This document shows, one piece after another, positions 1-64,000 of a DNA stretch of 64,000 bases; the stretch's first letter is position 1, and each line of letters opens with the position of its first letter. The translations under genes and the position numbers were made by a program. The DNA comes from Pontibacter sp. G13 (GTDB taxonomy: Bacteria > Bacteroidota > Bacteroidia > J057): contig NZ_CP134696.1 of NCBI RefSeq assembly GCF_031851795.1, positions 7,378,001-7,442,000 on the forward strand, read 5' to 3'. The notes under the pieces are model-generated. The model was not told the DNA's origin. It ran no database searches and saw only the letters and a list, made by a program, of their open reading frames with translations.

Positions 1-40
1 TGTTGTTCCTCGCCATTTCTATTGTTTCCATTGTTATACC

Positions 41-1042
41 ATGTCTAGAATTCTCACAGGTATTCAAAGTACCGGGGTCCCGCATCTGGGAAACTTGCTC
101 GGAGCCATTTTGCCTGCTATCGAGCTCGCCAACAACCCCTCCAATGATTCATTCTTGTTCATTGCGGATCTGCATACGCTGACCGCTGTCAAGGATTCCG
201 AAACTCGTCGTCAGAACACCTATTCGACCGCTGCTGCTTGGCTTGCTTGCGGATTGGATACGGAGAAAACGGTATTCTACCGCCAGTCTGATGTGCCTGA
301 AGTGACCGAATTGACATGGTATCTCAATTGCTTCATGCCTTATAGCCGCCTGAAACTGGCCCATTCCTTCAAGGATAAGGCCGATCGGATGGATATGGTC
401 AATACTGGATTATTTACCTATCCGGTCCTGATGGCTGCAGATATCCTGCTCTATGATGCCGAGATCGTGCCCGTCGGTAAAGACCAAAAGCAGCACCTCG
501 AATTTACCCGGGTATTGGCCGAAGCTGTCAACCGTGAGTACGGCGAGGATACGCTGGTGGTGCCTGATGCACAGATCGACGAACGGGTGATGATCATCCC
601 CGGCCTCGACGGCGAAAAGATGTCCAAGTCCCGCAACAATACGATTGTTCTGTTCCAGAGCGACAAGCAGCTCAAGAAGCAGGTCATGAACATCGTGACG
701 GATTCTACTCCGCTGGAAGAGCCCAAAAATCCCGATACCTGCAATGTGTTCGCCATCTATAAATTGTTGGCGACTCCCGAGCAAGTCGCGGAAATGCGTC
801 AAAACTACGAAGGCGGAAACTATGGGTACGGACACGCCAAGAAGGCGCTCTTGGAACTGATCAAGGAGCAATTCAAGGAGCCGCGTGAACGGTACAATTA
901 CTACATGGACAACTTGGATGAGTTGGACAAGAAGCTCGCCGAAGGAGCAGACAAAGCTCGTCAGGAAGCTTCGAAAACATTGGAGCGCGTTCGAACAAAA
1001 CTGGGGCTTAAGCCGTTGGTGAATCGAATGTACGCAAATTGA
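41..1042 (+). CDS. trpS: Tryptophanyl-tRNA synthetase
   Basis: Class I aminoacyl-tRNA synthetase that charges tRNA-Trp with tryptophan in the cytoplasm. The 333-residue length fits bacterial TrpRS. The HIGH-type ATP signature appears as PHLGN near residue 14 and the KMSKS loop as GEKMSKSRNN near residue 195. The ATG at 41 gives the usual short N-terminus ahead of the Rossmann fold (MSRILTGIQSTG). The deoxynucleoside kinase follows after 23 bp and may be co-transcribed. Only 40 bp of upstream sequence is visible, so promoter and any leader control cannot be judged. Identification is secure. Confidence 0.97.
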   Translation: MSRILTGIQSTGVPHLGNLLGAILPAIELANNPSNDSFLFIADLHTLTAVKDSETRRQNTYSTAAAWLACGLDTEKTVFYRQSDVPEVTELTWYLNCFMPYSRLKLAHSFKDKADRMDMVNTGLFTYPVLMAADILLYDAEIVPVGKDQKQHLEFTRVLAEAVNREYGEDTLVVPDAQIDERVMIIPGLDGEKMSKSRNNTIVLFQSDKQLKKQVMNIVTDSTPLEEPKNPDTCNVFAIYKLLATPEQVAEMRQNYEGGNYGYGHAKKALLELIKEQFKEPRERYNYYMDNLDELDKKLAEGADKARQEASKTLERVRTKLGLKPLVNRMYAN

Positions 1043-1065
1043 GGGTATAGGTAATTTCACTCGTC

Positions 1066-1683
1066 ATGCATATCTCGGTCGCTGGAAATATTGGTGCTGG
1101 TAAGACTACGTTGACATATCTGCTGTCCAAGTACTTCGGTTTCACCGCTTTGTACGAAGACAACGATCAGAATCCATATTTGATGGATTTCTACTCGGAC
1201 ATGCAACGTTGGTCATTCAACCTGCAGGTGCACTTCCTCCAATCACGTCTCAAAAAGATGATCGCCATCAAACGCGAATATCAAAATGTGATTCAGGATC
1301 GGACGCTGTATGAGGATGCCCAGATTTTTGCTCCCAACTTGCATGCGATGGGCTTGCTGTCTGCGAGAGATTATCAGACCTACAAGGAGCTATTCGAAAC
1401 CATCGCCGATCTGATTCAGCCCCCCGACCTGTTGATTTACCTCCGTGCCAATATTCCGACATTGGTGGAACAGATTCAGGACCGGGGACGCAATTTTGAG
1501 GATTCCATCCGATTGGATTACCTCAAACGCCTCAACGACCGCTATGAGGAATGGTATGACAATTATTCCTATGGGAAGAAAATGGAGGTGGCAGTGGCTG
1601 AACAGAACTTCCGAGATGATCCCGAGCATTTGGGTGCGATCATCAACCGGGTGAAAGGCGAACTGTACGGATTATTTTCCTAG
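1066..1683 (+). CDS. Deoxynucleoside kinase family protein
   Basis: Phosphorylates deoxynucleosides to monophosphates for salvage, using a nucleotide triphosphate. The P-loop GNIGAGKTT is at residues 7-15. A DR motif (QDRTLYEDAQIF, about residue 78) and the arginine-rich lid (QDRGRNFEDSI) match the dNK / dGK-dAK family of Bacteroidota and Firmicutes. The 205-residue length is normal. It sits 23 bp behind trpS and ends in a likely Rho-independent terminator. Substrate preference (dA, dG or broad) cannot be read from the sequence. Confidence 0.9.
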   Translation: MHISVAGNIGAGKTTLTYLLSKYFGFTALYEDNDQNPYLMDFYSDMQRWSFNLQVHFLQSRLKKMIAIKREYQNVIQDRTLYEDAQIFAPNLHAMGLLSARDYQTYKELFETIADLIQPPDLLIYLRANIPTLVEQIQDRGRNFEDSIRLDYLKRLNDRYEEWYDNYSYGKKMEVAVAEQNFRDDPEHLGAIINRVKGELYGLFS

Positions 1684-1711
1684 CGATTGATTCGCAAAAA
1701 ATATGACAATT

Positions 1712-1747
1712 GGGCTGTCTCCATGCTGGTGGCAGCCCTTTCTTTTT
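1712..1747 (+). terminator. Rho-independent terminator after the trpS-dNK pair
   Basis: GGGCTG at 1712-1717 pairs with CAGCCC at 1733-1738, with an inner CCA/TGG helix. A T-rich tract (TTTCTTTTT) follows. It lies about 30 bp after the kinase stop. Confidence 0.65.
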
Positions 1748-1878
1748 GGGACAATGTGCCAAGATTCCTTTCCATTTTTGACAATTGCCATAGGCTCGCT
1801 TTTGAGATAGTTGGAATTTCCGTTTCCTCCTTTTCCAAAAATTGAATAATTTACCCGGTAGACATACACCTCATTTCT

Positions 1879-2520
1879 ATGATCCATCGTTACTCGTTTC
1901 TGCTGATTGGCCTGCTCCTGTGCTCCTTCCAGGGGGCATTCTCCCAAACTGGGGGATTCTATATTGGAGTGAATGTGAGTGATTTTCGCGAACAATTGGT
2001 TCCCGAAACCAATTTTCGTCCTGGCCTGCAAGTGGGGATGTTCAAACGATACGAGCTACACGAATTCGTAGAGATGCACGCCGGTCTGGAATATGCCCAG
2101 CGGGGAGCGCAAGCCGCTGGCATTCAGCGTCCACAGAGACTAGGGACTCAGTTTCATTATTTGGGCCTCCGGGTTTCGGGGAAAGTCTACCTAGCTCGGA
2201 ATCACGCCTTTTTCGCCAAAGTGGGCGTCGTGCCCGGACTGCTGTTGATCGCAGAGGAAGTCGCCAAAATCCCCGGGGGAGAACCCTCGATTCAGAAGAC
2301 CAAGTATTTCCTCGATACCTTCAACCGGATGGATCTCACGGTGACTGGAGGCCTAGGCGTTCGTCTGCTCTTCAATGGCCAGAAGGTAGAGCTTGAGACC
2401 GGATACGACTACCAAGTTCCTTCCTTTTATCAGGACATTCCCGCCAATCCGATCCGCCCGCATTTGGGAGGAATCCACCTGCTTGCCCGATATTTCTGGG
2501 GGAAGAAACGCGCTGAATAG
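1879..2520 (+). CDS. PorT-like outer-membrane beta-barrel protein
   Basis: A 213-residue secreted protein. The N-terminus (MIHRYSFLLIGLLLCSFQGAFSQ) is a signal peptide with a likely cleavage site after the Ser-Gln region. The rest has alternating hydrophobic/polar strands typical of the outer membrane beta-barrel (porT-like) family of Bacteroidota: GGFYIGVNVSDF, GLQVGMFKRYEL, MHAGLEYAQRGAQ, and a terminal aromatic strand LLARYFWGKK. Members usually have no assigned function, and I infer only an outer-membrane location. It is preceded by a 130-bp gap after the terminator and is followed closely by the hybrid sensor gene. Confidence 0.75.
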   Translation: MIHRYSFLLIGLLLCSFQGAFSQTGGFYIGVNVSDFREQLVPETNFRPGLQVGMFKRYELHEFVEMHAGLEYAQRGAQAAGIQRPQRLGTQFHYLGLRVSGKVYLARNHAFFAKVGVVPGLLLIAEEVAKIPGGEPSIQKTKYFLDTFNRMDLTVTGGLGVRLLFNGQKVELETGYDYQVPSFYQDIPANPIRPHLGGIHLLARYFWGKKRAE

Positions 2521-2564
2521 AGACTCGGTCGCTATCTTGTGCCGAATTGGAAATCTATTCGCGC

Positions 2565-5500
2565 ATGCAAACCTTCTGCTCATGGATAGGATTTGGGTGG
2601 CTCGTCCTGATGGCTATTCCATCCCTTCAAGCTCAAACTCCCAATCTTCCCCTACGACCTTTCTCCCGACATTTCCCCCTCTCCGAAATGGGGGGGCATT
2701 CCATCATCACCTCCATTGCCTTCCGTCCTGATGGAACCGCTTTTGTCGCGGATACGGATGGCTTCCTGCAATTTGACGGAACTCAGTGGAATCATTTTCC
2801 CGGACCCAGAAAGAATCAGACGATCCGTGCTCTGGCCTATCTGGGAGATACCCTTTTCGCTGGCACGGACAATGATTTTGGGTACTTCCAGTGGAATGAT
2901 CACGGGGAGCCTCATTTCATTTCATTGCAAGACCAACTCCCGGATTCGTGCTGTAGCGATTTTGGGAGCGTGTGGGATATCGTGGAGGCCGATGGGGCCA
3001 TCTGGTTTCGTTCCTATCGGTACTTGATGCGATGGGATGGGCAGGAGATCCAATATTGGAAACCGGGGATCTTCTTTACAGGACTGTTCGAAGCCGCAGG
3101 GCAAATCTATGTACGCGATTGGCAATCAGGCTTGAAGCGGCTTTCAGGTGAAGGGCAGCTTGAACTGGTTCCCGGAGGGGATCGATTTGCTATGGCAGGC
3201 CTGTCCAATGTCTTGGATATTGGAGCGGGTAAACGAATGTTGATCTCACGTGATCAGGGGCTTTTCATGTTGGAGGAGAATGAAATGATTCCATTTCCCA
3301 CGGATCAGGACGAACTCCTCAAAAGCCGGGCGGTTCATGACGGCGTCATGCTTCCCAACGGAGACCTTGCCCTTGCAGTCGAGGGTGCCGGAGTGTTGAT
3401 TTTCGACCAAGCGGGTCGTTGTAGTCAAGTGTGGGACAAATCATTGGGCATGCCGATGTCCATGCCATTTCGACTTTACTTAAATCCTCAAGGCAGTCTT
3501 TGGGTACACCTGAACAATGGTGTGGCCATATTTGAGGTGGATGACCCGTTCTGGATTTGGCATGCGGATTATGGCATGGAGTGGGACGTACTGGATGTGT
3601 TTTTGGAGGGGGAAGAAATCCTCATCTCCACTCAAGTTGGGATTTTCAGGGTTGATCGTTCATCCACCTCCTTACCGGAATCTCCTATGGGGGATGAAAG
3701 GGAATTGGTGTTGAACATTGAGCGAGTGGGAGATGAAGTCCTCGCCGCCACGCAATCCGGCATTGCCAAATTATCAGAAGGTACCCTTACCTTTTTGGCA
3801 CCCCTTCAGGGAAGCAGATTGGTTCGAAAGGATCCTTGGCGTGAAAATGGATATTGGGCGTCCAGTTTTCATGGCTTTCAACGACTAGAACGCAATGATG
3901 ACGGTTTCCAGCTGGATCAAGCTCCGTTGATCAATGGAAGGATCAACGAGTTCCTGCTCTTGAATGATTCCACCCAATTCGTGAACACCCAATCTGGATA
4001 CTGGATCAAACTAGCAGATGGTCGCCTAGACACGCTGGCATTCAGATACCAAGGAAGCAAGCGGCAAGATATGGTATTCGTTCCGGCATTGGTCAATCGC
4101 AGTCCTGCTCGTGACCATGCCTTTGACTGGCTTGATCATCGAGGGGGATGGAAATGGAATGTAGCGGCAGACTCGGTTGAATTGGTGGTGCCCATCGCTC
4201 CAAATTCTCCCAAATTGGATGGAATCATTGAAACTCGATTGGATGATCAGGGGGGGCTTTGGGCAATGATTTGGTCTGATTCCCTCGAGACTTACCAATT
4301 GGCCTCTGGAAAGATGGTGGATCAGATGTGGCAATGGACTTGGGTTATTTCATTGGATCGACTGGAAGGACTGGGCGATTTGGGGGGAATTCGATTGTTC
4401 CAGCAGGAACTCTGGATTTTTGGGCGTCGTGGAGTTGCGGTCATGAGCATCCCCGCAGCACGACAAGACACCCCGAATATGTCCGTAGCGTTCGGGAAAA
4501 TCACCAGCGGAACAGACACTTGGTTTTCTCTGCGAATGAAAGACACCCTTATTCCACTGAACCAACCCCATGCACCCATTTCAGTTCATGCATCCTTGAC
4601 GGGCGTTCCAGTTTCTGCGAAGGCCGCTTTTAGGTGGGCTTGGGATGATCCCACAGATTGGTCTGAGTGGGGACAGTCCTCATTTAAGGAGTGGAATCAC
4701 TTGCCTGCCGGTCGTCACACGCTTTATCTACAGGCCTCTTCAATCGGGGGAATGGTTTCTGAGGCCGCTTCCCAGGAGTTTTTCATTCCCTATCCTTGGT
4801 ATGCACAATGGTGGGCGTGGGGGATTTATCTGCTAGGTCTGGTAGGATTGATTGGATTGATCCGAAAGGTGAGTATTCTGCATGTGGAACGCAGGAAAGA
4901 TTACTTGGAGGCTTTGCTCGCAGACCGGACCCAAGATTTGATCGCCAAGACGCACAAGCTGGAGGAAATGGATCGGACCAAGAACCAGTTTTTTGCCAAT
5001 ATCTCGCATGAGCTCCGGACGCCGATTACCTTGATTTCAGGTCCCGCAGAGAAACTCGCACAAGAGGATTTGACCCAAGATGCCTCCATTCAGGTCGAAA
5101 GGATTCAATCCAATGCCTCACTCATGGCGGATCTGGTGGATCAACTGATGGATTTGTCCCGGCTGGATGAGGGAATGCTTACTGTGAAACCCAAGCAGGG
5201 AAATATCTGGGAACAGGTAAGTCGATTCTCAGCGGCTTTCGACAGTTGGGCTGAGCGCCGACAGATCCATTTTTCAGTAAAGGCCGAGGATGTGCAGACC
5301 ACTGAATGGATCACGAGCTTTGACCCTGATCACCTCCAGAAAGTGGTCAACAACCTCCTTTCCAATGCTTTCAAATTCACGCCCGCCGGAGGAAGGATTG
5401 ACGTTCACCTCAGCCGACAAGGAAATACATTCGTCCTATCGGTAGCGGATTCAGGACCGGGAATCCCCAGTGAGCACGCGCCGTTCATCTTCGATCGATT

Positions 5501-6479
5501 TTACCAGATTCACCGACATCAATCATCGGGAAGTGGAGGAGCTGGAATTGGACTCTCTCTGAGTCAGGAATTGATGCGATTGACAGGAGGATCTCTCAAG
5601 CTCGTTCCCTCCGAGAAAGGAGCGAAATTCGAAGCAGAATTTCCATTCGCCGCTGTTCGTGTAGAAAATCACCCTCCAAGCCCTGAAATGGTGCCTGCCA
5701 AACACCTCGACGACTCGCCCAGATTCGAAATTCTGGTAGCCGAAGATCATCATGATCTTCGCGCATTTTTGAAAGAATCGCTTTCGGGGAACTTCGAGGT
5801 CCATGCCGTGGAAAATGGCAAGGAAGCGATGGATTGGGCGATTCTTCATGTTCCCGACCTGATCGTAAGTGATGTGATGATGCCTGAAATGGATGGTTTT
5901 ACCTTGTTGGAGTCGTTGAGAAAGGATGGCAGGACGGATCATATTCCGGTATTGATGCTTACTGCGCTAGCGGATCAGGCACACCGTCAAAAGGGGTGGA
6001 AGCTTGGCGCCGACGAGTATTTGAAAAAGCCATTTTCGACCGAGGAGTTGATCGTCCGGGTGAATTCGATTATCGAGATGCGCCAGACTCTCCAGCTAAA
6101 ATTCCAGCAGCGGATCTTCGGCGGGAAAGGCCGGGAAGAAGCTCAGCCTTCCCTGTCCGACTCATTTGCCCAAAAACTGGATGAAGTGATCAGGGCCCAT
6201 TTGGAAGAGGAAACCTTTGGGGTGGAACAATTGAGTGAATCGCTTCACCTGAGCCGTCGTCAACTACTCCGGAAAGTGAAGGCATTGACAGGTATGACAC
6301 CAACTGAATACATCCGGAAAGCGAGATTGGTCCAAGCCCACCAATTGCTGGTTTCGGGAAGCGGAACGGTCTCTGAAGTTGCATTTCAGACTGGATTTTC
6401 GAGCTTGTCCTATTTTACTACTTCCTTCCGAGAAACATTTGGGATACTGCCATCTGAGCTTTCAGGAAAGGCAAAATAG
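2565..6479 (+). CDS. Hybrid two-component system protein (sensor kinase, receiver and AraC output in one chain)
   Basis: One-chain signalling protein of about 1304 residues. In order: signal peptide (MQTFCSWIGFGWLVLMAIPSLQAQ); a large periplasmic beta-propeller-like sensor region with repeated ligand-binding-type blades and a Y_Y_Y-like end; a membrane segment near residue 750 (WWAWGIYLLGLVGLIGLI); HisKA with the phospho-accepting His in NISHELRTP near residue 814; HATPase with NNLLSNAFKF and GPGIP; a receiver with the Asp in LIVSDVMMPEMDG near residue 1102; and a C-terminal AraC helix-turn-helix pair (VSEVAFQTGFSSLSYF). The ATG at 2565 gives a clean signal peptide, whereas the TTG at 2547 adds six residues before it. 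The family commonly regulates polysaccharide or nutrient use, but no such locus lies beside it, so the signal is unknown. Confidence 0.92.
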   Translation: MQTFCSWIGFGWLVLMAIPSLQAQTPNLPLRPFSRHFPLSEMGGHSIITSIAFRPDGTAFVADTDGFLQFDGTQWNHFPGPRKNQTIRALAYLGDTLFAGTDNDFGYFQWNDHGEPHFISLQDQLPDSCCSDFGSVWDIVEADGAIWFRSYRYLMRWDGQEIQYWKPGIFFTGLFEAAGQIYVRDWQSGLKRLSGEGQLELVPGGDRFAMAGLSNVLDIGAGKRMLISRDQGLFMLEENEMIPFPTDQDELLKSRAVHDGVMLPNGDLALAVEGAGVLIFDQAGRCSQVWDKSLGMPMSMPFRLYLNPQGSLWVHLNNGVAIFEVDDPFWIWHADYGMEWDVLDVFLEGEEILISTQVGIFRVDRSSTSLPESPMGDERELVLNIERVGDEVLAATQSGIAKLSEGTLTFLAPLQGSRLVRKDPWRENGYWASSFHGFQRLERNDDGFQLDQAPLINGRINEFLLLNDSTQFVNTQSGYWIKLADGRLDTLAFRYQGSKRQDMVFVPALVNRSPARDHAFDWLDHRGGWKWNVAADSVELVVPIAPNSPKLDGIIETRLDDQGGLWAMIWSDSLETYQLASGKMVDQMWQWTWVISLDRLEGLGDLGGIRLFQQELWIFGRRGVAVMSIPAARQDTPNMSVAFGKITSGTDTWFSLRMKDTLIPLNQPHAPISVHASLTGVPVSAKAAFRWAWDDPTDWSEWGQSSFKEWNHLPAGRHTLYLQASSIGGMVSEAASQEFFIPYPWYAQWWAWGIYLLGLVGLIGLIRKVSILHVERRKDYLEALLADRTQDLIAKTHKLEEMDRTKNQFFANISHELRTPITLISGPAEKLAQEDLTQDASIQVERIQSNASLMADLVDQLMDLSRLDEGMLTVKPKQGNIWEQVSRFSAAFDSWAERRQIHFSVKAEDVQTTEWITSFDPDHLQKVVNNLLSNAFKFTPAGGRIDVHLSRQGNTFVLSVADSGPGIPSEHAPFIFDRFYQIHRHQSSGSGGAGIGLSLSQELMRLTGGSLKLVPSEKGAKFEAEFPFAAVRVENHPPSPEMVPAKHLDDSPRFEILVAEDHHDLRAFLKESLSGNFEVHAVENGKEAMDWAILHVPDLIVSDVMMPEMDGFTLLESLRKDGRTDHIPVLMLTALADQAHRQKGWKLGADEYLKKPFSTEELIVRVNSIIEMRQTLQLKFQQRIFGGKGREEAQPSLSDSFAQKLDEVIRAHLEEETFGVEQLSESLHLSRRQLLRKVKALTGMTPTEYIRKARLVQAHQLLVSGSGTVSEVAFQTGFSSLSYFTTSFRETFGILPSELSGKAK

Positions 6480-6591
6480 GCTTCTGGGGTCTCTGGAAGC
6501 CGAATGTCCCCAATGAGCAAAGCAATGTCCCTAGAGAGAAAGCAGGTCGAAAGAATTACTTGGTGATTGCCAACATCAATAATTCTTCTCG

Positions 6592-8208
6592 ATGATGAAA
6601 CAGTTTTTTCTCTTAACGGCACTTTGGGCCACGAGCCTGGGAGCCATTGCGCAATCAGGGTTCCAGTATGCCTATACTTTGGGGACCAATCAAGCTTTGA
6701 CGACCGCCCCTGTCATCTACACCCTCAATATGAGCGGGGCATTCTTGGCTGTAGGCGGCATGCAGGATGCGACCACCTTGAACAAATCCCTCTTCGTAGG
6801 AGAGTTCGACGGGGCCGGATACCCAATTTCCTCCTACCAGATCGGGATCGACAGCCTCTTCATGGATGCCGCGACTCCTACGAATGACGGACATCTCCTC
6901 GTCGCCGGACGGGTATTTCCCAATGGCCAAAAGGTACAGGTGATCAAGATCAGTCCCAGCACGGGCGTGGTCTGGAATCGGATTTTCTCCATGCCTGGCG
7001 AGGTGATCGGAGGTCGGGTTACGGGGATGGAAATGACCGATTCCACCTACCGCGTAAATATGACGCTCCGCAACTCCTTCAATTCTGATTTCTCCAGAAT
7101 GCACATGGCGGAACTCGATCCACTGACTGGACAGACCGTTTCCAGCTCAGGATTTGCGAGCAGTAACAATCTCCGAATCCTTCGGACGCATGCATTAGGT
7201 GATGGGACAACCATTTATTCAGGGAGTGCCGATCGATTTGGACGCCAGCCCATGATTTTCCGGATGGATGCCCAGCAAAATATCCTCTGGAGCTTCCGGA
7301 TCAATACGTCCGATGTCTTCGAGTTGAATATCCGAGATGCGGTGATTGCCGATTCCAGCATGGTCTACATGGTTGGGGACATCGCTTCTTCATCCAGTGC
7401 ATTGGACAAGATGGCGTTTGTCATGAAACTCAGTCCGACCGGGGAGGTGAAATTCTCAAAGGCCTACCAAGTGATCGGCGACATGGCAGCGACGGAATTT
7501 GTGAGTGCTCTTCCTTCCTCCTCTGGGATTACAGCTGTGGGCGGCTACAACAATACTTCGATTGGGAGGAAAATTCTTGCCACTGAGATCTCTGCCACTG
7601 GGCTGGCTACTGGGGCAGGAGTCGTCGCGGTACCGGGCAATAGCTTGATATTTTCCAATGATCTGAATCAACAGTCGGCAAATCGGCACTTCAATTCCCT
7701 GAGATATGCCGTCAGAATGTATGACCAAACCCAATTCAAGGAAGTATTGGGCATCGTTCAAGTAGATGGATTGACGGACGCGGCATGCGATAGCTTGGGA
7801 GAATCTATTACGATGGCTGATTCCTCCATCAATTTCTCGGCGGGAACAGTCTCGGTATTCAGTCAATCTACGGCTTTGACCAATGATCCATATCCCACGA
7901 ACATTCTTCCTGCCTTGCTGTCGGGAAGGGATATCTGCTCGGGTGATCTGGTCTCCAATGAGCCCTGGCTGGAACTGGATACATGGGAGGTATATCCCAA
8001 TCCCACGACGGGCATTATTCACCTTGATGTACCAGCTGAATGGGGCAGCATGGAATGGGAAGTATTGGACCTGACAGGAAAACGAATATTGGAAGGGTCT
8101 GCGCTCGGCCATGAGGAAATATCCATGACGGGTCTTGCCAAAGGGATGTACATCATCAGACTCCATACGCCCGGCGGAATCGCCTCACGAAAAATACAGA
8201 TGAATTAA
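6592..8208 (+). CDS. Secreted protein with T9SS type A sorting domain
   Basis: A 538-residue exported protein. It has a signal peptide at the start (KQFFLLTALWATSLGAIAQS) and a C-terminal type IX secretion sorting domain from about residue 465: YPNPTTGIIHLDV, then WEVLDLTGKRI and GMYIIRLHTPGG ending in a basic KIQMN. The central 400 residues look like a beta-propeller built of repeated GD...VYMVGD-type blades. No enzyme motif is visible. Family knowledge says such proteins are moved across the outer membrane by T9SS and attached or released. The start could equally be the ATG at 6595. Confidence 0.8.
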   Translation: MMKQFFLLTALWATSLGAIAQSGFQYAYTLGTNQALTTAPVIYTLNMSGAFLAVGGMQDATTLNKSLFVGEFDGAGYPISSYQIGIDSLFMDAATPTNDGHLLVAGRVFPNGQKVQVIKISPSTGVVWNRIFSMPGEVIGGRVTGMEMTDSTYRVNMTLRNSFNSDFSRMHMAELDPLTGQTVSSSGFASSNNLRILRTHALGDGTTIYSGSADRFGRQPMIFRMDAQQNILWSFRINTSDVFELNIRDAVIADSSMVYMVGDIASSSSALDKMAFVMKLSPTGEVKFSKAYQVIGDMAATEFVSALPSSSGITAVGGYNNTSIGRKILATEISATGLATGAGVVAVPGNSLIFSNDLNQQSANRHFNSLRYAVRMYDQTQFKEVLGIVQVDGLTDAACDSLGESITMADSSINFSAGTVSVFSQSTALTNDPYPTNILPALLSGRDICSGDLVSNEPWLELDTWEVYPNPTTGIIHLDVPAEWGSMEWEVLDLTGKRILEGSALGHEEISMTGLAKGMYIIRLHTPGGIASRKIQMN

Positions 8209-8286
8209 TCATTATTGGGAAGAGTAGGGGAGCAGGCCGATTTTCGCGCTTGCCACCCTGATCTTCCTATTTGATTGGGACCTCTT

Positions 8287-9507
8287 CTAGAAATACTCAT
8301 TCAGATTAAAATAGAAAGCGCCCGCTCCATAGGACCCGAATCCATAATCCAGCGTGATATTGGAACGGGTTTTTTTGTTGAGGAGTACTCTAAGTCCAGC
8401 GCCCATACCCGGATTGATGTATTCGAAGAGGTCGATCCCACTGACAGAACCGGAAGCTGTGGTGCCATTCAAAAAGATCGTTGCGCCCAACAAGCTGCGA
8501 TTTCGCTTGATGATCGGTATGGGAATACGCCATTCAACTTCCCCGTAGATCAGATGCTCGCCCCGAAACCTACCTTGAGGATACGCTCTACCGGACTTGC
8601 CCAGAAGATCCCATCCCAAAGCAGGAAGCGTCATGTAGGGAGGAGTGCCGCTGGTTGTGAAGTTTCCATAAATCCAAAGCGCAACGAGATTTCGAGGGTT
8701 TCGCTTTCGAAGGTTGAAATAACTTCTGTACTCCACCCACAGATTGGTATAGGAGCGTGTGGAACCCATCCAAGTGGGGCGAACTTGGAGAGAGAGGAAT
8801 GCCATGAAACCTTCGTACGGATTGTTGACATTGTCCCGTGAGTCGTAGCTGGTATTGAATGAGATTCCGGAGGCAGAATATCGTTCCGGGTCGAATCCAT
8901 TCACTATGCTATACAGGAAATGACTGGTCAGGACTGGGGGAATATTGACCGTATCCAGCAATTGATCCTTGATGCCAAAGTACAGATCAAGGTGGTAGCC
9001 GATTCCTGCATAGAAGTGCGGCGCAAACCTTTTCATGGCTGTTTGGTGGAAACGGATCAGGTTGAACTCCATCAATTGACCATCGACAATCGGCTTTGAG
9101 AAATGGCCATCCTCATACTCGATGCCTTCTCCGGCGAGCTTGGCACTTTGTGGGCCTGTGCCTAGACCATAGGTGGGCTGCGATGAAAAAAAGGCCCGAA
9201 TATCGCCTTGTAGAATCCATTCGTCACGAGCAGTATAAGCTGTGGACTTGATTGAAAACATGAGTTGGTCCTTGGACGAATAAGTCGCCGCTACTGAAGA
9301 CGTAGATAGACGAGTATCGGTGGGTTCCCCCAAGAAAATAGAAAAGGAGCCCGCCGCACCGAAAAGCAGTCCGAATGCAGGATTGGACGCCAGAACCGGG
9401 ACCGGAATTCCGTATAGCTTGCCTCGCTGAACTTCTATGGAATCCTGCGCATGACTGATACTGGGAACAAGGACCAGCAGTAGGATGATGAAAAAGGGAG
9501 TCCTCAT
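8287..9507 (-). CDS. BamA/TamA-family outer-membrane surface antigen protein
   Basis: A 406-residue protein with a signal peptide (MRTPFFIILLLVLVPSISHAQD) followed by a beta-barrel of the bacterial surface antigen (Omp85) kind. Strands with FNTSYDSRDNVNNPYEGF and the terminal GFGSYGAGAFYFNLNEYF are typical. The GRFRGEHLIYGEVEWRIPI segment resembles the conserved (V/I)RG(F/Y) and adjacent region of Omp85 barrels, here as RFRG. No POTRA domains are present, so it is a short barrel-only member like many Bacteroidota homologues rather than BamA itself. It is convergent with the upstream T9SS gene. Confidence 0.78.
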   Translation of the reverse strand: MRTPFFIILLLVLVPSISHAQDSIEVQRGKLYGIPVPVLASNPAFGLLFGAAGSFSIFLGEPTDTRLSTSSVAATYSSKDQLMFSIKSTAYTARDEWILQGDIRAFFSSQPTYGLGTGPQSAKLAGEGIEYEDGHFSKPIVDGQLMEFNLIRFHQTAMKRFAPHFYAGIGYHLDLYFGIKDQLLDTVNIPPVLTSHFLYSIVNGFDPERYSASGISFNTSYDSRDNVNNPYEGFMAFLSLQVRPTWMGSTRSYTNLWVEYRSYFNLRKRNPRNLVALWIYGNFTTSGTPPYMTLPALGWDLLGKSGRAYPQGRFRGEHLIYGEVEWRIPIPIIKRNRSLLGATIFLNGTTASGSVSGIDLFEYINPGMGAGLRVLLNKKTRSNITLDYGFGSYGAGAFYFNLNEYF

Positions 9508-9645
9508 GCCCTAACTTTGGATTTCGTCCATTGCAGAAGATCGCATATAGGAATTGAGATGCAGGAGGGATCTGTTTCTATTGCTTACATAAAAACTCCT
9601 AGCACCTTTCTTTCTGGCTGCTATCCTAACTTTCAAAATTATTCA

Positions 9646-9653
9646 TATCTTTG
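9646..9653 (+). promoter_or_regulatory. Candidate -7 promoter element TATCTTTG
   Basis: TATCTTTG fits the Bacteroidota housekeeping sigma -7 consensus TAnnTTTG and lies 77 bp before the membrane-protein gene at 9731, in a divergent intergenic region. No clean -33 TTTG is present at the usual distance, so the call is weak. Confidence 0.35.
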
Positions 9654-9730
9654 AGTCGAATATTTCCACGTCCGGAAATCCTTCTATTTCATTACTCCCC
9701 AGATCTCCTCGATTTGGACAAATATATGCT

Positions 9731-10456
9731 ATGACAAGCAGACAGGACGTGGTACGCATCCTCCGTTCCGGCCATCGACTTTACCTGACGGCCCTTCCTT
9801 TTCTCCTCTATTTTGCCATTGGCGTTGCTGCACCGAGATATTTCGGTGTAATGGCCATTTTTGGTTGGCTCGTGGGATTGATCTATTCCCTCATGGTCAT
9901 GAAAAGCTACCAGGCCACCCAGAGCCTTTCCGGTGCGATTCGAACGCTTGCCATGGTTCCCCTGATCCTGCTGGGCAAACAAATGGTGGTGGGTTCAGAC
10001 TGGGCGTTTTACATCATTGAGTTGTCAATCGTGGAAATTGGTGCGCTTATGTTCACCTTGATCATCGTGATGGCAGCAGGGATGGACCGGGACAATTTCG
10101 GAATGGTGATATTGGGTTTTTTGCTCATCGTAGGATTCTCTGTCGCGGTACTTTGGGCGCTTGGTGCCATTTACCTAGAGGAAGAAGGCGGAATACTGAG
10201 CCTGGGGATGGTTTTCCTCATTTGGGCGTTCGTCTCAGCGTTTGGCAAATATCTTCCCTATCTCGCCTATGAAGCCGATATTGATCGTTGGGTGGACTGG
10301 TATACGGATCGCTTTGGAGAGCCGAAGTGGATGAAGTCTACCGAAAGTGTCGAGCTTTGGCCCGCTGAAATCAATGATGACAATCCTGCCCCGATCCTTC
10401 TTTATATGCTTTTCTGGCTGGTCATCGGCCCCATCCTTTTCGCCATGTTCCATTGA
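9731..10456 (+). CDS. Multi-pass membrane protein of unknown function
   Basis: I do not recognise the family. The 241-residue protein has about six hydrophobic segments, for example LTALPFLLYFAIGVA, YFGVMAIFGWLVGLIYSLMV, LMFTLIIVMAAG, MVILGFLLIVGFSVAVLWALG and PILLYMLFWLVIGPILFAM. A charged stretch with aromatic residues (YEADIDRWVDWYTDRFGEPKWMKS) lies before the last segment. The next gene starts 6 bp later and encodes a protein of the same size and layout, so the two are probably a tandem pair acting in the inner membrane. It is preceded by a candidate -7 element. Confidence 0.6.
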   Translation: MTSRQDVVRILRSGHRLYLTALPFLLYFAIGVAAPRYFGVMAIFGWLVGLIYSLMVMKSYQATQSLSGAIRTLAMVPLILLGKQMVVGSDWAFYIIELSIVEIGALMFTLIIVMAAGMDRDNFGMVILGFLLIVGFSVAVLWALGAIYLEEEGGILSLGMVFLIWAFVSAFGKYLPYLAYEADIDRWVDWYTDRFGEPKWMKSTESVELWPAEINDDNPAPILLYMLFWLVIGPILFAMFH

Positions 10457-10462
10457 TCAGTC

Positions 10463-11209
10463 ATGAAATCTAATTTTTCTTGGCAGCAGTTTGGTGCTGT
10501 CATTTATCCGCATGTCCTGTCTGTTCATCGATTGGGACTATTGGTGCTCCCTTTTGGGGTGTTTGCAGGACTTTCCAGAATCCTTCCCGATCGATTTCTA
10601 CTCATATGGATCGTGGGTGGCCCTGTGGCACTCATGTACGGGATGCTGCTCTGGATGAGCTATCGGCCTTCTCACCGTTCCGGAATCACGGTGTTGAAAG
10701 CGATTTTTGTACCCATGCTGATTTTGGGCTGGACGATTGCTTCTCACAAGCATTGGGGCCACTTTATCAGCGTCTGGGGATTGCTCGAAATGGGGGCAAG
10801 CTTCGGGGTGTGGGGAATCTTGTTGGTCGTTTCGAGGAGGATTCGGACGCATCGGTGGTTGGGCGGGCTACTACTGGTTTGCGCAGGTGTGCTGTTCATG
10901 ATCTGCCTTTGGGGATGGCTCCTTGAATTTGAACTCCGCCCCGGACAAATCTGGTTGATAGCTGCGATCATCATGGCGGGTATTCAATATGGAAGTTTTT
11001 TGATGACCGGTGGGCTTCCGCTGATCGCTCGTATGAATGCTCCCATCATGAACCGTAAAACGTTGCCGGATCTGGATGATTCCCTACAACTTTGGCCCAG
11101 CGGAGGGTGGTTTACCCAATCCGATGGAATTCCCGCATTGGCTTACTTGGCCATTTGGTTGGGGTTGATTCCGGCTATCCATGCCTTGATCAATCTGCTG
11201 GGTGGATAG
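10463..11209 (+). CDS. Multi-pass membrane protein, probable partner or paralogue of the preceding gene
   Basis: A 248-residue hydrophobic protein with about six membrane segments, starting 6 bp after the previous stop. Shared features with the upstream protein are size, segment spacing, an N-terminal amphipathic start, a SLQLWP / SVELWP motif (LDDSLQLWPSGGW against STESVELWPAEIND) and the final PALAYLAIWLGLIPAIHAL / PILLYMLFWLVIGPILFAM helix. I infer an ancient tandem duplication. No known functional motif was seen. Confidence 0.58.
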   Translation: MKSNFSWQQFGAVIYPHVLSVHRLGLLVLPFGVFAGLSRILPDRFLLIWIVGGPVALMYGMLLWMSYRPSHRSGITVLKAIFVPMLILGWTIASHKHWGHFISVWGLLEMGASFGVWGILLVVSRRIRTHRWLGGLLLVCAGVLFMICLWGWLLEFELRPGQIWLIAAIIMAGIQYGSFLMTGGLPLIARMNAPIMNRKTLPDLDDSLQLWPSGGWFTQSDGIPALAYLAIWLGLIPAIHALINLLGG

Positions 11210-11411
11210 GAGGGTGGTTTTGTGGAGTCAATCTAGTGGATAGGGGTCGATCATATCCTTGTCGCTCTACAAATGAGTCCGTGTGTAGATGGGCGATAAT
11301 TTCATTGACTTGACAACGATCTGTCGTTCTAGCACATCGGAAATATGTGCGTTTAATTTTTTCGTCTAAAAGCTTGCATATCCCAAAATGGCTGCACACA
11401 TTTGCGGCGTA

Positions 11412-11513
11412 ATGAAACGGAACACTCCATATATCACCCTCCTTAACCTCGCCTTCGGCGAAGGGGTGTCCCGTGTACACCACGTACATCACCATTTCCA
11501 TCATTCCTCCTAG
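11412..11513 (+). CDS. hisL: Histidine operon leader peptide
   Basis: ATG at 11412, stop TAG at 11511-11513, 33 residues. Seven of nine residues near the C-terminus are His (HHVHHHFHH, codons 23-31), read from mixed CAC and CAT codons. It lies about 150 bp before hisG, the first gene of a complete his operon. Known his leaders (for example of Escherichia coli) carry a run of His codons where the ribosome stalls when charged tRNA-His is short. The family has no protein function beyond being translated. It is too short for standard ORF calling. A chance run of seven His in nine residues directly ahead of hisG is very unlikely. Confidence 0.88.
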   Translation: MKRNTPYITLLNLAFGEGVSRVHHVHHHFHHSS

Positions 11514-11526
11514 GAGGAATATTTTT
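11503..11526 (+). promoter_or_regulatory. Palindrome with T-tract at the end of hisL
   Basis: ATTCCTCCT followed by AGGAGGAAT forms a perfect 18-bp inverted repeat (stem of seven with a CTAG loop), then ATTTTTA. It starts inside the last His codon and covers the stop codon, so a ribosome at the end of hisL would mask it. It may be a terminator or pause hairpin. Confidence 0.45.
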
Positions 11527-11666
11527 ATACATATCACCCCCAGCGGGTCCCGTACCCGATTTCCATGATTTTTCCATGCGAACTAGACTGAGTATCAGTA
11601 TGATCTCGGGCGATACGTTGTACTCGATTTTTCCTTATTTTTTCTATATTCCCAAATTCCAATACC

Positions 11667-12527
11667 TTGGAACCTGTATTGAGATTGGCAGTCCAAAAGT
11701 CCGGACGCCTGGCTGAAAGAAGCCTCGAATTCATCAAGGAATGTGGCATCGCATATTCCCGCAACAAGGCAAAACTTAAAACGACTGCCTATAATTTCCC
11801 CCTCGAATTATTGTTCCTCCGAGATGATGATATCCCCAAATACGTGGCCTCCGGAGTCGCAGATATTGGGATCATCGGAGAAAATGTCTTGGCGGAAAAG
11901 GAACAATCGGTCGAATTGGTCGAGCGCATGGGATTTTCCAAATGCCGCCTTTCCGTCGCAGTGCCGCAAAATGGTGAATACCCCGGAATCCAAAGTCTGG
12001 AGGGAAAGAAAATTGCCACCTCCTATCCGAACCTGCTCAAAAACTTCCTCGCCAAACAAGGGGTTACAGCTGACATCCACGAGATTTCAGGCTCTGTCGA
12101 GATTGCGCCAAGTATAGGATTGGCGGATGCCGTCTGTGACCTCGTTTCCACAGGTTCTACCTTGCTGAGTAATGGCTTGAAGGAAGTGGAGGTGATTTTC
12201 CGCTCTGAAGCTGTCATGATCGCCCAGCAGAATCTTGCCCCCGAAAAGCAGGCGATTCTGGACGACCTGCTCTTCCGCATCAAAGCGGTTCTCCGCGCTG
12301 AGGATTACAAATATGTGTTGATGAATGTCCCCAATGATTCTATCGATCAAGTCGTGGGATTGATCCCCGGGATGAAAAGCCCAACCATCACACCATTGGC
12401 GGATTCTGGCTGGTCTTCGCTACATTCTGTGATCAAGGAGGATGACTTCTGGGAAGTCATTGACAACCTCCGCAAAGCCGGTGCGCAAGGGATTCTTGTA
12501 GTGCCGATCGAAAAAATGATCTTGTAA
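11667..12527 (+). CDS. hisG: ATP phosphoribosyltransferase (long form)
   Basis: First enzyme of histidine synthesis: condenses ATP with PRPP to phosphoribosyl-ATP. The protein has 286 residues, including the C-terminal ACT-like regulatory domain (KSPTITPLADSGWSSLHSVI), so it is the long, self-contained, histidine-inhibited form without HisZ. Motifs include LRLAVQKSGRL at the N-terminus and the PRPP-binding region DLVSTGSTLLSNGL. No in-frame ATG exists between the upstream stop (11601-11603) and the conserved N-terminus, so TTG at 11667 (or TTG at 11679) is the start. It leads the operon behind hisL. Confidence 0.96.
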   Translation: MEPVLRLAVQKSGRLAERSLEFIKECGIAYSRNKAKLKTTAYNFPLELLFLRDDDIPKYVASGVADIGIIGENVLAEKEQSVELVERMGFSKCRLSVAVPQNGEYPGIQSLEGKKIATSYPNLLKNFLAKQGVTADIHEISGSVEIAPSIGLADAVCDLVSTGSTLLSNGLKEVEVIFRSEAVMIAQQNLAPEKQAILDDLLFRIKAVLRAEDYKYVLMNVPNDSIDQVVGLIPGMKSPTITPLADSGWSSLHSVIKEDDFWEVIDNLRKAGAQGILVVPIEKMIL

Positions 12528-12538
12528 GCAGGGAAGAT

Positions 12539-13834
12539 ATGAAGGTCATCACACAACCCAACCGAACTACTTGGGGCGACCTGCTTAAACGGCCGGTATT
12601 CGATCTCTCCGAATTGGAGGGACGGGTACTGCCCGTCTTGCAGGCCATCCGGCAACGAGGAGATGAAGCCCTGCGGGAATTCACCCAGAAATTCGATCAA
12701 GTTGAAATTGATTCGTTTCTGGTTTCCCAAGAAGAAATCTCCGCCGCTGCGAATCAACTGGATGATTCGCTCAAGGCAGCCATCCAAACCGCCAAATCCA
12801 ATATCGAGGCTTTCCACCGTGCTCAGAAGGAAGAATTCGAGCCTGTTGAAACCACGCCCGGTGTGAGATGCTGGCGAAAATCTGTCCCCATTCAAAAGGT
12901 GGGATTGTACATTCCCGGAGGAACTGCGCCCTTGTTCTCGACCGTTTTGATGTTGGCTGTTCCAGCTCAGGTCGCCGGCTGTCAGGATATTGTACTTTGC
13001 TCTCCCCCGACTACGAATGGAAGCATTCACCCGGCTATCTTGTATGCAGCCAATCTGTGCGGCGTCACCCAGATCTTCAAGGCTGGAGGGGGACAGGCGA
13101 TAGCAGCGATGGCTTATGGGACTGAGACCATTCCTCAAGTCTCCAAGATCTTTGGCCCTGGCAATCAGTACGTAACCCTCGCCAAACAACTTGTTTCGAA
13201 GGAAGGCGTGGCCATCGATTTACCCGCAGGTCCGTCCGAAGTGGCCGTGATGGCTGACGCTTCTGCCAATCCTGCATTTATTGCTGCCGATCTACTTTCC
13301 CAGGCGGAGCACGGAGTGGATAGTCAGGTCTTGCTAGTGTCGACTGATGAGGAAATGATCGCTCGCGTTCAAGCGGCTTTGGCGGATCAATTGGCTCGAT
13401 TACCCAGAATGGAGATCGCTGCTCAGGCATTGGAAAACAGTACCGCAGTCTTTGTGAAGCAAGAATCCGACATGGTCGATTTGATCAATGCCTATGCGCC
13501 GGAACACTTGATCATTTCCACTGAAAATTGCGACGAATTGGCAGGGCAAATCACGCAGGCGGGCTCGGTTTTTCTGGGAGCATTCACCCCGGAAAGTGTG
13601 GGCGATTATGCCTCAGGAACCAACCACACTTTGCCGACCAATGGCTATGCAACTGCCTATAGTGGCGTTTCGCTGGACAGCTTTGTCAAGAAAATCACCT
13701 TTCAGAAACTGACTCCTGCTGGATTGAGAACGCTAGGTCCAGTTGTGGAGATCATGGCAGAGGCTGAGGAACTCGTGGCCCATAAAGAAGCTGTCAGCAT
13801 TCGATTGAAAACCCTCAATTCTGACGAATCATGA
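12539..13834 (+). CDS. hisD: Histidinol dehydrogenase
   Basis: Oxidises L-histidinol to L-histidine with two NAD+, the last step of the pathway. The length of 431 residues is typical. Hallmarks seen are VGLYIPGGTAPLFSTVLM, the GPGNQYVTLAKQLV segment, LPAGPSEVAVMAD, the metal- and substrate-site LSQAEHGVDSQV, and GDYASGTNHTLPTNGYA near the C-terminus. It starts 11 bp after hisG and its stop overlaps the hisC start by four bases (ATGA), consistent with translational coupling. Confidence 0.97.
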   Translation: MKVITQPNRTTWGDLLKRPVFDLSELEGRVLPVLQAIRQRGDEALREFTQKFDQVEIDSFLVSQEEISAAANQLDDSLKAAIQTAKSNIEAFHRAQKEEFEPVETTPGVRCWRKSVPIQKVGLYIPGGTAPLFSTVLMLAVPAQVAGCQDIVLCSPPTTNGSIHPAILYAANLCGVTQIFKAGGGQAIAAMAYGTETIPQVSKIFGPGNQYVTLAKQLVSKEGVAIDLPAGPSEVAVMADASANPAFIAADLLSQAEHGVDSQVLLVSTDEEMIARVQAALADQLARLPRMEIAAQALENSTAVFVKQESDMVDLINAYAPEHLIISTENCDELAGQITQAGSVFLGAFTPESVGDYASGTNHTLPTNGYATAYSGVSLDSFVKKITFQKLTPAGLRTLGPVVEIMAEAEELVAHKEAVSIRLKTLNSDES

Positions 13835-14919
13835 CATTGACTGCCAATCAGATATCCGCTCGGATCGATAGCTGGGTCAGACCCCACATTCGCAGCTTGA
13901 AACCCTATGCTTCGGCTCGGGACGAATTTCAGGGAACGGCCCATGTATTTCTGGATGCCAATGAGAATCCGCTGGGTTCTGCTACAGAAAAACAGGTCAA
14001 TCGCTACCCAGATCCCCTTCAAAGAGCCGTTAAGGCCCAATTGGCCCCGATTAAGGGAGTTCGTCCAGAACAGATTTTTCTGGGCAATGGAAGTGATGAG
14101 CCCATCGATCTACTGTTTCGCTGCTTTTGCGAACCCGGCAAGGACGTAGTCATGTTAGTCCCTCCAACCTATGGAATGTACCAGGTGTCCGCAGATATCA
14201 ATCAGGTTGAGACTATTCAGGTGCCTTTGACCTTGGATTATCAACTGGATTTGGAGTCGATGCAGGATGCCATGCAGGCCCATGTGAAGGGCATTTTCCT
14301 CTGCTCTCCCAACAATCCTACTGGTAATGCGCTCTCCAAGGAAGATATGATCGAGGTGCTGGAAATGGCTCCCGGTTGGGTAGTGGTCGATGAAGCATAT
14401 ATCGATTTTGATCCAGATAATACCATGCTGGGGCTGCTCGATGACTATCCCAACTTGATCGTTCTTCAGACCTTTTCCAAAGCTTGGGGAATGGCGGGCC
14501 TTCGCTTGGGAATGGCCTTCGCGCACCCTGAAATCGTACAGGTGCTCAACAAGGTCAAGCCGCCCTACAACATCAATGCAGTTACGCAGGAGATGGCGTT
14601 GGAAGCATTGTCCCAGGTCGACAAGAAGGATGAAATGGTACGCCAAATCATCGAAGAACGAGACCGTATGGCCTTGGAACTCAGTGAATGGAATGCCGTG
14701 GATGATATCTTTCCTTCACAAGCCAATTTCCTGTTGATCAAGGTTCCCGATGCTGCCAAACGGTATCAGGAATTGATCGAGCAATCCGTCGTGGTCCGAA
14801 ACCGCTCCAAGGTTTTGCTGTGCGACAATTGCCTGCGAATCACCATTGGCACGAAAGCGGAAAACCGCCAATTCCTCCAAACATTCGCTCAAATTCTGGA
14901 AACCCCACACAATGTCTGA
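13831..14919 (+). CDS. hisC: Histidinol-phosphate aminotransferase
   Basis: PLP-dependent class I/II aminotransferase converting imidazole-acetol phosphate and glutamate to histidinol phosphate. The 362 residues show DANENPLGS near the N-terminus, the [10 protein letters not shown] motif, VVDEAYIDF, and the PLP lysine in [14 protein letters not shown] near residue 216. It overlaps hisD by 4 bp and hisB by 8 bp in the his operon. Confidence 0.96.
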
Positions 14920-16069
14920 TACTACTTCACCCAAGAAACGGGTCCTATTCATAGATCGAGACGGTACCATCATCGTCGAGCCGCCCACAGATTATCAAGT
15001 GGACAGCTTGGAAAAACTGGCGTTTGTACCCAAGGCGATTAGGAACCTCTACGAGATCCGTTCCCAACTCGATTTTGAATGGGCGATGGTCACCAATCAG
15101 GACGGACTCGGAACTGATGCTTTTCCCGAGGATACCTTCTGGCCCCCACACAATCTCATGCTCGATATTCTCAAAGGCGAGGGAATTGAGTTTGACAAAC
15201 AATTCATTGATCGGACGTTCAAAAAGGACAATCAGCCTACGAGAAAGCCCGGTACTGCCCTGTTGACCGAGTATTTCTCTGAGGAATACGATCTCGCCAA
15301 CAGCTTTGTCATTGGTGATCGATTGAGTGATATGCAATTGGCCAAAAATCTCGGAGCCAAGGGAATCATGATCGGAAAAAGCCTAGATCTACAGGATGAT
15401 GATGTAGATCTGGAGGCTCTTCGAGAAACGATCGTACTCACGACCGAGGATTGGGACGAGATCACGGCGCTGCTGAAGGGCTCCAAAGGCAGAAGCGCTA
15501 GCATCCGCCGGACCACCAAAGAAACCGATATCCAGATTGCATTGGATCTGGATGGAAAAGGCCGAAATGATAACCAAACAGGCGTCGGATTTTTCGATCA
15601 CATGCTGGACCAGCTCGGCAAGCATGGGCGCATGGACCTGCAGGTGAAAGTCGAGGGCGATCTCCACATCGATCCTCACCACACGATCGAGGATACCGCT
15701 TTGGCGCTGGGTTCCGCCTTCTTGGAAGCGCTGGGAGACAAGCGTGGAATCGAGCGATATGGCTTTTTCAACCTTGTGATGGATGAAGCATTGGCAGAAG
15801 TCGCCCTTGATTTTTCCGGCAGGCCATGGTTGGTGTTCGAAGCGGATTTCAACCGCGAAAAGGTAGGGGATTTTCCCGTGGAGATGCTGGAGCATTTCTT
15901 CAAGTCATTCTCTGACAATGCCCGATGCAACTTGAGTATCAAACTCTCCGGCAAGAATGCCCACCACATGATTGAGGCGGCGTTCAAGGGATTTGCCCGT
16001 GCCATTCGCGCTGCCATTACCCGAATTCCCGGAGATGATTCGCTGCCTAGTACCAAAGGGGTTTTGTAA
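14912..16069 (+). CDS. hisB: Bifunctional histidinol-phosphatase / imidazoleglycerol-phosphate dehydratase
   Basis: 385 residues. The N-terminal HAD phosphatase domain ([13 protein letters not shown] near residue 13, later [18 protein letters not shown]) dephosphorylates histidinol phosphate. The C-terminal domain, from about residue 190, is IGP dehydratase with [28 protein letters not shown] and [12 protein letters not shown] metal-binding histidines. The fusion is usual in Bacteroidota and enterics and supplies the phosphatase step. The ATG at 14912 ([13 protein letters not shown]) is chosen over the upstream in-frame ATG at 14846, which lies deep inside hisC. Confidence 0.96.
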
Positions 16070-16081
16070 AGACCGACGAGC

Positions 16082-16669
16082 ATGAACCTAGCCATTATCA
16101 AATACAACGCCGGAAATATCCAGTCTGTCACCTATGCCCTTGAACGCTTGGGGATTACGCCGATTCTGACAGACGATCCCGAGGAAATCCGCCGCGCAGA
16201 CAAGGTCATTTTCCCCGGTGTGGGAGAAGCCAGTACAGCCATGCGGTATGTCCGGGAAGCGAATCTTCAACATCTCATTCCCGATCTCAAACAGCCAGTG
16301 TTGGGCATTTGTCTGGGGATGCAGATCATGTGTCGCCATTCCGAGGAAAACGACACCGATTGCCTGGGCATTTTCGATCTGGAGGTGAAACGGTTTCCTG
16401 AAGGTGAGCAGAAAGTCCCGCACATGGGGTGGAACAAGCTCACCGATCTCAAAACGCCGCTCATGCAAGGACTGCCAGCGGATGCATTCGTGTATTTCGT
16501 CCATAGCTATTATGCAGAACTGGACGATGCGTGTATCGCCCAGTCGGATTATGTGTTGCCATTCGCGGCGGCACTTCACAAGGACAACTTTTACGCTACC
16601 CAATTCCACCCGGAGAAGAGCGGGAAGGTCGGGGCCAAGATTCTCCAAAACTTCATAGAACTCATCTGA
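16082..16669 (+). CDS. hisH: Imidazole glycerol phosphate synthase, glutaminase subunit
   Basis: Class I glutamine amidotransferase that supplies ammonia to HisF. The 195 residues carry the nucleophile in [10 protein letters not shown] (Cys near residue 79), [15 protein letters not shown], and the catalytic His-x-Glu in [10 protein letters not shown] near the C-terminus. It starts 12 bp after hisB and is followed by hisA after 2 bp. Confidence 0.96.
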
Positions 16670-16671
16670 TC

Positions 16672-17400
16672 ATGCGCATCATACCCGCGATAGACCTGAT
16701 TGAAGGTAAATGTGTCCGGCTCGAAGAAGGGGATTACGACCGGAAAAAAGTGTACAACGAAGATCCCCTCGAAGTGGCTAAGTCCTTCGAAGCGCATGGA
16801 ATCCAATACCTCCACTTGGTGGATCTGGACGGCGCCAAAGCCGGAAAGGTGATCAATTGGAGAATCCTCGAAAAGATTGCCTCGCAAACTTCACTGACTG
16901 TGGATTTCGGCGGGGGCGTCAAATCCGACGAGGATCTGAAAATCTGCTTTGAATCTGGTGCAGCTCAGGTGAATGTCGGCTCCACCGCGGTCAAGCAACG
17001 TGAATTGTTCCTGTCTTGGTTGGAGGCGCAAGGGCCAGATCGGATGATCTTGTCAGCCGATGCCAAGGATCGGAAAATTGCCGTTTCAGGATGGCAGGAA
17101 GGAACGGACTTGGCGCTGGATAGCTTTATCGGGGAGTACCTGGAAGCCGGAATCCGATACGTGGTCTGCACAGACATCGCCAAGGACGGGATGCTCCAAG
17201 GTCCTTCTACGGAGTTGTATGGAGAATTGACGGATCAGTTCGAAACCTTGAAGCTCGTAGCCAGTGGCGGGATCACCACCATGGCTGATGTGGAGGCCTT
17301 GGCAGAACTGAAACTCGAAGGAGCTATCATCGGAAAAGCGATCTACGAAGGGCGGATTTCGCTTCCGGAATTGGAACAATGGCAGCTCGCCAATACCTAA
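16672..17400 (+). CDS. hisA: Phosphoribosylformimino-5-aminoimidazole carboxamide ribotide isomerase
   Basis: A (beta/alpha)8-barrel isomerase catalysing the Amadori rearrangement of ProFAR. The 242 residues show the N-terminal catalytic Asp in [15 protein letters not shown], the phosphate loop [13 protein letters not shown], the second catalytic Asp region in [17 protein letters not shown], and [11 protein letters not shown]. The ATG at 16672 is chosen because the conserved MRIIPAIDL starts there; the frame is open further upstream inside hisH. Confidence 0.96.
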
Positions 17401-17428
17401 ATCTTTCCTTGAGATAAATAAGTCTAAC

Positions 17429-18193
17429 ATGCTGACTAAGAGAATTATTCCGTGTCTGGACATCAAGGATGGAAGGACTGTGAAAGGCGTCAATTTTGTG
17501 GATCTTCGAGATGCCGGCGACCCCGTGGCTTTGGCGGCGGCCTATGCAGAGCAAGGAGCCGATGAGCTGTGCTTTTTGGACATTACCGCTACTGTCGAGA
17601 ATCGGGATACGCTGGCGGAGCTCGTGCGGAAGGTCGCCCGTGAAATCAATATTCCCTTTACCGTGGGAGGTGGAATTCGCACGGCAGAGGACGTTTCCCG
17701 CCTCTTGAATGCAGGAGCTGACAAGATCTCCATCAATTCCGCGGCGGTCCGGAACCCCGATATCATCAATGAACTAGCGCTTGAATTCGGTAGCCAATGC
17801 GTGGTCGTGGCCATTGACACCAATCTCTACGAGGGAGAATGGGTGGTGCACACACATGGAGGCCGCAAGCCCACCGAGATCCGGACCATTCCATGGGCCA
17901 AAGAAGTGACGGATCGTGGGGCAGGGGAGATTCTCCTCACTTCCATGACCTCTGACGGAACACAGGCCGGGTTTTCTCTGGACATCACGGCTGCGGTTTC
18001 CGAGGCTGTGTCCATTCCGGTGATTGCCTCTGGTGGGGCGGGGACCAAGGATCATTTTGCCGAAGCCTTCGAAGCCGGAAAAGCAGATGCGGCGCTGGCT
18101 GCCAGTGTATTCCATTTTGGGACCATTCCGATTCCCGAACTCAAAGATTATCTCGCCCTACAGGGCATTCCCATGCGCACCAATCTAGATTGA
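17429..18193 (+). CDS. hisF: Imidazole glycerol phosphate synthase, cyclase subunit
   Basis: Barrel subunit that converts PRFAR and HisH-derived ammonia to IGP and AICAR. The 254 residues have [19 protein letters not shown] with its Cys-Leu-Asp, [31 protein letters not shown] (a common AID site), and [12 protein letters not shown] with the second catalytic Asp. It sits 28 bp after hisA and one base before hisIE. Confidence 0.97.
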
Positions 18194-18194
18194 C

Positions 18195-18788
18195 ATGGAC
18201 TTGAATTTCGAAAAAACAGGCGGGTTGATCCCCGCAATTATCCAAGACGAGCAGACAGGCAAGGTCCTCATGCTCGGATATATGAACGAGGAAGCGATCG
18301 CCAAGACTCAGGAAACGGGCAAGGTGACCTTCTTCTCCCGCACCAAGAACCGCCTCTGGACCAAGGGCGAAACCAGTGGGAATTTCCTCATGCTGAAGAG
18401 CATGGTGGCCGATTGCGACCGCGACACCTTGCTGGTCAAGGCCGATCCCGTGGGGCCTGCTTGCCATACAGGTGCGGATACCTGCTTCAATGAGGAAAAT
18501 ACCAAGGGGGTTTCATTCCTCAATCAGCTGGGAAGCGTGATCAAAGGTCGCCGTGAGAACCCCTCCGAGAGCTCCTATACCTCCAAATTGTTCGCAAGGG
18601 GAATCAACAAGGTCGCTCAAAAAGTCGGGGAAGAAGCCGTCGAGGTGGTCATCGAGGCCAAGGACGACAATCGTAACCTCTTCCTCAACGAGGCCGCGGA
18701 TCTGCTTTTCCACCTCATGGTTCTACTTGAAGCCAAGGACGCCAGTCTCCCCGAGGTGGTGGAGGTGCTGGAAGCCAGACACAAATAG
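18195..18788 (+). CDS. hisI: Bifunctional phosphoribosyl-AMP cyclohydrolase / phosphoribosyl-ATP pyrophosphatase
   Basis: Fused HisI-HisE of 197 residues. The N-terminal cyclohydrolase has VLMLGYMNEEAI, the FFSRTKNRLWTKGETSGN signature and the zinc ligands in VADCDRDTLL and GPACHTGADTCF. The C-terminal MazG-like pyrophosphatase has KVGEEAVEVVIEAKDDN and NEAADLLFHLMVLL. It performs steps two and three of histidine synthesis and is the last gene of the operon. A GC-rich hairpin follows within 45 bp but without a T-tract. Confidence 0.96.
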   Translation: MDLNFEKTGGLIPAIIQDEQTGKVLMLGYMNEEAIAKTQETGKVTFFSRTKNRLWTKGETSGNFLMLKSMVADCDRDTLLVKADPVGPACHTGADTCFNEENTKGVSFLNQLGSVIKGRRENPSESSYTSKLFARGINKVAQKVGEEAVEVVIEAKDDNRNLFLNEAADLLFHLMVLLEAKDASLPEVVEVLEARHK

Positions 18789-18860
18789 CAATCCTTTTCT
18801 TTGGGGTGTCGATTGTCGGCACCCCGGGAAAAGCGTCTGAAAAATACGTACACGGATCAT

Positions 18861-19040
18861 TTGGGCGTATCCCGGCGTACTCGGGATTCATGCTGGGACT
18901 TGGCAAGATCAGTCGCCGGGTCGGTCCCTTGCGTGCTCGCTGTCGCTCGGTCCCGATCCGTGGGCGATAGATCGCCGCCCACGGATCGGGGACTCCGATC
19001 GGAGATCGGCCACTCCAGGCACCTTACGCCGCACCAGCCC
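18861..19040 (+). repeat. Dispersed hairpin-cored element, copy A
   Basis: About 180 bp beginning TTGGGCGTATCCCGGCG and ending TTACGCCGCACCAGCC. It is closely similar to the copy at 34695-34878 and shares landmarks with minus-strand copies at 20743, 27107 and 41107 (GTCGCCGGGTCGG, GCTCGCTGTCGCTC). A long inverted repeat lies at the centre: the arm at 18950-18966 pairs with 18976-18993 (17 pairs, one bulged G). It is non-coding. Confidence 0.75.
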
Positions 19041-19060
19041 TCCGCACGAAAGGGTAATCC

Positions 19061-19690
19061 TGTCATCCAGAACGCCCATTGCCTCGGCCTGTGTGTCGGC
19101 GGTCGATTCAGGATCTCAGGCGCTCTCCGGCTCAAAACCCCACTTCCTGTCATCCTGAACGTCCATCGCCTCGGCTTGTGTGTCGGCGGTCGATTCAGGA
19201 TCTCAGGCGCTCTCCCGGTCAAGAACCCCACTTCTTGTCATCCTGAACGTCCATCGCCTCGGCCTGTGTGTCGGCGGTCGATTCAGGATCTCAGGCACTC
19301 TCCCGCTAAAGAACCCCACTTCTTGTCATCCTGAACGTCCATCGCCTCGGCCTGCGTGTCGGCGGTCGATTCAGGATCTCAGGCGCTCTCCCGGTCAAGA
19401 ACCCCACTTCTTGTCATCCTGAACGTCCATCGCCTCGGCCTGTGTGTCGGCGGTCGATTCAGGATCTCAGGCACTCTCCCGCTAAAGAACCCCACTTCTT
19501 GTCATCCTGAACGTCCATCGCCTCGGCCTGCGTGTCGGCGGTCGATTCAGGATCTCAGGCGCTCTCCCGCTAAAGAACCCCACTTCTTGTCATCCTGAAC
19601 GTCCATCGCCTCGGCCTGTGTGTCGGCGGTCGATACAGGATCTCAGGCGCTCTCTGGCTCTCCGGCTCAAAACTCCACTTCTTGTCATCC
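19061..19690 (+). repeat. Tandem array of 87/88-bp repeats, array 1
   Basis: Seven units begin TGTCATCC at 19061, 19148, 19236, 19324, 19412, 19500 and 19588, and a partial eighth begins at 19683. Each unit has facing arms ATCCTGAA and TTCAGGAT enclosing about 40 bp with an inner CGCC/GGCG pair, then a linker ending in CCCCACTTC. Units alternate between two variants (CCTGCG/CCTGTG, GGTCAAG/GCTAAAG), which suggests duplication in blocks of two. Open frames across it are by-products of the repeat. The following 228 bp to the next gene hold no recognisable feature. Confidence 0.85.
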
Positions 19691-19917
19691 ATCACAGCAT
19701 AGAGAGAAGAACATGGCTGCGCCTTGTGCCTCACCAGTCAGCCCTCAGCCAAATTTCAGGACCCCGAATTTGAGCAAGCGCATCGCCAAAATCATTGTCG
19801 AATAGACATATATCCCCCTCTGGCACCCAAACGCTCCAGCGTTTCCTGAGCAATTGCCCAAATCTGTGTTTGTCCGCCTTGTAGGGATTGAGAAAATTGA
19901 CCGGAAATCTCAAGACA

Positions 19918-20655
19918 ATGAAACCTACACCACGATACCTCAATTTGCTGTACGACCTCGGCTTTCATCACGTATTTAGCCGACCTGAAAACAAGCCCTT
20001 CCTGTTTGATTTCGTCAATGCCGTTTTGGCTGATTCGCAGGAATTGGCAGAAATCGAATTCATGCCCATGAAATTCGAGGGCATGCCCGAACGCCAACGT
20101 CTTTCGATCGTGAATTTTCGCTGCAAGAATACCGCTGGAGAGGTATTCCTTGTGGAAATCCATTGTTTGCCGGAGGAGAACTTTTTCGATCGATGTGCTT
20201 TTCACCTGACTTATCTGCTTCGGAAACTGGGATGGATGCCCCTCTTTTCTGAGCAAGATGGCCCCGCCGTCTATGTGGTTGGTCTCATGGGATTTCCGTT
20301 TCTCGTTGAGCGGGAAGCGGTAGGCGCCCAGGCGGGAAATCTGTCAGGGGCAGCCGACGATGAAGAAGAGCACGTCCACCCCTCCGATCGGCTCATATTT
20401 CAGTTCCAAGATGTCCATCATCCCGACAAGAGTTATGACAGGGCCAACATCATCATGTTGAATACACCATCATTTCACAAGGGATTGACGGCTTTGCAAA
20501 CCCCCTACGACCATTGGGTGTATTTGCTCAAGCACCTACATACCATGGAGGAGGTTCCGCAGGTCTGGCGAGGAACGCTATTTGAAACATTCATGGATCG
20601 AGCACAGCTCTCCAAGCTCACCCAACCAGATCGAGAAGCCTATTTTCAAGGCTGA
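19918..20655 (+). CDS. Rpn-family PD-(D/E)XK nuclease-like protein, probably degenerate
   Basis: 245 residues of the recombination-promoting nuclease / putative transposase (PDDEXK_2) family. It begins RYLNLLYDLGFHHVFSRPENK, the usual family start, and ends shortly after LTQPDREAY, so the C-terminal tail is shorter than in most members. In the nuclease core the usual Asp and Glu-x-Gln of the motif are replaced (IVNFRCKNTAGEVFLVEIHC carries Asn and Glu-Ile-His), so catalysis is doubtful. The ATG at 19918 is preferred over TTG at 19888. It lies between repeat array 1 and repeat copy C, and I read it as a mobile-gene relic. Confidence 0.75.
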   Translation: MKPTPRYLNLLYDLGFHHVFSRPENKPFLFDFVNAVLADSQELAEIEFMPMKFEGMPERQRLSIVNFRCKNTAGEVFLVEIHCLPEENFFDRCAFHLTYLLRKLGWMPLFSEQDGPAVYVVGLMGFPFLVEREAVGAQAGNLSGAADDEEEHVHPSDRLIFQFQDVHHPDKSYDRANIIMLNTPSFHKGLTALQTPYDHWVYLLKHLHTMEEVPQVWRGTLFETFMDRAQLSKLTQPDREAYFQG

Positions 20656-20742
20656 TGCACCCTAGAGAATTTGGGCAGAAACAGGATTCCCCTTGGCAAA
20701 TTGGCGACCAGCCCTCAGGACTTTTACGGAATGCTCCGGTGC

Positions 20743-20902
20743 GGATGGCCTGCGGCGGCGATAGGGATTGTAGGGGCGAGCGCCAGCGAGGTCCGGAGCC
20801 TCAAGCGGAGGACGGGAGCGCCAGCGTACCCCCGAAAAGCCCGACCCGCGACTTATTTGCCAAGCGGAATCCCTCCGGCCCAGCACGCGGGGATCGCCCA
20901 AA
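20743..20902 (-). repeat. Dispersed element, copy C (160 bp)
   Basis: It matches copy D at 27107-27266 over 160 bp with about two differences (CTTATTT against CTCCTTT near the end). Read on the minus strand it starts TTTGGGCGATCCCCGCG and shares the family landmarks TTGGCAA, GTCGCGGGTCGG and GCTGGCGCTC with copies A, B and E. It lies between the Rpn relic and the WYL regulator. Confidence 0.85.
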
Positions 20903-20930
20903 ATATTCTCATTCCCAAAATCTATCACGA

Positions 20931-21941
20931 TCAATCATATCGCCCCACGGCTCCGGTCAAAATCTTCTTGATCCGCCTCCGCAATCTCTTCGGGGCGACG
21001 ACCTCCAACGCATGCGAATAGGAGATCAGCAACGTTTCGAGCTCCAGGTTGTGGATGACTCGGATCTTGAGCAAATCATACGTCTCGCCATCCTCCAGCC
21101 ACTCCTGCGAATGATGAAGCGGTTTGGTCAGCAAATAGGGCGTAAAGGCCTTGTCCACCTTGACCGTGACATCCACCTCGCGATTTTGGGGTTCCACCGT
21201 GACTCCCACGACATGATCGTAATACTGATCCGCCTGAAATTCTGGGGATTCGAAGAATTCCGCCTTGGGCAATACCCGGATTTGTTGGATACGATCGAGC
21301 GCCAAATTCTGGATCTTCTGTTTGGCACCCCGCCTTCCCACCACAAACCACCGATTGCGATATTCCTTGAGCAGATAGGCGTGAAAGTGGAAGGCATTCG
21401 CTTTCTGGGCCTTGAAGGATCGATAGGTCAACTCGATCACGCGCCGGTTGAGAATGACCTGATACAGCGGGTCGAGGTATTTGAGCCCTTTGAGATTCGG
21501 ATTGGTCTCGAACTGGACAATGGAGGCCTGCCGATGTTCGGCTGTGTGAATCTTGTCCTGAAGCCGCTGTACCATCCCGGTCATTTCCTCGAAGTGGGAG
21601 AAGCCCTGAAACTGCCGCAAGATCTGGACAACCTCCTTCAATTTTCCCAAATCCTGATCCGTCAGTGGAATGTTCGCGATCGAAAAATTCGGGTCTGAAT
21701 AGGTGTAGTACTTCCGGTCGACCACAATGATCGGCGCCAGATACCCCAACTTGTCGCTCCGCATCGTCTGGATATCCAGTTGGATGGTCCGTTTGCTAAT
21801 CGGTCGATCCAATCCCTCGAATTCATACAACGCATCGGATACCGCTTCAATCAAGTCATCCAGTGTCCACTTCCTGTAGCGGTTTTGCAGGCATTTGTCG
21901 ATGGTCTGGTAGCGGATCAGGGCGTTTCGATTGGCAGGCAT
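20931..21941 (-). CDS. WYL-domain transcriptional regulator
   Basis: 336 residues. An N-terminal winged helix-turn-helix (ALIRYQTIDKCLQNRYRKWTLDDLIEAVSDALYEFEG) is followed by a WYL domain (VIELTYRSFKAQKANAFHFHAYLLKEYRNRWFVVGRR) and a C-terminal WCX-like extension. WYL proteins sense nucleic-acid or nucleotide ligands and often control phage-defence and DNA/RNA-damage loci. The start at 21941 (MPANRNALIRY) is the conserved one; the frame continues 15 codons upstream across the inverted repeats. It is divergent from the hen1-pnkp operon across a 78-bp region with two perfect inverted repeats, so it very likely controls that operon and itself. Confidence 0.9.
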   Translation of the reverse strand: MPANRNALIRYQTIDKCLQNRYRKWTLDDLIEAVSDALYEFEGLDRPISKRTIQLDIQTMRSDKLGYLAPIIVVDRKYYTYSDPNFSIANIPLTDQDLGKLKEVVQILRQFQGFSHFEEMTGMVQRLQDKIHTAEHRQASIVQFETNPNLKGLKYLDPLYQVILNRRVIELTYRSFKAQKANAFHFHAYLLKEYRNRWFVVGRRGAKQKIQNLALDRIQQIRVLPKAEFFESPEFQADQYYDHVVGVTVEPQNREVDVTVKVDKAFTPYLLTKPLHHSQEWLEDGETYDLLKIRVIHNLELETLLISYSHALEVVAPKRLRRRIKKILTGAVGRYD

Positions 21942-21952
21942 ATCCTCAATTT

Positions 21953-21999
21953 GTCGGAAAGTTCTGGAATATTTCCGACTACGCAAAAAGATTGCGTAG
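21953..21999. promoter_or_regulatory. Two adjacent inverted repeats, candidate WYL operators
   Basis: GTCGGAAA (21953-21960) faces TTTCCGAC (21972-21979). Immediately next, CTACGCAA (21979-21986) faces TTGCGTAG (21992-21999). Both are perfect 8-bp arms, with 11-bp and 5-bp spacers. They fill the 78-bp gap between the WYL gene and the operon start at 22020. Confidence 0.65.
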
Positions 22000-22019
22000 C
22001 TGGCGATTTGCTTGCGTAC

Positions 22020-22613
22020 ATGAAAACATCAGCCATAGACAGGTTTCCCGAAGTGCTTCTGTTTGGAGCGGAAGTGCTTATCAAACGGAAAACGCCCAAG
22101 CAGTGGGTGGAGATGCTGGAAGGACATCATGCGTTGATTGGAGAGCTCGTCCAGAATATTGAAGTTCTCGGTTTCTATGAACTGTCCATTGGGAATGGGG
22201 ATTTTCTCCCCGAGCTTGAAAAGAATCTCATCCGGTTTTTCAATCCGGAAGCGGTCGATCTGGCAAAGCTCTGGGCTCAAATCAGATGGGCGCGATCGTT
22301 GGATCTGGGGGAAATTTCAAACTGGCTCATAGATATTAAGCCCTATTTCATTTTTGATGATTTCAAGGATTGTACACTGCCAACGTCCATGCGGGAAGAA
22401 GTGAAAAACATGCGGGAAATGGGCCAACAATTCCCCACCGAAGATGACAGTTGGTACATCGGAATCTATGAACATCCAGACGAATGGTTGAAGGATCTTC
22501 ACAAGAAGGCCATCGGGTGGGAACAGGATTATCTCCGGAAACTACAACTGCTCCTCCCAGACTATCACGCAAGATTTATGCAAGCCCTACAACACAACCT
22601 CTTCAAAACATGA
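22020..22613 (+). CDS. Unknown protein coupled to hen1-pnkp
   Basis: A 197-residue soluble protein that I do not recognise. It has no signal peptide or membrane segment and is rich in Trp, Phe, Asp and Glu. Notable stretches are the N-terminal basic AEVLIKRKTPKQWVEML, SNWLIDIKPYFIFDDFKDCTLP, and a helical C-terminus KKAIGWEQDYLRKLQLLLPDYHARFMQAL. The ATG at 22020 is the first after the operator region; the frame is open back to 21780 but that part lies inside the divergent WYL gene. Its stop overlaps the hen1 start by four bases (ATGA), so it is the first gene of the RNA-repair operon. I infer a role in RNA repair or its control, but no catalytic motif supports a specific function. Confidence 0.75.
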   Translation: MKTSAIDRFPEVLLFGAEVLIKRKTPKQWVEMLEGHHALIGELVQNIEVLGFYELSIGNGDFLPELEKNLIRFFNPEAVDLAKLWAQIRWARSLDLGEISNWLIDIKPYFIFDDFKDCTLPTSMREEVKNMREMGQQFPTEDDSWYIGIYEHPDEWLKDLHKKAIGWEQDYLRKLQLLLPDYHARFMQALQHNLFKT

Positions 22614-24007
22614 TTCTCAAAATCACCCAATATGGCGGCGATCCCAATACGCTGGGATTTCTCCTGCACAAACATCCGGATCGGGTCCAATCCGTTTCAC
22701 TCCCCGCCGGAAAAGCCACGATCTGCTATCCCGTCAAGGAGGCAGACCGGATTACGATGGTGTTGGTCCTTGAGCTGGATGGCCATGCGCTCGCCCGGAA
22801 GGCCCGGAGCCATCGCAAAGGCGATTTTGCCCTTGCACAGTATGTGAATGACCGTCCCTTTGTGGCGAGTTCCCTCATGTCCACAGCCATCGCGCAGGGG
22901 TTTGGTTCTGCGCTCAATGGGCGTTGCAAGGATCATCCGGAATGGGTGGATCTGCCGCTGGATTTGGAAGTGGAATTGCCCGTGTTGCCCGCTCCCCGAG
23001 GCGGCGTGGAAATGGTTCAGCGTTGGTTCAATCCTTTGGGCTATGCTGTCGAAGCAGAGGCAATTCCTTTGGATGATGATCGGCCCGAATGGGGAGAAAG
23101 CCGCTACTGCCGAGTCCGCATTCGTCAGCAAATCCCCTTGCGGACATTGCTGCGGCATTTGTATGTTCTGATTCCCGCATTTGACCGAAATCAGCATCAT
23201 TATCTGGCAGAAGACCATCTTCAGAAATTGCTCGACAAGGGCGGAAAATGGCTGGCCAATCATCCTGAGCGGACATGGATTGTGGGAAGGTATCTCGCCC
23301 AAGCCCCGAATTTGAGAAAGAAGGTGCAGGAAGTCTGGATGCAGGAAGCCCAATCCGAACAAGCGCAGACAGAGCCCGAACCCCATGACCCGAGAAAATC
23401 CCTCCATGACATCCGGTTGGATTGGATCACAAATTGGGTCAAAGGCCATGCGGAGGAATCTGTGGCAGACTTGGGATGTGGAGACGGCAAATTGCTGATG
23501 CGACTCCATCCCCTCGCCCAAATCAAGCGATTGGTGGGGCTGGATCTGTCTACTCGTGATCTCCATCGGGCTAGAAAGCGCCTTCGCCTGGAGGAACACA
23601 ACCGCCTCAATCAGCGTGTGGAACTCCTGCATGGCTCCCTGACCTATCTCGATGAACGCATACAGGGCGTGTCCTGTGCGATTTTGTCAGAGGTGATCGA
23701 GCATCTGGAATTGGATCGGTTGCCGGAGGTGGAATTTCATCTGTTCGAGTTTGTCAAACCCAAGCACGTGCTGATCACCACCCCCAATGCCGAATACAAT
23801 GTGCGCTTTGAACAATTGGAAGCAGGGACTTTCCGCCATCCGGACCATCGCTTCGAATGGACGCGGGCGGAATTCCAGCAATGGGCAGATTCGATCTGCG
23901 AACAGTACGCATATACCGTGGATATCCAGCCTATCGGGGACCTCGATCCGGAAGTAGGCGCACCCTCTCAAATAGCCATTTTTACCCATGAAACTCACAA
24001 TTCCTGA
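22610..24007 (+). CDS. hen1: 3'-terminal RNA ribose 2'-O-methyltransferase Hen1
   Basis: 465 residues. The N-terminal domain (MILKITQYGGDPNTLGFLLH) is the bacterial Hen1 N-domain that partners Pnkp. The C-terminal methyltransferase carries the SAM motif ESVADLGCGDGKLL near residue 286 and the metal-site EVIEHLELDRL near residue 361, followed by PNAEYN and FRHPDHRFEW. Known function: methylates the 2'-OH at the 3' end of cleaved RNA before ligation, so that repaired tRNA resists renewed cleavage by ribotoxins. The start at 22610 matches the conserved N-terminus and overlaps the previous stop. It overlaps pnkp by 20 bp, as expected for subunits of one complex. Confidence 0.95.
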   Translation: MILKITQYGGDPNTLGFLLHKHPDRVQSVSLPAGKATICYPVKEADRITMVLVLELDGHALARKARSHRKGDFALAQYVNDRPFVASSLMSTAIAQGFGSALNGRCKDHPEWVDLPLDLEVELPVLPAPRGGVEMVQRWFNPLGYAVEAEAIPLDDDRPEWGESRYCRVRIRQQIPLRTLLRHLYVLIPAFDRNQHHYLAEDHLQKLLDKGGKWLANHPERTWIVGRYLAQAPNLRKKVQEVWMQEAQSEQAQTEPEPHDPRKSLHDIRLDWITNWVKGHAEESVADLGCGDGKLLMRLHPLAQIKRLVGLDLSTRDLHRARKRLRLEEHNRLNQRVELLHGSLTYLDERIQGVSCAILSEVIEHLELDRLPEVEFHLFEFVKPKHVLITTPNAEYNVRFEQLEAGTFRHPDHRFEWTRAEFQQWADSICEQYAYTVDIQPIGDLDPEVGAPSQIAIFTHETHNS

Positions 24008-26546
24008 ATTCTCCCTCGTGCTGCTCATCGGTCCTTCCGGAGCAGGCAAGTCCACCTTTGCCCGACAGTGGTTCAAACTGACCGAGGTGGTGTCTTCCGA
24101 TCGTTGCCGAGCGATGATTTCCGATGATGAGAACGACAAGCTCGTTTCAGACGAAGCCTTCGAATTGCTTCATCAGATTGTGTCCAAGCGACTGAAAATA
24201 GGCAAGTTGACGGTCGTAGATGCAACGAATGTACAGGCGGAATCCCGCAAGTCCTTGATCCAATTGGCCAAGTCTTTTCATTGCCAAGTGGTGGCGATCA
24301 TGTTGGACGTTCCCTTGCCGGTTTGTCTGGAGCGAAACCGGCAGCGGACCGACCGGCGCATCAGTAAAGGTGCCATCAGATGGCAGCGCAACCAAATGCG
24401 CCAGTCCTTCCGAGGGTTGAAGAAGGAGGGCTTCCGCAAGGTGATCCGGCTTACGGGCGTAGCGGAAATCGAGTCCCTGAAACAGATCGTCCGAGAGGCC
24501 TTGGTCGTTCGTCGCCCCGAATTGAGAGGGCCATTCGATGTCATTGGAGATGTCCACGGCTGTTATGCGGAATTGACGGAATTGCTCGCCAAGCTTGGGT
24601 ACGAATTCACAAGCCGAAACGACCGCCCGCATGCCATGCACCCTGAAGGTCGAACCGCAGTCTTCGTGGGGGATTTGGTGGACCGCGGCCCTCAAAATGT
24701 AGAGGTGCTCAAATTGGTCATGAACATGGTCGATGCCAGAACCGCCCTGTGCGTACCGGGCAATCACGATGACAAACTCAAACGAAAGTTGCAGGGCAAG
24801 GATGTGCAATTGCAGCATGGCCTCGAAGTGACTTGGGCAGAATTTGAGCAACAGGAGGCGGATTTCCATCGAGAGGTGCACGATTTTATCTACCGGCTCC
24901 CACTGCACTATGTGCTGGACGATGGAAAGCTCGTCGTCTCTCATGCGGGAATTCACGAGAACATGCACGGTCGTGAATCAGGCGCAGTACGATCCTTTTG
25001 CCTGTATGGAGAAACTACCGGAGAAAAGGACGAGCACGGCCTTCCGGTTCGATACAATTGGGCGCAGGACTACAGTGGGAACGCCTACGTGGTGTTTGGG
25101 CATACCCCGATGACACGTCCCGCATGGCTCAACAGAACCTTGAATATCGATACAGGATGCGTGTTCGGTGGAAAACTGACTGCGCTTCAATATCCTGAGA
25201 TGGAAACAGTCCAAGTGGAGGCACATGCTCAATATTGCGCACCCAGCAAGCCTTTTGAGGAACCTGCTGGAGCAGATGGACGGAATCCTCAGCAAATGCA
25301 TGATGACCATCTGTATCATAGCGCGGTTGCTGGGAAATTGATGGTCCAGACCAAGCTCCGGAAGAACCTGACCATCCGGGAAGGACAGACCCATGCCGCC
25401 TTGGAGATGATGGGGCGATTTGGTATCAATCCCAAGTGGCTGATCTATCTGCCGCCGACGATGTCTCCGCCAGAATCCAGTGAACTGCCTGATATCCTGG
25501 AACATCCGACCGAGGCGTTCAAGTACTACTTGGACCAAGGGATCGAAGAAGTCATGTGCGAGGAAAAGCACATGGGTTCACGGGCCGTCGCGGTGATCTG
25601 CCAAAGAGATGAAGTGGCGATGACACGGTTTGGGTTGCCTAGTCCCGCTGCGGGCGTGGTGTATTCACGGTCTGGGCGGAAGTTTTTTGAGACGGAGGAG
25701 CTTGAGCGAGAATTGTTGCTGCGAATGCGTGCATCCATCGATCAGGCAGGATTGTGGGACGAGCACCAGACTGATTGGATATGCCTTGATATGGAATTGC
25801 TCCCTTGGTCTACCAAGGCCCAATCCCTCCTCCAGCATCAATACGCGCCTGTGGGGACTGCTGCGATCACTGGCACTACCGAAGCCCTCAAGATTTGGAA
25901 TCAAGCAAAGGCAAGGGGCTTGGAGGTAAACGCCAGTCATGATCACGCCGCCAAACTGTTGGAGGAAGCGGTTGCCTACCGAGAGGTGTATCGCGGATAT
26001 TGTTGGGATACGGAGGGGTTGCAGGGAATTCAGGTGGCGCCATTTCATCTGCTGGCGAGCGAAGGAGCTGTCCATGCTGACAAATCCCATGATTGGCATT
26101 TGGGTCAGATCCGGAAGATGGGGGTAGCCGATCCAGAATTGTGGCGGGAAACCCGGTCTTTTCGGGTTCAATTGACGGATGAAGATTCTGTCCGGCAAGC
26201 CATCGAAACTTGGGAATCCTGGACTTCCCAAGGCGGGGAAGGCATGGTTGTGAAGCCGCCTCAATTTCTGACGAATGGTGATTTTGGGGCCGTTCAGCCC
26301 GCGATCAAATGCCGTGGCCGCGAGTACCTTCGGATTATCTATGGCATGTCCTACGATCGTCCGGATGCATTGGCCAAGCTCAAGCCTCGCAAGGTCAAGA
26401 CCAAGCGCTCTCTGGCGCTGCGAGAATTTGCCCTGGGCTTGGAGGCTTTGGAGCGATTTGTTGCGCGGGAGCCGCTCCGTCGTATTCACGAATGTTCTCT
26501 CGCGGTGTTGGCCCTCGAAGCCGAGGAAGTAGATCCCAGGCTGTAG
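23988..26546 (+). CDS. pnkp: Polynucleotide kinase-phosphatase / RNA ligase Pnkp
   Basis: 852 residues with three catalytic modules. The N-terminal 5'-kinase has GPSGAGKSTF at about residue 15. The central metallophosphatase, from about residue 180, has DVIGDVHGCY, GDLVDRGPQ and VPGNHDDKL and removes 3' or 2',3'-cyclic phosphates. The C-terminal adenylyltransferase has the lysine nucleophile in EEKHMGSRAV near residue 526, LDMELLPW, GGEGMVVKP and IKCRG. Family knowledge: Pnkp with Hen1 forms a heterotetramer that heals, methylates and seals RNA broken by ribotoxins such as colicin E5 or anticodon nucleases. All key motifs are present, so it should be active. Confidence 0.96.
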   Translation: MKLTIPEFSLVLLIGPSGAGKSTFARQWFKLTEVVSSDRCRAMISDDENDKLVSDEAFELLHQIVSKRLKIGKLTVVDATNVQAESRKSLIQLAKSFHCQVVAIMLDVPLPVCLERNRQRTDRRISKGAIRWQRNQMRQSFRGLKKEGFRKVIRLTGVAEIESLKQIVREALVVRRPELRGPFDVIGDVHGCYAELTELLAKLGYEFTSRNDRPHAMHPEGRTAVFVGDLVDRGPQNVEVLKLVMNMVDARTALCVPGNHDDKLKRKLQGKDVQLQHGLEVTWAEFEQQEADFHREVHDFIYRLPLHYVLDDGKLVVSHAGIHENMHGRESGAVRSFCLYGETTGEKDEHGLPVRYNWAQDYSGNAYVVFGHTPMTRPAWLNRTLNIDTGCVFGGKLTALQYPEMETVQVEAHAQYCAPSKPFEEPAGADGRNPQQMHDDHLYHSAVAGKLMVQTKLRKNLTIREGQTHAALEMMGRFGINPKWLIYLPPTMSPPESSELPDILEHPTEAFKYYLDQGIEEVMCEEKHMGSRAVAVICQRDEVAMTRFGLPSPAAGVVYSRSGRKFFETEELERELLLRMRASIDQAGLWDEHQTDWICLDMELLPWSTKAQSLLQHQYAPVGTAAITGTTEALKIWNQAKARGLEVNASHDHAAKLLEEAVAYREVYRGYCWDTEGLQGIQVAPFHLLASEGAVHADKSHDWHLGQIRKMGVADPELWRETRSFRVQLTDEDSVRQAIETWESWTSQGGEGMVVKPPQFLTNGDFGAVQPAIKCRGREYLRIIYGMSYDRPDALAKLKPRKVKTKRSLALREFALGLEALERFVAREPLRRIHECSLAVLALEAEEVDPRL

Positions 26547-26551
26547 ATACT

Positions 26552-26956
26552 TGTCATCCTGAACGGCCATCGGCTCGGCTCGTGTGTCGGTGGTCGATTC
26601 AGGATCTCAGGCGCTCTCCCATTCAAAGCCCCACCTTTTGTCATCCTGAGCGGCCATCGACTCGGCTTGTGTGTCGGTGGTCGATTCAGGATCTCAGGCG
26701 CTCTCCCATTCAAAGCCCCACTTTTTGTCATCCTGAGCGGCCATCGACTCGGCTTGTGTGTCGGTGGTCGATTCAGGATCTCAGGCGCTCTCCCATTCAA
26801 AGCCCCACCTTTTGTCATCCTGAGCGGCCATCGACTCGGCTTGTGTGTCGGTGGTCGATTCAGGATCTCAGGCGCTCTCCCATTCAAAGCCCCACTTTTT
26901 GTCATCCTGAACGGCCATTGCCTCGGCTTGTGTGTCGGTGGTCGATTCAGGATCTA
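26552..26956 (+). repeat. Tandem array of 87-bp repeats, array 2
   Basis: Five units begin TGTCATCC at 26552, 26639, 26726, 26813 and 26900, exactly 87 bp apart, starting 5 bp after the pnkp stop. The same facing arms ATCCTGAA (or ATCCTGAG) and TTCAGGAT occur as in array 1, but with different internal bases (GGCCATCG, GGTGGTCG) and linker (CCATTCAAAGCCCCAC). The last unit ends at AGGATCT. The next 150 bp hold nothing recognisable before copy D. Confidence 0.85.
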
Positions 26957-27106
26957 GGTATACAAGCGATTCATGAAATCTCAAGATTCTGAATACATCC
27001 CCATTGCAAAAGCCCCTTCCTCAGATGTTTCAGAATGACACATTGGAAATTGAGAGAAAGGCAAGTCTTATCTCGGTGTCCTTCATGTACCGATAAGTGG
27101 AGGTGT

Positions 27107-27266
27107 GGATGGCCTGCGGCGGCGATAGGGATTGTAGGGGCGAGCGCCAGCGAGGTCCGGAGCCTCAAGCGGAGGACGGGAGCGCCAGCGTACCCCCGAA
27201 AAGCCCGACCCGCGACTCCTTTGCCAAGCGGAATCCCTCCGGCCCAGCACGCGGGGATCGCCCAAA
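27107..27266 (-). repeat. Dispersed element, copy D (160 bp)
   Basis: Near-identical direct repeat of copy C at 20743-20902, in the same orientation. The two copies bracket the WYL-X-Hen1-Pnkp block and array 2. It lies 19 bp from the end of the TPR gene. Confidence 0.85.
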
Positions 27267-27285
27267 TCCATCTCCAAACCTTTAG

Positions 27286-28008
27286 CTAGAGCTTGGGAAG
27301 ATTTTCCTTGACCCAGTTATCCATCGCCAGCTGAGCTTCATCCGGAGAAAGCGTCTCTGCCAAATAGACCGCCTGATGGAGCTTGGCCACTTGGAACGCG
27401 ATCCGGGGTTTGGCTTGCTGAAGTTCTTCAAATCCCGCTTTCGCCTCAGGATGGTCGTTTCGAAGGGGGTAGAGGAGGTGCATGTTCAGGAAAAAGCGCT
27501 CATCCGTTCCGCCCAGCGATTTCGTCTCCTTCAGAAACTCGGGAATGAGATTGGAGAGATACAGGTTGCGCGGATCTCCCTCGACCATGGCGACATAGTG
27601 CTGGGAGGCTTCCTCCACTCGCCCCTGATATGCCAGCGCAAATACAAACAGCATCTTGTATCGGGCGGACATGTTCCCGTGGACCCCCTGCCATTTGGCA
27701 TCGCGAATCTGAAGAACGGCCTGCTCGACGCGCTTGTACTTTTTGGTGGCGAAGAGGATCTCCACGGAAAGCAGCTGGGTGAAAGCCGATTTGGGATGGA
27801 CCTTCCGAAGCTCCTTGAGCCATTTTTGCGCGCGTCCGATATAGCCCTGATCGATCTCACACTGCCCGGAAAGCATCATGGCCTCGGCGTGATTGGGGTA
27901 CAGCTCTAGAAAGTCCTCTAGCTTTTCCTGTGCCAGTTCAAAGTCCTTGGACTGGTAGATATCGCCAATTTCGATCAGGAGGGATTCTTCGTCGGGGTGA
28001 TTTGCCAT
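27286..28008 (-). CDS. Tetratricopeptide-repeat protein
   Basis: 240 residues, soluble, made of helix pairs in TPR style: DFELAQEKLEDFLELYPNHAEAMMLSGQ, YIGRAQKWLKELRKVHPKSAFT, and YKMLFVFALAYQGRVEEASQHYVAMVEGDP. No catalytic motif. The start at 28008 (MANHPDEESLLIE) is preferred over 28038, because the extra ten residues are non-conserved in style. It precedes the Roco locus divergently. A second TPR protein of similar size lies beyond that locus at 33883-34602, also on the minus strand. Confidence 0.75.
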   Translation of the reverse strand: MANHPDEESLLIEIGDIYQSKDFELAQEKLEDFLELYPNHAEAMMLSGQCEIDQGYIGRAQKWLKELRKVHPKSAFTQLLSVEILFATKKYKRVEQAVLQIRDAKWQGVHGNMSARYKMLFVFALAYQGRVEEASQHYVAMVEGDPRNLYLSNLIPEFLKETKSLGGTDERFFLNMHLLYPLRNDHPEAKAGFEELQQAKPRIAFQVAKLHQAVYLAETLSPDEAQLAMDNWVKENLPKL

Positions 28009-28166
28009 GATGGGGATTATTTGCGGCAAAGGTAGCATATCTCAGGGTAATATCCCTTCATGGGGTGGAAGAGTGTTGGTTTGTCTTGGGGGGGAGATGG
28101 GGGGAATCGTACCCCTCATTTGTAGGGGGTTTGTTTCCGCAAAATGGACTTTGTTGATTCGTGCTA

Positions 28167-28174
28167 TATTTTTG
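28167..28174 (+). promoter_or_regulatory. Candidate -7 promoter element TATTTTTG before the Roco locus
   Basis: TATTTTTG fits TAnnTTTG and lies 88 bp before the first gene of the operon at 28263. The -33 element is not clear. Confidence 0.35.
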
Positions 28175-28262
28175 AAATTTGTATAGTCGCTGGAATTGTC
28201 CTGTTCAGTCATGTGGCATGCCTTGATAATCATTCTATCTCAAATAATCTCAATCATTCCCG

Positions 28263-28661
28263 ATGAATCAATCAACCCCGCTTTTGATCGAAATGACCGC
28301 TTCTGACGGTACGCCTGTTGCATTCCAATCTATGGCTCCATTGAGTCATGATGAGCTGTCCCAATTGGAGACATATGAGGGAGGATACCGTGGCGGATTT
28401 GGCGAAACCCTTCGTCAAAAAGTAGACAAATCCTTCAAGGATTCGATGAAAAGCGTCAAAGCCATTGCTTCGGATGCCTTGAGCACGCTTCAGACGATGG
28501 ACGTGAAGCCCGATGAAATCACCTTGGAAATGGGGGTCAATGTGGGATTCGAGGGAAGCATCAAAATCGTGGGTGCCGAAACGCAGGCAAATATCAAAGT
28601 CACCATCAAATGGGCCCAAAAACCTGCCGAAACCCCGAACCCCCCTGCAAAACCTGTCTGA
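28263..28661 (+). CDS. CU044_2847 / Trypco1-like small protein
   Basis: 132 residues. The pattern is a beta-strand start (LLIEMTASDGTPVAFQSM), a middle helical part (FKDSMKSVKAIASDALSTLQTM) and a conserved end: MDVKPDEITLEMGVNVGFEGSIKIVGAETQANIKVTIKW. This matches the trypsin-co-occurring domain 1 (CU044_2847) family as I remember it, found next to NTP-dependent conflict-system proteins. The molecular role is not known; a processed or sensed partner of a protease has been proposed for the family. It sits 27 bp before the Roco-CHAT gene and is probably co-transcribed with it. Confidence 0.65.
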   Translation: MNQSTPLLIEMTASDGTPVAFQSMAPLSHDELSQLETYEGGYRGGFGETLRQKVDKSFKDSMKSVKAIASDALSTLQTMDVKPDEITLEMGVNVGFEGSIKIVGAETQANIKVTIKWAQKPAETPNPPAKPV

Positions 28662-28688
28662 ATTCTCCGCATCACATTCCGCTCTTAT

Positions 28689-31600
28689 ATGCAATTGCCT
28701 GAACTGCTCAACAGCATCCAAGCCTGTGTAGATACTCCGCTCAATGCCCAGTTGGATATCCGTCATTTTTACGAAACGGCCTATCCAGATAGCTATCGCG
28801 TGGGGATGGATCTCACGTGGGAAATGAGTCGATCCTACCATGCGGGTCATGTATTTGTCGAAGATGGGAAGGTCATCGGCCTGAATCTATGTGGCTTGGC
28901 GTTTTCACAAGAGCAACTGGATCAGCTCGTACAATTGCCGCTGGAGGATCTCTGGACCTTGAATCTCAGCTACACCCAGATCCGGCGTATGCATGTGCCA
29001 GCGAGTTGGAAGTCGTTGGAAGTCCTGATTCTATTCGAAAATCCGACGCTTGAACAATTGCTTTTCATGGGGCCAACCCCTGAATTGTGGCGACTGGAAG
29101 CTGCCAACTGTGGCTTGGAAACAGCGGAATTGCCCAAGGGGGAAAACGGCGTCCATGAAAAATTGCACTACGTAGATCTGGAGGGAAATAAGAAGCTGAA
29201 GGAATTGGAACTGGAATGCGAATATCCGGATCTCCATACGCTGATGCTTCGGGAGTGTGCCCTAGCCTCCTTTTCGCTTCGGTACGAGACAAAGACCTTG
29301 GCACATCTGTACCTCAGTTTCAACAAGATCAGCAAGCTTGAACTGGGGCCGGAGCTTCGATGGGACACGTTGAGTTCCCTGCTGCTTCGGGAGAATGAAC
29401 TGGGAGGACTGCCAGAAGATTTGTTGGAGCGCATGCCTCATTTGGATGCATTGTATCTGGGGACCAATCCACTTCCCATGGACGTCCGCTCCAAAATCGA
29501 AGCATACGGTCCTGACCGGAACCACCTAAAGATCTATCAGAAATATCTGGATCAGCGCAAAATTGGCAGACTCCATCCCGATGACGAATGCAAGGTGCTG
29601 TTCATCGGCAATGGCAAAGCGGGAAAAACCAATTTGGTCCGAAAGATCATGGGATTGCCCTTCGATCCGGACTGGAAATCCACGCATGGGATCACCTTGG
29701 AAGTAAAGAACCTCAAACCGCCCAAAGGGGTAGGGGTGCCCTATCGCCTGAATCTTTGGGATTTTGGTGGGCAGGACATTTATCACAGCACCCACAGGCT
29801 CTTTATGAAGGCCAATGCCGTGTATGTACTGGCCTGGTGTCAAGAAACCGAGTATCAGGAAACTTGCACAGGGGAGGAAATCGGCCGAGATGGAGCGAAA
29901 ATCACAGTGAGTTACCAGAATCACTCGCTCACCTATTGGTTGAACTACGCCCAGAAACTGGGTGAGAAGAATCCCCTCATCCTGACCAAGACTCGTTCCA
30001 CGCCGGATCAATACGCGTCGAGTGATCGAGATCAAGTGTCGAAAACCATTGCGTCTTTTGCTGGAGCGTTTCCGAATGGCCCTGCCCATCTGGCCGTGGA
30101 ATCCAGTGAGCCCCATGCCAAATTGAGCGGTTACGAACCCTTTCACCAATCCCTATGGGATGCCGTGAAGGAGGTGAAATCTAGGGGAACCGATACCATC
30201 GCGGAACCCCTGTACAGATTGCGGAATTATTTGCGGGAACTTCAGAAGTCCGGTGAAAAACGGCTGAACCTAAGCCAATACGAAAAGAAAGCGAAGGAGC
30301 TCAAGGTCATCGATCCCCTCTTGGAATTGGAGACATGGCTACATGAGACTGGAGTGGTGCATTACCGAAAGGGCATGTTTGACGATGAGATTGTGCTGGA
30401 CCAGGTGTGGGCCATTGAGGCTATTTACAGCTTGCTTCGGAGGGACGACGGGCTCGCAGCGCACATTCGGGACAATCAAGGATTCTTCTCCGGCAAAATG
30501 GCCCTGGAGCTTTGGCGCCGCAAAATCAAGGGGTTTCAGGAGGAAGATGCCAAGACATTCATCAACTACATGATGAGTTGCGACCTCTGCTTCGAGATGA
30601 CGCATGCCGATCAGTCGGAAGGATTCGAGCACCGGAACTTCATGGCGCCCCAGCATTTCAGCGGGGAACGGCCCAATTCCTTTGAGCTCCCCTTTGAAGG
30701 GGGCGATTATGGCGAATACGTCTGTCAGGCGGGATTTGTCCCACCGGGAGTAATTCAGGCCTTGATTTGCCGTTCGATTGAGTATCGAGACCCTGAAGCC
30801 AAGCGCGCCTATTATCGAGATGGCATTTTGCTCCGGAAAGGGACGGGTAGACAAGCACAGGTATTGGCTTTGGAATGCCTGCCGGATTCGGGTCGGATTA
30901 CCATCCTCTTCAAGCCTCGGGCCATTCCGCTGTTGAAGCAAATTCGAACAGAAGTCTTGTCCCTCCTAGAAGGCGATGGATTTCAAGAGACGATCCAATT
31001 CAATGATGATCGCTCTATGCCGTGGAACGATTGGGAATCTTCCCAAGCAGGCATGGCCGATCCCCTTAAAATGGTCGAACCTGAGCCCTTCGACCCATCC
31101 TTGGGACAATCTCGAACCATTTCGGCGAATCAGGATGAACAAGTAGACCTAATGGGTAAGCAAGTGTCGGAGCGCAAGACGTTATTTACCTCACCTGCAG
31201 ACAGGGACGAAGCAAAAATAATCAAATCAATGATGGAAAAATTGTCTGAAGAATCTCAAAAGGAACTGAAGTTCCTAAAGGAAAAGAGGCACAAATTGAG
31301 CATGGACAGGATTAAGACTGCAAATCCCATGTTGGAATTCGAGTTGGATGAAGAAATTTCCAAAATCAATGAGCAAATCAAAGCGATATTGACAGCTTCT
31401 GGTGATGATAATAAGGCAAAAAGCTCAAAACCTTTCCAGAAAGGGGAAAAGAAAATCCTCTTCATGAGTGCCAATCCCCGGAATCGGACGCATCTGGAAG
31501 TGAAAAAGGAGCTGAGATTCCTTCAATCTGAATACATGCGTGGGGGGAATGACCATAGTTACGTCTTTTTGGAAGCAGAATTTGGGGTAGATGCTCAGCG

Positions 31601-32018
31601 GTTCCAGCGGGCATTGGATGCCAAACCATCTATTCTGCATTTTTCAGGACATGGAATCAACGAGGGGCTATATATCCAAGACGACAACGGTAACGCAATT
31701 CCCTATCGGATTTCTGGCTTGAAGCGTAGTTTTAAGCATCATACCGAAAGTTTAAAGGCAATCATTTTGAATGCCTGTTTTTCCAAAGACATTGCATTAA
31801 CCCTTTCTGATCTTGGATTTCTGGTGATCGGGACTTCTGGAAGAATTCATGATTCTACATCCATCGAATTTTCAAAAGGGTTTTATAGTGCTTTAGGAAG
31901 TGGAAAGGACTTTCAGATCTGCTTTGAAGAGGGACTTACCGCTGCCGAAATGACTCAGGCATTCCAACCCGACCTCATTCACGCCTACCAAAACGGAGCG
32001 CGCCTCCCTTGGACCTAA
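28689..32018 (+). CDS. LRR-Roco GTPase with C-terminal CHAT (caspase-like) protease domain
   Basis: 1109 residues. Residues 1-280 hold leucine-rich repeats (LWTLNLSYTQIRRMHV, LHYVDLEGNKKLKELEL, LAHLYLSFNKISKLEL, LDALYLGTNPLP). A Roc GTPase follows, with P-loop GNGKAGKTNL near residue 310 and switch motif LWDFGGQDIYH near 357. Next is a COR dimerisation region (about 500-700). A lysine-rich coiled linker (about 840-920) leads to a CHAT domain with candidate catalytic His988 (HFSGHG) and Cys1030 (LNACFS). I infer a sensor (LRR), GTP switch (Roco) and protease effector in one chain, acting in a conflict or cell-suicide response. From about 31170 the DNA becomes AT-richer. It is followed by two FGE-like genes 11 and 22 bp apart. 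Confidence 0.88.
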   Translation: MQLPELLNSIQACVDTPLNAQLDIRHFYETAYPDSYRVGMDLTWEMSRSYHAGHVFVEDGKVIGLNLCGLAFSQEQLDQLVQLPLEDLWTLNLSYTQIRRMHVPASWKSLEVLILFENPTLEQLLFMGPTPELWRLEAANCGLETAELPKGENGVHEKLHYVDLEGNKKLKELELECEYPDLHTLMLRECALASFSLRYETKTLAHLYLSFNKISKLELGPELRWDTLSSLLLRENELGGLPEDLLERMPHLDALYLGTNPLPMDVRSKIEAYGPDRNHLKIYQKYLDQRKIGRLHPDDECKVLFIGNGKAGKTNLVRKIMGLPFDPDWKSTHGITLEVKNLKPPKGVGVPYRLNLWDFGGQDIYHSTHRLFMKANAVYVLAWCQETEYQETCTGEEIGRDGAKITVSYQNHSLTYWLNYAQKLGEKNPLILTKTRSTPDQYASSDRDQVSKTIASFAGAFPNGPAHLAVESSEPHAKLSGYEPFHQSLWDAVKEVKSRGTDTIAEPLYRLRNYLRELQKSGEKRLNLSQYEKKAKELKVIDPLLELETWLHETGVVHYRKGMFDDEIVLDQVWAIEAIYSLLRRDDGLAAHIRDNQGFFSGKMALELWRRKIKGFQEEDAKTFINYMMSCDLCFEMTHADQSEGFEHRNFMAPQHFSGERPNSFELPFEGGDYGEYVCQAGFVPPGVIQALICRSIEYRDPEAKRAYYRDGILLRKGTGRQAQVLALECLPDSGRITILFKPRAIPLLKQIRTEVLSLLEGDGFQETIQFNDDRSMPWNDWESSQAGMADPLKMVEPEPFDPSLGQSRTISANQDEQVDLMGKQVSERKTLFTSPADRDEAKIIKSMMEKLSEESQKELKFLKEKRHKLSMDRIKTANPMLEFELDEEISKINEQIKAILTASGDDNKAKSSKPFQKGEKKILFMSANPRNRTHLEVKKELRFLQSEYMRGGNDHSYVFLEAEFGVDAQRFQRALDAKPSILHFSGHGINEGLYIQDDNGNAIPYRISGLKRSFKHHTESLKAIILNACFSKDIALTLSDLGFLVIGTSGRIHDSTSIEFSKGFYSALGSGKDFQICFEEGLTAAEMTQAFQPDLIHAYQNGARLPWT

Positions 32019-32029
32019 TCATTGACAAT

Positions 32030-32860
32030 ATGCCAAAACCCACCCTCCTCCGTCCACCTTCCACACCCGCAGAGCTCGAATCCTCCATGATCTTCGTGGA
32101 GGGCGGTGAGTTCTGGATGGGCAGCGATGAAGACCACAGTTTTGGAGAATCTCCCCGGCATCAGGTCCGGCTCTCGGATTTTGAGATGAGCCGCTTTCCC
32201 GTGAGTCAGGCCCTTTGGGAATCAGTCATGGGACATAATCCCGCTCGTTTCGAGCATCCCGATCGTCCGGTGGAAAGGGTGAGTTGGATGGAAATTGTGG
32301 AGGGTTTTCTTCCCAAACTCAATGAGATGACCGAAAGGATCTATCGGCTCCCAACTGAGGCCGAATGGGAATATGCCGCTCGGGGAGGGCGGATCAGTCA
32401 AAACCAGATGGGATGGGAAGATTTCATTCATGCAGGCGGAGACCGGATGCATGAATTGGGCTGGTATGTGGAAAATTCTAGGGATGAATCTGCAATCCTT
32501 GGGACAAAGCTTCAAAATACAATAGGGTTGAAAGATATGAATGGTAATACTTGGGATTGGTGTTTAAATAGACATCAAGGGTTCAATTCAGATTTTATCT
32601 ACCAAGCAATGAAACTTGGTAAAGGAATAACTCGTGTGGACTGGTTTAATGCTAATTTGGATGATTATTTTAGACAATGCTTTAAAAAAGGAAAAGTCGA
32701 TAACCCAATTGGCCCAGCTAAAGGTTCAGGCCGTGTCGTTCGGGGTGGTAGTTGGAATTATGAATCTATGGAATGTAGGGTCGCAATTCGGCTTTCCGCT
32801 GCATTTTCTCGTCAATACAGCGATATAGGATTTCGTTTAGTACGAACATTCAAATGTTAA
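32030..32860 (+). CDS. FGE/sulfatase-modifying-factor-like protein, copy 1
   Basis: 276 residues of the formylglycine-generating-enzyme (SUMF1/FGE-sulfatase) C-type-lectin-like fold: MIFVEGGEFWMGS, PVSQALWESVMG, YRLPTEAEWEYAARGG, LKDMNGNTWDW, RVVRGGSWNYES and SDIGFRLVR. The paired redox Cys residues of true FGE are not evident, so it is more likely a binding domain or protease substrate. The ATG at 32030 is chosen because the following paralogue starts with the same MPKPTLLRPPS. The first 245 bp are about 96% identical to copy 2; from about 32490 the gene turns AT-rich and diverges. Confidence 0.85.
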   Translation: MPKPTLLRPPSTPAELESSMIFVEGGEFWMGSDEDHSFGESPRHQVRLSDFEMSRFPVSQALWESVMGHNPARFEHPDRPVERVSWMEIVEGFLPKLNEMTERIYRLPTEAEWEYAARGGRISQNQMGWEDFIHAGGDRMHELGWYVENSRDESAILGTKLQNTIGLKDMNGNTWDWCLNRHQGFNSDFIYQAMKLGKGITRVDWFNANLDDYFRQCFKKGKVDNPIGPAKGSGRVVRGGSWNYESMECRVAIRLSAAFSRQYSDIGFRLVRTFKC

Positions 32861-32882
32861 TAATCTGGAACCTCCTTGCCTT

Positions 32883-33701
32883 ATGCCAAAACCCACCCTC
32901 CTCCGTCCACCTTCCACACCCGCCGAGCTCGAAGCCTCCATGATCTTTGTGGAGGGCGGTGAGTTCTGGATGGGCAGCGATGAAGACCACAGTTTTGGGG
33001 AATCTCCTCGGCATAAGGTCCGGCTCTCAGATTTTGAGATGAGCCGCTTTCCCGTGAGTCAGGCCCTTTGGGAATCAGTCATGGGACATAATCCCGCTCA
33101 TTTCGAGCATCCCAATCGTCCGGTAGAAATGGTGAGTTGGGAGGACATTATGGAACGATTTCTCCCTAAGCTTCATGTACTGACCGGAAAATCCTATCGT
33201 GTTCCTACCGAAGCCGAGTGGGAATATGCCGCTCAGGGAGGGCGGATCAGTCAAAGCCAGATGGGATGGGCAGATTTTCCACATTCAGGTGGAGAGCGGA
33301 TGCATGAATTGGGCTGGTATCTAAAGAATGCCCGACAAGAATCAGCCATCCTTGGGGCCAAATGTCAGAATCCGTTGGGATTGAAGGAAATGAATGGAAA
33401 TGTCTGGGAGTGGAGCTCCAACCGCCATATGGGATTCGATCCTGAAAAATTGAAGATGCCGGAGGGGAGGAGTTTGATTTTGGATGAGCTTCAGGCCGCC
33501 AATTTGGATACCTATTACCAGCAATGCTTCGAGCAGGGGGTTGCAGTTGATCCGCTGGGACCATCGTCAGGCTCCTACTGGGTTAATCGCGGTGGCGGTT
33601 GGAGCAACAAAGCCTCCAACAGTCGTGTGGCATTTCGCGACGTCGACCTTCCCGACGATCGCTTCAGCGTTTTAGGGTTTCGCCTCAGCAGGACCCCTTA
33701 G
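32883..33701 (+). CDS. FGE/sulfatase-modifying-factor-like protein, copy 2
   Basis: 272 residues, same family and start as copy 1 and 22 bp behind it: MIFVEGGEFWMGS, YRVPTEAEWEYAAQGG, LKEMNGNVWEW, YWVNRGGGWSNKASNSRVAFR and SVLGFRLSR. Unlike copy 1, its base composition stays even throughout. Its C-terminal part (KKGKVDNP of copy 1 against EQGVAVDP here) differs strongly from copy 1. Last gene of the Roco-CHAT operon. The catalytic Cys pair of true FGE is not visible. Confidence 0.85.
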   Translation: MPKPTLLRPPSTPAELEASMIFVEGGEFWMGSDEDHSFGESPRHKVRLSDFEMSRFPVSQALWESVMGHNPAHFEHPNRPVEMVSWEDIMERFLPKLHVLTGKSYRVPTEAEWEYAAQGGRISQSQMGWADFPHSGGERMHELGWYLKNARQESAILGAKCQNPLGLKEMNGNVWEWSSNRHMGFDPEKLKMPEGRSLILDELQAANLDTYYQQCFEQGVAVDPLGPSSGSYWVNRGGGWSNKASNSRVAFRDVDLPDDRFSVLGFRLSRTP

Positions 33702-33882
33702 TTTTGGTTTTTTCGCCTTTTTAGATTTCGGCAGCCATATATATGCGACAGCATATGTATGAAAAAGGAGCTGATATATGGGCCTGCCAAGTCATATATC
33801 TAGCAGGGGACTGTGCGTGTGGAGATATATGTGGGACTTGAGGGGGGAAGTTGCGCTCAAGAACGCGGAAATTGGTTCAGTC

Positions 33883-34602
33883 CTATCCATTTTCTTCCTC
33901 CTCCCCATCATCGCGCCTGAGTGCCTGTCTGGCATATCTATCCAACTGCTCCTCCTTGGCGAGCATGAAATTGTATTCCACATCTGCGCGAATCGAAGGG
34001 TGGTTCCGCATGAATGTATCATGATCCTCCGCGTATTCGAGACTCCGATCTCGGTGGAAACGAAGAACATGACCTAGAACGACCAAAAACTCTTCGCTGT
34101 GGCCCATTTCCTGTTCCAATTCTTCCAAATATTCAAGTGCGACATCCTGCGTGACCTCATCCAAAGGTTCCTGCACGATCATCATCTGAAGATCCTTGAC
34201 CGCCTGTTCATAGTCCTCCATTCCCATCAGGCAATCTATCGAGAATTGATTGAGCAGATTTGTATATCGGAAGTCCTCCTCATAGCCCCGCAAGTCTAGA
34301 TCATAGAATTCCTTTAGCCTGTCGTTCGCCTCTTGGAATTTTTCCTCCTCGATCAGCACCTGCACCCATACAAGATAGGGCGTAGAGTGTTTGGGGTAGT
34401 ACTTTTCAATCTTGACCGCCAGCTTTCGAGCTTGGGCGATGTCGTGCTCGATCATGGCATGGTCAAACAATCGTAGGAGCGTCTCATAGTGTGTAGGGTC
34501 TTGCTGGAGCGCCAAGGTGTATTTCTGAATGGCCCGTTTGTACCGGCCAGCATGTTCTAGATCCAGTCCTTCCTCGAAGTATTCAGTTGCAGATTTCGCC
34601 AT
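33883..34602 (-). CDS. Tetratricopeptide-repeat protein
   Basis: 239 residues. An N-terminal TPR stretch (ATEYFEEGLDLEHAGRYKRAIQKYTLALQQDP, then HYETLLRLFDHAMIEHDIAQARKLAVKIEKYYPKHS) leads into helical repeats and a charged C-terminus (RDDGEEEENG). No enzyme motif. The start at 34602 (MAKSATEYF) is preferred over the in-frame Met 12 codons upstream. It is convergent with the FGE genes. Role unknown. Confidence 0.75.
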   Translation of the reverse strand: MAKSATEYFEEGLDLEHAGRYKRAIQKYTLALQQDPTHYETLLRLFDHAMIEHDIAQARKLAVKIEKYYPKHSTPYLVWVQVLIEEEKFQEANDRLKEFYDLDLRGYEEDFRYTNLLNQFSIDCLMGMEDYEQAVKDLQMMIVQEPLDEVTQDVALEYLEELEQEMGHSEEFLVVLGHVLRFHRDRSLEYAEDHDTFMRNHPSIRADVEYNFMLAKEEQLDRYARQALRRDDGEEEENG

Positions 34603-34694
34603 ATGGAAATGTACGAATTCATCATGGAATTTCTCCAAATCTGCTCAAACATCATGATTTCATTCAAGCTGTAGCGTTTTCTCGGGATGGGTTT

Positions 34695-34878
34695 TTGGGC
34701 GTATCCCGGCGAGCTGGGCATCTCCATGTCTCTGGGCAAATAGGTCGCCGGGTCGGTCCCTTTCGTGCTCACTGGCGTTCGGTCCCGATCTGTGGGCGAT
34801 AGATCGCCGCCCACAGATCGGGGACTCCTCCCTAAGGTCGGCCACTCCAGGCACCTTACGCCGCACCAGCCAGCCCTT
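34695..34878 (+). repeat. Dispersed hairpin-cored element, copy B
   Basis: Matches copy A over most of its length, with the same ends. The central hairpin arms 34782-34798 and 34808-34825 pair over 17 positions. Relative to copy A a C-G pair (GATCCGTG/CACGGATC) has become T-A (GATCTGTG/CACAGATC), a compensatory change that keeps the stem. Confidence 0.8.
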
Positions 34879-35350
34879 CAGATTTTTCAGCATGACCTTT
34901 TGGGGCTGAGAGTGGGAAAAAGCCCTCCAAAAAAACTATTGCCTCATCCCGTAACATGTCGAAGCGATGGTACCTGTGGGCTGGGAAATGTATACGGGAT
35001 CTCACGCCTCGTGCATGCCGGGACTTGTATTTTGCCAAGCGCTTGGCACATATGCAGGCACTCCGTGCGCCCAACCGCGAAGCCCGTTGCAGGGACTTGA
35101 GATCCCTGATAAATCCCGCTACACCCAAGTGCCGACGCAGGGATTCTCAGGGATGAGGCATGGGGGATGGATTCTCCTTGAACTATTAACCATCCCCGCT
35201 TGACACACATGCAGGCACTCCATGCGCCCAACTGCGAAGCCCCCGACTTGTCACATCCCCGCGCATTTCCGTGTCTAGCTGCAAATGGGTATCTTCACCC
35301 TACACAATGGCCGCCCAAATCGGGTGGCTCCACCTCTAGACTCATAGCTC
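34879..35350. other. Non-coding gap with a degenerate direct repeat
   Basis: No gene is supported here. A 47-bp segment at 35040-35086 recurs at 35197-35243 with about five differences (core CATGCAGGCACTCC or TATGCAGGCACTCC). The first copy starts inside a perfect 14-bp palindrome, GCCAAGCGCTTGGC, at 35034-35047. Confidence 0.6.
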
Positions 35351-36736
35351 ATGCTCGCTGAACTCAAGCGGATACCAGACCTCACCGAAGTTCCGGAGGA
35401 ACAGCTCCAATGGCTCCTCGATCATGCCGAGGAGATGGAGTATGCCGAGGGCGACACGCTTTTCCAACGGGGCGATCCCATCGACTGGGCGCATTTCATC
35501 ATTTCGGGGGGATTTCATGTCAAGATCATCCAGCAGGGACAGTCGCAGATTGTCGGACATTTCAAGGCACCGCTCATCACGGGGAATCTTCCGTACTCAC
35601 GGGCGACGAGTGCTTTTGGAGTGGCTTCGGCGTATTTGCCGTCCAAGGCTTACCGGCTGCACAAATCCCACTTCCGAGAGATGATCCACGATCATCACGA
35701 GCTGACCACGGCGCTAGTTCACAATATGACCTCGCGGGTGCGGGAATTCACCAAAACCCAGCAGCAAAGCGAAAAGATGGTGGCGCTCGGCAAGCTGTCC
35801 GCAGGATTGGCGCACGAACTCAACAACCCCGCTTCGGCACTTGCCCGCCATGCCGAGACCCTCAAGACGGAATTCACCTCGTTGTCCAAGGATGTCCCAG
35901 CGGTAGCCGCCATTGGGCTGAAACCAGAACATTGGGATGCCATGGCTCAGTGGATTGCCCAACATACCGAATCTCCGGCAGACGAGAGCTTGTCCCTCAT
36001 GGAGCGTTCAGATCGCGAAGACGCCATCGCGGATATTCTGGAGGAACATGGCGTGGAGGATGGCTATGAATATTCGGATATGCTGGTCGGCTATTCCGTC
36101 TCGCCGGAGGAATTGGAAGGAATCGCCACCAAAATCGACGATACGCATTTTCCGCTGGTGATCAAATGGCTGGCGGGTCATCTTCACATGCACAGATTGG
36201 TGCGGGAAATGGAAACCGCCTCCGAGCGGATCTCCACCTTGGTGGATTCCATCAAGTCGTACTCTCACATGGACCGCGCCAATGACTTCGAGCCGGTTTC
36301 GCTGGTGGACAACATCAACAGCACCTTGACCATGCTCAACCACAAGCTCCGCAAACAACAAGTGCAGGTGGATTGGCAGGTGGAGGGTACACTTCCTCCA
36401 GTGGAAGCGCGCGCCGGGCAATTGAGTCAAGTATGGACCAACCTGATCGACAATGCCATCGACGCAATGCCCGACGGCGGCACCCTCACCTTGCAGGGCA
36501 ATCACGAGGGCGAATATGTCACCATGCGCGTGATAGATTCTGGAGCAGGTATTCCGGATGATGTGATGGATCGTATATTTGAACCGTTTTACACGACCAA
36601 AGGAATCGGGGAAGGCTCCGGGCTTGGACTTGATATTGTGGACAAGATCGTACGCGACCATCAGGCGGAGATCCAGGTGACTTCCCAGCCCGGCCGGACC
36701 GAATTTTTCCTGTGTTTCCCTATTCGCAGAACCTGA
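35351..36736 (+). CDS. Histidine kinase with N-terminal cyclic-nucleotide-binding domain
   Basis: 461 residues, soluble. Residues 1-130 form a Crp-type cNMP-binding domain (YAEGDTLFQRGDPIDWAHFIISGGFHVKI). The kinase core follows: the phospho-accepting His in LSAGLAHELNNPASALARH near residue 155, an asparagine box WTNLIDNAIDAM, GAGIPDDVMDRIFEPFYTTK and GEGSGLGLDIVDKI. It starts 10 bp after an in-frame stop region and is followed after 16 bp by a receiver-flavoprotein fusion, its likely partner. The ligand and signal are unknown; a redox signal is plausible from the partner. Confidence 0.88.
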   Translation: MLAELKRIPDLTEVPEEQLQWLLDHAEEMEYAEGDTLFQRGDPIDWAHFIISGGFHVKIIQQGQSQIVGHFKAPLITGNLPYSRATSAFGVASAYLPSKAYRLHKSHFREMIHDHHELTTALVHNMTSRVREFTKTQQQSEKMVALGKLSAGLAHELNNPASALARHAETLKTEFTSLSKDVPAVAAIGLKPEHWDAMAQWIAQHTESPADESLSLMERSDREDAIADILEEHGVEDGYEYSDMLVGYSVSPEELEGIATKIDDTHFPLVIKWLAGHLHMHRLVREMETASERISTLVDSIKSYSHMDRANDFEPVSLVDNINSTLTMLNHKLRKQQVQVDWQVEGTLPPVEARAGQLSQVWTNLIDNAIDAMPDGGTLTLQGNHEGEYVTMRVIDSGAGIPDDVMDRIFEPFYTTKGIGEGSGLGLDIVDKIVRDHQAEIQVTSQPGRTEFFLCFPIRRT

Positions 36737-36752
36737 CAATCGCCTTGTATAT

Positions 36753-38408
36753 ATGGCAAAACCCATCCTCTTCACTATCGACGACGATCCGCAGGTGGCC
36801 TCGGCCATTCAATCAGACCTGCGCAAGCAATACCGAAAGGAGTATCGGATCATGAGCACCACCAGCGCCCATGAAGCGCTGGAAACCCTCAAGGAACTCA
36901 AGGCTAGGGGCGATAATGTTGCGCTACTCCTGTCGGATCAGCGCATGCCCGAGATGCTTGGCGTGGATTTTCTGGAACAGGCACAGGTGTACTTCCCGCA
37001 GGCCAAGCGAGTGTTGCTGACCGCCTATTCGGATATCGAGGCCGCGATCAAGGCCATCAACGAGGTGCAGCTCGACTATTACCTCACCAAGCCTTGGGAC
37101 CCGCCACACGAAAAGCTCTATCCGATCATCGATGACCTATTGGCGGATTGGCAGGCCAATTCTGTCCAAAGTTCAGGACTACGGGTGATTGGATATCCTT
37201 TCTCGCCTCAATCTCACAAGATCAAGGATTTCCTTGCGGGAAATATGATCCCTTATCAATGGCTGGATATCCACGAGGAGGAGACACAGACCCTGCTGTC
37301 TATTCACGATGCACAGGAAGCTCCCATGCCGATGGTGATGTTTCCAGATGGAAGCTATGAGTCCAATCCCACCATTCCACAGGTAGCTGCCAAGGTGGGG
37401 ATGACCGGAACCGCTTCGGCTGATATGTACGATGTCGCGATTATCGGTGCAGGGCCTGCAGGTCTGGCGGCAGCGGTATATGGTGGCTCCGAAGGACTGA
37501 AGACTTTGCTTGTCGAAAAACGCGCACCGGGTGGCCAGGCAGGAACCAGTTCCCGCATCGAAAACTATCTGGGCTTCCCGAAAGGATTGAGTGGCTCAGA
37601 TCTGGCGAGAAGGGCGATTACGCAGGCTACGCGGTTTGGCGTGGAGTTTCTCGCGCCTCAGGAAGTGAAGGAAATCGAACTGAGTGGTCCTTACAAGATT
37701 TTGCATCTAGAGGACGGTTCCAAGGTGAATACCCGATCTGTGGTGGTGACTACGGGGGTGGATTATCGCCGTCATCCAGCGCCGGGTGTTGAACAATTTT
37801 CCGGAGCGGGCATTTATTATGGAGCAGCAAGTACAGAAGCTTCTTCCTGCAAATCCCAACCTGTCTTTGTGGTCGGTGGCGGTAATTCCGCGGGTCAAGC
37901 AGCTGTGTATCTCTCGAGATTCGCAGCGAAAGTCTCCATTGTGATTCGCCGTCAGGACCTATCGAGTACAATGTCCCAATATTTGATTGACCAAATCGCG
38001 GATATTGAAAACATCGAGTTGGTTCCCCGTACCGAAATCATCGAAGCGAAAGGCGATGAGCGTCTGACGGACTTGGTACTTCGGAATATGGATACCGAGG
38101 CGGTCAGGAATGAAACTGCCGGGGCCTTGTTCATCTTTATTGGTGCTCGGCCTTATACTGAATGGTTGGGCGATCTGGTGATTCGTGATCAGAAAGGATT
38201 CGTGGAAACCGGATTCAAGCTCAAGCAAAAATCAGATTTCGGGCATAGATGGCATGATAGCCGTGAACCCCTCATGCTGGAGACCAGCCAGCCGGGCATT
38301 TTCGCGGCGGGTGATGTCAGGTCAGGGGCGATGAACCGAGTTGCTTCGGCGGTCGGGGAAGGAGCCATGGCAATCAAATTTGTGCACGAATATCTGGCGA
38401 TGTCCTGA
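36753..38408 (+). CDS. Response regulator fused to thioredoxin-reductase-like FAD protein
   Basis: 551 residues. The receiver domain (about 1-125) has FTIDDDPQV, the Asp in LLLSDQRMPEMLG, the TAYSD segment and YYLTKPW. A glutaredoxin-like middle (about 140-215) has YPFSPQSHKIKDFL, with no Cys-x-x-Cys. The C-terminal part has the FAD motif VAIIGAGPAGLAAAVYGGSEG and the NADPH motif VFVVGGGNSAGQAAVYL. The usual redox CxxC of thioredoxin reductase is replaced by YGAAS within GIYYGAASTEASSCKS, so it cannot reduce thioredoxin in the normal way. It pairs with the kinase 16 bp upstream. Confidence 0.88.
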   Translation: MAKPILFTIDDDPQVASAIQSDLRKQYRKEYRIMSTTSAHEALETLKELKARGDNVALLLSDQRMPEMLGVDFLEQAQVYFPQAKRVLLTAYSDIEAAIKAINEVQLDYYLTKPWDPPHEKLYPIIDDLLADWQANSVQSSGLRVIGYPFSPQSHKIKDFLAGNMIPYQWLDIHEEETQTLLSIHDAQEAPMPMVMFPDGSYESNPTIPQVAAKVGMTGTASADMYDVAIIGAGPAGLAAAVYGGSEGLKTLLVEKRAPGGQAGTSSRIENYLGFPKGLSGSDLARRAITQATRFGVEFLAPQEVKEIELSGPYKILHLEDGSKVNTRSVVVTTGVDYRRHPAPGVEQFSGAGIYYGAASTEASSCKSQPVFVVGGGNSAGQAAVYLSRFAAKVSIVIRRQDLSSTMSQYLIDQIADIENIELVPRTEIIEAKGDERLTDLVLRNMDTEAVRNETAGALFIFIGARPYTEWLGDLVIRDQKGFVETGFKLKQKSDFGHRWHDSREPLMLETSQPGIFAAGDVRSGAMNRVASAVGEGAMAIKFVHEYLAMS

Positions 38409-38519
38409 TCGGGGACAGGTGAAAATCGAATCGTGGGAAATTATTTCAAGGAAAAAACGGTTGATCCATCAATTTTACCCGAATTTTCCGCAATTCGACC
38501 CAAATCGGGCCCCAAAGGA

Positions 38520-38551
38520 TTGAGACTTGTCGGAAACTTGTCGTAGCTTCG
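38520..38551 (+). promoter_or_regulatory. Candidate promoter of the DEAD-box helicase gene
   Basis: TTG at 38520-38522 and TAGCTTCG at 38544-38551, spaced by 21 bp, resemble the Bacteroidota -33/-7 pattern (TAnnTTTG with one change). It lies about 100 bp before the ATG, leaving a 5' leader typical of cold-inducible RNA helicase genes. Confidence 0.4.
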
Positions 38552-38649
38552 CGGCTTGTCGTGGATGATGCATTCATCCGAGAGAGTCCGGGCGCAAAAC
38601 CCTACGGTGGGGTGATAGGCGCTCGAGCGATACAGACGAAACATACTTT

Positions 38650-40467
38650 ATGACATTATTTGAAGAAACGGGACTGAAGGAAGACATTGTCAAAGCAGTC
38701 ACGGATTTGGGATTCGAGCGTCCTACACCCATTCAGGAGAAATCGATTCCCCACATCTTGGAGTCAGACCAGGATTTGGTGGCTTTTGCACAGACAGGTA
38801 CTGGTAAGACGGCTGCGTTTAGCCTACCTGTTCTCCACAAAATTGACCCGGAAGTAAGAGAGATCCAGGCGTTGGTTCTCTGTCCCACCCGGGAATTGGC
38901 CTTGCAGATTCATCGGGACGTCGAGTCCTTCACCAAGTATATGCCAGTCCGTGCGACTGCTGTATATGGTGGTGCTAGCATCGAGCAACAGATTCGTCAG
39001 ATTCGCCGTGGTACACACATGGTAGTGGGTACTCCCGGTCGAGTTCGCGACTTGCTTCGTAGAGGAGTCCTCAATTTCGAGGGCATCAGATTCCTCATTC
39101 TGGATGAGGCCGACGAAATGCTGACCATGGGATTCAAGGACGAGCTTGACTTGATCCTTTCCGAGGTCAACGAAGAGCGTCAGACGTTGCTGTTCTCCGC
39201 AACGATGCCGCCCGAATTGGACCGGATCGCTTCCCAATACATGGAAGATCCTGCTAAGATTACGACTGGAAAGCGCAACATGAGTGCTGATACGGTTACT
39301 CACCAGTTCTCTGTCGTTCATCGCGATGACAGATACGAGGCGTTGAAGCGTTACGCAGATATTCACCCCGGTATCTATGGGATCGTCTTTTGCCGTACCC
39401 GGAATGATACCAAGGAAGTGGCCGATCGTTTGGCCCATGACGGCTACTCTGCCGACGCATTGCACGGGGATCTTTCCCAGGCGCAGCGTGATCATGTCAT
39501 GAACCGCTTCCGCAAAAGACAACTCCAGATTTTGGTGGCAACTGACGTGGCGGCTCGTGGTTTGGATATCCAAAACTTGACCCACGTCATCAACATGGGC
39601 TTCCCGGATGATCCGGAAGTATATGTTCACCGTTCTGGCCGTACCGGTCGTGCCGGAAACGAGGGAGAGGCGATGTCTATCCTGACACCGCGTGATACCC
39701 GTCGTATCCGCATGCTGGAGCGCATGATGAAAAAAGAGTTCCAGCGTCTCCCAATCGCTACAGGTGAGGAGATCTGCGAACGTCAGCTCTTCCACTTTAT
39801 CGACAAAGTGAAAGAGGTGGAAATCAACGAGGAGCAAATCGCCAACTTCCTGCCTGCTGTGGAGGAATCCTTGGCTGAATTGTCTCGTGAGGAACTCATC
39901 AAGAAATTCGTTTCCATCGAGTTCAACCGATTCTTGGAATACTACGATGGAGCACGTGACTTGAACGAGAAGCGTCGTCGTGGAGATCGTGATCGCGACC
40001 GTGATCGCAGAGATCGTTACGACCGTCGTGATCGCGATGATCGTGGAGACCGTGGAGGAAGAAGAGAGCGTTTCGAGCGTGATCGCAGTGCTGATTTCTC
40101 CCGCTTCTACATCAATGTAGGTTCCAAGCAGGAGCTCGATCCGAAGAAATTGATCCGCTTGATCAACGATCGACCAGAGATCCGCAAAGCAGAGATTGGC
40201 CGCATTGAGATTCTTCGCAAATTCTCCTTCTTCGAGTTGGAGAAGCGCTTCGAATCTGAAGTGGTGGACGCCTTCAACGGTACAGACTTCGAAGGGACGC
40301 CTATCGTGGTGGAAATCACGAAGGATGGTCCTAAGCCAAGTTCACATGGTGGCCGCAGTGGCGGTGGTCGTGGACGTGGTCGCGGAGATTACCGTGGCGG
40401 ACGCGATCGCAGAGGCGGTGGTGGTGGAGGACGACGTCGTCGCCATCAGGATGCTGGATTTGCATGA
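38650..40467 (+). CDS. DEAD-box ATP-dependent RNA helicase with DbpA-type RNA-binding domain
   Basis: 605 residues. The helicase core has the Q motif (FERPTPIQEKSIP), AQTGTGKTAAF, PTRELALQI, the VLDEADEM-type box (LILDEADEMLTMGF), SATMP, ARGLDIQ and HRSGRTGRAG. After a charged Arg/Asp-rich linker (RDRDRRDRYDRRDRDD) comes a DbpA RNA-binding domain (FSRFYINVGSKQELDPKKL) and a glycine-arginine tail (GGRSGGGRGRGRGDYRGG). This layout matches the DeaD/CsdA helicases that act in ribosome assembly and mRNA turnover, especially in the cold. A strong terminator follows. Confidence 0.95.
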   Translation: MTLFEETGLKEDIVKAVTDLGFERPTPIQEKSIPHILESDQDLVAFAQTGTGKTAAFSLPVLHKIDPEVREIQALVLCPTRELALQIHRDVESFTKYMPVRATAVYGGASIEQQIRQIRRGTHMVVGTPGRVRDLLRRGVLNFEGIRFLILDEADEMLTMGFKDELDLILSEVNEERQTLLFSATMPPELDRIASQYMEDPAKITTGKRNMSADTVTHQFSVVHRDDRYEALKRYADIHPGIYGIVFCRTRNDTKEVADRLAHDGYSADALHGDLSQAQRDHVMNRFRKRQLQILVATDVAARGLDIQNLTHVINMGFPDDPEVYVHRSGRTGRAGNEGEAMSILTPRDTRRIRMLERMMKKEFQRLPIATGEEICERQLFHFIDKVKEVEINEEQIANFLPAVEESLAELSREELIKKFVSIEFNRFLEYYDGARDLNEKRRRGDRDRDRDRRDRYDRRDRDDRGDRGGRRERFERDRSADFSRFYINVGSKQELDPKKLIRLINDRPEIRKAEIGRIEILRKFSFFELEKRFESEVVDAFNGTDFEGTPIVVEITKDGPKPSSHGGRSGGGRGRGRGDYRGGRDRRGGGGGGRRRRHQDAGFA

Positions 40468-40488
40468 TCCTAGCCTCAAGATATTCAA

Positions 40489-40523
40489 AGGCCGATGTGG
40501 AGTGTCCACATCGGCCTTTTTTT
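40489..40523 (+). terminator. Rho-independent terminator after the helicase gene
   Basis: A 13-bp perfect stem, AGGCCGATGTGGA (40489-40501) with TCCACATCGGCCT (40505-40517), 3-bp loop GTG, followed by a run of Ts. Confidence 0.92.
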
Positions 40524-40576
40524 GTGGCTTGGTTTTGATTGGAACAATGGCCATTTTATCTACAAATAAGGTGCGT

Positions 40577-40831
40577 ATGTTTTCTGTTTCTATTTCCGAA
40601 TTCAGGAGCAACCTGAAAAGCTATTTTGACAGAATCATTGAGAATGAGGAAGTTTTGGTTATCCCACGAGGCAAAGATGATGGCGTGGTGATCATGCCCT
40701 TGTCAGAATATAACGCGATGAAAACCACTGAATACTTATTGTCTGCAAAAGCGAATGAGGTCTGGTTGGATGAATCCATTGCTCAGTACAAGTCAGGAAA
40801 GACGATCACCATTGATGAGCTGGGAGAATGA
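40577..40831 (+). CDS. Phd/YefM-family antitoxin
   Basis: 84 residues: MFSVSISEFRSNLKSYFDRIIENEEVLVI, then VVIMPLSEYNAMKTTEYLL, the standard YefM fold of DNA-binding antitoxins. The C-terminus (LDESIAQYKSGKTITIDELGE) is the toxin-neutralising tail. The ATG at 40577 gives the conserved N-terminus; the frame is open upstream into the helicase region. Its stop overlaps the toxin start by four bases (ATGA). It should still repress its own promoter, but its toxin gene is broken. Confidence 0.9.
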   Translation: MFSVSISEFRSNLKSYFDRIIENEEVLVIPRGKDDGVVIMPLSEYNAMKTTEYLLSAKANEVWLDESIAQYKSGKTITIDELGE

Positions 40832-41085
40832 GGTACACGTTCACCCAGCATGCATGGAATGATTATCTACATGGGTAGAATCATGACAAGAAGATTCTCA
40901 AGCGAATTAATGCGCTTTTGAAGGACATTGCTCGAAATCCGATTGAGGGGATAGGGAAGCCAGGATTTCTCAAGCATAAGTACGCTGGGTACTTGTCAAG
41001 AAGAATCAGTGGTGAACACAGATTGATATACACCTATTCTGAAACTGAGATAGTCATCATTGCCTGTAGGTTTCACTATCAATGA
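40828..41085 (+). pseudogene. YoeB/Txe-family mRNA interferase toxin, interrupted by an in-frame stop
   Basis: Reading from the ATG at 40828 gives MRYTFTQHAWNDYLHG, a TAG stop (codon 17, 40876-40878), then NHDKKILKRINALLKDIARN and the complete YoeB remainder ending in EHRLIYTYSE and VIIACRFHYQ at TGA 41085. In intact homologues the site reads Trp-Gln, so a CAG to TAG change with TGG to GGG would explain it. The key active-site region (RRISGEHRLIY) and terminal HYQ are kept, so the loss looks recent. Alternatives are a sequencing error or re-initiation downstream, but no in-frame ATG follows the stop. Confidence 0.85.
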
Positions 41086-41106
41086 AAGGAAATAGCCCCT
41101 TGAAAT

Positions 41107-41337
41107 GAGGTGCGGCTGCTTGCGGCGGTGTAAGGGATAGGAGGGACGAGCCTTCAGGCGAGGTCCACGCCCAGTGGCATTTCTATGATTGAGCAATCTT
41201 TGTATGGGCGCCTCACTGGGGAAAAGCTCGCTTCAAATGGGTGTGGACGGGAGCGACAGCGGACTCCCGGATAGCCCGGCCCGGCGACATGCATGCCAAG
41301 GGCTCTCCTTCCAGTATTCACGCCGGGATACACCCCA
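41107..41337 (-). repeat. Dispersed hairpin-cored element, copy E (about 230 bp)
   Basis: On the minus strand it reads GGGGTGTATCCCGGCGTG, then the shared landmarks TTGGCATGCATGTCGCCGGG and CGCTGTCGCTCC, and ends near TTACACCGCCGCAAG. The central inverted repeat is larger than in A and B: GTCCACGCCCA (41163-41173) with TGGGTGTGGAC (41238-41248). Inside it, a nested CCCAGTG / CACTGGG pair lies at 41170 and 41214. The rest of the 429-bp gap to the next gene is unremarkable. Confidence 0.7.
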
Positions 41338-41514
41338 ATCCAGATTGAGTTCCTTATAAAATGAAAAATTACGGAAACGGATGCCATGATGGTTTGCCGG
41401 TAGTTTTCCTCGATGTAAAGGTTCGATGAATTCTGCGAAACTGGCTAGCGAATGATCTGGCCAATCCGTACTTTGCGGTACTATGAATGATTGAATCTTG
41501 ACCCAAATTTGTAC

Positions 41515-42207
41515 ATGAACAAGATTGCAGTAATTGGACCTGAGAATCGGCGGAAAGAGGTGTTTTCGCGATTGCCGGAATTGAAGCTCGCATATACGGG
41601 CGAAGAACTTCCCGATGCGGAGACCCTGAGTGGGATGGATCTGGTGCTAGACTTGGATTTGGATGAGGTGCCTCAGCGATTGGCTTCCTATGCGCCCATT
41701 CAGGATCTGATCGTGGTGGGGGCGGCCGTCAAGCAGTCCCTTGCCCAAATGGTATTTCAAATGGAATTGCCGCCTGCCTGCACCCTCGTAGGCTGGAATT
41801 CGCTCCCGACTTTCATCAACAAGGAAAAATGGGAGTGCAGCCTATTTGAATCTTCGGACCGTCTAGTGGTTCAGGAAGCCTTGGGTTCCCTGGGCATAGA
41901 GGTGGAGTGGGTCGAGGATCGCGTCGGGATGGTCACGCCCCGGATTCTGGCTATGATCATCAATGAAGCCTGCGTCGTGATCAAGGAAGGAACTGCAAGT
42001 ATTCCCGATATCGATCAAGCCATGCGATTGGGGACCAATTATCCGTTGGGTCCGTTGGAGTGGGCAGACAAGATCGGCATTGCCCATGTGCATGATGTCT
42101 TGGCCAATCTGCGAGAGGATACCGGAGATGGTCGGTACAAGATTGCGCCATTGCTCAAGGACTACATGCACAGAGGGAAGACCTTTTACCCTTCAGAACC
42201 GGCCTGA
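41515..42207 (+). CDS. 3-hydroxyacyl-CoA dehydrogenase-family protein
   Basis: 230 residues. The C-terminal half is the 3-hydroxyacyl-CoA dehydrogenase C-domain: DRVGMVTPRILAMIINEACVVIKEGTASIPDIDQAMRLGTNYPLGPLEWADKIG. The N-terminal half is shorter than the usual NAD-binding domain and starts KIAVIGPENRRKEV, lacking the GxGxxG loop, so NAD binding is doubtful. The family acts in beta-oxidation or butyrate-type metabolism. The start at 41515 (MNKIAVIGPE) is used; the frame opens 8 codons upstream at TTG. It overlaps the convergent nuclease gene by 22 bp. Confidence 0.82.
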   Translation: MNKIAVIGPENRRKEVFSRLPELKLAYTGEELPDAETLSGMDLVLDLDLDEVPQRLASYAPIQDLIVVGAAVKQSLAQMVFQMELPPACTLVGWNSLPTFINKEKWECSLFESSDRLVVQEALGSLGIEVEWVEDRVGMVTPRILAMIINEACVVIKEGTASIPDIDQAMRLGTNYPLGPLEWADKIGIAHVHDVLANLREDTGDGRYKIAPLLKDYMHRGKTFYPSEPA

Positions 42208-43046
42208 TGCAGGTCTATGACATTTCTTAATTCATTGAGGGCTTTGCGAATGCGGGATTCCGGCACTTGGACTTCCCGCAGCAATTCCTCATTGCCTTCC
42301 ACTTGCCTGCACAGGACATAATCCATCTTCAGGAGCCTATTTTTCTCCGCTTTTGTCAGGGTACTCAAAACCGTAATCGGGTAGAGGCAGGAATCGTCGA
42401 TCATCTGGCGGAGGTTGCCCTGTGCGGGATAATTCCATGAGATCAATTTGAGGTTGGCGCAGGTCCCATACCGGATCGCGTCCCCAGTGAAGGATGCATT
42501 GGTCACGATCCAGCCTTCATAGGAATGGATTCCTTGGGGCTTCTCCTGTTCCCAAGCTGCCTTCAGGTCTTGAAAGCGGGAGTGAATGTAGAGCGCCACT
42601 TTCACGTCGACTTTCTTGTTGAGGGTATTCCCGAATTTACATTCGATGGATATCCGTTTCCCTTTTTGGTCGCCCAGCACGTCCACTTCGTGGGGAACAC
42701 ATTTCCCTTCCACGATAACCCCAGTCTGGACGTCCCAGCCCACTTCCCGCAGCAGCTCTCCCACAAATTTCTCGAAAGGATATCCGGTGGGTCCCAACTC
42801 CTGAATGGCGCGCTTGAGCTTGAACCGAGCCGCAGAGGGCTTGGAAAGCTTCTTGAGCATCTGGTGAGTCCATTGGTGGATTCGCTTGCTTGAGGTGCCC
42901 GGTTGTACCTTTTGGGAGATGTGTTGAACGACCATTTCCACGATTTCATGATCTGCACCGGATCTGGTGAGTGATTCTCGGAGTTTGTCCGGGGAAAAGG
43001 GAATGAGTTGTCCGGAAGTTTTTTTGATCAGGATGGAATCCTTCAT
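42186..43046 (-). CDS. ATP-cone domain fused to a PD-(D/E)XK (Mrr-like) nuclease
   Basis: 286 residues. Residues 1-85 resemble the ATP-cone (LIKKTSGQLIPFSPDKLRESLTRSGADHEIVEMVV), a nucleotide-sensing module of ribonucleotide reductases and NrdR. The middle is a restriction-endonuclease-type core: PFEKFVGELLREVGWDV, HEVDVLGDQKGKRISIECKF (Asp and Glu-x-Lys). The C-terminus is helical. I infer a DNA nuclease gated by ATP/dATP. This fusion is found in other bacteria with no settled function. It is transcribed away from the ilv leader. Confidence 0.8.
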   Translation of the reverse strand: MKDSILIKKTSGQLIPFSPDKLRESLTRSGADHEIVEMVVQHISQKVQPGTSSKRIHQWTHQMLKKLSKPSAARFKLKRAIQELGPTGYPFEKFVGELLREVGWDVQTGVIVEGKCVPHEVDVLGDQKGKRISIECKFGNTLNKKVDVKVALYIHSRFQDLKAAWEQEKPQGIHSYEGWIVTNASFTGDAIRYGTCANLKLISWNYPAQGNLRQMIDDSCLYPITVLSTLTKAEKNRLLKMDYVLCRQVEGNEELLREVQVPESRIRKALNELRNVIDLHQAGSEG

Positions 43047-43370
43047 GAAAATATCTGTGAAGCGGTTAGGAGGAGTAGGGGAGATGTCACTTGAGTGTGA
43101 TCTGATTGGGTTATTTCCCTATGTGGGAAAGGTATCTGGGTGTTATGGTTGTGTTTTTTGGAAATGGTCTGTCTTTTGCGCTGAAATAAACACGTTGTTG
43201 GTTTTTATGGGTGAGGTTTGAGGAATTAATGCTGATTATGTGTCCTTTTTAAAGGATTCTTACCAAAGAGTCCGATTCCTTGACAAATTACTTGAAAAAG
43301 TAAAAAAATATTGAAAATATCTTGGAGGGAATGGAAAAGGTTTCCATATTTGAAACAGAAAGACGAGAAC
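43047..43370. promoter_or_regulatory. Intergenic region with candidate ilv promoter
   Basis: A 324-bp AT-rich gap. A possible ilv promoter is TTG at 43292-43294 and TATCTTGG at 43318-43325, spaced by 23 bp. No other feature was recognised. Confidence 0.45.
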
Positions 43371-43436
43371 ATGCAAACATTGCAAATCATTATCATTCGA
43401 ATTCTACTGGTGGTGCTGCTAGTGCCGTCGGAGTGA
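43371..43436 (+). CDS. ilvL: Branched-chain amino acid operon leader peptide
   Basis: ATG at 43371, TGA at 43434-43436, 21 residues: MQTLQIIIIRILLVVLLVPSE. Residues 6-18 contain 12 Ile, Leu or Val codons and one Arg, so translation speed depends on the supply of all three branched-chain amino acids, as in the ilvGMEDA leader of Escherichia coli. It lies ahead of ilvE-D-B-N-C and directly before the attenuator. It is not expected to act as a protein. Confidence 0.93.
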   Translation: MQTLQIIIIRILLVVLLVPSE

Positions 43437-43497
43437 GAATGGTTTGCCCAAAATACACAAAGCCAAGCCATTCTCGCGAACGAGAATGGCTTTTTTG
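43435..43497 (+). promoter_or_regulatory. ilv attenuator: antiterminator segment and terminator hairpin
   Basis: The terminator stem AGCCATTCTCG (43466-43476) pairs with CGAGAATGGCT (43481-43491) across a CGAA tetraloop and is followed by TTTTTT. The segment GAGAATGG at 43435-43442 repeats the 3' arm exactly, so it can instead pair with CCATTCTC (43468-43475) and block the terminator. It overlaps the leader stop codon. A ribosome stalled in the Ile/Leu/Val run leaves it free (read-through); a ribosome reaching the stop covers it (termination). Confidence 0.93.
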
Positions 43498-43608
43498 TTA
43501 ACCAATAGGCTTTTCGGGAGTTGGGAAGATTTCCCATTACCACAACCACACAAGTGTACTGCGACTGAATTTTCATTAAAGGGCTAATAGGCGTTATCGC
43601 ATTTGATC

Positions 43609-44505
43609 ATGTTGTACCAATCAGGAAGTTCGATGGATGTGTATTGGGATGGAGAGATCGTTTCCAATGACACGGTGAAGATAGATTTCTTCTCTCAGGC
43701 CCTGCATTATGGGAATGGCGTGATCGAGGGAATGCGAGCCTACCGCACAGTCGAAGGCACCCGGATCTTCAAGGCCCATGCGCATTTTGAGCGTCTGTGT
43801 TATTCCGCTGCTCGCATGCGTATCCCGGTACGGCACTCCATTCAGGAGATGATCAACATCGCCTATGATCTGTTGGATCACCGCGGACTCCGCGAAGCCT
43901 ATATCCGACCCATGTTGATTGCAGGTTCCCAAGTGGAGATGACCTCTCCCAACAGTTCCATCTTGGCGATGGCGGCTTGGAAGCCCAATCCTTCGGTATC
44001 TCATTCGCCGATTCAGACGATGCTTTCTTCTTTCCGCAGACCCGATCCTTCAAGTGGATTTCCGGATGCGAAGATTGTCGGACAGTACGCACACTCTGTG
44101 ATCGCCTTGAACGAGGCACGCTCATGTGGATTCCATGATGCCTTGTTGTTGGATCAATCGGGCCATTTGGCCCAAGCGACATCTTCCAATCTCTTTGTCG
44201 AGAAGGACGATGTACTCTACACCCCCCAAGTTGGATCGATTATGCCCGGGATTACTCGGGAGGTCGTGATGGAGATGGCCGGACAGATGGGGGTGCCGGT
44301 ATGCGAAGAAAATTTGCATCCGGACTTTTTGAAGACCGCAGATGCAGCCTTTCTCTGCGGGACCGCCAATGAAATCCTCGGTATTCAATCTTTCAATAGA
44401 AGACCGTTCCCCACCCCCTGGGAAGACAGTATTGGGTATGCATTTGCCCGGAAGTATCGCCAACAGGTGACACTTCGCGAAGGCTGGTACAGCACCCTTA
44501 TTTGA
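43609..44505 (+). CDS. ilvE: Branched-chain amino acid aminotransferase
   Basis: PLP fold-type IV aminotransferase, last step of Ile, Leu and Val synthesis and first of their breakdown. About 298 residues, with [29 protein letters not shown], the PLP lysine in [31 protein letters not shown] and [11 protein letters not shown]. The ATG at 43609 ([15 protein letters not shown]) is the likely start; the first Met of the conserved core is at 43633. It is the first gene after the attenuator and lies 22 bp before ilvD. Confidence 0.94.
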
Positions 44506-44527
44506 GTCGGACTTCAACGAAGTTTTC

Positions 44528-46204
44528 ATGAACAAATACAGTCGAAGGATCACGCAGGATGAAACTCAACCTGCGGCTCAGGCCATGCTATATGGAATTG
44601 GTCTGGACGAAGCGGATCTCGCAAAACCACAAGTCGGGATTGTCTCCACGGGTTATGAAGGCAATACCTGCAACATGCATCTCAATGATTTGGCCCAAGA
44701 GGTGAAGGTCGGGGTCAATCAGTCCGACTCCATTGGATTGGTATTTCATACCATCGGTGTGAGTGATGGGATTTCTATGGGAACTGAGGGGATGAGATAC
44801 TCCCTGCCTTCCAGAGATGTCATTGCCGACTCGATCGAAACCGTCGTCAACGCCCAGTGGTATGATGGCCTCATTGCCGTGACAGGCTGTGACAAGAACA
44901 TGCCGGGAGCCATGTTGGCGATTGCCCGACTCAATCGACCTTCCATTTTGGTCTATGGAGGATCTATCGCCGCAGGAAAGTACGAGGATCGTTCCCTGAA
45001 CATCGTCTCAGCCTTTGAGGCTTTGGGAGAAAAGGTTGCAGGATCTATCACCCCAGAGCAATTCAAGGGAATCGTGCAGAATGCATGTCCCGGTGCCGGA
45101 GCTTGTGGCGGGATGTACACGGCCAACACGATGGCTTCTGCCATTGAGGCAATGGGGATGAGCTTGCCTTACAGCTCCTCTAATCCAGCTACTTCCGAAG
45201 AAAAAATCTCCGAATGTCATGCTGCCGGTCTCGCTATCCAGCAATTGATGGAAAAGGAAATCCTTCCTCGCGATATCATGACCAAAGCTGCTTTTGAAAA
45301 TGCCATTACAGTGGCCATCGCTTTGGGAGGAAGTACCAATGCCGTCCTTCACTTGCTCGCCATGGCGCGAGCGGCAAGGGTCGAATTGAGTATCGATGAT
45401 TTCCAGCGAATCAGCGACAAGACGCCCCTGTTGGGTGATCTGAAGCCTTCTGGGAAGTATCTGATGGCCGATGTGCACGCCAATGGTGGAATTCCAGCAG
45501 TGATGAAATTTTTGCTGGAAGCAGGTTTCTTGGACGGAAGCTGCATGACCGTGACTGGCAAAACGCTGGCGGAGAATTTGGCCGATGTACCCGGTCTGCC
45601 CGCCGACCAAATGATCATCCAGCCTGTAGACAAACCGATTAAGGAAACGGGGCACTTGCGGATTCTCTATGGGAATCTGGCCGAAAAGGGAGCCGTTGCG
45701 AAAATCACCGGCAAGGAGGGAGAACGATTCACAGGGCCTGCCCGGGTGTTTGATTCAGAGTTCGAAGCGAACGAATCCATCGTAGCCGGAAAGGTACAGG
45801 CAGGAGATGTTGTGGTCATTCGATATGAAGGTCCGAAGGGAGGTCCCGGTATGCCTGAGATGCTGAAGCCTACTTCTGCCATCATGGGTGTTGGACTTGG
45901 AGGGGAAGTAGCCCTGATTACAGATGGCCGATTCTCTGGAGGAACGCATGGATTTGTAGTGGGGCATATTACCCCTGAGGCGCAAGTGGGAGGAACCATT
46001 GGACTCATCAAGGATGGCGATGTCATCACCATTGATGCCGTAGCCAATACCCTTTCGGTGGATCTGTCCGACTCGGAACTGGAAGTACGTAAAGCCGCTT
46101 GGGTGGCACCTCCTTCCAAAGCCAAGCGAGGGATTCTCTACAAATACGCGCTGACCGTTTCCACTGCCTCCCATGGTTGTGTGACGGACGAGCCGATCCC
46201 TTAA
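44528..46204 (+). CDS. ilvD: Dihydroxy-acid dehydratase
   Basis: Fe-S dehydratase converting dihydroxyisovalerate and dihydroxymethylvalerate to the 2-oxo acids. The 558 residues include the cluster Cys sites [20 protein letters not shown] and [15 protein letters not shown], plus [23 protein letters not shown] and a normal C-terminus (CVTDEPIP). The ATG at 44528 gives the usual NKYSRRIT N-terminus. Second gene of the ilv operon. The 180 bp to ilvB contain no clear hairpin. Confidence 0.97.
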
Positions 46205-46384
46205 TCTGATTCTCTATGAATTGCCTTCTGCGGAAGGCCATAAGTCCTGGTTCGCCTCTATGCCCTCGAGTGTGAGAACCAAGGCCCTGGGGATTCTTAT
46301 CTCCAAATGACCGGGTCTCAAAGCAATCGCATGTACGCAAATACTTTGATTATCAAGGATTGACACCCTAACCAACCCGTTTTC

Positions 46385-48121
46385 ATGTCAACCATCCAAC
46401 AAACGCAACAGAATCGCACCACCCAGCAAGGTAAGCTGGTTTCAGGTGCGGAGGCGGTTGTCTTGTCACTGCTCGCAGAAGGCGTGGACACCATTTTCGG
46501 ATACCCCGGAGGTGCCATCATGCCCGTGTATGATGCTCTGTATGACTATCAAGACCAGATTAACCACATTCTGGTGCGTCACGAGCAGGGGGCTACCCAT
46601 GCAGCTCAAGGCTATTCCCGCGTAACCAACAAAACTGGGGTGTGCCTTGCCACCTCGGGCCCCGGAGCCACCAACTTGGTGACCGGTATTGCTGATGCCA
46701 TGATGGATTCCACTCCGATGGTCTGCATTTGCGGACAGGTGCCCAGTCACCTGTTAGGGAGTGACGCCTTTCAGGAAACGGATGTGGTGGGGGTGACCAT
46801 GCCGATCACCAAGTGGAATTACCAGATCACCGATGCCAAGGAGATTCCTGAAATCATCGCCAAGGCTTTCTATATCGCCAATTCTGGTCGGCCGGGTCCT
46901 GTTGTCATCGACCTTTGCAAGAATGCAGAAATCGGCGAACTGGAATTCTTCTATGAGCCCTGTACTTCAGTTCCTGCCTACACCCCGGATTCGCATCCGT
47001 CCAAGGAAGGATTGCAGGAAGCGGCAAAGTTGATCAATGAGGCGAAGCAGCCATTTGCTTTGCTCGGTCATGGAGTCTTGATTTCAGGCGCTCAAAAGGA
47101 GTTTCGCACCCTGCTAGAAAAAGCCGGAATCCCTTGCGGAGCCACTTTGCAGGGGCTTTCAGCGCTACCGACAGGACATCCATTGCACATGGGGATGTTG
47201 GGAATGCATGGCAATTATGCACCCAATATCTTGACCAATGAGTGTGATGTGTTGATCGCTGTGGGAATGCGTTTCGATGACCGGGTTACAGGAGATTTGA
47301 ACCGATATGCCAAGCAGGCCAAGGTCATTCACATCGAAATCGATCCTTCCGAAATCAACAAAAACGTCCACGCAGATGTGCCGTTGGTGGGAGATGCGAA
47401 AGCGATTCTTGCGGATCTGATCCCGTTGCTGGAGGAATCTCGTCATCAGGACTGGATTGACCGCTTCTTGAGGGAGCAGAAAAAGGAAATCGAAAAGGTG
47501 ATCCATCCCGATCTGAACCCCAAGGATGAAATGATCCACATGGCCGAGGTCGTTCGGATGCTGTCGGATATGACCAAGGGGGAAGCAGTCCTGGTTACGG
47601 ATGTGGGGCAGCACCAGATGATTGGGGCGCGTTACTATGAGTTCAATCGGACCGATAGCTGGGTGTCTTCCGGAGGTTTGGGAACGATGGGTTTCTGTCT
47701 TCCTGCAGCTTTCGGTGCGCAGTTGGGAGCTCCTGATCGCACGGTCCTGGCGGTTGTGGGAGATGGCTCTTTCCAGATGACCCTTCAGGAATTGGGCTGC
47801 TTGTCCCAACATAAAACGCCTGTAAAGGTGATCATCCTCAACAACAATTTCTTGGGAATGGTGCGCCAATGGCAGGAGTTGTTTTTTGATCGCAGATATT
47901 CTTCCACCGAGTTGACCAATCCTGATTTCGTAAAAATCGCCGAAGGATTTGGGGTAGCTGGGAGTCAAGTGACTGACCGATCGAATCTCAAGTCGGCTTT
48001 GGAGGAAATGCTGGCGTTTGATGGGCCCTATCTGCTAGATATCGCTGTTGCGAAAGAGTCGAATGTATTCCCGATGGTACCATCTGGATGCAGTATCTCG
48101 GAGATCAAATTGGAACCATAG
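46385..48121 (+). CDS. ilvB: Acetolactate synthase, large (catalytic) subunit
   Basis: ThDP- and FAD-dependent enzyme that forms acetolactate and acetohydroxybutyrate. The 578 residues show the catalytic Glu in [14 protein letters not shown], the FAD region [26 protein letters not shown], and the ThDP motif [14 protein letters not shown] through [17 protein letters not shown] Thr/Gln-rich N-terminus precedes the fold. It lies upstream of its small subunit with a 49-bp gap. Confidence 0.97.
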
Positions 48122-48170
48122 TAGGCAAACTCAGAATCAACTGCCGAATCATCAAGAAATATTCTCACAA

Positions 48171-48689
48171 ATGGAACAGTCATTCACCCTTTCCATTTTT
48201 ACGGAAAATACCGTTGGGGTCCTGCATCGGGTCACCACGATCTTCACCCGCAGGCATATCAATATCGAAAGCCTGACGACCTCCGAATCCGAAGTGCCCG
48301 GAATCCACCGGTTTCTCGTGGTCATTTCGACCACCCAGGAGCAAGTGGACAAACTATGCAAGCACATCGAGAAGATCATCGGTGTGGTCAAGGCCTTTGT
48401 ACTGACCGAGGCTGATGTGGTCCGTCAGGAATTGGCGATGTACAAGATCGCCACCGATCGCTTGGGCAATGGCACATTGGAAGCGGTCATTCGCGACAAC
48501 CATGCCCGAGTACTCGTGGTGGAATCCGATTACATCATGATCGAGAAGACCGGATACCCGCAGGAGACCATTGCCTTGTTTCATCTATTGGAACCATTTG
48601 GCGTATTGGGCTTCTCCAGATCGGGTACCATTGCAATTTCCAAGAAACCTTTGAATATCAAGCACTACTTGCCCTCCGTGTCTAGATAA
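48171..48689 (+). CDS. ilvN: Acetolactate synthase, small (regulatory) subunit
   Basis: ACT-domain regulator that binds valine and activates the large subunit. The 172 residues have the ACT core FTLSIFTENTVGVLHRVTTIFTRRHINIESLTTS near the N-terminus and a second ACT-like region from about residue 80. The ATG at 48171 (MEQSFTLSIF) is the conserved start; the frame is open upstream through the 3' end of ilvB. Confidence 0.95.
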   Translation: MEQSFTLSIFTENTVGVLHRVTTIFTRRHINIESLTTSESEVPGIHRFLVVISTTQEQVDKLCKHIEKIIGVVKAFVLTEADVVRQELAMYKIATDRLGNGTLEAVIRDNHARVLVVESDYIMIEKTGYPQETIALFHLLEPFGVLGFSRSGTIAISKKPLNIKHYLPSVSR

Positions 48690-48724
48690 CACTTTTGTCA
48701 CCAACTTCTTTTAACATTCAACTT

Positions 48725-49762
48725 ATGGCAATCATCAATTTCGGCGGGGTAGAGGAGACCGTAGTAACCCGGGAAGAATTCAATTTGGAAACCGCTCGGG
48801 AGGCTCTTCAATCCGAAACCTTGGCCGTGTTAGGATACGGCGTTCAAGGCCCTGCACAAGCACTCAATCTTCGGGACAATGGATTCAATGTAATCGTAGG
48901 CCAGCGAAAAGGCTCCAGCAGCTGGGACAAGGCACTGGAAGACGGCTGGGTAGCGGGCGAAACACTCTTTGAGATCGAGGAAGCTTGCCAGCGTGGTACC
49001 ATCCTGATGAACCTGCTGTCAGACGCTGGACAGATTTCTGTTTGGCCGACCATCAAGGAAAACCTGACTGCTGGAAAGTCTCTGTACTTCTCCCACGGAT
49101 TTGGGTTGACCTACCACGATCAGACCGGCATCATCCCACCTGCAGATGTAGATGTGTTCCTCGTAGCTCCCAAAGGCTCCGGAACAAGCGTTCGCCGTCT
49201 TTTCCTGGACGGAAAAGGTATTAATTCCAGTTTTGCCATCCATCAAGACGTGTCAGGCAAGGCGCGTGAAAAGGTGCAGGCCATCGGTATTGGTGTGGGA
49301 TCTGGTTACCTGTTTGAGACTACTTTCCAAAAGGAGGTGTACTCTGACTTGACGGGTGAGCGCGGAATCTTGATGGGCGCTTTGGCTGGTGTCATGGAGG
49401 CTCAATATAATCTCCTGCGCAAGAAGGGACACCAACCTTCCGAAGCCTTTAACGAGACTGTGGAAGAATTGACACAGAGCTTGATCCGTCTGGTAGCTGA
49501 AAATGGCATGGATTGGATGTATGCCAACTGCTCCACTACTGCTCAGCGGGGAGCACTGGATTGGCGCCACAAATTCCGCGACGCGACTGCACCGGTATTC
49601 GAAGAATTGTATGAAAGCGTAGCTTCCGGCAACGAAGCCGCTATCACCATCGAAGCCAACGGCAAAGACGACTACAAAGAGAAACTCCAGGAGGAACTGG
49701 ACGAAATCAAACAGTCTGAAATGTGGCTGGCTGGCCAAGCCGTGCGCCAACTCCGCCCCTAG
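48725..49762 (+). CDS. ilvC: Ketol-acid reductoisomerase
   Basis: NADPH-dependent isomeroreductase that converts acetolactate to dihydroxyisovalerate. The 345 residues have the Rossmann motif VLGYGVQGPAQALNLRDNG near residue 40, VGQRKGSSSW as the cofactor loop, the Mg-binding DLTGERGILMGALAGVMEAQY and EENGMDWMY-like (AENGMDWMYANCSTT) helix. Start ATG 48725 gives the family N-terminus (MAIINFGGVEE). It ends the attenuated operon; a strong terminator lies 34 bp later. Confidence 0.97.
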   Translation: MAIINFGGVEETVVTREEFNLETAREALQSETLAVLGYGVQGPAQALNLRDNGFNVIVGQRKGSSSWDKALEDGWVAGETLFEIEEACQRGTILMNLLSDAGQISVWPTIKENLTAGKSLYFSHGFGLTYHDQTGIIPPADVDVFLVAPKGSGTSVRRLFLDGKGINSSFAIHQDVSGKAREKVQAIGIGVGSGYLFETTFQKEVYSDLTGERGILMGALAGVMEAQYNLLRKKGHQPSEAFNETVEELTQSLIRLVAENGMDWMYANCSTTAQRGALDWRHKFRDATAPVFEELYESVASGNEAAITIEANGKDDYKEKLQEELDEIKQSEMWLAGQAVRQLRP

Positions 49763-49795
49763 GGTAGATTTCTCATGAATTTCTGATACACCGAG

Positions 49796-49834
49796 CGGGA
49801 AAGCAAAGGGTCTCCCTGCGCTTTCCCGTTTTTT
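49796..49834 (+). terminator. Rho-independent terminator between ilvC and ilvA
   Basis: CGGGAAAGC (49796-49804) pairs with GCTTTCCCG (49820-49828), followed by six Ts. ilvA starts 11 bp later, so its level probably depends on read-through or a separate promoter. Confidence 0.9.
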
Positions 49835-49844
49835 CATTTTCACC

Positions 49845-51119
49845 ATGTCCACCCAAACCGAATCAACAGCCCATACCTGGGTTTCGCTGGCCGATGTCCT
49901 CGCAGCAGGGGAACGGCTGAAGGGAGTTGTCACACGCACCCCGCTCATGTTCAATCCTACTTTGTCGGAGCGCTATCAATGCGAAGTATTCCTCAAACGC
50001 GAGGATCTTCAGATTGTCAGATCCTACAAGTTGCGCGGAGCCTACAATCGTATTTCAGGCCTTTCTCAGGAAGAGCAGGAAAAGGGAATCGTATGTGCCA
50101 GTGCCGGAAATCACGCTCAGGGAGTGGCCTATGCGTGCCAGAAGCTCGGGATTCAGGGATTTATCTATATGCCGGTCACCACGCCCAAGCAGAAGATCCA
50201 AAAGGTGCGCAAGTTCGGGAAGGAATGGGTAGATGTGAGATTGGTGGGCGATACCTTTGATGAAGCTTATGCTGCTGCCTGCGAATGCAAAGAGGAGACC
50301 GGGATGGCTTTTGTTCACCCATTTGATGACGAGGCAGTTATGGCTGGTCAAGGTACTGTAGGTATGGAGATTCTGGCGGATTCGCATAGCAAGATCGATT
50401 GTGTGCTCATGCCCATCGGAGGGGGCGGACTCGCATCGGGGGTCGGAAGCTATTTCAGGCACCTGAGTCCCCACACAAGATTGATCGGAGTGGAACCAGC
50501 AGGTGCACCCGCCATGGGACAATCCTTGAAATCGGGCAAGGTGGAGACTTTACAGGCTATTGACAAGTTTGTGGATGGTGCCGCTGTCATGCGTGTTGGA
50601 AATAGGACATTTGACATCTGTCGTCAGGTGTTGGATGATCTGCTACTGGTGCCGGAGGGAAAAATCTGTACCACGATCTTGGATCTTTACAACGAGGATG
50701 CAATCGTGGTGGAACCTGCAGGAGCATTGACTGTGGCTGCCTTGGACCAGATCAAGGATCAAATTGTCGGAAAAAAAGTGGTCTGTGTGGTCAGTGGAGG
50801 AAATAATGACATCATGCGGATGGAGGAAATCAAGGAGCGTTCCATGCTCTATGAGGGTCTCAAGCATTATTTCATGATCAGATTCCCACAGCGTGCCGGA
50901 GCATTGCGAGAGTTCTTGACACAGGTCTTGGGAGAATCCGATGACATCACCCACTTCGAATACACTAAAAAGCACAACCGGGAAAATGGCCCGGCTGTGG
51001 TTGGAATCGAAGTCCAGGACCCTAAAGATTTGCAGGGATTGATCGATCGGATGAAGGAGTTTAAGGTGGATTTCAAATTACTCAACGACAAACCCACTTT
51101 GTTTGAATTATTGGTGTAA
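49845..51119 (+). CDS. ilvA: Threonine ammonia-lyase (biosynthetic)
   Basis: PLP-dependent deaminase that makes 2-oxobutanoate, the first step of isoleucine synthesis. The 424 residues have the PLP lysine in RSYKLRGAYNRI near residue 60, ASAGNHAQGVAYAC, GGGGLASGVG, VEPAGALTVAALD and VVSGGNND. One C-terminal ACT-like regulatory domain (YFMIRFPQRAGALREFLTQVLG) is present, so it is the shorter form found in many Bacteroidota. It lies behind the ilvC terminator. Confidence 0.95.
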   Translation: MSTQTESTAHTWVSLADVLAAGERLKGVVTRTPLMFNPTLSERYQCEVFLKREDLQIVRSYKLRGAYNRISGLSQEEQEKGIVCASAGNHAQGVAYACQKLGIQGFIYMPVTTPKQKIQKVRKFGKEWVDVRLVGDTFDEAYAAACECKEETGMAFVHPFDDEAVMAGQGTVGMEILADSHSKIDCVLMPIGGGGLASGVGSYFRHLSPHTRLIGVEPAGAPAMGQSLKSGKVETLQAIDKFVDGAAVMRVGNRTFDICRQVLDDLLLVPEGKICTTILDLYNEDAIVVEPAGALTVAALDQIKDQIVGKKVVCVVSGGNNDIMRMEEIKERSMLYEGLKHYFMIRFPQRAGALREFLTQVLGESDDITHFEYTKKHNRENGPAVVGIEVQDPKDLQGLIDRMKEFKVDFKLLNDKPTLFELLV

Positions 51120-51214
51120 TACCACGTAATGGGGGTAAAAAGTTTTCTAGCTGAGAATCGCTGGATATTCACTACTTTGTCCCTTCGTGTAATTTGATCT
51201 ACCGCTAATCGACT

Positions 51215-52633
51215 ATGCTGAAATTGTCATGGAGCCGAATCACCGGATGGCTGGTTTTATTGCTGGGAATGAGTAATCAGGCGTTTGCCCAAGATTCCCT
51301 TAACATGGAAGTTGTGTACCATTGGAGCAATGACACTATTCCTCCTGCCTTTTTCATCGACAATGTCTACAATGAAATTTGGGGCTATTACGATCCCAAT
51401 CAGGATCGTGAATATGCCATCATGGGCTCATCCTTGGGTACCCATATTTTTGATATTACCGATGCCAGAATTGGTGGAGGGCAAGAGGTCGCCTTCATTC
51501 CGGGGAAGGAAGATGACATGATTCATCGCGACTACAAGACCAAGGGGAATTACCTCTATGCGGTTGCCGACGAACATGCCAGCAGCCTTCAGATCATAGA
51601 TTTGAGTTTTTTGCCAGATAGTGTACAGGTAGTGTATGATAGTGATGAGCATTTTGTCCGCGCTCACAATATCTGGATTGAAGGAGATCGCCTGTATGCC
51701 TGTGCTCCCAAAAGTGCCACAGCTCGGCTTGGAGGGATGCTGCTGCTCGATATTGCTCAACCGGATTCTCCCGTTTTTGTGAAGCAATATGATGAGGTCC
51801 CTGGGGTACACGATATGTATAGCCGAAATGACACTGTGTATCTGAATATCGGAAACCTTGGATTGGTGATTGCAGACCTGACGGATTCCCTGAACTACCA
51901 GCCAATCAGTACTTTGGAACAATACGCTGGCCAGGGGTACAATCACAGTGGTTGGTTGAGTGATGATGGACTGACTTATTTCTTCGCAGATGAAAACCAC
52001 GGCCGCGCGATCAAAGCGTTGGATGTGAGCGATCCCACCGATCCTGAGATCTCCTATGAGCTCTCTCCCAATTTTGATATTACGGGACTTGACGCACAGA
52101 CCATTTCCCATAATCAATTGATTGACGGGGATTATCTGTTTAGTTCCTACTATTATGATGGGGTGCAGGTATTCGATGTTTCAAACCCCGACTCGCTATT
52201 TGTGGCTGGGTTTTACGATACCTATCCAGATTCCAACGAGTTATTTTACCACGGTAATTGGGGCGTTTATCCTTACTTGCCGAGCGGATTGATTCTCGCA
52301 TCCGATATGCAGTATGGCTTGTTTGTGTTGGAGTTTTTCCCAAATGGGCCCTTGGATACTACCATCTCCTCTGTGGAACCCACCTTTCAGTTTGGGGTGA
52401 ATCTATTTCCCAATCCTGTTCAATCCGAGTTGTCCATCGCTTTTGAGATTCCAGTATTTTCGCCAAAGGTCAAGATTTTTGACTTGATGGGGCGTGAACT
52501 CTTCGAGAAAAGGTGGAATGGTCGGCAAAATCAGGTGAACATCGGAGGATGGGAGCAATGGCCGAATGGAGTTTATGTGGTTGAAATAGAGCAAGGTAAT
52601 CAAACCATGAGACAGAAAATCCGATTGGATTAG
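51215..52633 (+). CDS. LVIVD-repeat secreted protein with T9SS sorting domain
   Basis: 472 residues. A signal peptide (LVLLLGMSNQAFAQ region) is followed by repeated segments that report directional or state data: THIFDITDARIGGG, LQIIDLSFLPDSVQVV, LGLVIADLTDS, IKALDVSDPTDP and VQVFDVSNPDSL. The pattern is LVIVD / choice-of-anchor-B-like. A T9SS C-terminal domain follows: NLFPNPVQSELSIAFEIP through NGVYVVEIEQGNQTM. It is probably exported to the cell surface. Function of the family is unknown. Confidence 0.85.
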   Translation: MLKLSWSRITGWLVLLLGMSNQAFAQDSLNMEVVYHWSNDTIPPAFFIDNVYNEIWGYYDPNQDREYAIMGSSLGTHIFDITDARIGGGQEVAFIPGKEDDMIHRDYKTKGNYLYAVADEHASSLQIIDLSFLPDSVQVVYDSDEHFVRAHNIWIEGDRLYACAPKSATARLGGMLLLDIAQPDSPVFVKQYDEVPGVHDMYSRNDTVYLNIGNLGLVIADLTDSLNYQPISTLEQYAGQGYNHSGWLSDDGLTYFFADENHGRAIKALDVSDPTDPEISYELSPNFDITGLDAQTISHNQLIDGDYLFSSYYYDGVQVFDVSNPDSLFVAGFYDTYPDSNELFYHGNWGVYPYLPSGLILASDMQYGLFVLEFFPNGPLDTTISSVEPTFQFGVNLFPNPVQSELSIAFEIPVFSPKVKIFDLMGRELFEKRWNGRQNQVNIGGWEQWPNGVYVVEIEQGNQTMRQKIRLD

Positions 52634-52681
52634 TATACACATACGATAATATCCGTACCTTCGCCCTCCGATCAAGAAATG

Positions 52682-52700
52682 GACTGGTTGCCAGTCTTTT
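52682..52700 (+). terminator. Small hairpin with T-tract before lysC
   Basis: GACTGG (52682-52687) and CCAGTC (52691-52696) form a 6-bp stem with a TTG loop, followed by TTTT. It may end the previous gene or act in the lysC leader. TACCTTCG at 52656-52663 is a possible -7 element. Confidence 0.4.
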
Positions 52701-52727
52701 GTACGGTGTTTTAATCGTTATTCAATC

Positions 52728-53987
52728 ATGTTGGTAATGAAATTCGGCGGAGCGTCCGTGAAGCATGCGGATGCCGTCCGAAATGTAGCGGATATCATTT
52801 CGCATCATCAGGATAAGGCTCAATTGGTGGTAATCTCCGCCATGGACAAAACCACAAATCACCTAGAGTTGCTTGCTCACCTTGCCCGAGACGGCAAAGA
52901 GACCGAGGCACTCGAGCAGTTCGAACGGGTCAAACGCTTCCACCGAAAACAGATTTCCGACTTGTTTCCCGCTGATCAGGTCGAAGCCGTGGAGGCTCGT
53001 GTGACGCCATTCTTCACCTTTATTGAACGAATCGTCAACGGTATTCTCCTGTTGGAGGAATTTCCGCCAAGGACCTATGACCGGATTGTATCCTGCGGTG
53101 AATTGCTGTCCACGACCATTGTGTCTAGCTACCTATCCTTCAAGGGATTGGACTGCGAATGGATTGATGCACGTGAGGTCGTCAAAACAGATGCCACTTG
53201 GAAACAAGCTGGAGTGATCTGGACCTTGACCGAGGAAAATGTGAAGAAGCAGGTAAAGCCCAAGATGAAGGGTGGAAGGGTATTGGTAACCCAAGGCTTT
53301 ATCGGTTCCACCACTGAAGGGCATACCACCACATTGGGACGGGAAGGTTCCGACTATACGGGTTCCATTTTCGCTCACTGCCTGGAAGCGGATTCATTGA
53401 CTGTGTGGAAAGACGTACCGGGGATCTTGAATGGAGACCCTCGAATTCGTCAGGACACTGTCAAGCTCGATAAGCTTTCCTACGAAGAAGCTGTAGAAAT
53501 GACCTTCTATGGTGCATCCGTCATTCACCCGAAGACCATCAAGCCGATCTTCAACCGCCAGATCCCGTTGCATGTAAAATGCTTCCTGGATGTCGAATTG
53601 GAAGGATCCACCATCGGTTCAGAGACCAATTCCGAAGCGATCACCTCCTACATCGTGAAGAAGGATCAGGTATTCTACCAGATCAAGCCCAAGGACTTTT
53701 CCTTCATGGAAGAGCGCCTGATGCAGGAAATCTTCGACTATATCTACAAATCGGGCGTGAAAGTGAATCTGGTACAGAACTCCGCCATTTCCTTGATGAT
53801 CTGTGTAGACAACCGGAAATCCAATAACCACGAGTTTGTCTCGCTTTTGCTGGATAAATTTGAAGTGCAGGTTCAGGAAGACTTGAAGCTCTACACGATG
53901 ATCAATTTCTCCGTGAAGAATCTGAAGGAAGCTGCCGATGCTGTGATGGTTCAGCAACATGGCAATAAATTGTTCGTGGTCAAGTAG
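52728..53987 (+). CDS. lysC: Aspartate kinase
   Basis: Phosphorylates aspartate, the first step toward Lys, Thr, Met and diaminopimelate. The 419 residues have the kinase start MLVMKFGGASVKHADAVRN, the GREGSDYTGSIFAHCLEAD site and TGVKV-like DYIYKSGVKVNLVQNSAISL with C-terminal ACT domains. It is a monofunctional enzyme; no homoserine dehydrogenase part is present. The start ATG at 52728 gives MLVMKFGG; an MKFGG start at 52737 is a close alternative. A strong terminator follows. Confidence 0.95.
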   Translation: MLVMKFGGASVKHADAVRNVADIISHHQDKAQLVVISAMDKTTNHLELLAHLARDGKETEALEQFERVKRFHRKQISDLFPADQVEAVEARVTPFFTFIERIVNGILLLEEFPPRTYDRIVSCGELLSTTIVSSYLSFKGLDCEWIDAREVVKTDATWKQAGVIWTLTEENVKKQVKPKMKGGRVLVTQGFIGSTTEGHTTTLGREGSDYTGSIFAHCLEADSLTVWKDVPGILNGDPRIRQDTVKLDKLSYEEAVEMTFYGASVIHPKTIKPIFNRQIPLHVKCFLDVELEGSTIGSETNSEAITSYIVKKDQVFYQIKPKDFSFMEERLMQEIFDYIYKSGVKVNLVQNSAISLMICVDNRKSNNHEFVSLLLDKFEVQVQEDLKLYTMINFSVKNLKEAADAVMVQQHGNKLFVVK

Positions 53988-54010
53988 TCCACGGAATGTA
54001 TGAATAAGAA

Positions 54011-54046
54011 AGCGGGCCACCCAAAAGGGTAGCCCGCTATTTTTTT
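54011..54046 (+). terminator. Rho-independent terminator after lysC
   Basis: AGCGGGC..ACCC (54011-54021) pairs with GGGT..GCCCGCT (54027-54038) with an AAAA-type loop, followed by seven Ts. The convergent transglycosylase gene ends at 54078, so it may serve both strands. Confidence 0.92.
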
Positions 54047-54077
54047 GGCTCTTTCGATTACGATCGCCCAAAGACTG

Positions 54078-55052
54078 CTAGTGGAGTCCTGCTTCCTGAG
54101 TTTCTACACAAGGAGCGGGAGAGCCAGTATCCATAATTCGCTCAAGCTCTAGGAACGAGGCCAAGGCTAGTTGCGAATAGTTTTGAGATGCATTCCTGAA
54201 TCCGCGGTACTCGGTTTTCCAGAGCTTCTGGATGAGTTGAATCCCGCCAGTCCGAGTTGGGATTTGGTTGAGTGCGCCGCGTACATTGGCAGCTCCAGCA
54301 TGGTAGACATGCATCACCAGCAGCCTGAACCAAAGATCGTGTTCCTCAAAGGCAATCCCTTTATTCCGAAGCATTTCTTTGGTGTGTGGGATACACACTC
54401 GCTGGATGAACTTGGCTGCGGCACGAGCGGATTTTTCGAAGTCCTTCCGGTCATCTCTGGATCGATTGACTACAAGGCCTTGGGAAATGGCAACGTGCTT
54501 CATAAGTTGAAAATGCCCTACGGCACCTGTATAAGATTGTCTGATTCTTCCTGGACTCTCGATGAGAAGGATGGCTTGCGCATACCATGGATCTGTGCCC
54601 GCTTCCAAGAAGGCATGGATGCCACGGTCGATTTCATCAAACATCGACTCGATGTCATAATAATCTCGCTTTCCGTAGGTAACGTAAATGCGCGTATTCT
54701 CTGGAAGTCGGTATGCATTCAGGACGCTGTCCTTGAAGTCCTTCTTTTCTTCTGTGGAAAGGGTATCGTACGATTCCGTCGGGAAGATATCGAGGATTTC
54801 ACGCGTATCTGCAAGGTTCAATACACTGGAGTCCGGGTCTAGATTCATCACCAATTGCCAGAAAACCGGCTGAGCCAGTTGATGCCATTGTTCCTGACGC
54901 AACTGTGTGTCTCGGATCACTCGCTTTCGAAGGCAGTCATCTGGATGGACAAATTCCTCAAAAAGACCTTCATAGGAGTCTTGGGCAGATAGCCGCCCCG
55001 GAATAAGCATGATAAACAAAACCACTGGCAGAACCCCGAACAGTCTAATCAT
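54078..55052 (-). CDS. SLT-like lytic transglycosylase, copy 1
   Basis: 324 residues with a signal peptide (MIRLFGVLPVVLFIMLIPGRLSAQD). The lysozyme-like core has the candidate catalytic Glu in WYAQAILLIESPGRIRQSY, then GAVGHFQLMKHVA and a final YHAGAANVRGALNQIP segment, the usual SLT order (Glu, GlyxxQxM-like, Ala-Tyr-Asn/AlaGly). It should act on peptidoglycan in the periplasm. A paralogue is encoded divergently at 55493-56485. The sequences differ but share the ESPGR block, which is unusual for the family. Confidence 0.8.
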   Translation of the reverse strand: MIRLFGVLPVVLFIMLIPGRLSAQDSYEGLFEEFVHPDDCLRKRVIRDTQLRQEQWHQLAQPVFWQLVMNLDPDSSVLNLADTREILDIFPTESYDTLSTEEKKDFKDSVLNAYRLPENTRIYVTYGKRDYYDIESMFDEIDRGIHAFLEAGTDPWYAQAILLIESPGRIRQSYTGAVGHFQLMKHVAISQGLVVNRSRDDRKDFEKSARAAAKFIQRVCIPHTKEMLRNKGIAFEEHDLWFRLLVMHVYHAGAANVRGALNQIPTRTGGIQLIQKLWKTEYRGFRNASQNYSQLALASFLELERIMDTGSPAPCVETQEAGLH

Positions 55053-55492
55053 GTGGATACGCTTTTAGGTAATTGGTGAAACCGTAGAATCGAAGGAAAT
55101 ATAATTTACCCCTTATGGATTATATAAAGTAAGAACCTCCTGTAAATGCGAATGTTTTGAGGTTGGATGAATCGTATGGTAAGAATAAAAAAAAATCGCT
55201 GAATTTGGAAATGGATCTCGTACAGATGGGATGAATTACGGGAATTCGTGGATCAGGGTGAAAATAATGGGTCTGAGCGATGATTATTCCTTATATTTAA
55301 CGAAAAAGGATGATGGGTCAAGCACCTGTTATTTGGTTTTTGATTGACAAATAATGGTCAATTCGAGCTGTTTTGGTGGGCTGCTACAAAAGCATGCAAG
55401 TTGCGAGGAAATAGCATAGCTTCAGGTTAGGAGCTTCAATGGTGTGCACGATAATTTGGATTTGGGCGCTATTCAACTGGGGGATCTGCTGT
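55053..55492. promoter_or_regulatory. AT-rich divergent region between the two transglycosylase genes
   Basis: 440 bp without a gene. It holds an inverted repeat ATTGAC (55343-55348) / GTCAAT (55357-55362), which may be an operator, and AT-rich stretches suited to two promoters. No leader or riboswitch was seen. Confidence 0.4.
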
Positions 55493-56485
55493 ATGAATTG
55501 GAAATTAATCGCTTTGACAATCAGCCTCTTCGCTTTGCTGGGAGGAATTCCTTTGCCGATCGGCGAGTTGGAGCCCATCGCAAATGCATCTCCAGATGCG
55601 TTTGAAGCGCAGATGAAGGCGGTATGCATTCGAGCGGTACAAGATTCAACGATCTATCATGATGGCTGGGACCAATTGAATCAACCCACCTTTTGGCGTA
55701 CTGCCATGAAATATGGTCCTGATACCGTGATCGTGAATATTGCCAAAAATCGGGAAATCATCGGATACCTTTCAACGAAGGAATGGGAACGCAAAACCAA
55801 ACGCCAGAAAAAGCGCTACGAAGACCAACTTCGTGAACAATACGGCCTGGCGAAGAGAGATGAAATATACTTCACCACAGGACGCAAGCATTTCTATCAA
55901 ATCGAAAAAGTAGTTCCGGAACTGACCCATGCGGTGGATATCTTTCTGGCCGAAGGAACTGACCCTTGGTATGCTCAGGCCATTCTTTTGATCGAGAGCC
56001 CAGGGCGATTGCAGTTTTCAACGAGTGGGGCCTATGGCTCTTTTCAATTGATGGCCGCTGTGGCGAGAGATATGGGCCTTGTGGTGAATGACAGTATCGA
56101 TGAGCGAAAACAGTTCGACAAATCCGCTATGGGAGCTGCTCGATTGCTGCAGCGGATTTGTATCCCGAAAACCAAAAGACTTTGTGAACGATACGGATTG
56201 GAATATGACGAACGTGACCTTTGGTTCAGGCTATTGGTCATGCACGTGTATCATGCGGGAATTGGGAATGTGAGTCGGGTGATGCGAAAGATCAGACCTA
56301 GACAAGGCGGAATAGAATTGTTTGAGGAACTCTGGCAAACGAAAGGCCGCAGGTTTGGAAATGCCTCCCAAAACTATTCTCAGATAGCCCTTGCATCCTT
56401 GATGGAGTTGGAAGATCGATTGGCCAAGAAGGGAATTGTGTGTCCCATCGATAATGCTGAAATTACCCTTCAACTCTCAATGTAG
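55493..56485 (+). CDS. SLT-like lytic transglycosylase, copy 2
   Basis: 330 residues. A short hydrophobic start (MNWKLIALTISLFALLGGIPL) is a signal peptide. The same core as copy 1: DPWYAQAILLIESPGRLQFS, GAYGSFQLMAAVARDMGLVV, and DLWFRLLVMHVYHAGIGNVSRVM. The shared N-terminal pre-domain (QLNQPTFWRTAMKYGPDTVIVNIAKNREI against LAQPVFWQLVMNLDPDSSVLNLADTREI) shows that both come from one duplication. The ATG at 55493 is preferred over 55439. Confidence 0.8.
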   Translation: MNWKLIALTISLFALLGGIPLPIGELEPIANASPDAFEAQMKAVCIRAVQDSTIYHDGWDQLNQPTFWRTAMKYGPDTVIVNIAKNREIIGYLSTKEWERKTKRQKKRYEDQLREQYGLAKRDEIYFTTGRKHFYQIEKVVPELTHAVDIFLAEGTDPWYAQAILLIESPGRLQFSTSGAYGSFQLMAAVARDMGLVVNDSIDERKQFDKSAMGAARLLQRICIPKTKRLCERYGLEYDERDLWFRLLVMHVYHAGIGNVSRVMRKIRPRQGGIELFEELWQTKGRRFGNASQNYSQIALASLMELEDRLAKKGIVCPIDNAEITLQLSM

Positions 56486-56492
56486 TGAAGTT

Positions 56493-56915
56493 ATGGATCA
56501 TGAAATTTCATGTGACTGGAAAGGTGGAATGGCCTTCGAGTCGGATATTCAGGGGCATAAGGTGATGATGGATGCCGTCCCCGAATTTGGTGGAAAAGAT
56601 AGCGGTCCATCTCCCAAAAGACTGGTCCTTGCAGGACTGGCAGGGTGTACGGGTATTGATATCGCTTCCCTCATCAAGAAAATGCATCTGGAAGTGGATG
56701 ATTTCGACATTCAAGTAGGAGGAGATTTGACGGAAGAACATCCTCGCTTCTATAGTCGCATTCACGTAAATTACACTTTCTATGGCGCCAAGCTCGATCC
56801 TCCCAAGATCGAAAAAGCCGTCGCACTGTCTTGGGACAGATATTGTGGGGTCGCGGAACAGTTGAGGTGTGCCGCATCCATGTCATTTGAAATCAATTAT
56901 CAGGAAGCCAAATAG
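56493..56915 (+). CDS. OsmC-family peroxiredoxin-like protein
   Basis: 140 residues, cytoplasmic. The two family Cys are present in VLAGLAGCTGIDIASL and DRYCGVAEQLRCAAS. OsmC/Ohr proteins reduce organic hydroperoxides, but many short members of this subgroup have no tested activity. The ATG at 56493 lies just after the transglycosylase stop. A long-loop terminator hairpin follows. Confidence 0.88.
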   Translation: MDHEISCDWKGGMAFESDIQGHKVMMDAVPEFGGKDSGPSPKRLVLAGLAGCTGIDIASLIKKMHLEVDDFDIQVGGDLTEEHPRFYSRIHVNYTFYGAKLDPPKIEKAVALSWDRYCGVAEQLRCAASMSFEINYQEAK

Positions 56916-56938
56916 TTGGCCAATTTTCCAGAACCAAC

Positions 56939-56985
56939 ATCGCCGGATTATTGAGGAAACTCGATGATCCGGCGATTTATTTGTG
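56939..56985 (+). terminator. Hairpin terminator between convergent genes
   Basis: ATCGCCGGAT (56939-56948) pairs with ATCCGGCGAT (56967-56976), 18-nt loop, then TTATTTG. The weak T-tract makes it a moderate call. The convergent AraC gene ends 11 bp further on. Confidence 0.55.
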
Positions 56986-56995
56986 TGATTGGAAC

Positions 56996-58534
56996 TTATG
57001 CCTTCACGGGCGCAGACTCTTCAGAGCGCTCCTTGAGATAGGCTCTCGGAGTCGTCCCGGTCACTTTCTTGAAAGCGCGGTTAAAGGTGGTTTTGGAGTT
57101 GAACCCAACCTTCAAGGCCACCGATAGGAATGTTTCCTGCTGATTATCAGGCTTGAGCATGTATTCAGTGAAAGCTTCCACTCGATAGGTGTTGATGAAG
57201 TCATAGAAACTTTTCCCGAAGCCTTCATTGATCACTCTTGAAAGTGTGTGCGTGTTGGTGTGCACCAATTCAGCCAGCTGTGCCAAGGTAAGTTCAGGGT
57301 TCATGAATACCTCATCTTCTTCCATCGCCTTGACAAGTCTGTTTTTGTAGACAACCATTTCTCCATCTGGGAGATGCGAGTCCTTGTATTTCTCCACGAC
57401 TTTGGGAAGCTTGAATACTTCCGGCTGATTCATGGCGTAGTACCCCAAGACGTAGGTCGTAATGGCGAATACACCCCAAACTGCATCTGTGGCATATTCT
57501 CGGATAGTGACTACATTCAGATCAAACAGCTCGCTAAATCCGATGATGAGATACACTGAGAACCAGGCTACCAGACAGATTCCATTCACTAGCAGTACAC
57601 CGTTCAGATACCCCAGATTGTTTCCTGAGGACTGAGTAGAGGTACTGGCCTTGTCATAATTCTTGAGGATCAGATGTACCCGGTACAGGTAATAGGCATT
57701 GAAAAACCACGCGATTGCTCCTGCTACAGCTACATATACATGGATTTCCTCTTCGACGACTTTGTCGATGAAGAGCTGGTTTTCCATCAAGAGTAGGGGA
57801 GAATAACAAAGCAGGTGAATGCCAAAGGGGATAAAATGTATCCAAGGCTTAATTGGAAGCTTTTCTTCGAATTTAAGCAGCGCTTGAATGTAGAAGTAGA
57901 ATACCGGAGAATAAAGGAATAGGATCAATTCTGGAGCCAGAAACAACTTGGGCATCCATTGGAAGATTTCCCTATCGTAAATGGTCACCCTGCCCACCAA
58001 GGCGAAGGAGATCAGGAAAAGCAGGACCGAAAGTACACGGTTGGAGGACTTATTGTTGTCCTGAATACCATTTAGCGCGATGATCAACAGGAGCCCTTGG
58101 AAGGCGGAAAATAGCAGGAAGAAGGTATACCCGTTGATGGGATCTCCCGCTAGATCTTCCCAGCTGGCGATCTTGATGGACTGAATGGTAGGACCATCTG
58201 AAGGGTTGGTTTTGACAATTCGGTTGGGTCTGGCCCGCCCGTTGGGCCTTCCTTCCACAGATGGCCAGTTTCCTCGGGTAACTTTGTATCCGAAGATGGG
58301 CAAATTTGTATTGATCGTGAACTCCCAGACTCCATCAGGCTGACGGACCATGGCATAGTCAGGGTTTCCGGGATCCCAGTCGTTGAAATCACCACTGAGG
58401 TACAACCTTGCGTCAATGGGGGTGTTTTCAGGGAGCTGTTCGACCCTGATAGTCACTTGTGCCTGGGCAATACAGGACAAGCAGATTCCGAAGGCAAGTA
58501 GCCAAAAATGTTTAATCAATCGCGCATTACCCAT
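56996..58534 (-). CDS. AraC-type transcriptional regulator with carbohydrate-binding-like N-terminus and membrane region
   Basis: 512 residues. A signal peptide (WLLAFGICLSCIAQAQ) and a CBM20-like beta-domain (DARLYLSGDFNDWDPGNPDYAMVRQPDGVWEFTINTN) come first. About seven membrane segments follow (GYTFFLLFSAFQGLLLIIAL, VLSVLLFLISFALVG, ELILFLYSPVFYFYIQALL, FIPFGIHLLCYSPLLL and so on). The C-terminus is an AraC helix-turn-helix (LAELVHTNTHTLSRVINEGFGKSFYDFINTYRVEAF, VALKVGFNSKTTFNRAFKKVTGTTPRAYL). It is a membrane-bound regulator, likely sensing a ligand in the periplasm. Target genes are unknown. Confidence 0.85.
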   Translation of the reverse strand: MGNARLIKHFWLLAFGICLSCIAQAQVTIRVEQLPENTPIDARLYLSGDFNDWDPGNPDYAMVRQPDGVWEFTINTNLPIFGYKVTRGNWPSVEGRPNGRARPNRIVKTNPSDGPTIQSIKIASWEDLAGDPINGYTFFLLFSAFQGLLLIIALNGIQDNNKSSNRVLSVLLFLISFALVGRVTIYDREIFQWMPKLFLAPELILFLYSPVFYFYIQALLKFEEKLPIKPWIHFIPFGIHLLCYSPLLLMENQLFIDKVVEEEIHVYVAVAGAIAWFFNAYYLYRVHLILKNYDKASTSTQSSGNNLGYLNGVLLVNGICLVAWFSVYLIIGFSELFDLNVVTIREYATDAVWGVFAITTYVLGYYAMNQPEVFKLPKVVEKYKDSHLPDGEMVVYKNRLVKAMEEDEVFMNPELTLAQLAELVHTNTHTLSRVINEGFGKSFYDFINTYRVEAFTEYMLKPDNQQETFLSVALKVGFNSKTTFNRAFKKVTGTTPRAYLKERSEESAPVKA

Positions 58535-58651
58535 GATACAGTGCCTTATCGTCCACGCAAATTAAAGAGGAAGCCGTGCAAAAAAAAGATGCTCCCGCAA
58601 TTAAATCGTATAATTATGGTGTTGGTTTGTTTGGGGGGGTGAATAATTTGG

Positions 58652-59377
58652 TCATCCTGCTCCGCCTGTCACCCTCAAGGTATGCCCATTGACATAACCT
58701 GCTTCTGGAGAGGCTAGGTACAGATATGCATGAGCGATATCGTCAGGAATCCCCATTCGTCCAGCGGGAATGCCCCCAATGATTCTGTCCCTTACCTCTT
58801 TGGGAATCAGGTCTGTCATATCTGTTTGAATGAATCCCGGAGCTACTGCATTGGCGGTGATGCCATACTTTCCGAGTTCTTTGGCCCAAGTCTTGGTCAT
58901 AGCGATGATTCCTCCCTTGGTGGCCGTGTAATTGGTCTGGCCATAATTGCCATGAATGCCTACGATCGAACTGGTACTGACAATTCTTCCGTATTTTTTC
59001 TCTACCATACATGGCGCTACAGCCTTGGTGCAGTTAAATACGCCTGTTAGGTTGACATCAAGGACCTGCTTCCATTCTTCAAAGGACATCTTCATCAAGG
59101 TCCGGTCTCTGGTGATTCCTGCATTGTTGATGAGGATGTCTACCTGTTCATGTTGCTTGATGGCAATATCCAAGGCGACTTGAACCGATTGGGGATCGGC
59201 AACATTTACCTGCTGAAAAGAGCCGGATACTTCCTTGGCTGTTTCTTGTCCTTCATCCAGCATGTCCCAGATGATGATATTGGCACCCTCTTGGGCAAAT
59301 AGATGAGCAGTGGCTTTGCCTATGCCTCTTGCTCCACCTGTGATGATGGCAGTTTGATTCGCGAGTCTTTGTCCCAT
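58652..59377 (-). CDS. SDR-family 3-oxoacyl-ACP / acetoacetyl-CoA reductase
   Basis: 241 residues of the FabG/PhaB group: cofactor motif TGGARGIGKATA, the NNAGI segment (DILINNAGITRDRTLMKM), Ser in IVSTSSIVGIHGN and the Tyr-x-x-x-Lys pair (NYTATKGG), then VAPGFIQTDM. It reduces 3-oxoacyl thioesters with NAD(P)H. No phaC or fatty-acid genes lie nearby, so the exact substrate is open. Confidence 0.88.
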   Translation of the reverse strand: MGQRLANQTAIITGGARGIGKATAHLFAQEGANIIIWDMLDEGQETAKEVSGSFQQVNVADPQSVQVALDIAIKQHEQVDILINNAGITRDRTLMKMSFEEWKQVLDVNLTGVFNCTKAVAPCMVEKKYGRIVSTSSIVGIHGNYGQTNYTATKGGIIAMTKTWAKELGKYGITANAVAPGFIQTDMTDLIPKEVRDRIIGGIPAGRMGIPDDIAHAYLYLASPEAGYVNGHTLRVTGGAG

Positions 59378-59530
59378 GAAATGGTCAAATGAATAATTTC
59401 GTCCAATACAATATAAACATTCCCATGGTAAAACTAGCTAGCCAAGGACGGTTGTTTCGTTGAGTCGGGCTTTTGGCCAAATGAGTCCTGACTGGATCGC
59501 TATCGGAAAGTATGGCTGATTTCCTCAATC

Positions 59531-59569
59531 AAAAAAGAAACAGCGAGTGGTTTGGAAAAACCACTCGCT
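59531..59569 (-). terminator. Rho-independent terminator of the VWA gene
   Basis: On the minus strand a 12-bp stem (59542-59553 with 59558-59569) with a 4-nt loop is followed by a T-rich tract (complement of AAAAAAGAAA at 59531-59540). It lies 22 bp beyond the stop of the gene at 59592. Confidence 0.85.
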
Positions 59570-59591
59570 CTAGTCCTGCGCAAATAGGTCG

Positions 59592-60716
59592 CTATTTCTG
59601 TTCTGGCACCGAAGCCGGATTGGAGGCTTGAGAAGGTGGATTGAGCTCATGTTGCGTGATATCCCGCTTGAGCGTATGGATACTTCCACCTGTGTACTTG
59701 GCCAGTCGAATATAATGGGGATGAATCCGTTGCTGGATATCACAGAGGATGATTCTGACTGGCCGGTCGATTTTATCGAGTAATTCGATGTCCCTGACTG
59801 CGCTCTTGTTGTCTGCAATCAATATCACCTCGTTATAATCGTCCAAGTATTGGATGCCCGTCAACACAGCCTCTAGATCATTTTCGGGTGCATCGCCCCC
59901 GTTGCCTTTGCCCATGACGTACTCCATGGTGCCGACCACATCATCGAGGCTTGTGCTTTTTGCACGGTATACGCCACCAGTTTTGCCGATCTTTTTGTGC
60001 AGGGTCTTTTTGTGGTTTCCATCATTGAAAAACACAAAATGACTGATCCGGGCCGTATCGGCCAATTCGTGGTACTTGTGCCAAACAGCCAGTTGGGCTC
60101 CCTGCTTGTACATGCTTCCGGTCCAATCTAGGACGATGAGCATTTTTTTCCATTCAGGATGCCGATTCAATACACTTGTAACTGTAGTGTCCCGATGCTG
60201 AACCCTGCCTTCGATCATGGCTTTGAGTTGATCGGGAGTTTTGATTTCATCTAGGACCTTGGCTTTCCTAGGGCGGTATTTGATGACAAAGCCATGGAAG
60301 AATTGCTTGGCTTGATCCTCATTCTTGCATTTGGTCTGTAAGACCATGTTCCAACGGACTTTGGTGTCGCGAAGGTTCGGATCAAGATTGAATAATGCTT
60401 CCATCCGGTCTCTAAAGAGGCTGGAGAAGTTGGTGCGCCAAGCAGCTGTATCCTCGGGATACTTCGTGAAGACCAAGTCTATTTGATAGGCGACGCTTCT
60501 CGGGGATACCCGTTTCCACTCATCCATGTTGAGTAGTTCATGTCGCGCATATTCCACTCTCAGAGCTACCTGCGGGGTAAACTCGGTGAATGTATAGAAC
60601 GGAACTTCATGTCTTTTCAGAGCAATGTCACCATAGTACAAAACGTCCTCTGCATGAACAGAAGGACCGACAAGTAGCAAGAGTAGCCATGGCCAGATGT
60701 ACAGGAATGGCTTCAT
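59592..60716 (-). CDS. Secreted von Willebrand factor type A-like protein
   Basis: 374 residues. A signal peptide (MKPFLYIWPWLLLLLVGPSVHAED) is followed by about 190 residues without motif and then a VWA domain with MIDAS-type KKMLIVLDWTGSMYKQG, a later DGNHKKTLHK, and a C-terminal EVILIADNKSAVRDIELL. The C-terminus has a short Ser/Pro-rich tail. Role unknown; a metal-dependent adhesion site is likely. The ATG at 60716 is preferred over 60770 because it begins the signal peptide. Confidence 0.78.
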   Translation of the reverse strand: MKPFLYIWPWLLLLLVGPSVHAEDVLYYGDIALKRHEVPFYTFTEFTPQVALRVEYARHELLNMDEWKRVSPRSVAYQIDLVFTKYPEDTAAWRTNFSSLFRDRMEALFNLDPNLRDTKVRWNMVLQTKCKNEDQAKQFFHGFVIKYRPRKAKVLDEIKTPDQLKAMIEGRVQHRDTTVTSVLNRHPEWKKMLIVLDWTGSMYKQGAQLAVWHKYHELADTARISHFVFFNDGNHKKTLHKKIGKTGGVYRAKSTSLDDVVGTMEYVMGKGNGGDAPENDLEAVLTGIQYLDDYNEVILIADNKSAVRDIELLDKIDRPVRIILCDIQQRIHPHYIRLAKYTGGSIHTLKRDITQHELNPPSQASNPASVPEQK

Positions 60717-60874
60717 AGATATGATGCTTTCCTCGTGGCAGGCCTGGGACCAGCCCCAACCTGCGAACAAATGGAGGTAGTTGAAATAGAAGTATATTGA
60801 ATATACCGCTATTTGCGCTCAAAATCAATGCGGGTTGGGGGGGAATGGAAGGGGGTGTAAGGTCTAGGAAGGGA

Positions 60875-61123
60875 TTACCATTTGGTGGCCTTGTCCACGA
60901 TGATTTCTCGGATATCTGTCAATGCGACGTGGTGCCTGTGTCTTCTGCGATTGAATCGAGTGATGTTCTTGTCCTCAATCGTCAGCGTGGAATTGCTAGC
61001 AAACCGAATGTCACCGAAGAAAGTCGATCCTTCCCAGGTAATGACATGCGCCTCTTGTCCCACGAGGGACCCCAAATCCTGATCTGGTTTAGTAAGCTGA
61101 ATTCGTAATGTCCGTTTTCCCAT
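60875..61123 (-). CDS. Small protein of unknown function
   Basis: 82 residues, soluble, no motif recognised. It has a basic N-terminus (MGKRTLRIQLTK), an extended beta-like middle (VGQEAHVITWEGSTFFGDIRFASNSTLTIEDKNITRF) and an Arg/His cluster (NRRRHRHHVALTDI). The repeated strand pattern could fit an Sm-like or SH3-like small barrel, but this is only an impression. The opposite-strand open frame over the same place has no protein-like composition. Confidence 0.55.
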   Translation of the reverse strand: MGKRTLRIQLTKPDQDLGSLVGQEAHVITWEGSTFFGDIRFASNSTLTIEDKNITRFNRRRHRHHVALTDIREIIVDKATKW

Positions 61124-61245
61124 ATCAAACCCTATTACTGTCCAATGGTAGGTTTGGTTGCAGCGTTTCGGGCTAAAATCTGGCGCAAATATCGGAAATA
61201 AATATTTGAGAAAAGCAACAAATTCTGCAAACGGATATTTTCGAG

Positions 61246-61935
61246 CTATAAATCGCCTAGCTGGGGACGTAAGACTAGATCCTCTACGACTGTGCGTTTA
61301 GATAGCTCTACAGCACTCCAAATGAGGTTTGCCACGTCTTCTGAAGGCATAAGCCGATCTTCGGGTACATCCACTCCTTCCCAAGATGCCGTAAATGTGG
61401 CACCCGGCATGACAGAAATAACCCGAATTCCATGTGGTTTCAATTCCTCCCGAAGATTTTTGGAAAATCCAAGCAAGGCGAATTTAGAAATGCTGTAGGA
61501 ACCTCCGTTGGGATAGGCCTGAATGCTTGCAATGGAAGCCATATTCACAATGGTACCGGTTTGGCGATCGATCATGCTCGGCAGGACGCCTTTAGTCAAA
61601 TAATAGGCACTGTCCATATTGGTCCGCATCATCAATTCGTAGATTTCATCCGATTCATCCTGAATTTGACCCGGTTGGAAAACCCCCGCATTGTTGATCA
61701 ATACATCCAATTTTCCATAATCTGCAATGACCGAAGTTGCCAATTGCTTCACTTGGGAGATGTCCGACATGTCGCAGATGCGCGTATCAATTCCGGGAAG
61801 CTCCTGCTCCACAGACGTTAAGGCTTCTCTGCCTCGCGCACAAATAATGACTTGGTAGTCGTCAGAGTGAAATATTCTTGCGAGGGCAAGTCCGATTCCT
61901 TTGCTGCCTCCTGTGATCAAAATCGTCTTCTTCAT
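61246..61935 (-). CDS. SDR-family oxidoreductase
   Basis: 229 residues. The NAD(P) motif is ITGGSKGIGLALARIF, followed by CDMSDI, DVLINNAGVFQPG, MASIASIQAYPNGGSYSISKFALLGFSKNLREEL with the Tyr-x-x-x-Lys pair, and SVMPGATFTASW. The substrate cannot be predicted. It is divergent from mlaE. Confidence 0.85.
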   Translation of the reverse strand: MKKTILITGGSKGIGLALARIFHSDDYQVIICARGREALTSVEQELPGIDTRICDMSDISQVKQLATSVIADYGKLDVLINNAGVFQPGQIQDESDEIYELMMRTNMDSAYYLTKGVLPSMIDRQTGTIVNMASIASIQAYPNGGSYSISKFALLGFSKNLREELKPHGIRVISVMPGATFTASWEGVDVPEDRLMPSEDVANLIWSAVELSKRTVVEDLVLRPQLGDL

Positions 61936-62015
61936 GCGGGCCTTTGGTCAGTTACCATGCCTGAAAAGTTGCATGGGATGGCAATATTCGCTTTTTTCGT
62001 CCCTATCGCCAAACA

Positions 62016-62768
62016 TTGTTGAAAACCGTGGGACGATTATTTTTTCATTTAGGACGATATGTCCTGTTGCTGGGCAGGATGTTTTCAAACATGGACAAGT
62101 TCTCGATTTACTATCGACTGTTCGTGTCTGAGGTAGTTACGATGATCCAGGGAAGCTTGGTCATCGTCACCGTCATTTCCGTATTTATTGGAGCTGTTTC
62201 GACTTTGCAGACCGCTTACCAATTGACTACCAGTTTGGTACCCAAGTCCATTATTGGAACCATTGTCTCTACCACTACCTTGTTGGAACTGTCCCCGACG
62301 GTCTTGACTTTCATCTTGGCAGGACGAATAGGCTCCAAGATCGCCTCGGAAATCGGGACCATGCGAGTGACAGAGCAGATCGACGCACTTGAGGTGATGG
62401 GAGTCAACTCTTCGGCATACTTGATTTTGCCCAAGCTAATTGCCGGCCTTTTGGCAGTACCTGTTTTGGTGACTGCATCGGCTTTTTTGGCACACGCAGG
62501 GGGCTTGATTGCAGGTGATTTGACCGGTTCGGTGACCGTGACGGAATTTACCATGGGAGCGCAAACCTACTACGATCCTTATCAGGTGGTCGTGATGTAT
62601 GTCAAGGCTTTTACCTTTGGATTCTTGATCACCTCAGTATCGGCCTATCAGGGATACTTCACACACGGAGGAGCCTTGGAAGTGGGAGCAAGCGCCACCA
62701 AGGCGGTCGTTTACTCCTGCCTGTCCATTGTGACCTTTGATTACCTGATTGCACAGATCATGCTTTAG
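62016..62768 (+). CDS. mlaE: MlaE-family ABC transporter permease
   Basis: 250 residues with five or six membrane segments: SLVIVTVISVFIGAVSTL, SIIGTIVSTTTLLELSPTVLTFILAGRIGSKIASEIGTMRVTEQIDALEVMGV, and LIAGLLAVPVLVTASAFLAHAGGL. The family maintains outer-membrane lipid asymmetry with MlaF and MlaD. No in-frame ATG exists before the conserved N-terminus, so TTG at 62016 is the start. MlaF and MlaD are not in the window; the neighbouring gene is unrelated. A terminator follows, so the gene is at the end of, or alone in, its unit. Confidence 0.9.
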   Translation: MLKTVGRLFFHLGRYVLLLGRMFSNMDKFSIYYRLFVSEVVTMIQGSLVIVTVISVFIGAVSTLQTAYQLTTSLVPKSIIGTIVSTTTLLELSPTVLTFILAGRIGSKIASEIGTMRVTEQIDALEVMGVNSSAYLILPKLIAGLLAVPVLVTASAFLAHAGGLIAGDLTGSVTVTEFTMGAQTYYDPYQVVVMYVKAFTFGFLITSVSAYQGYFTHGGALEVGASATKAVVYSCLSIVTFDYLIAQIML

Positions 62769-62796
62769 GCAAATCAATCACCACAGAAATACATGA

Positions 62797-62832
62797 GGAG
62801 CTGAACCCTGATGCGGTCAGCTCCTTTTCTTT
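62797..62832 (+). terminator. Rho-independent terminator after mlaE
   Basis: AGGAGCTGA (62797-62805) pairs with TCAGCTCCT (62818-62826), 12-nt loop, followed by TTTTCTTTT. Confidence 0.88.
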
Positions 62833-62998
62833 TGGAGCAACCGATGTCGGGGTACTTGGGCGATTTTCCCGATTGGGTGAATTAAGGTTGCAGGAGGACT
62901 ATCAAGATAGAAAATTGGATTCAAGATCTCGCTTGGAATGATCGTTTTTCCGCGAAAAAAACAACCTTTTCCCCCAAATGCGATTTGAATCCTAAAAA

Positions 62999-63448
62999 AT
63001 GCCTCGACACTTCTTGTTATTTACCTCCCTTTGTGTGGGAATGAACCTATGCGTTTTGTCCCAGACGACCTCCAACAATGAGCAGCCGCTCTCCGAGTTT
63101 CAGTGGAAGAACCGAATCCTACTGGTCTTTTCCCCTAGCGACAGGGATGCTCGAATTCAACAGCAACATGATCAAATCATGGAAGATTGGGCTCCATACG
63201 CTGATAGAGATATGCGGGTCTTTGAGATTCTGCCTCACACGGTTCGGGAATTGCCTGAAGAGGTGGAGGAGCTAGGAGCGGCCGAATCTTTCAGGAGTCG
63301 CTATGCTGTTGCTCCGGATGAATTTAAGGTGATTTTGGTGGGTAAGGATGGCGGGGAGAAATTGTCCAGTACACGGCCAGTATCCAATTTGACTTTATTT
63401 GGCCTCATCGATCAAATGCCCATGCGCAAAATGGAAATGCGCGATTAA
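62999..63448 (+). CDS. DUF4174-domain secreted protein
   Basis: 149 residues. A signal peptide (MPRHFLLFTSLCVGMNLCVLSQ) is followed by the DUF4174 core: LSEFQWKNRILLVFSPSDRD, YADRDMRVFEIL and KVILVGKDGGEKLSS. The domain is related to thioredoxin-like folds, but the active-site Cys pair is absent here. Function unknown. Confidence 0.8.
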   Translation: MPRHFLLFTSLCVGMNLCVLSQTTSNNEQPLSEFQWKNRILLVFSPSDRDARIQQQHDQIMEDWAPYADRDMRVFEILPHTVRELPEEVEELGAAESFRSRYAVAPDEFKVILVGKDGGEKLSSTRPVSNLTLFGLIDQMPMRKMEMRD

Positions 63449-63462
63449 CCTGAACTTGCCTT

Positions 63463-64000
63463 ATGAATCTCAATCTGATAGATCACCTCGTTTGGGCTGT
63501 TCCTGACCTCGATCAGGGGGTATCGCTCATACAGGAAAAATTGGGCATCATCCCAGTTCTTGGTGGGCAACACCCAGGAAGAGGGACCCGCAATGCGCTT
63601 TTTGCCATCGGGACTCGTCAATATTTTGAGATTATAGCACCTGACCCCGATCAAGCCAAACCAAGTGAGGGACGCTGGATGGCCATCGACCTGATCTCTG
63701 AACCTACGCTCACCAGATGGGCGGCCGCCACCAATGAGTTGAAGGAAAAGGAGGAGCAGGCGCATAAAGCTCAGATTCCGATAGGCCCTGTCAAACCAGG
63801 TAGCCGGAAGACTCCGGACGGTACTCTGCTTGAATGGGTATTGACGGTTCCCTCTATTGGGAAGAAAGTGGACCCATTCCCTTTTTGGATCGACTGGAGT
63901 GGGGCCCATCATCCTGCCGACCGTTTACCCCAAATGGTTTCGCTTCGGGAGTTCAAGGTGATTTCCCCTTATCATGAATTTCTCTCCCGGCAATTTCTGG
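63463..64000 (+). CDS. VOC / glyoxalase-like-domain protein, cut by window end
   Basis: The start ATG at 63463 gives MNLNLIDHLVWAVPDLDQGV, a typical glyoxalase-like (Glyoxalase_3) opening, then LGIIPVLGGQHPGRGTRNAL and QYFEIIAPDP. It continues without a stop to the window end (179 codons shown). The minus-strand open frame over the same place is a shadow. Metal-ligand positions include the N-terminal His (DHLVWAV) and Glu in FEIIAP. Substrate unknown. Confidence 0.85.
   Translation, partial: MNLNLIDHLVWAVPDLDQGVSLIQEKLGIIPVLGGQHPGRGTRNALFAIGTRQYFEIIAPDPDQAKPSEGRWMAIDLISEPTLTRWAAATNELKEKEEQAHKAQIPIGPVKPGSRKTPDGTLLEWVLTVPSIGKKVDPFPFWIDWSGAHHPADRLPQMVSLREFKVISPYHEFLSRQFL

Follow-up and report, generated by a model that had tools for sequence, protein, structure and literature searches.

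A histidine leader peptide upstream of hisG in Pontibacter sp. G13 and a terminator-less his leader type, possibly Rho-dependent, in Bacteroidia

The window, a 64,000-nucleotide stretch of DNA from Pontibacter sp. G13 (NZ_CP134696.1, positions 7,378,001–7,442,000, forward strand), contains a histidine operon with the gene order hisG, D, C, B, H, A, F and IE. The hisG gene is present in a single copy in the whole genome. A short ORF with tandem His codons, as expected of a leader peptide, lies directly upstream of the operon and downstream of an unassigned gene ending at 11209. The features of the region are as follows.

11374–11404 (+): candidate promoter of the Bacteroidota type, with TTG at 11374–11376 (−33) and CACATTTG at 11397–11404 (−7)
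11412–11513 (+): hisL-like histidine leader peptide ORF of 33 aa, from translation, conservation and statistics
11478–11504 (+): putative regulatory His-codon run HHVHHHFHH, 7 His in 9 codons, from translation; kept in relatives
11503–11520 (+): P1 hairpin AUUCCUC-CUAG-GAGGAAU, whose loop contains the stop codon, conserved in 58 leaders
11521–11529 (+): spacer of 9 nt (8–9 nt in the type), T-rich here (ATTTTTATA) and not in most relatives
11530–11539 (+): conserved motif CATATCACCC, consensus of the type CATATNGYCC, without a conserved pairing partner
11544–11558 (+): P2 hairpin CGGGU-CCCGU-ACCCG, pair probability about 0.9, with covariation
11521–11666 (+): untranslated region 5′ of hisG with 26% C and 14% G, candidate Rho-loading region by composition
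11667–12527 (+): hisG with TTG as start codon, opening hisGDCBHAFI(E) (TIGR00070, TIGR03455)

The ORF at 11412–11513 encodes the peptide MKRNTPYITLLNLAFGEGVSRVHHVHHHFHHSS, followed by a stop codon. Its seven His in nine residues, described already in the sequence-only reading, agree with the translation of 11478–11504. The six frames of the window contain one such cluster; 100 first-order Markov copies of the window contain none, and six His in nine residues occur twice in them. An alternative in-frame ATG at 11388 would extend the leader to 41 aa; the 33-aa form is preferred because this ATG is located 5′ of the promoter-like −7 element. The distance to hisG, earlier given as about 150 bp, is 153 nt from the end of the leader stop to the TTG at 11667. 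The N-terminus of HisG from this TTG, L-E-P-V-L-R-L-A-V-Q, aligns with the ATG or TTG starts of relatives. Pfam and NCBIfam searches with the leader peptide gave no match.

We searched the regions 5′ of hisG in 128 loci sampled across Bacteroidia for His-rich ORFs, defined by at least four His in eight residues. They were present in 100 of the 128 loci on the sense strand and in 0 of 128 in the antisense control. This search of related genomes, which the sequence-only reading had proposed as a check, bears out its hisL assignment, and there is good support for identifying 11412–11513 as a histidine leader peptide. Predicted His leaders are common in much of Bacteroidia.

Bacteroidota mostly lack Shine-Dalgarno sequences. 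The −7 element of the window, CACATTTG, is located 7 nt 5′ of the leader ATG and has one mismatch to the Bacteroidota consensus TAnnTTTG (PMC9723704); a relative (L019) carries TATATTTGCGGCGTAATGAA at the equivalent place. Additional sampling in two families enlarged the set to 187 leaders, 145 of which have TAnnTTTG at most 25 nt 5′ of an in-frame leader start, most commonly at a distance of 7–10 nt. Because the element is so close to the start codon, transcription probably begins a few nucleotides before it, in the window at about 11408–11411. For the same reason a transcription start downstream of the ORF, which would have spoken against a leader, is unlikely. Very short mRNA 5′ ends are rare among those mapped in Bacteroidota, at 3.7–5.5% (PMC7366714, PMC9723704).

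Two architectures are found among the his leaders of Bacteroidia. Type A, present in most lineages, is composed of a His run, an antiterminator complementarity, and a GC hairpin with a T-tract, with a median of 55 nt from the last His codon to the terminator. The intervening stretch pairs with the 5′ arm of the terminator (mean −10.2 kcal/mol vs −6.3 kcal/mol for shuffled sequences, p 1e-14), and type A is predicted to act by classical, textbook attenuation. Type B comprises 58 leaders from three families, f1 (including the window), f21 and f53; the count includes five f21 leaders with a divergent motif (L062, L065, L067, L068 and L070). The type B peptide ends in HH-x-HHSS-stop, and P1 overlaps this end; in most of the leaders a gap of 8±1 nt and the unpaired CATATNGYCC come next, and then P2. 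The window leader has all of these elements: P1 with the stop in the loop, a 9-nt gap, the motif CATATCACCC, and P2.

The overlap of the leader end with a perfect palindrome, pointed out in the sequence-only reading, is exact. The palindrome ATTCCTCCTAGGAGGAAT at 11503–11520 reaches from the end of the last His codon through the two Ser codons and across the stop, and in RNA form it gives a 7-bp stem with the loop CUAG, which contains the UAG stop. In 54 of the 58 type B leaders, the P1 loop contains or adjoins the stop codon. All 56 of the type B leaders with an HSS ending use CAT for the last His (other His codons: 171 CAT, 57 CAC; 171/228), and all 56 use TCC for the first Ser. The second Ser codon is TCT, TCG or TCC (TCC in 16/56), and its third base falls in the P1 loop or at the stem end. 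Since the paired third codon bases of P1 are invariant and the unpaired ones are not, selection acts at the RNA level. Two HHLS-ending leaders (L062, L070) have a compensatory change of both P1 arms, CUCUC/GAGAG; the rest of P1 is nearly invariant, and classical covariation is therefore confined to these cases and the stem ends. A role of the palindrome as a DNA operator was rejected, because the loop length ranges from 3 to 6 in type B and the codon bases follow the pairing, both of which favor RNA. A genome-wide signal was rejected as well: other copies of TTCCTCC-GGAGGAA in the family genomes are mostly within coding genes, and none was recognized as another leader. In some f53 leaders (L208, L210, L212, L234, L263, L266, L268, L269, L271 and L273) the ORF continues through the P1 region, as in HHYHHSSRGE and HHHHHSSPGEE, so that the hairpin is partly or wholly within the ORF; the motif is altered or absent in these variants.

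P2 is positioned at a near-fixed distance from the motif and can form in 53 of 58 leaders, vs 107 of 290 shuffled copies. Its letters differ between leaders while complementarity is kept (CGGGU/ACCCG, CGGUG/CACCG, GGCUGU/ACAGCC, GGGGC/GCCCC). No conserved pairing partner of CATATNGYCC was found across type B, and the motif was rejected as an antiterminator segment, since partners upstream or downstream were not enriched over shuffles in five clades. The further alternative pairings that the sequence-only reading had noted exist in the window, where GGGGTG at 11463 can pair with CACCCC at 11535 and UAUCaCCC at 11532 with GGGcGAUA at 11608, but they are not conserved in relatives. The long-range GGGGTG/CACCCC helix was rejected; L015 could form a similar helix, L010 and L013 could not. 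In f21 loci such as L191, L193 and L205, CATATCG can pair with CGTATAT just 5′ of hisG in the alignment fold, a pairing not seen in clades other than f21.

A covariance model of P1 and the motif, which included only the last His codon and was trained with the window excluded, identifies the window leader as the top match in its 7.7-Mb genome (48.5 bits, E 2.1e-9); the next independent match there scores 18.6 bits. In 396 Bacteroidia genomes, all seven matches at E ≤ 1e-5 are located just upstream of hisG; as six of these leaders had been used in training, it is the window itself that provides the held-out test. Weaker matches, with E between 5e-4 and 1e-2, include hisG leaders among others.

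In an approximate HisG tree (FastTree, many open forks), one group contains all type B leaders and another contains type A. A canonical terminator, that is, a GC-rich hairpin with a T-tract between the leader and the first gene, is present in 1 of 62 leaders of the window's HisG clade vs 16 of 16 in the other, the sequences being related and not independent. Several members of type B families, L016 in the window's family and L184, L190, L194 and L201 in f21, combine a second-group HisG with a type A leader, which suggests that the whole operon was replaced together with its leader. Leader type thus tracks the operon and not the organism, and the pattern suggests that the two move or descend together. 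Two loci of family f70 (L060, L063) have a hisG of the type B lineage and at most three His in eight residues upstream; their leader seems to have been lost or moved.

We folded 11407–11560 and 11407–11640 with the footprint of a ribosome masked. The pair probability of P1 is 0.91–0.96 without a ribosome and 0.94–0.97 with one on the first His codon; it is weakened to 0.08–0.55 with a ribosome at the codon at 11490, and P1 is lost with a ribosome at the end of the His run or at the stop. A ribosome at the first His codon would leave P1 free, and gating is therefore not tight for the window leader. The His run of type B begins at a median of 17 nt 5′ of P1, so a halted ribosome would usually cover the 5′ arm, and gating would be tighter in relatives. 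In this folding model, P1 is best read as a sensor of the ribosome having left.

The untranslated region after the leader is C-rich and G-poor, as expected by composition for Rho-dependent termination. In type B, the RNA after P1 has C 0.252 and G 0.159, and C minus G is 0.093 vs −0.008 in the upstream control of type B genomes (p 1e-9) and 0.018 in other leaders; C-richness alone is not proof of Rho loading and is confounded with lineage composition. Because type B has no canonical terminator and the genome contains a rho gene, Rho-dependent termination is the putative end step that we prefer. No antiterminator pairing with a terminator 5′ arm was found in type B. The sequence-only reading had suggested that the mechanism may differ from that of Escherichia coli, and in substance this holds for type B, which lacks the usual terminator and has kept the hairpin that spans its last His codon and stop.

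We hypothesize that the leader acts by ribosome-gated his attenuation of an undescribed, possibly Rho-dependent variant, a reading to which we give a little under an even chance. The transcript would start just before the AUG, and a ribosome would translate the 33-codon peptide. When charged His-tRNA is plentiful, the ribosome would cross the His run, terminate at the stop codon within the loop of P1, and leave. P1 would then fold and hide its G-rich strand, C-rich, G-poor, ribosome-free RNA would be exposed, and transcription would be terminated ahead of hisG, probably by Rho. Under a shortage of His-tRNA, the 5′ arm of P1 would be covered by a ribosome stalled in the later part of the His run; P1 could not form, and the polymerase would continue into hisGDCBHAFI. 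We infer histidine sensing by the leader, the gating of P1 by the ribosome and, above all, Rho as the terminator. CATATNGYCC has no assigned role in this model. More broadly, and with distinctly less than even confidence, type B may be a second undescribed class of Bacteroidota amino-acid leaders, in which a ribosome-controlled P1-spacer-motif-P2 RNA decides hisG transcription without an intrinsic terminator, via Rho or via contact of a factor or the polymerase at the motif.

P1 and a U-rich tail could instead form a weak intrinsic terminator, with a ribosome on the last His codons blocking the folding and causing read-through by pyrBI-type occlusion. Such a terminator is conceivable in the window, because P1 with ATTTTTATAC is terminator-like: it is one of two such sites in 11200–11720 (shuffles 0.3) and the only one that a scan downstream of the leader found. 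L010 and L013 carry TATTTTTTA 3′ of P1. The sequence-only reading had taken the P1 hairpin itself for the terminator, a claim without support, as the U-tract occurs in the window and a few relatives and is missing in most type B leaders. Most of the 58 keep P1 yet lack a T-run 3′ of it (as in ACTACTAC, AACAACAA and CCAATTAA), and we rejected P1 as the intrinsic terminator of type B generally. The stem is moreover only 7 bp long with three G-C pairs, and a ribosome at the stop also blocks P1, so that histidine excess would need very fast release. We consider this explanation unlikely.

The chances of a classical four-segment attenuator, in which P1 would serve as the 1:2 hairpin and the antiterminator-controlled terminator would be P3, a hairpin just 5′ of hisG with a U-rich tail, are slim. 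Hairpins with loosely U-rich tails precede hisG in 38 of 58 leaders vs 29 of 116 shuffled copies, L013 has a fair hairpin of the P3 type, and type A leaders clearly behave so. The window candidate at 11611–11626 has, however, a pair probability of 0.03, no conserved antiterminator partner was found in type B, the tails are poor, and canonical terminators are absent. P3 as a later terminator was set aside as weak and not stable in the window.

It is improbable that P1, CATATNGYCC and P2 form a two-hairpin RNA, folded under ribosome gating, that is bound by a protein or affects RNA polymerase directly in the manner of the put or EAR processive antitermination RNAs. The fixed P1-8 nt-motif-P2 spacing in 58 leaders and the conserved unpaired motif without a partner argue for it, but no factor of this kind is known. 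Translational control, with or without polarity, in which leader translation would alter the folding around the start of hisG, is very improbable: such uORFs exist (toiL, PMC12121999), the hisG start is about 100–150 nt 3′ of the leader stop, and f21 offers the pairing just before hisG described above, but type B as a whole showed no conserved pairing with the hisG start. A chance His-rich ORF without a regulatory role is refuted in practice by the conservation in 100 of 128 loci, the covariance match, the invariant codons and the Markov statistics.

The leader for which we propose ribosome-gated attenuation resembles enterobacterial hisL (RF00514) in its short ORF with a His run 5′ of hisG, the compact his operon, and the hairpin at the ORF end. 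It differs in lacking a canonical terminator, in placing its stop codon within the loop of the hairpin, in the CATATNGYCC motif, in a nearly leaderless start and in having no Rfam match; RF00514 (His_leader) did not match the window leader up to E 5. Rfam assigned no family to the leaders tested, one Thr_leader score on a type A leader being under threshold. Bacteroid-trp (RF01691) is a predicted amino-acid leader of Bacteroidota; unlike the window leader it is a Trp leader, and the leaders tested had no Rfam family match. tnaC is a ribosome-gated, Rho-linked leader. In E. coli toiL, likewise Rho-linked, the position of the leader ribosome decides early transcription end (PMC12121999), as proposed for the window. 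Unlike for tnaC and toiL, the case for Rho in the window comes only from composition and the missing terminator, and sensing would use His codons. Leader-peptide attenuation has been proposed for amino acid operons of Flavobacterium psychrophilum (PMC9723704). These and type A leaders share with the window the place, the His run and TAnnTTTG before the start. The window type has neither the antiterminator of type A nor its GC hairpin with a T-tract, which in type A follows the last His codon at about 55 nt. His attenuators of the Bacillus cereus group, Peptostreptococcaceae and Erysipelotrichales, found by comparison, also have a His-rich peptide before the his operon, but they belong to a different phylum and are described with terminator and antiterminator hairpins (PMC9413887).

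The regulation of histidine synthesis in Bacteroidota has hardly been described. A text search of a 2021 survey of Bacteroidota his genes (PMC8305728) returned no leader and one mention of attenuation, for enterobacteria. Leader peptides in Bacteroidota are merely hinted at elsewhere (PMC9723704, PMC7366714). We found no paper on type B; a 2010 attenuation survey by Lopatovskaya and colleagues, cited in PMC4833913, may list some his leaders of the phylum. Type B is an undescribed leader type, and our claim of novelty is limited to it. His leaders span much of the class, and the distribution of the textbook and the terminator-less type follows the HisG lineage. If type B acts via Rho or a motif-binding factor, it would be a distinct solution to the sensing of His-tRNA.

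The surroundings of the operon have features of their own. Upstream of the his leader, two consecutive genes, 9731–10456 and 10463–11209, encode proteins of 241 and 248 aa; neither product has a Pfam match, and that of 10463–11209 also has no NCBIfam match. A terminator-like hairpin at 11332–11350, GCACATCGGAAATATGTGC followed by GTTTAATTTT, lies downstream of the preceding gene and upstream of the his promoter. Just 3′ of the operon, a tandem array at 19061–19654 is composed of 6.8 copies of an 88-nt unit with 95% matches, and yields spurious ORFs on both strands.
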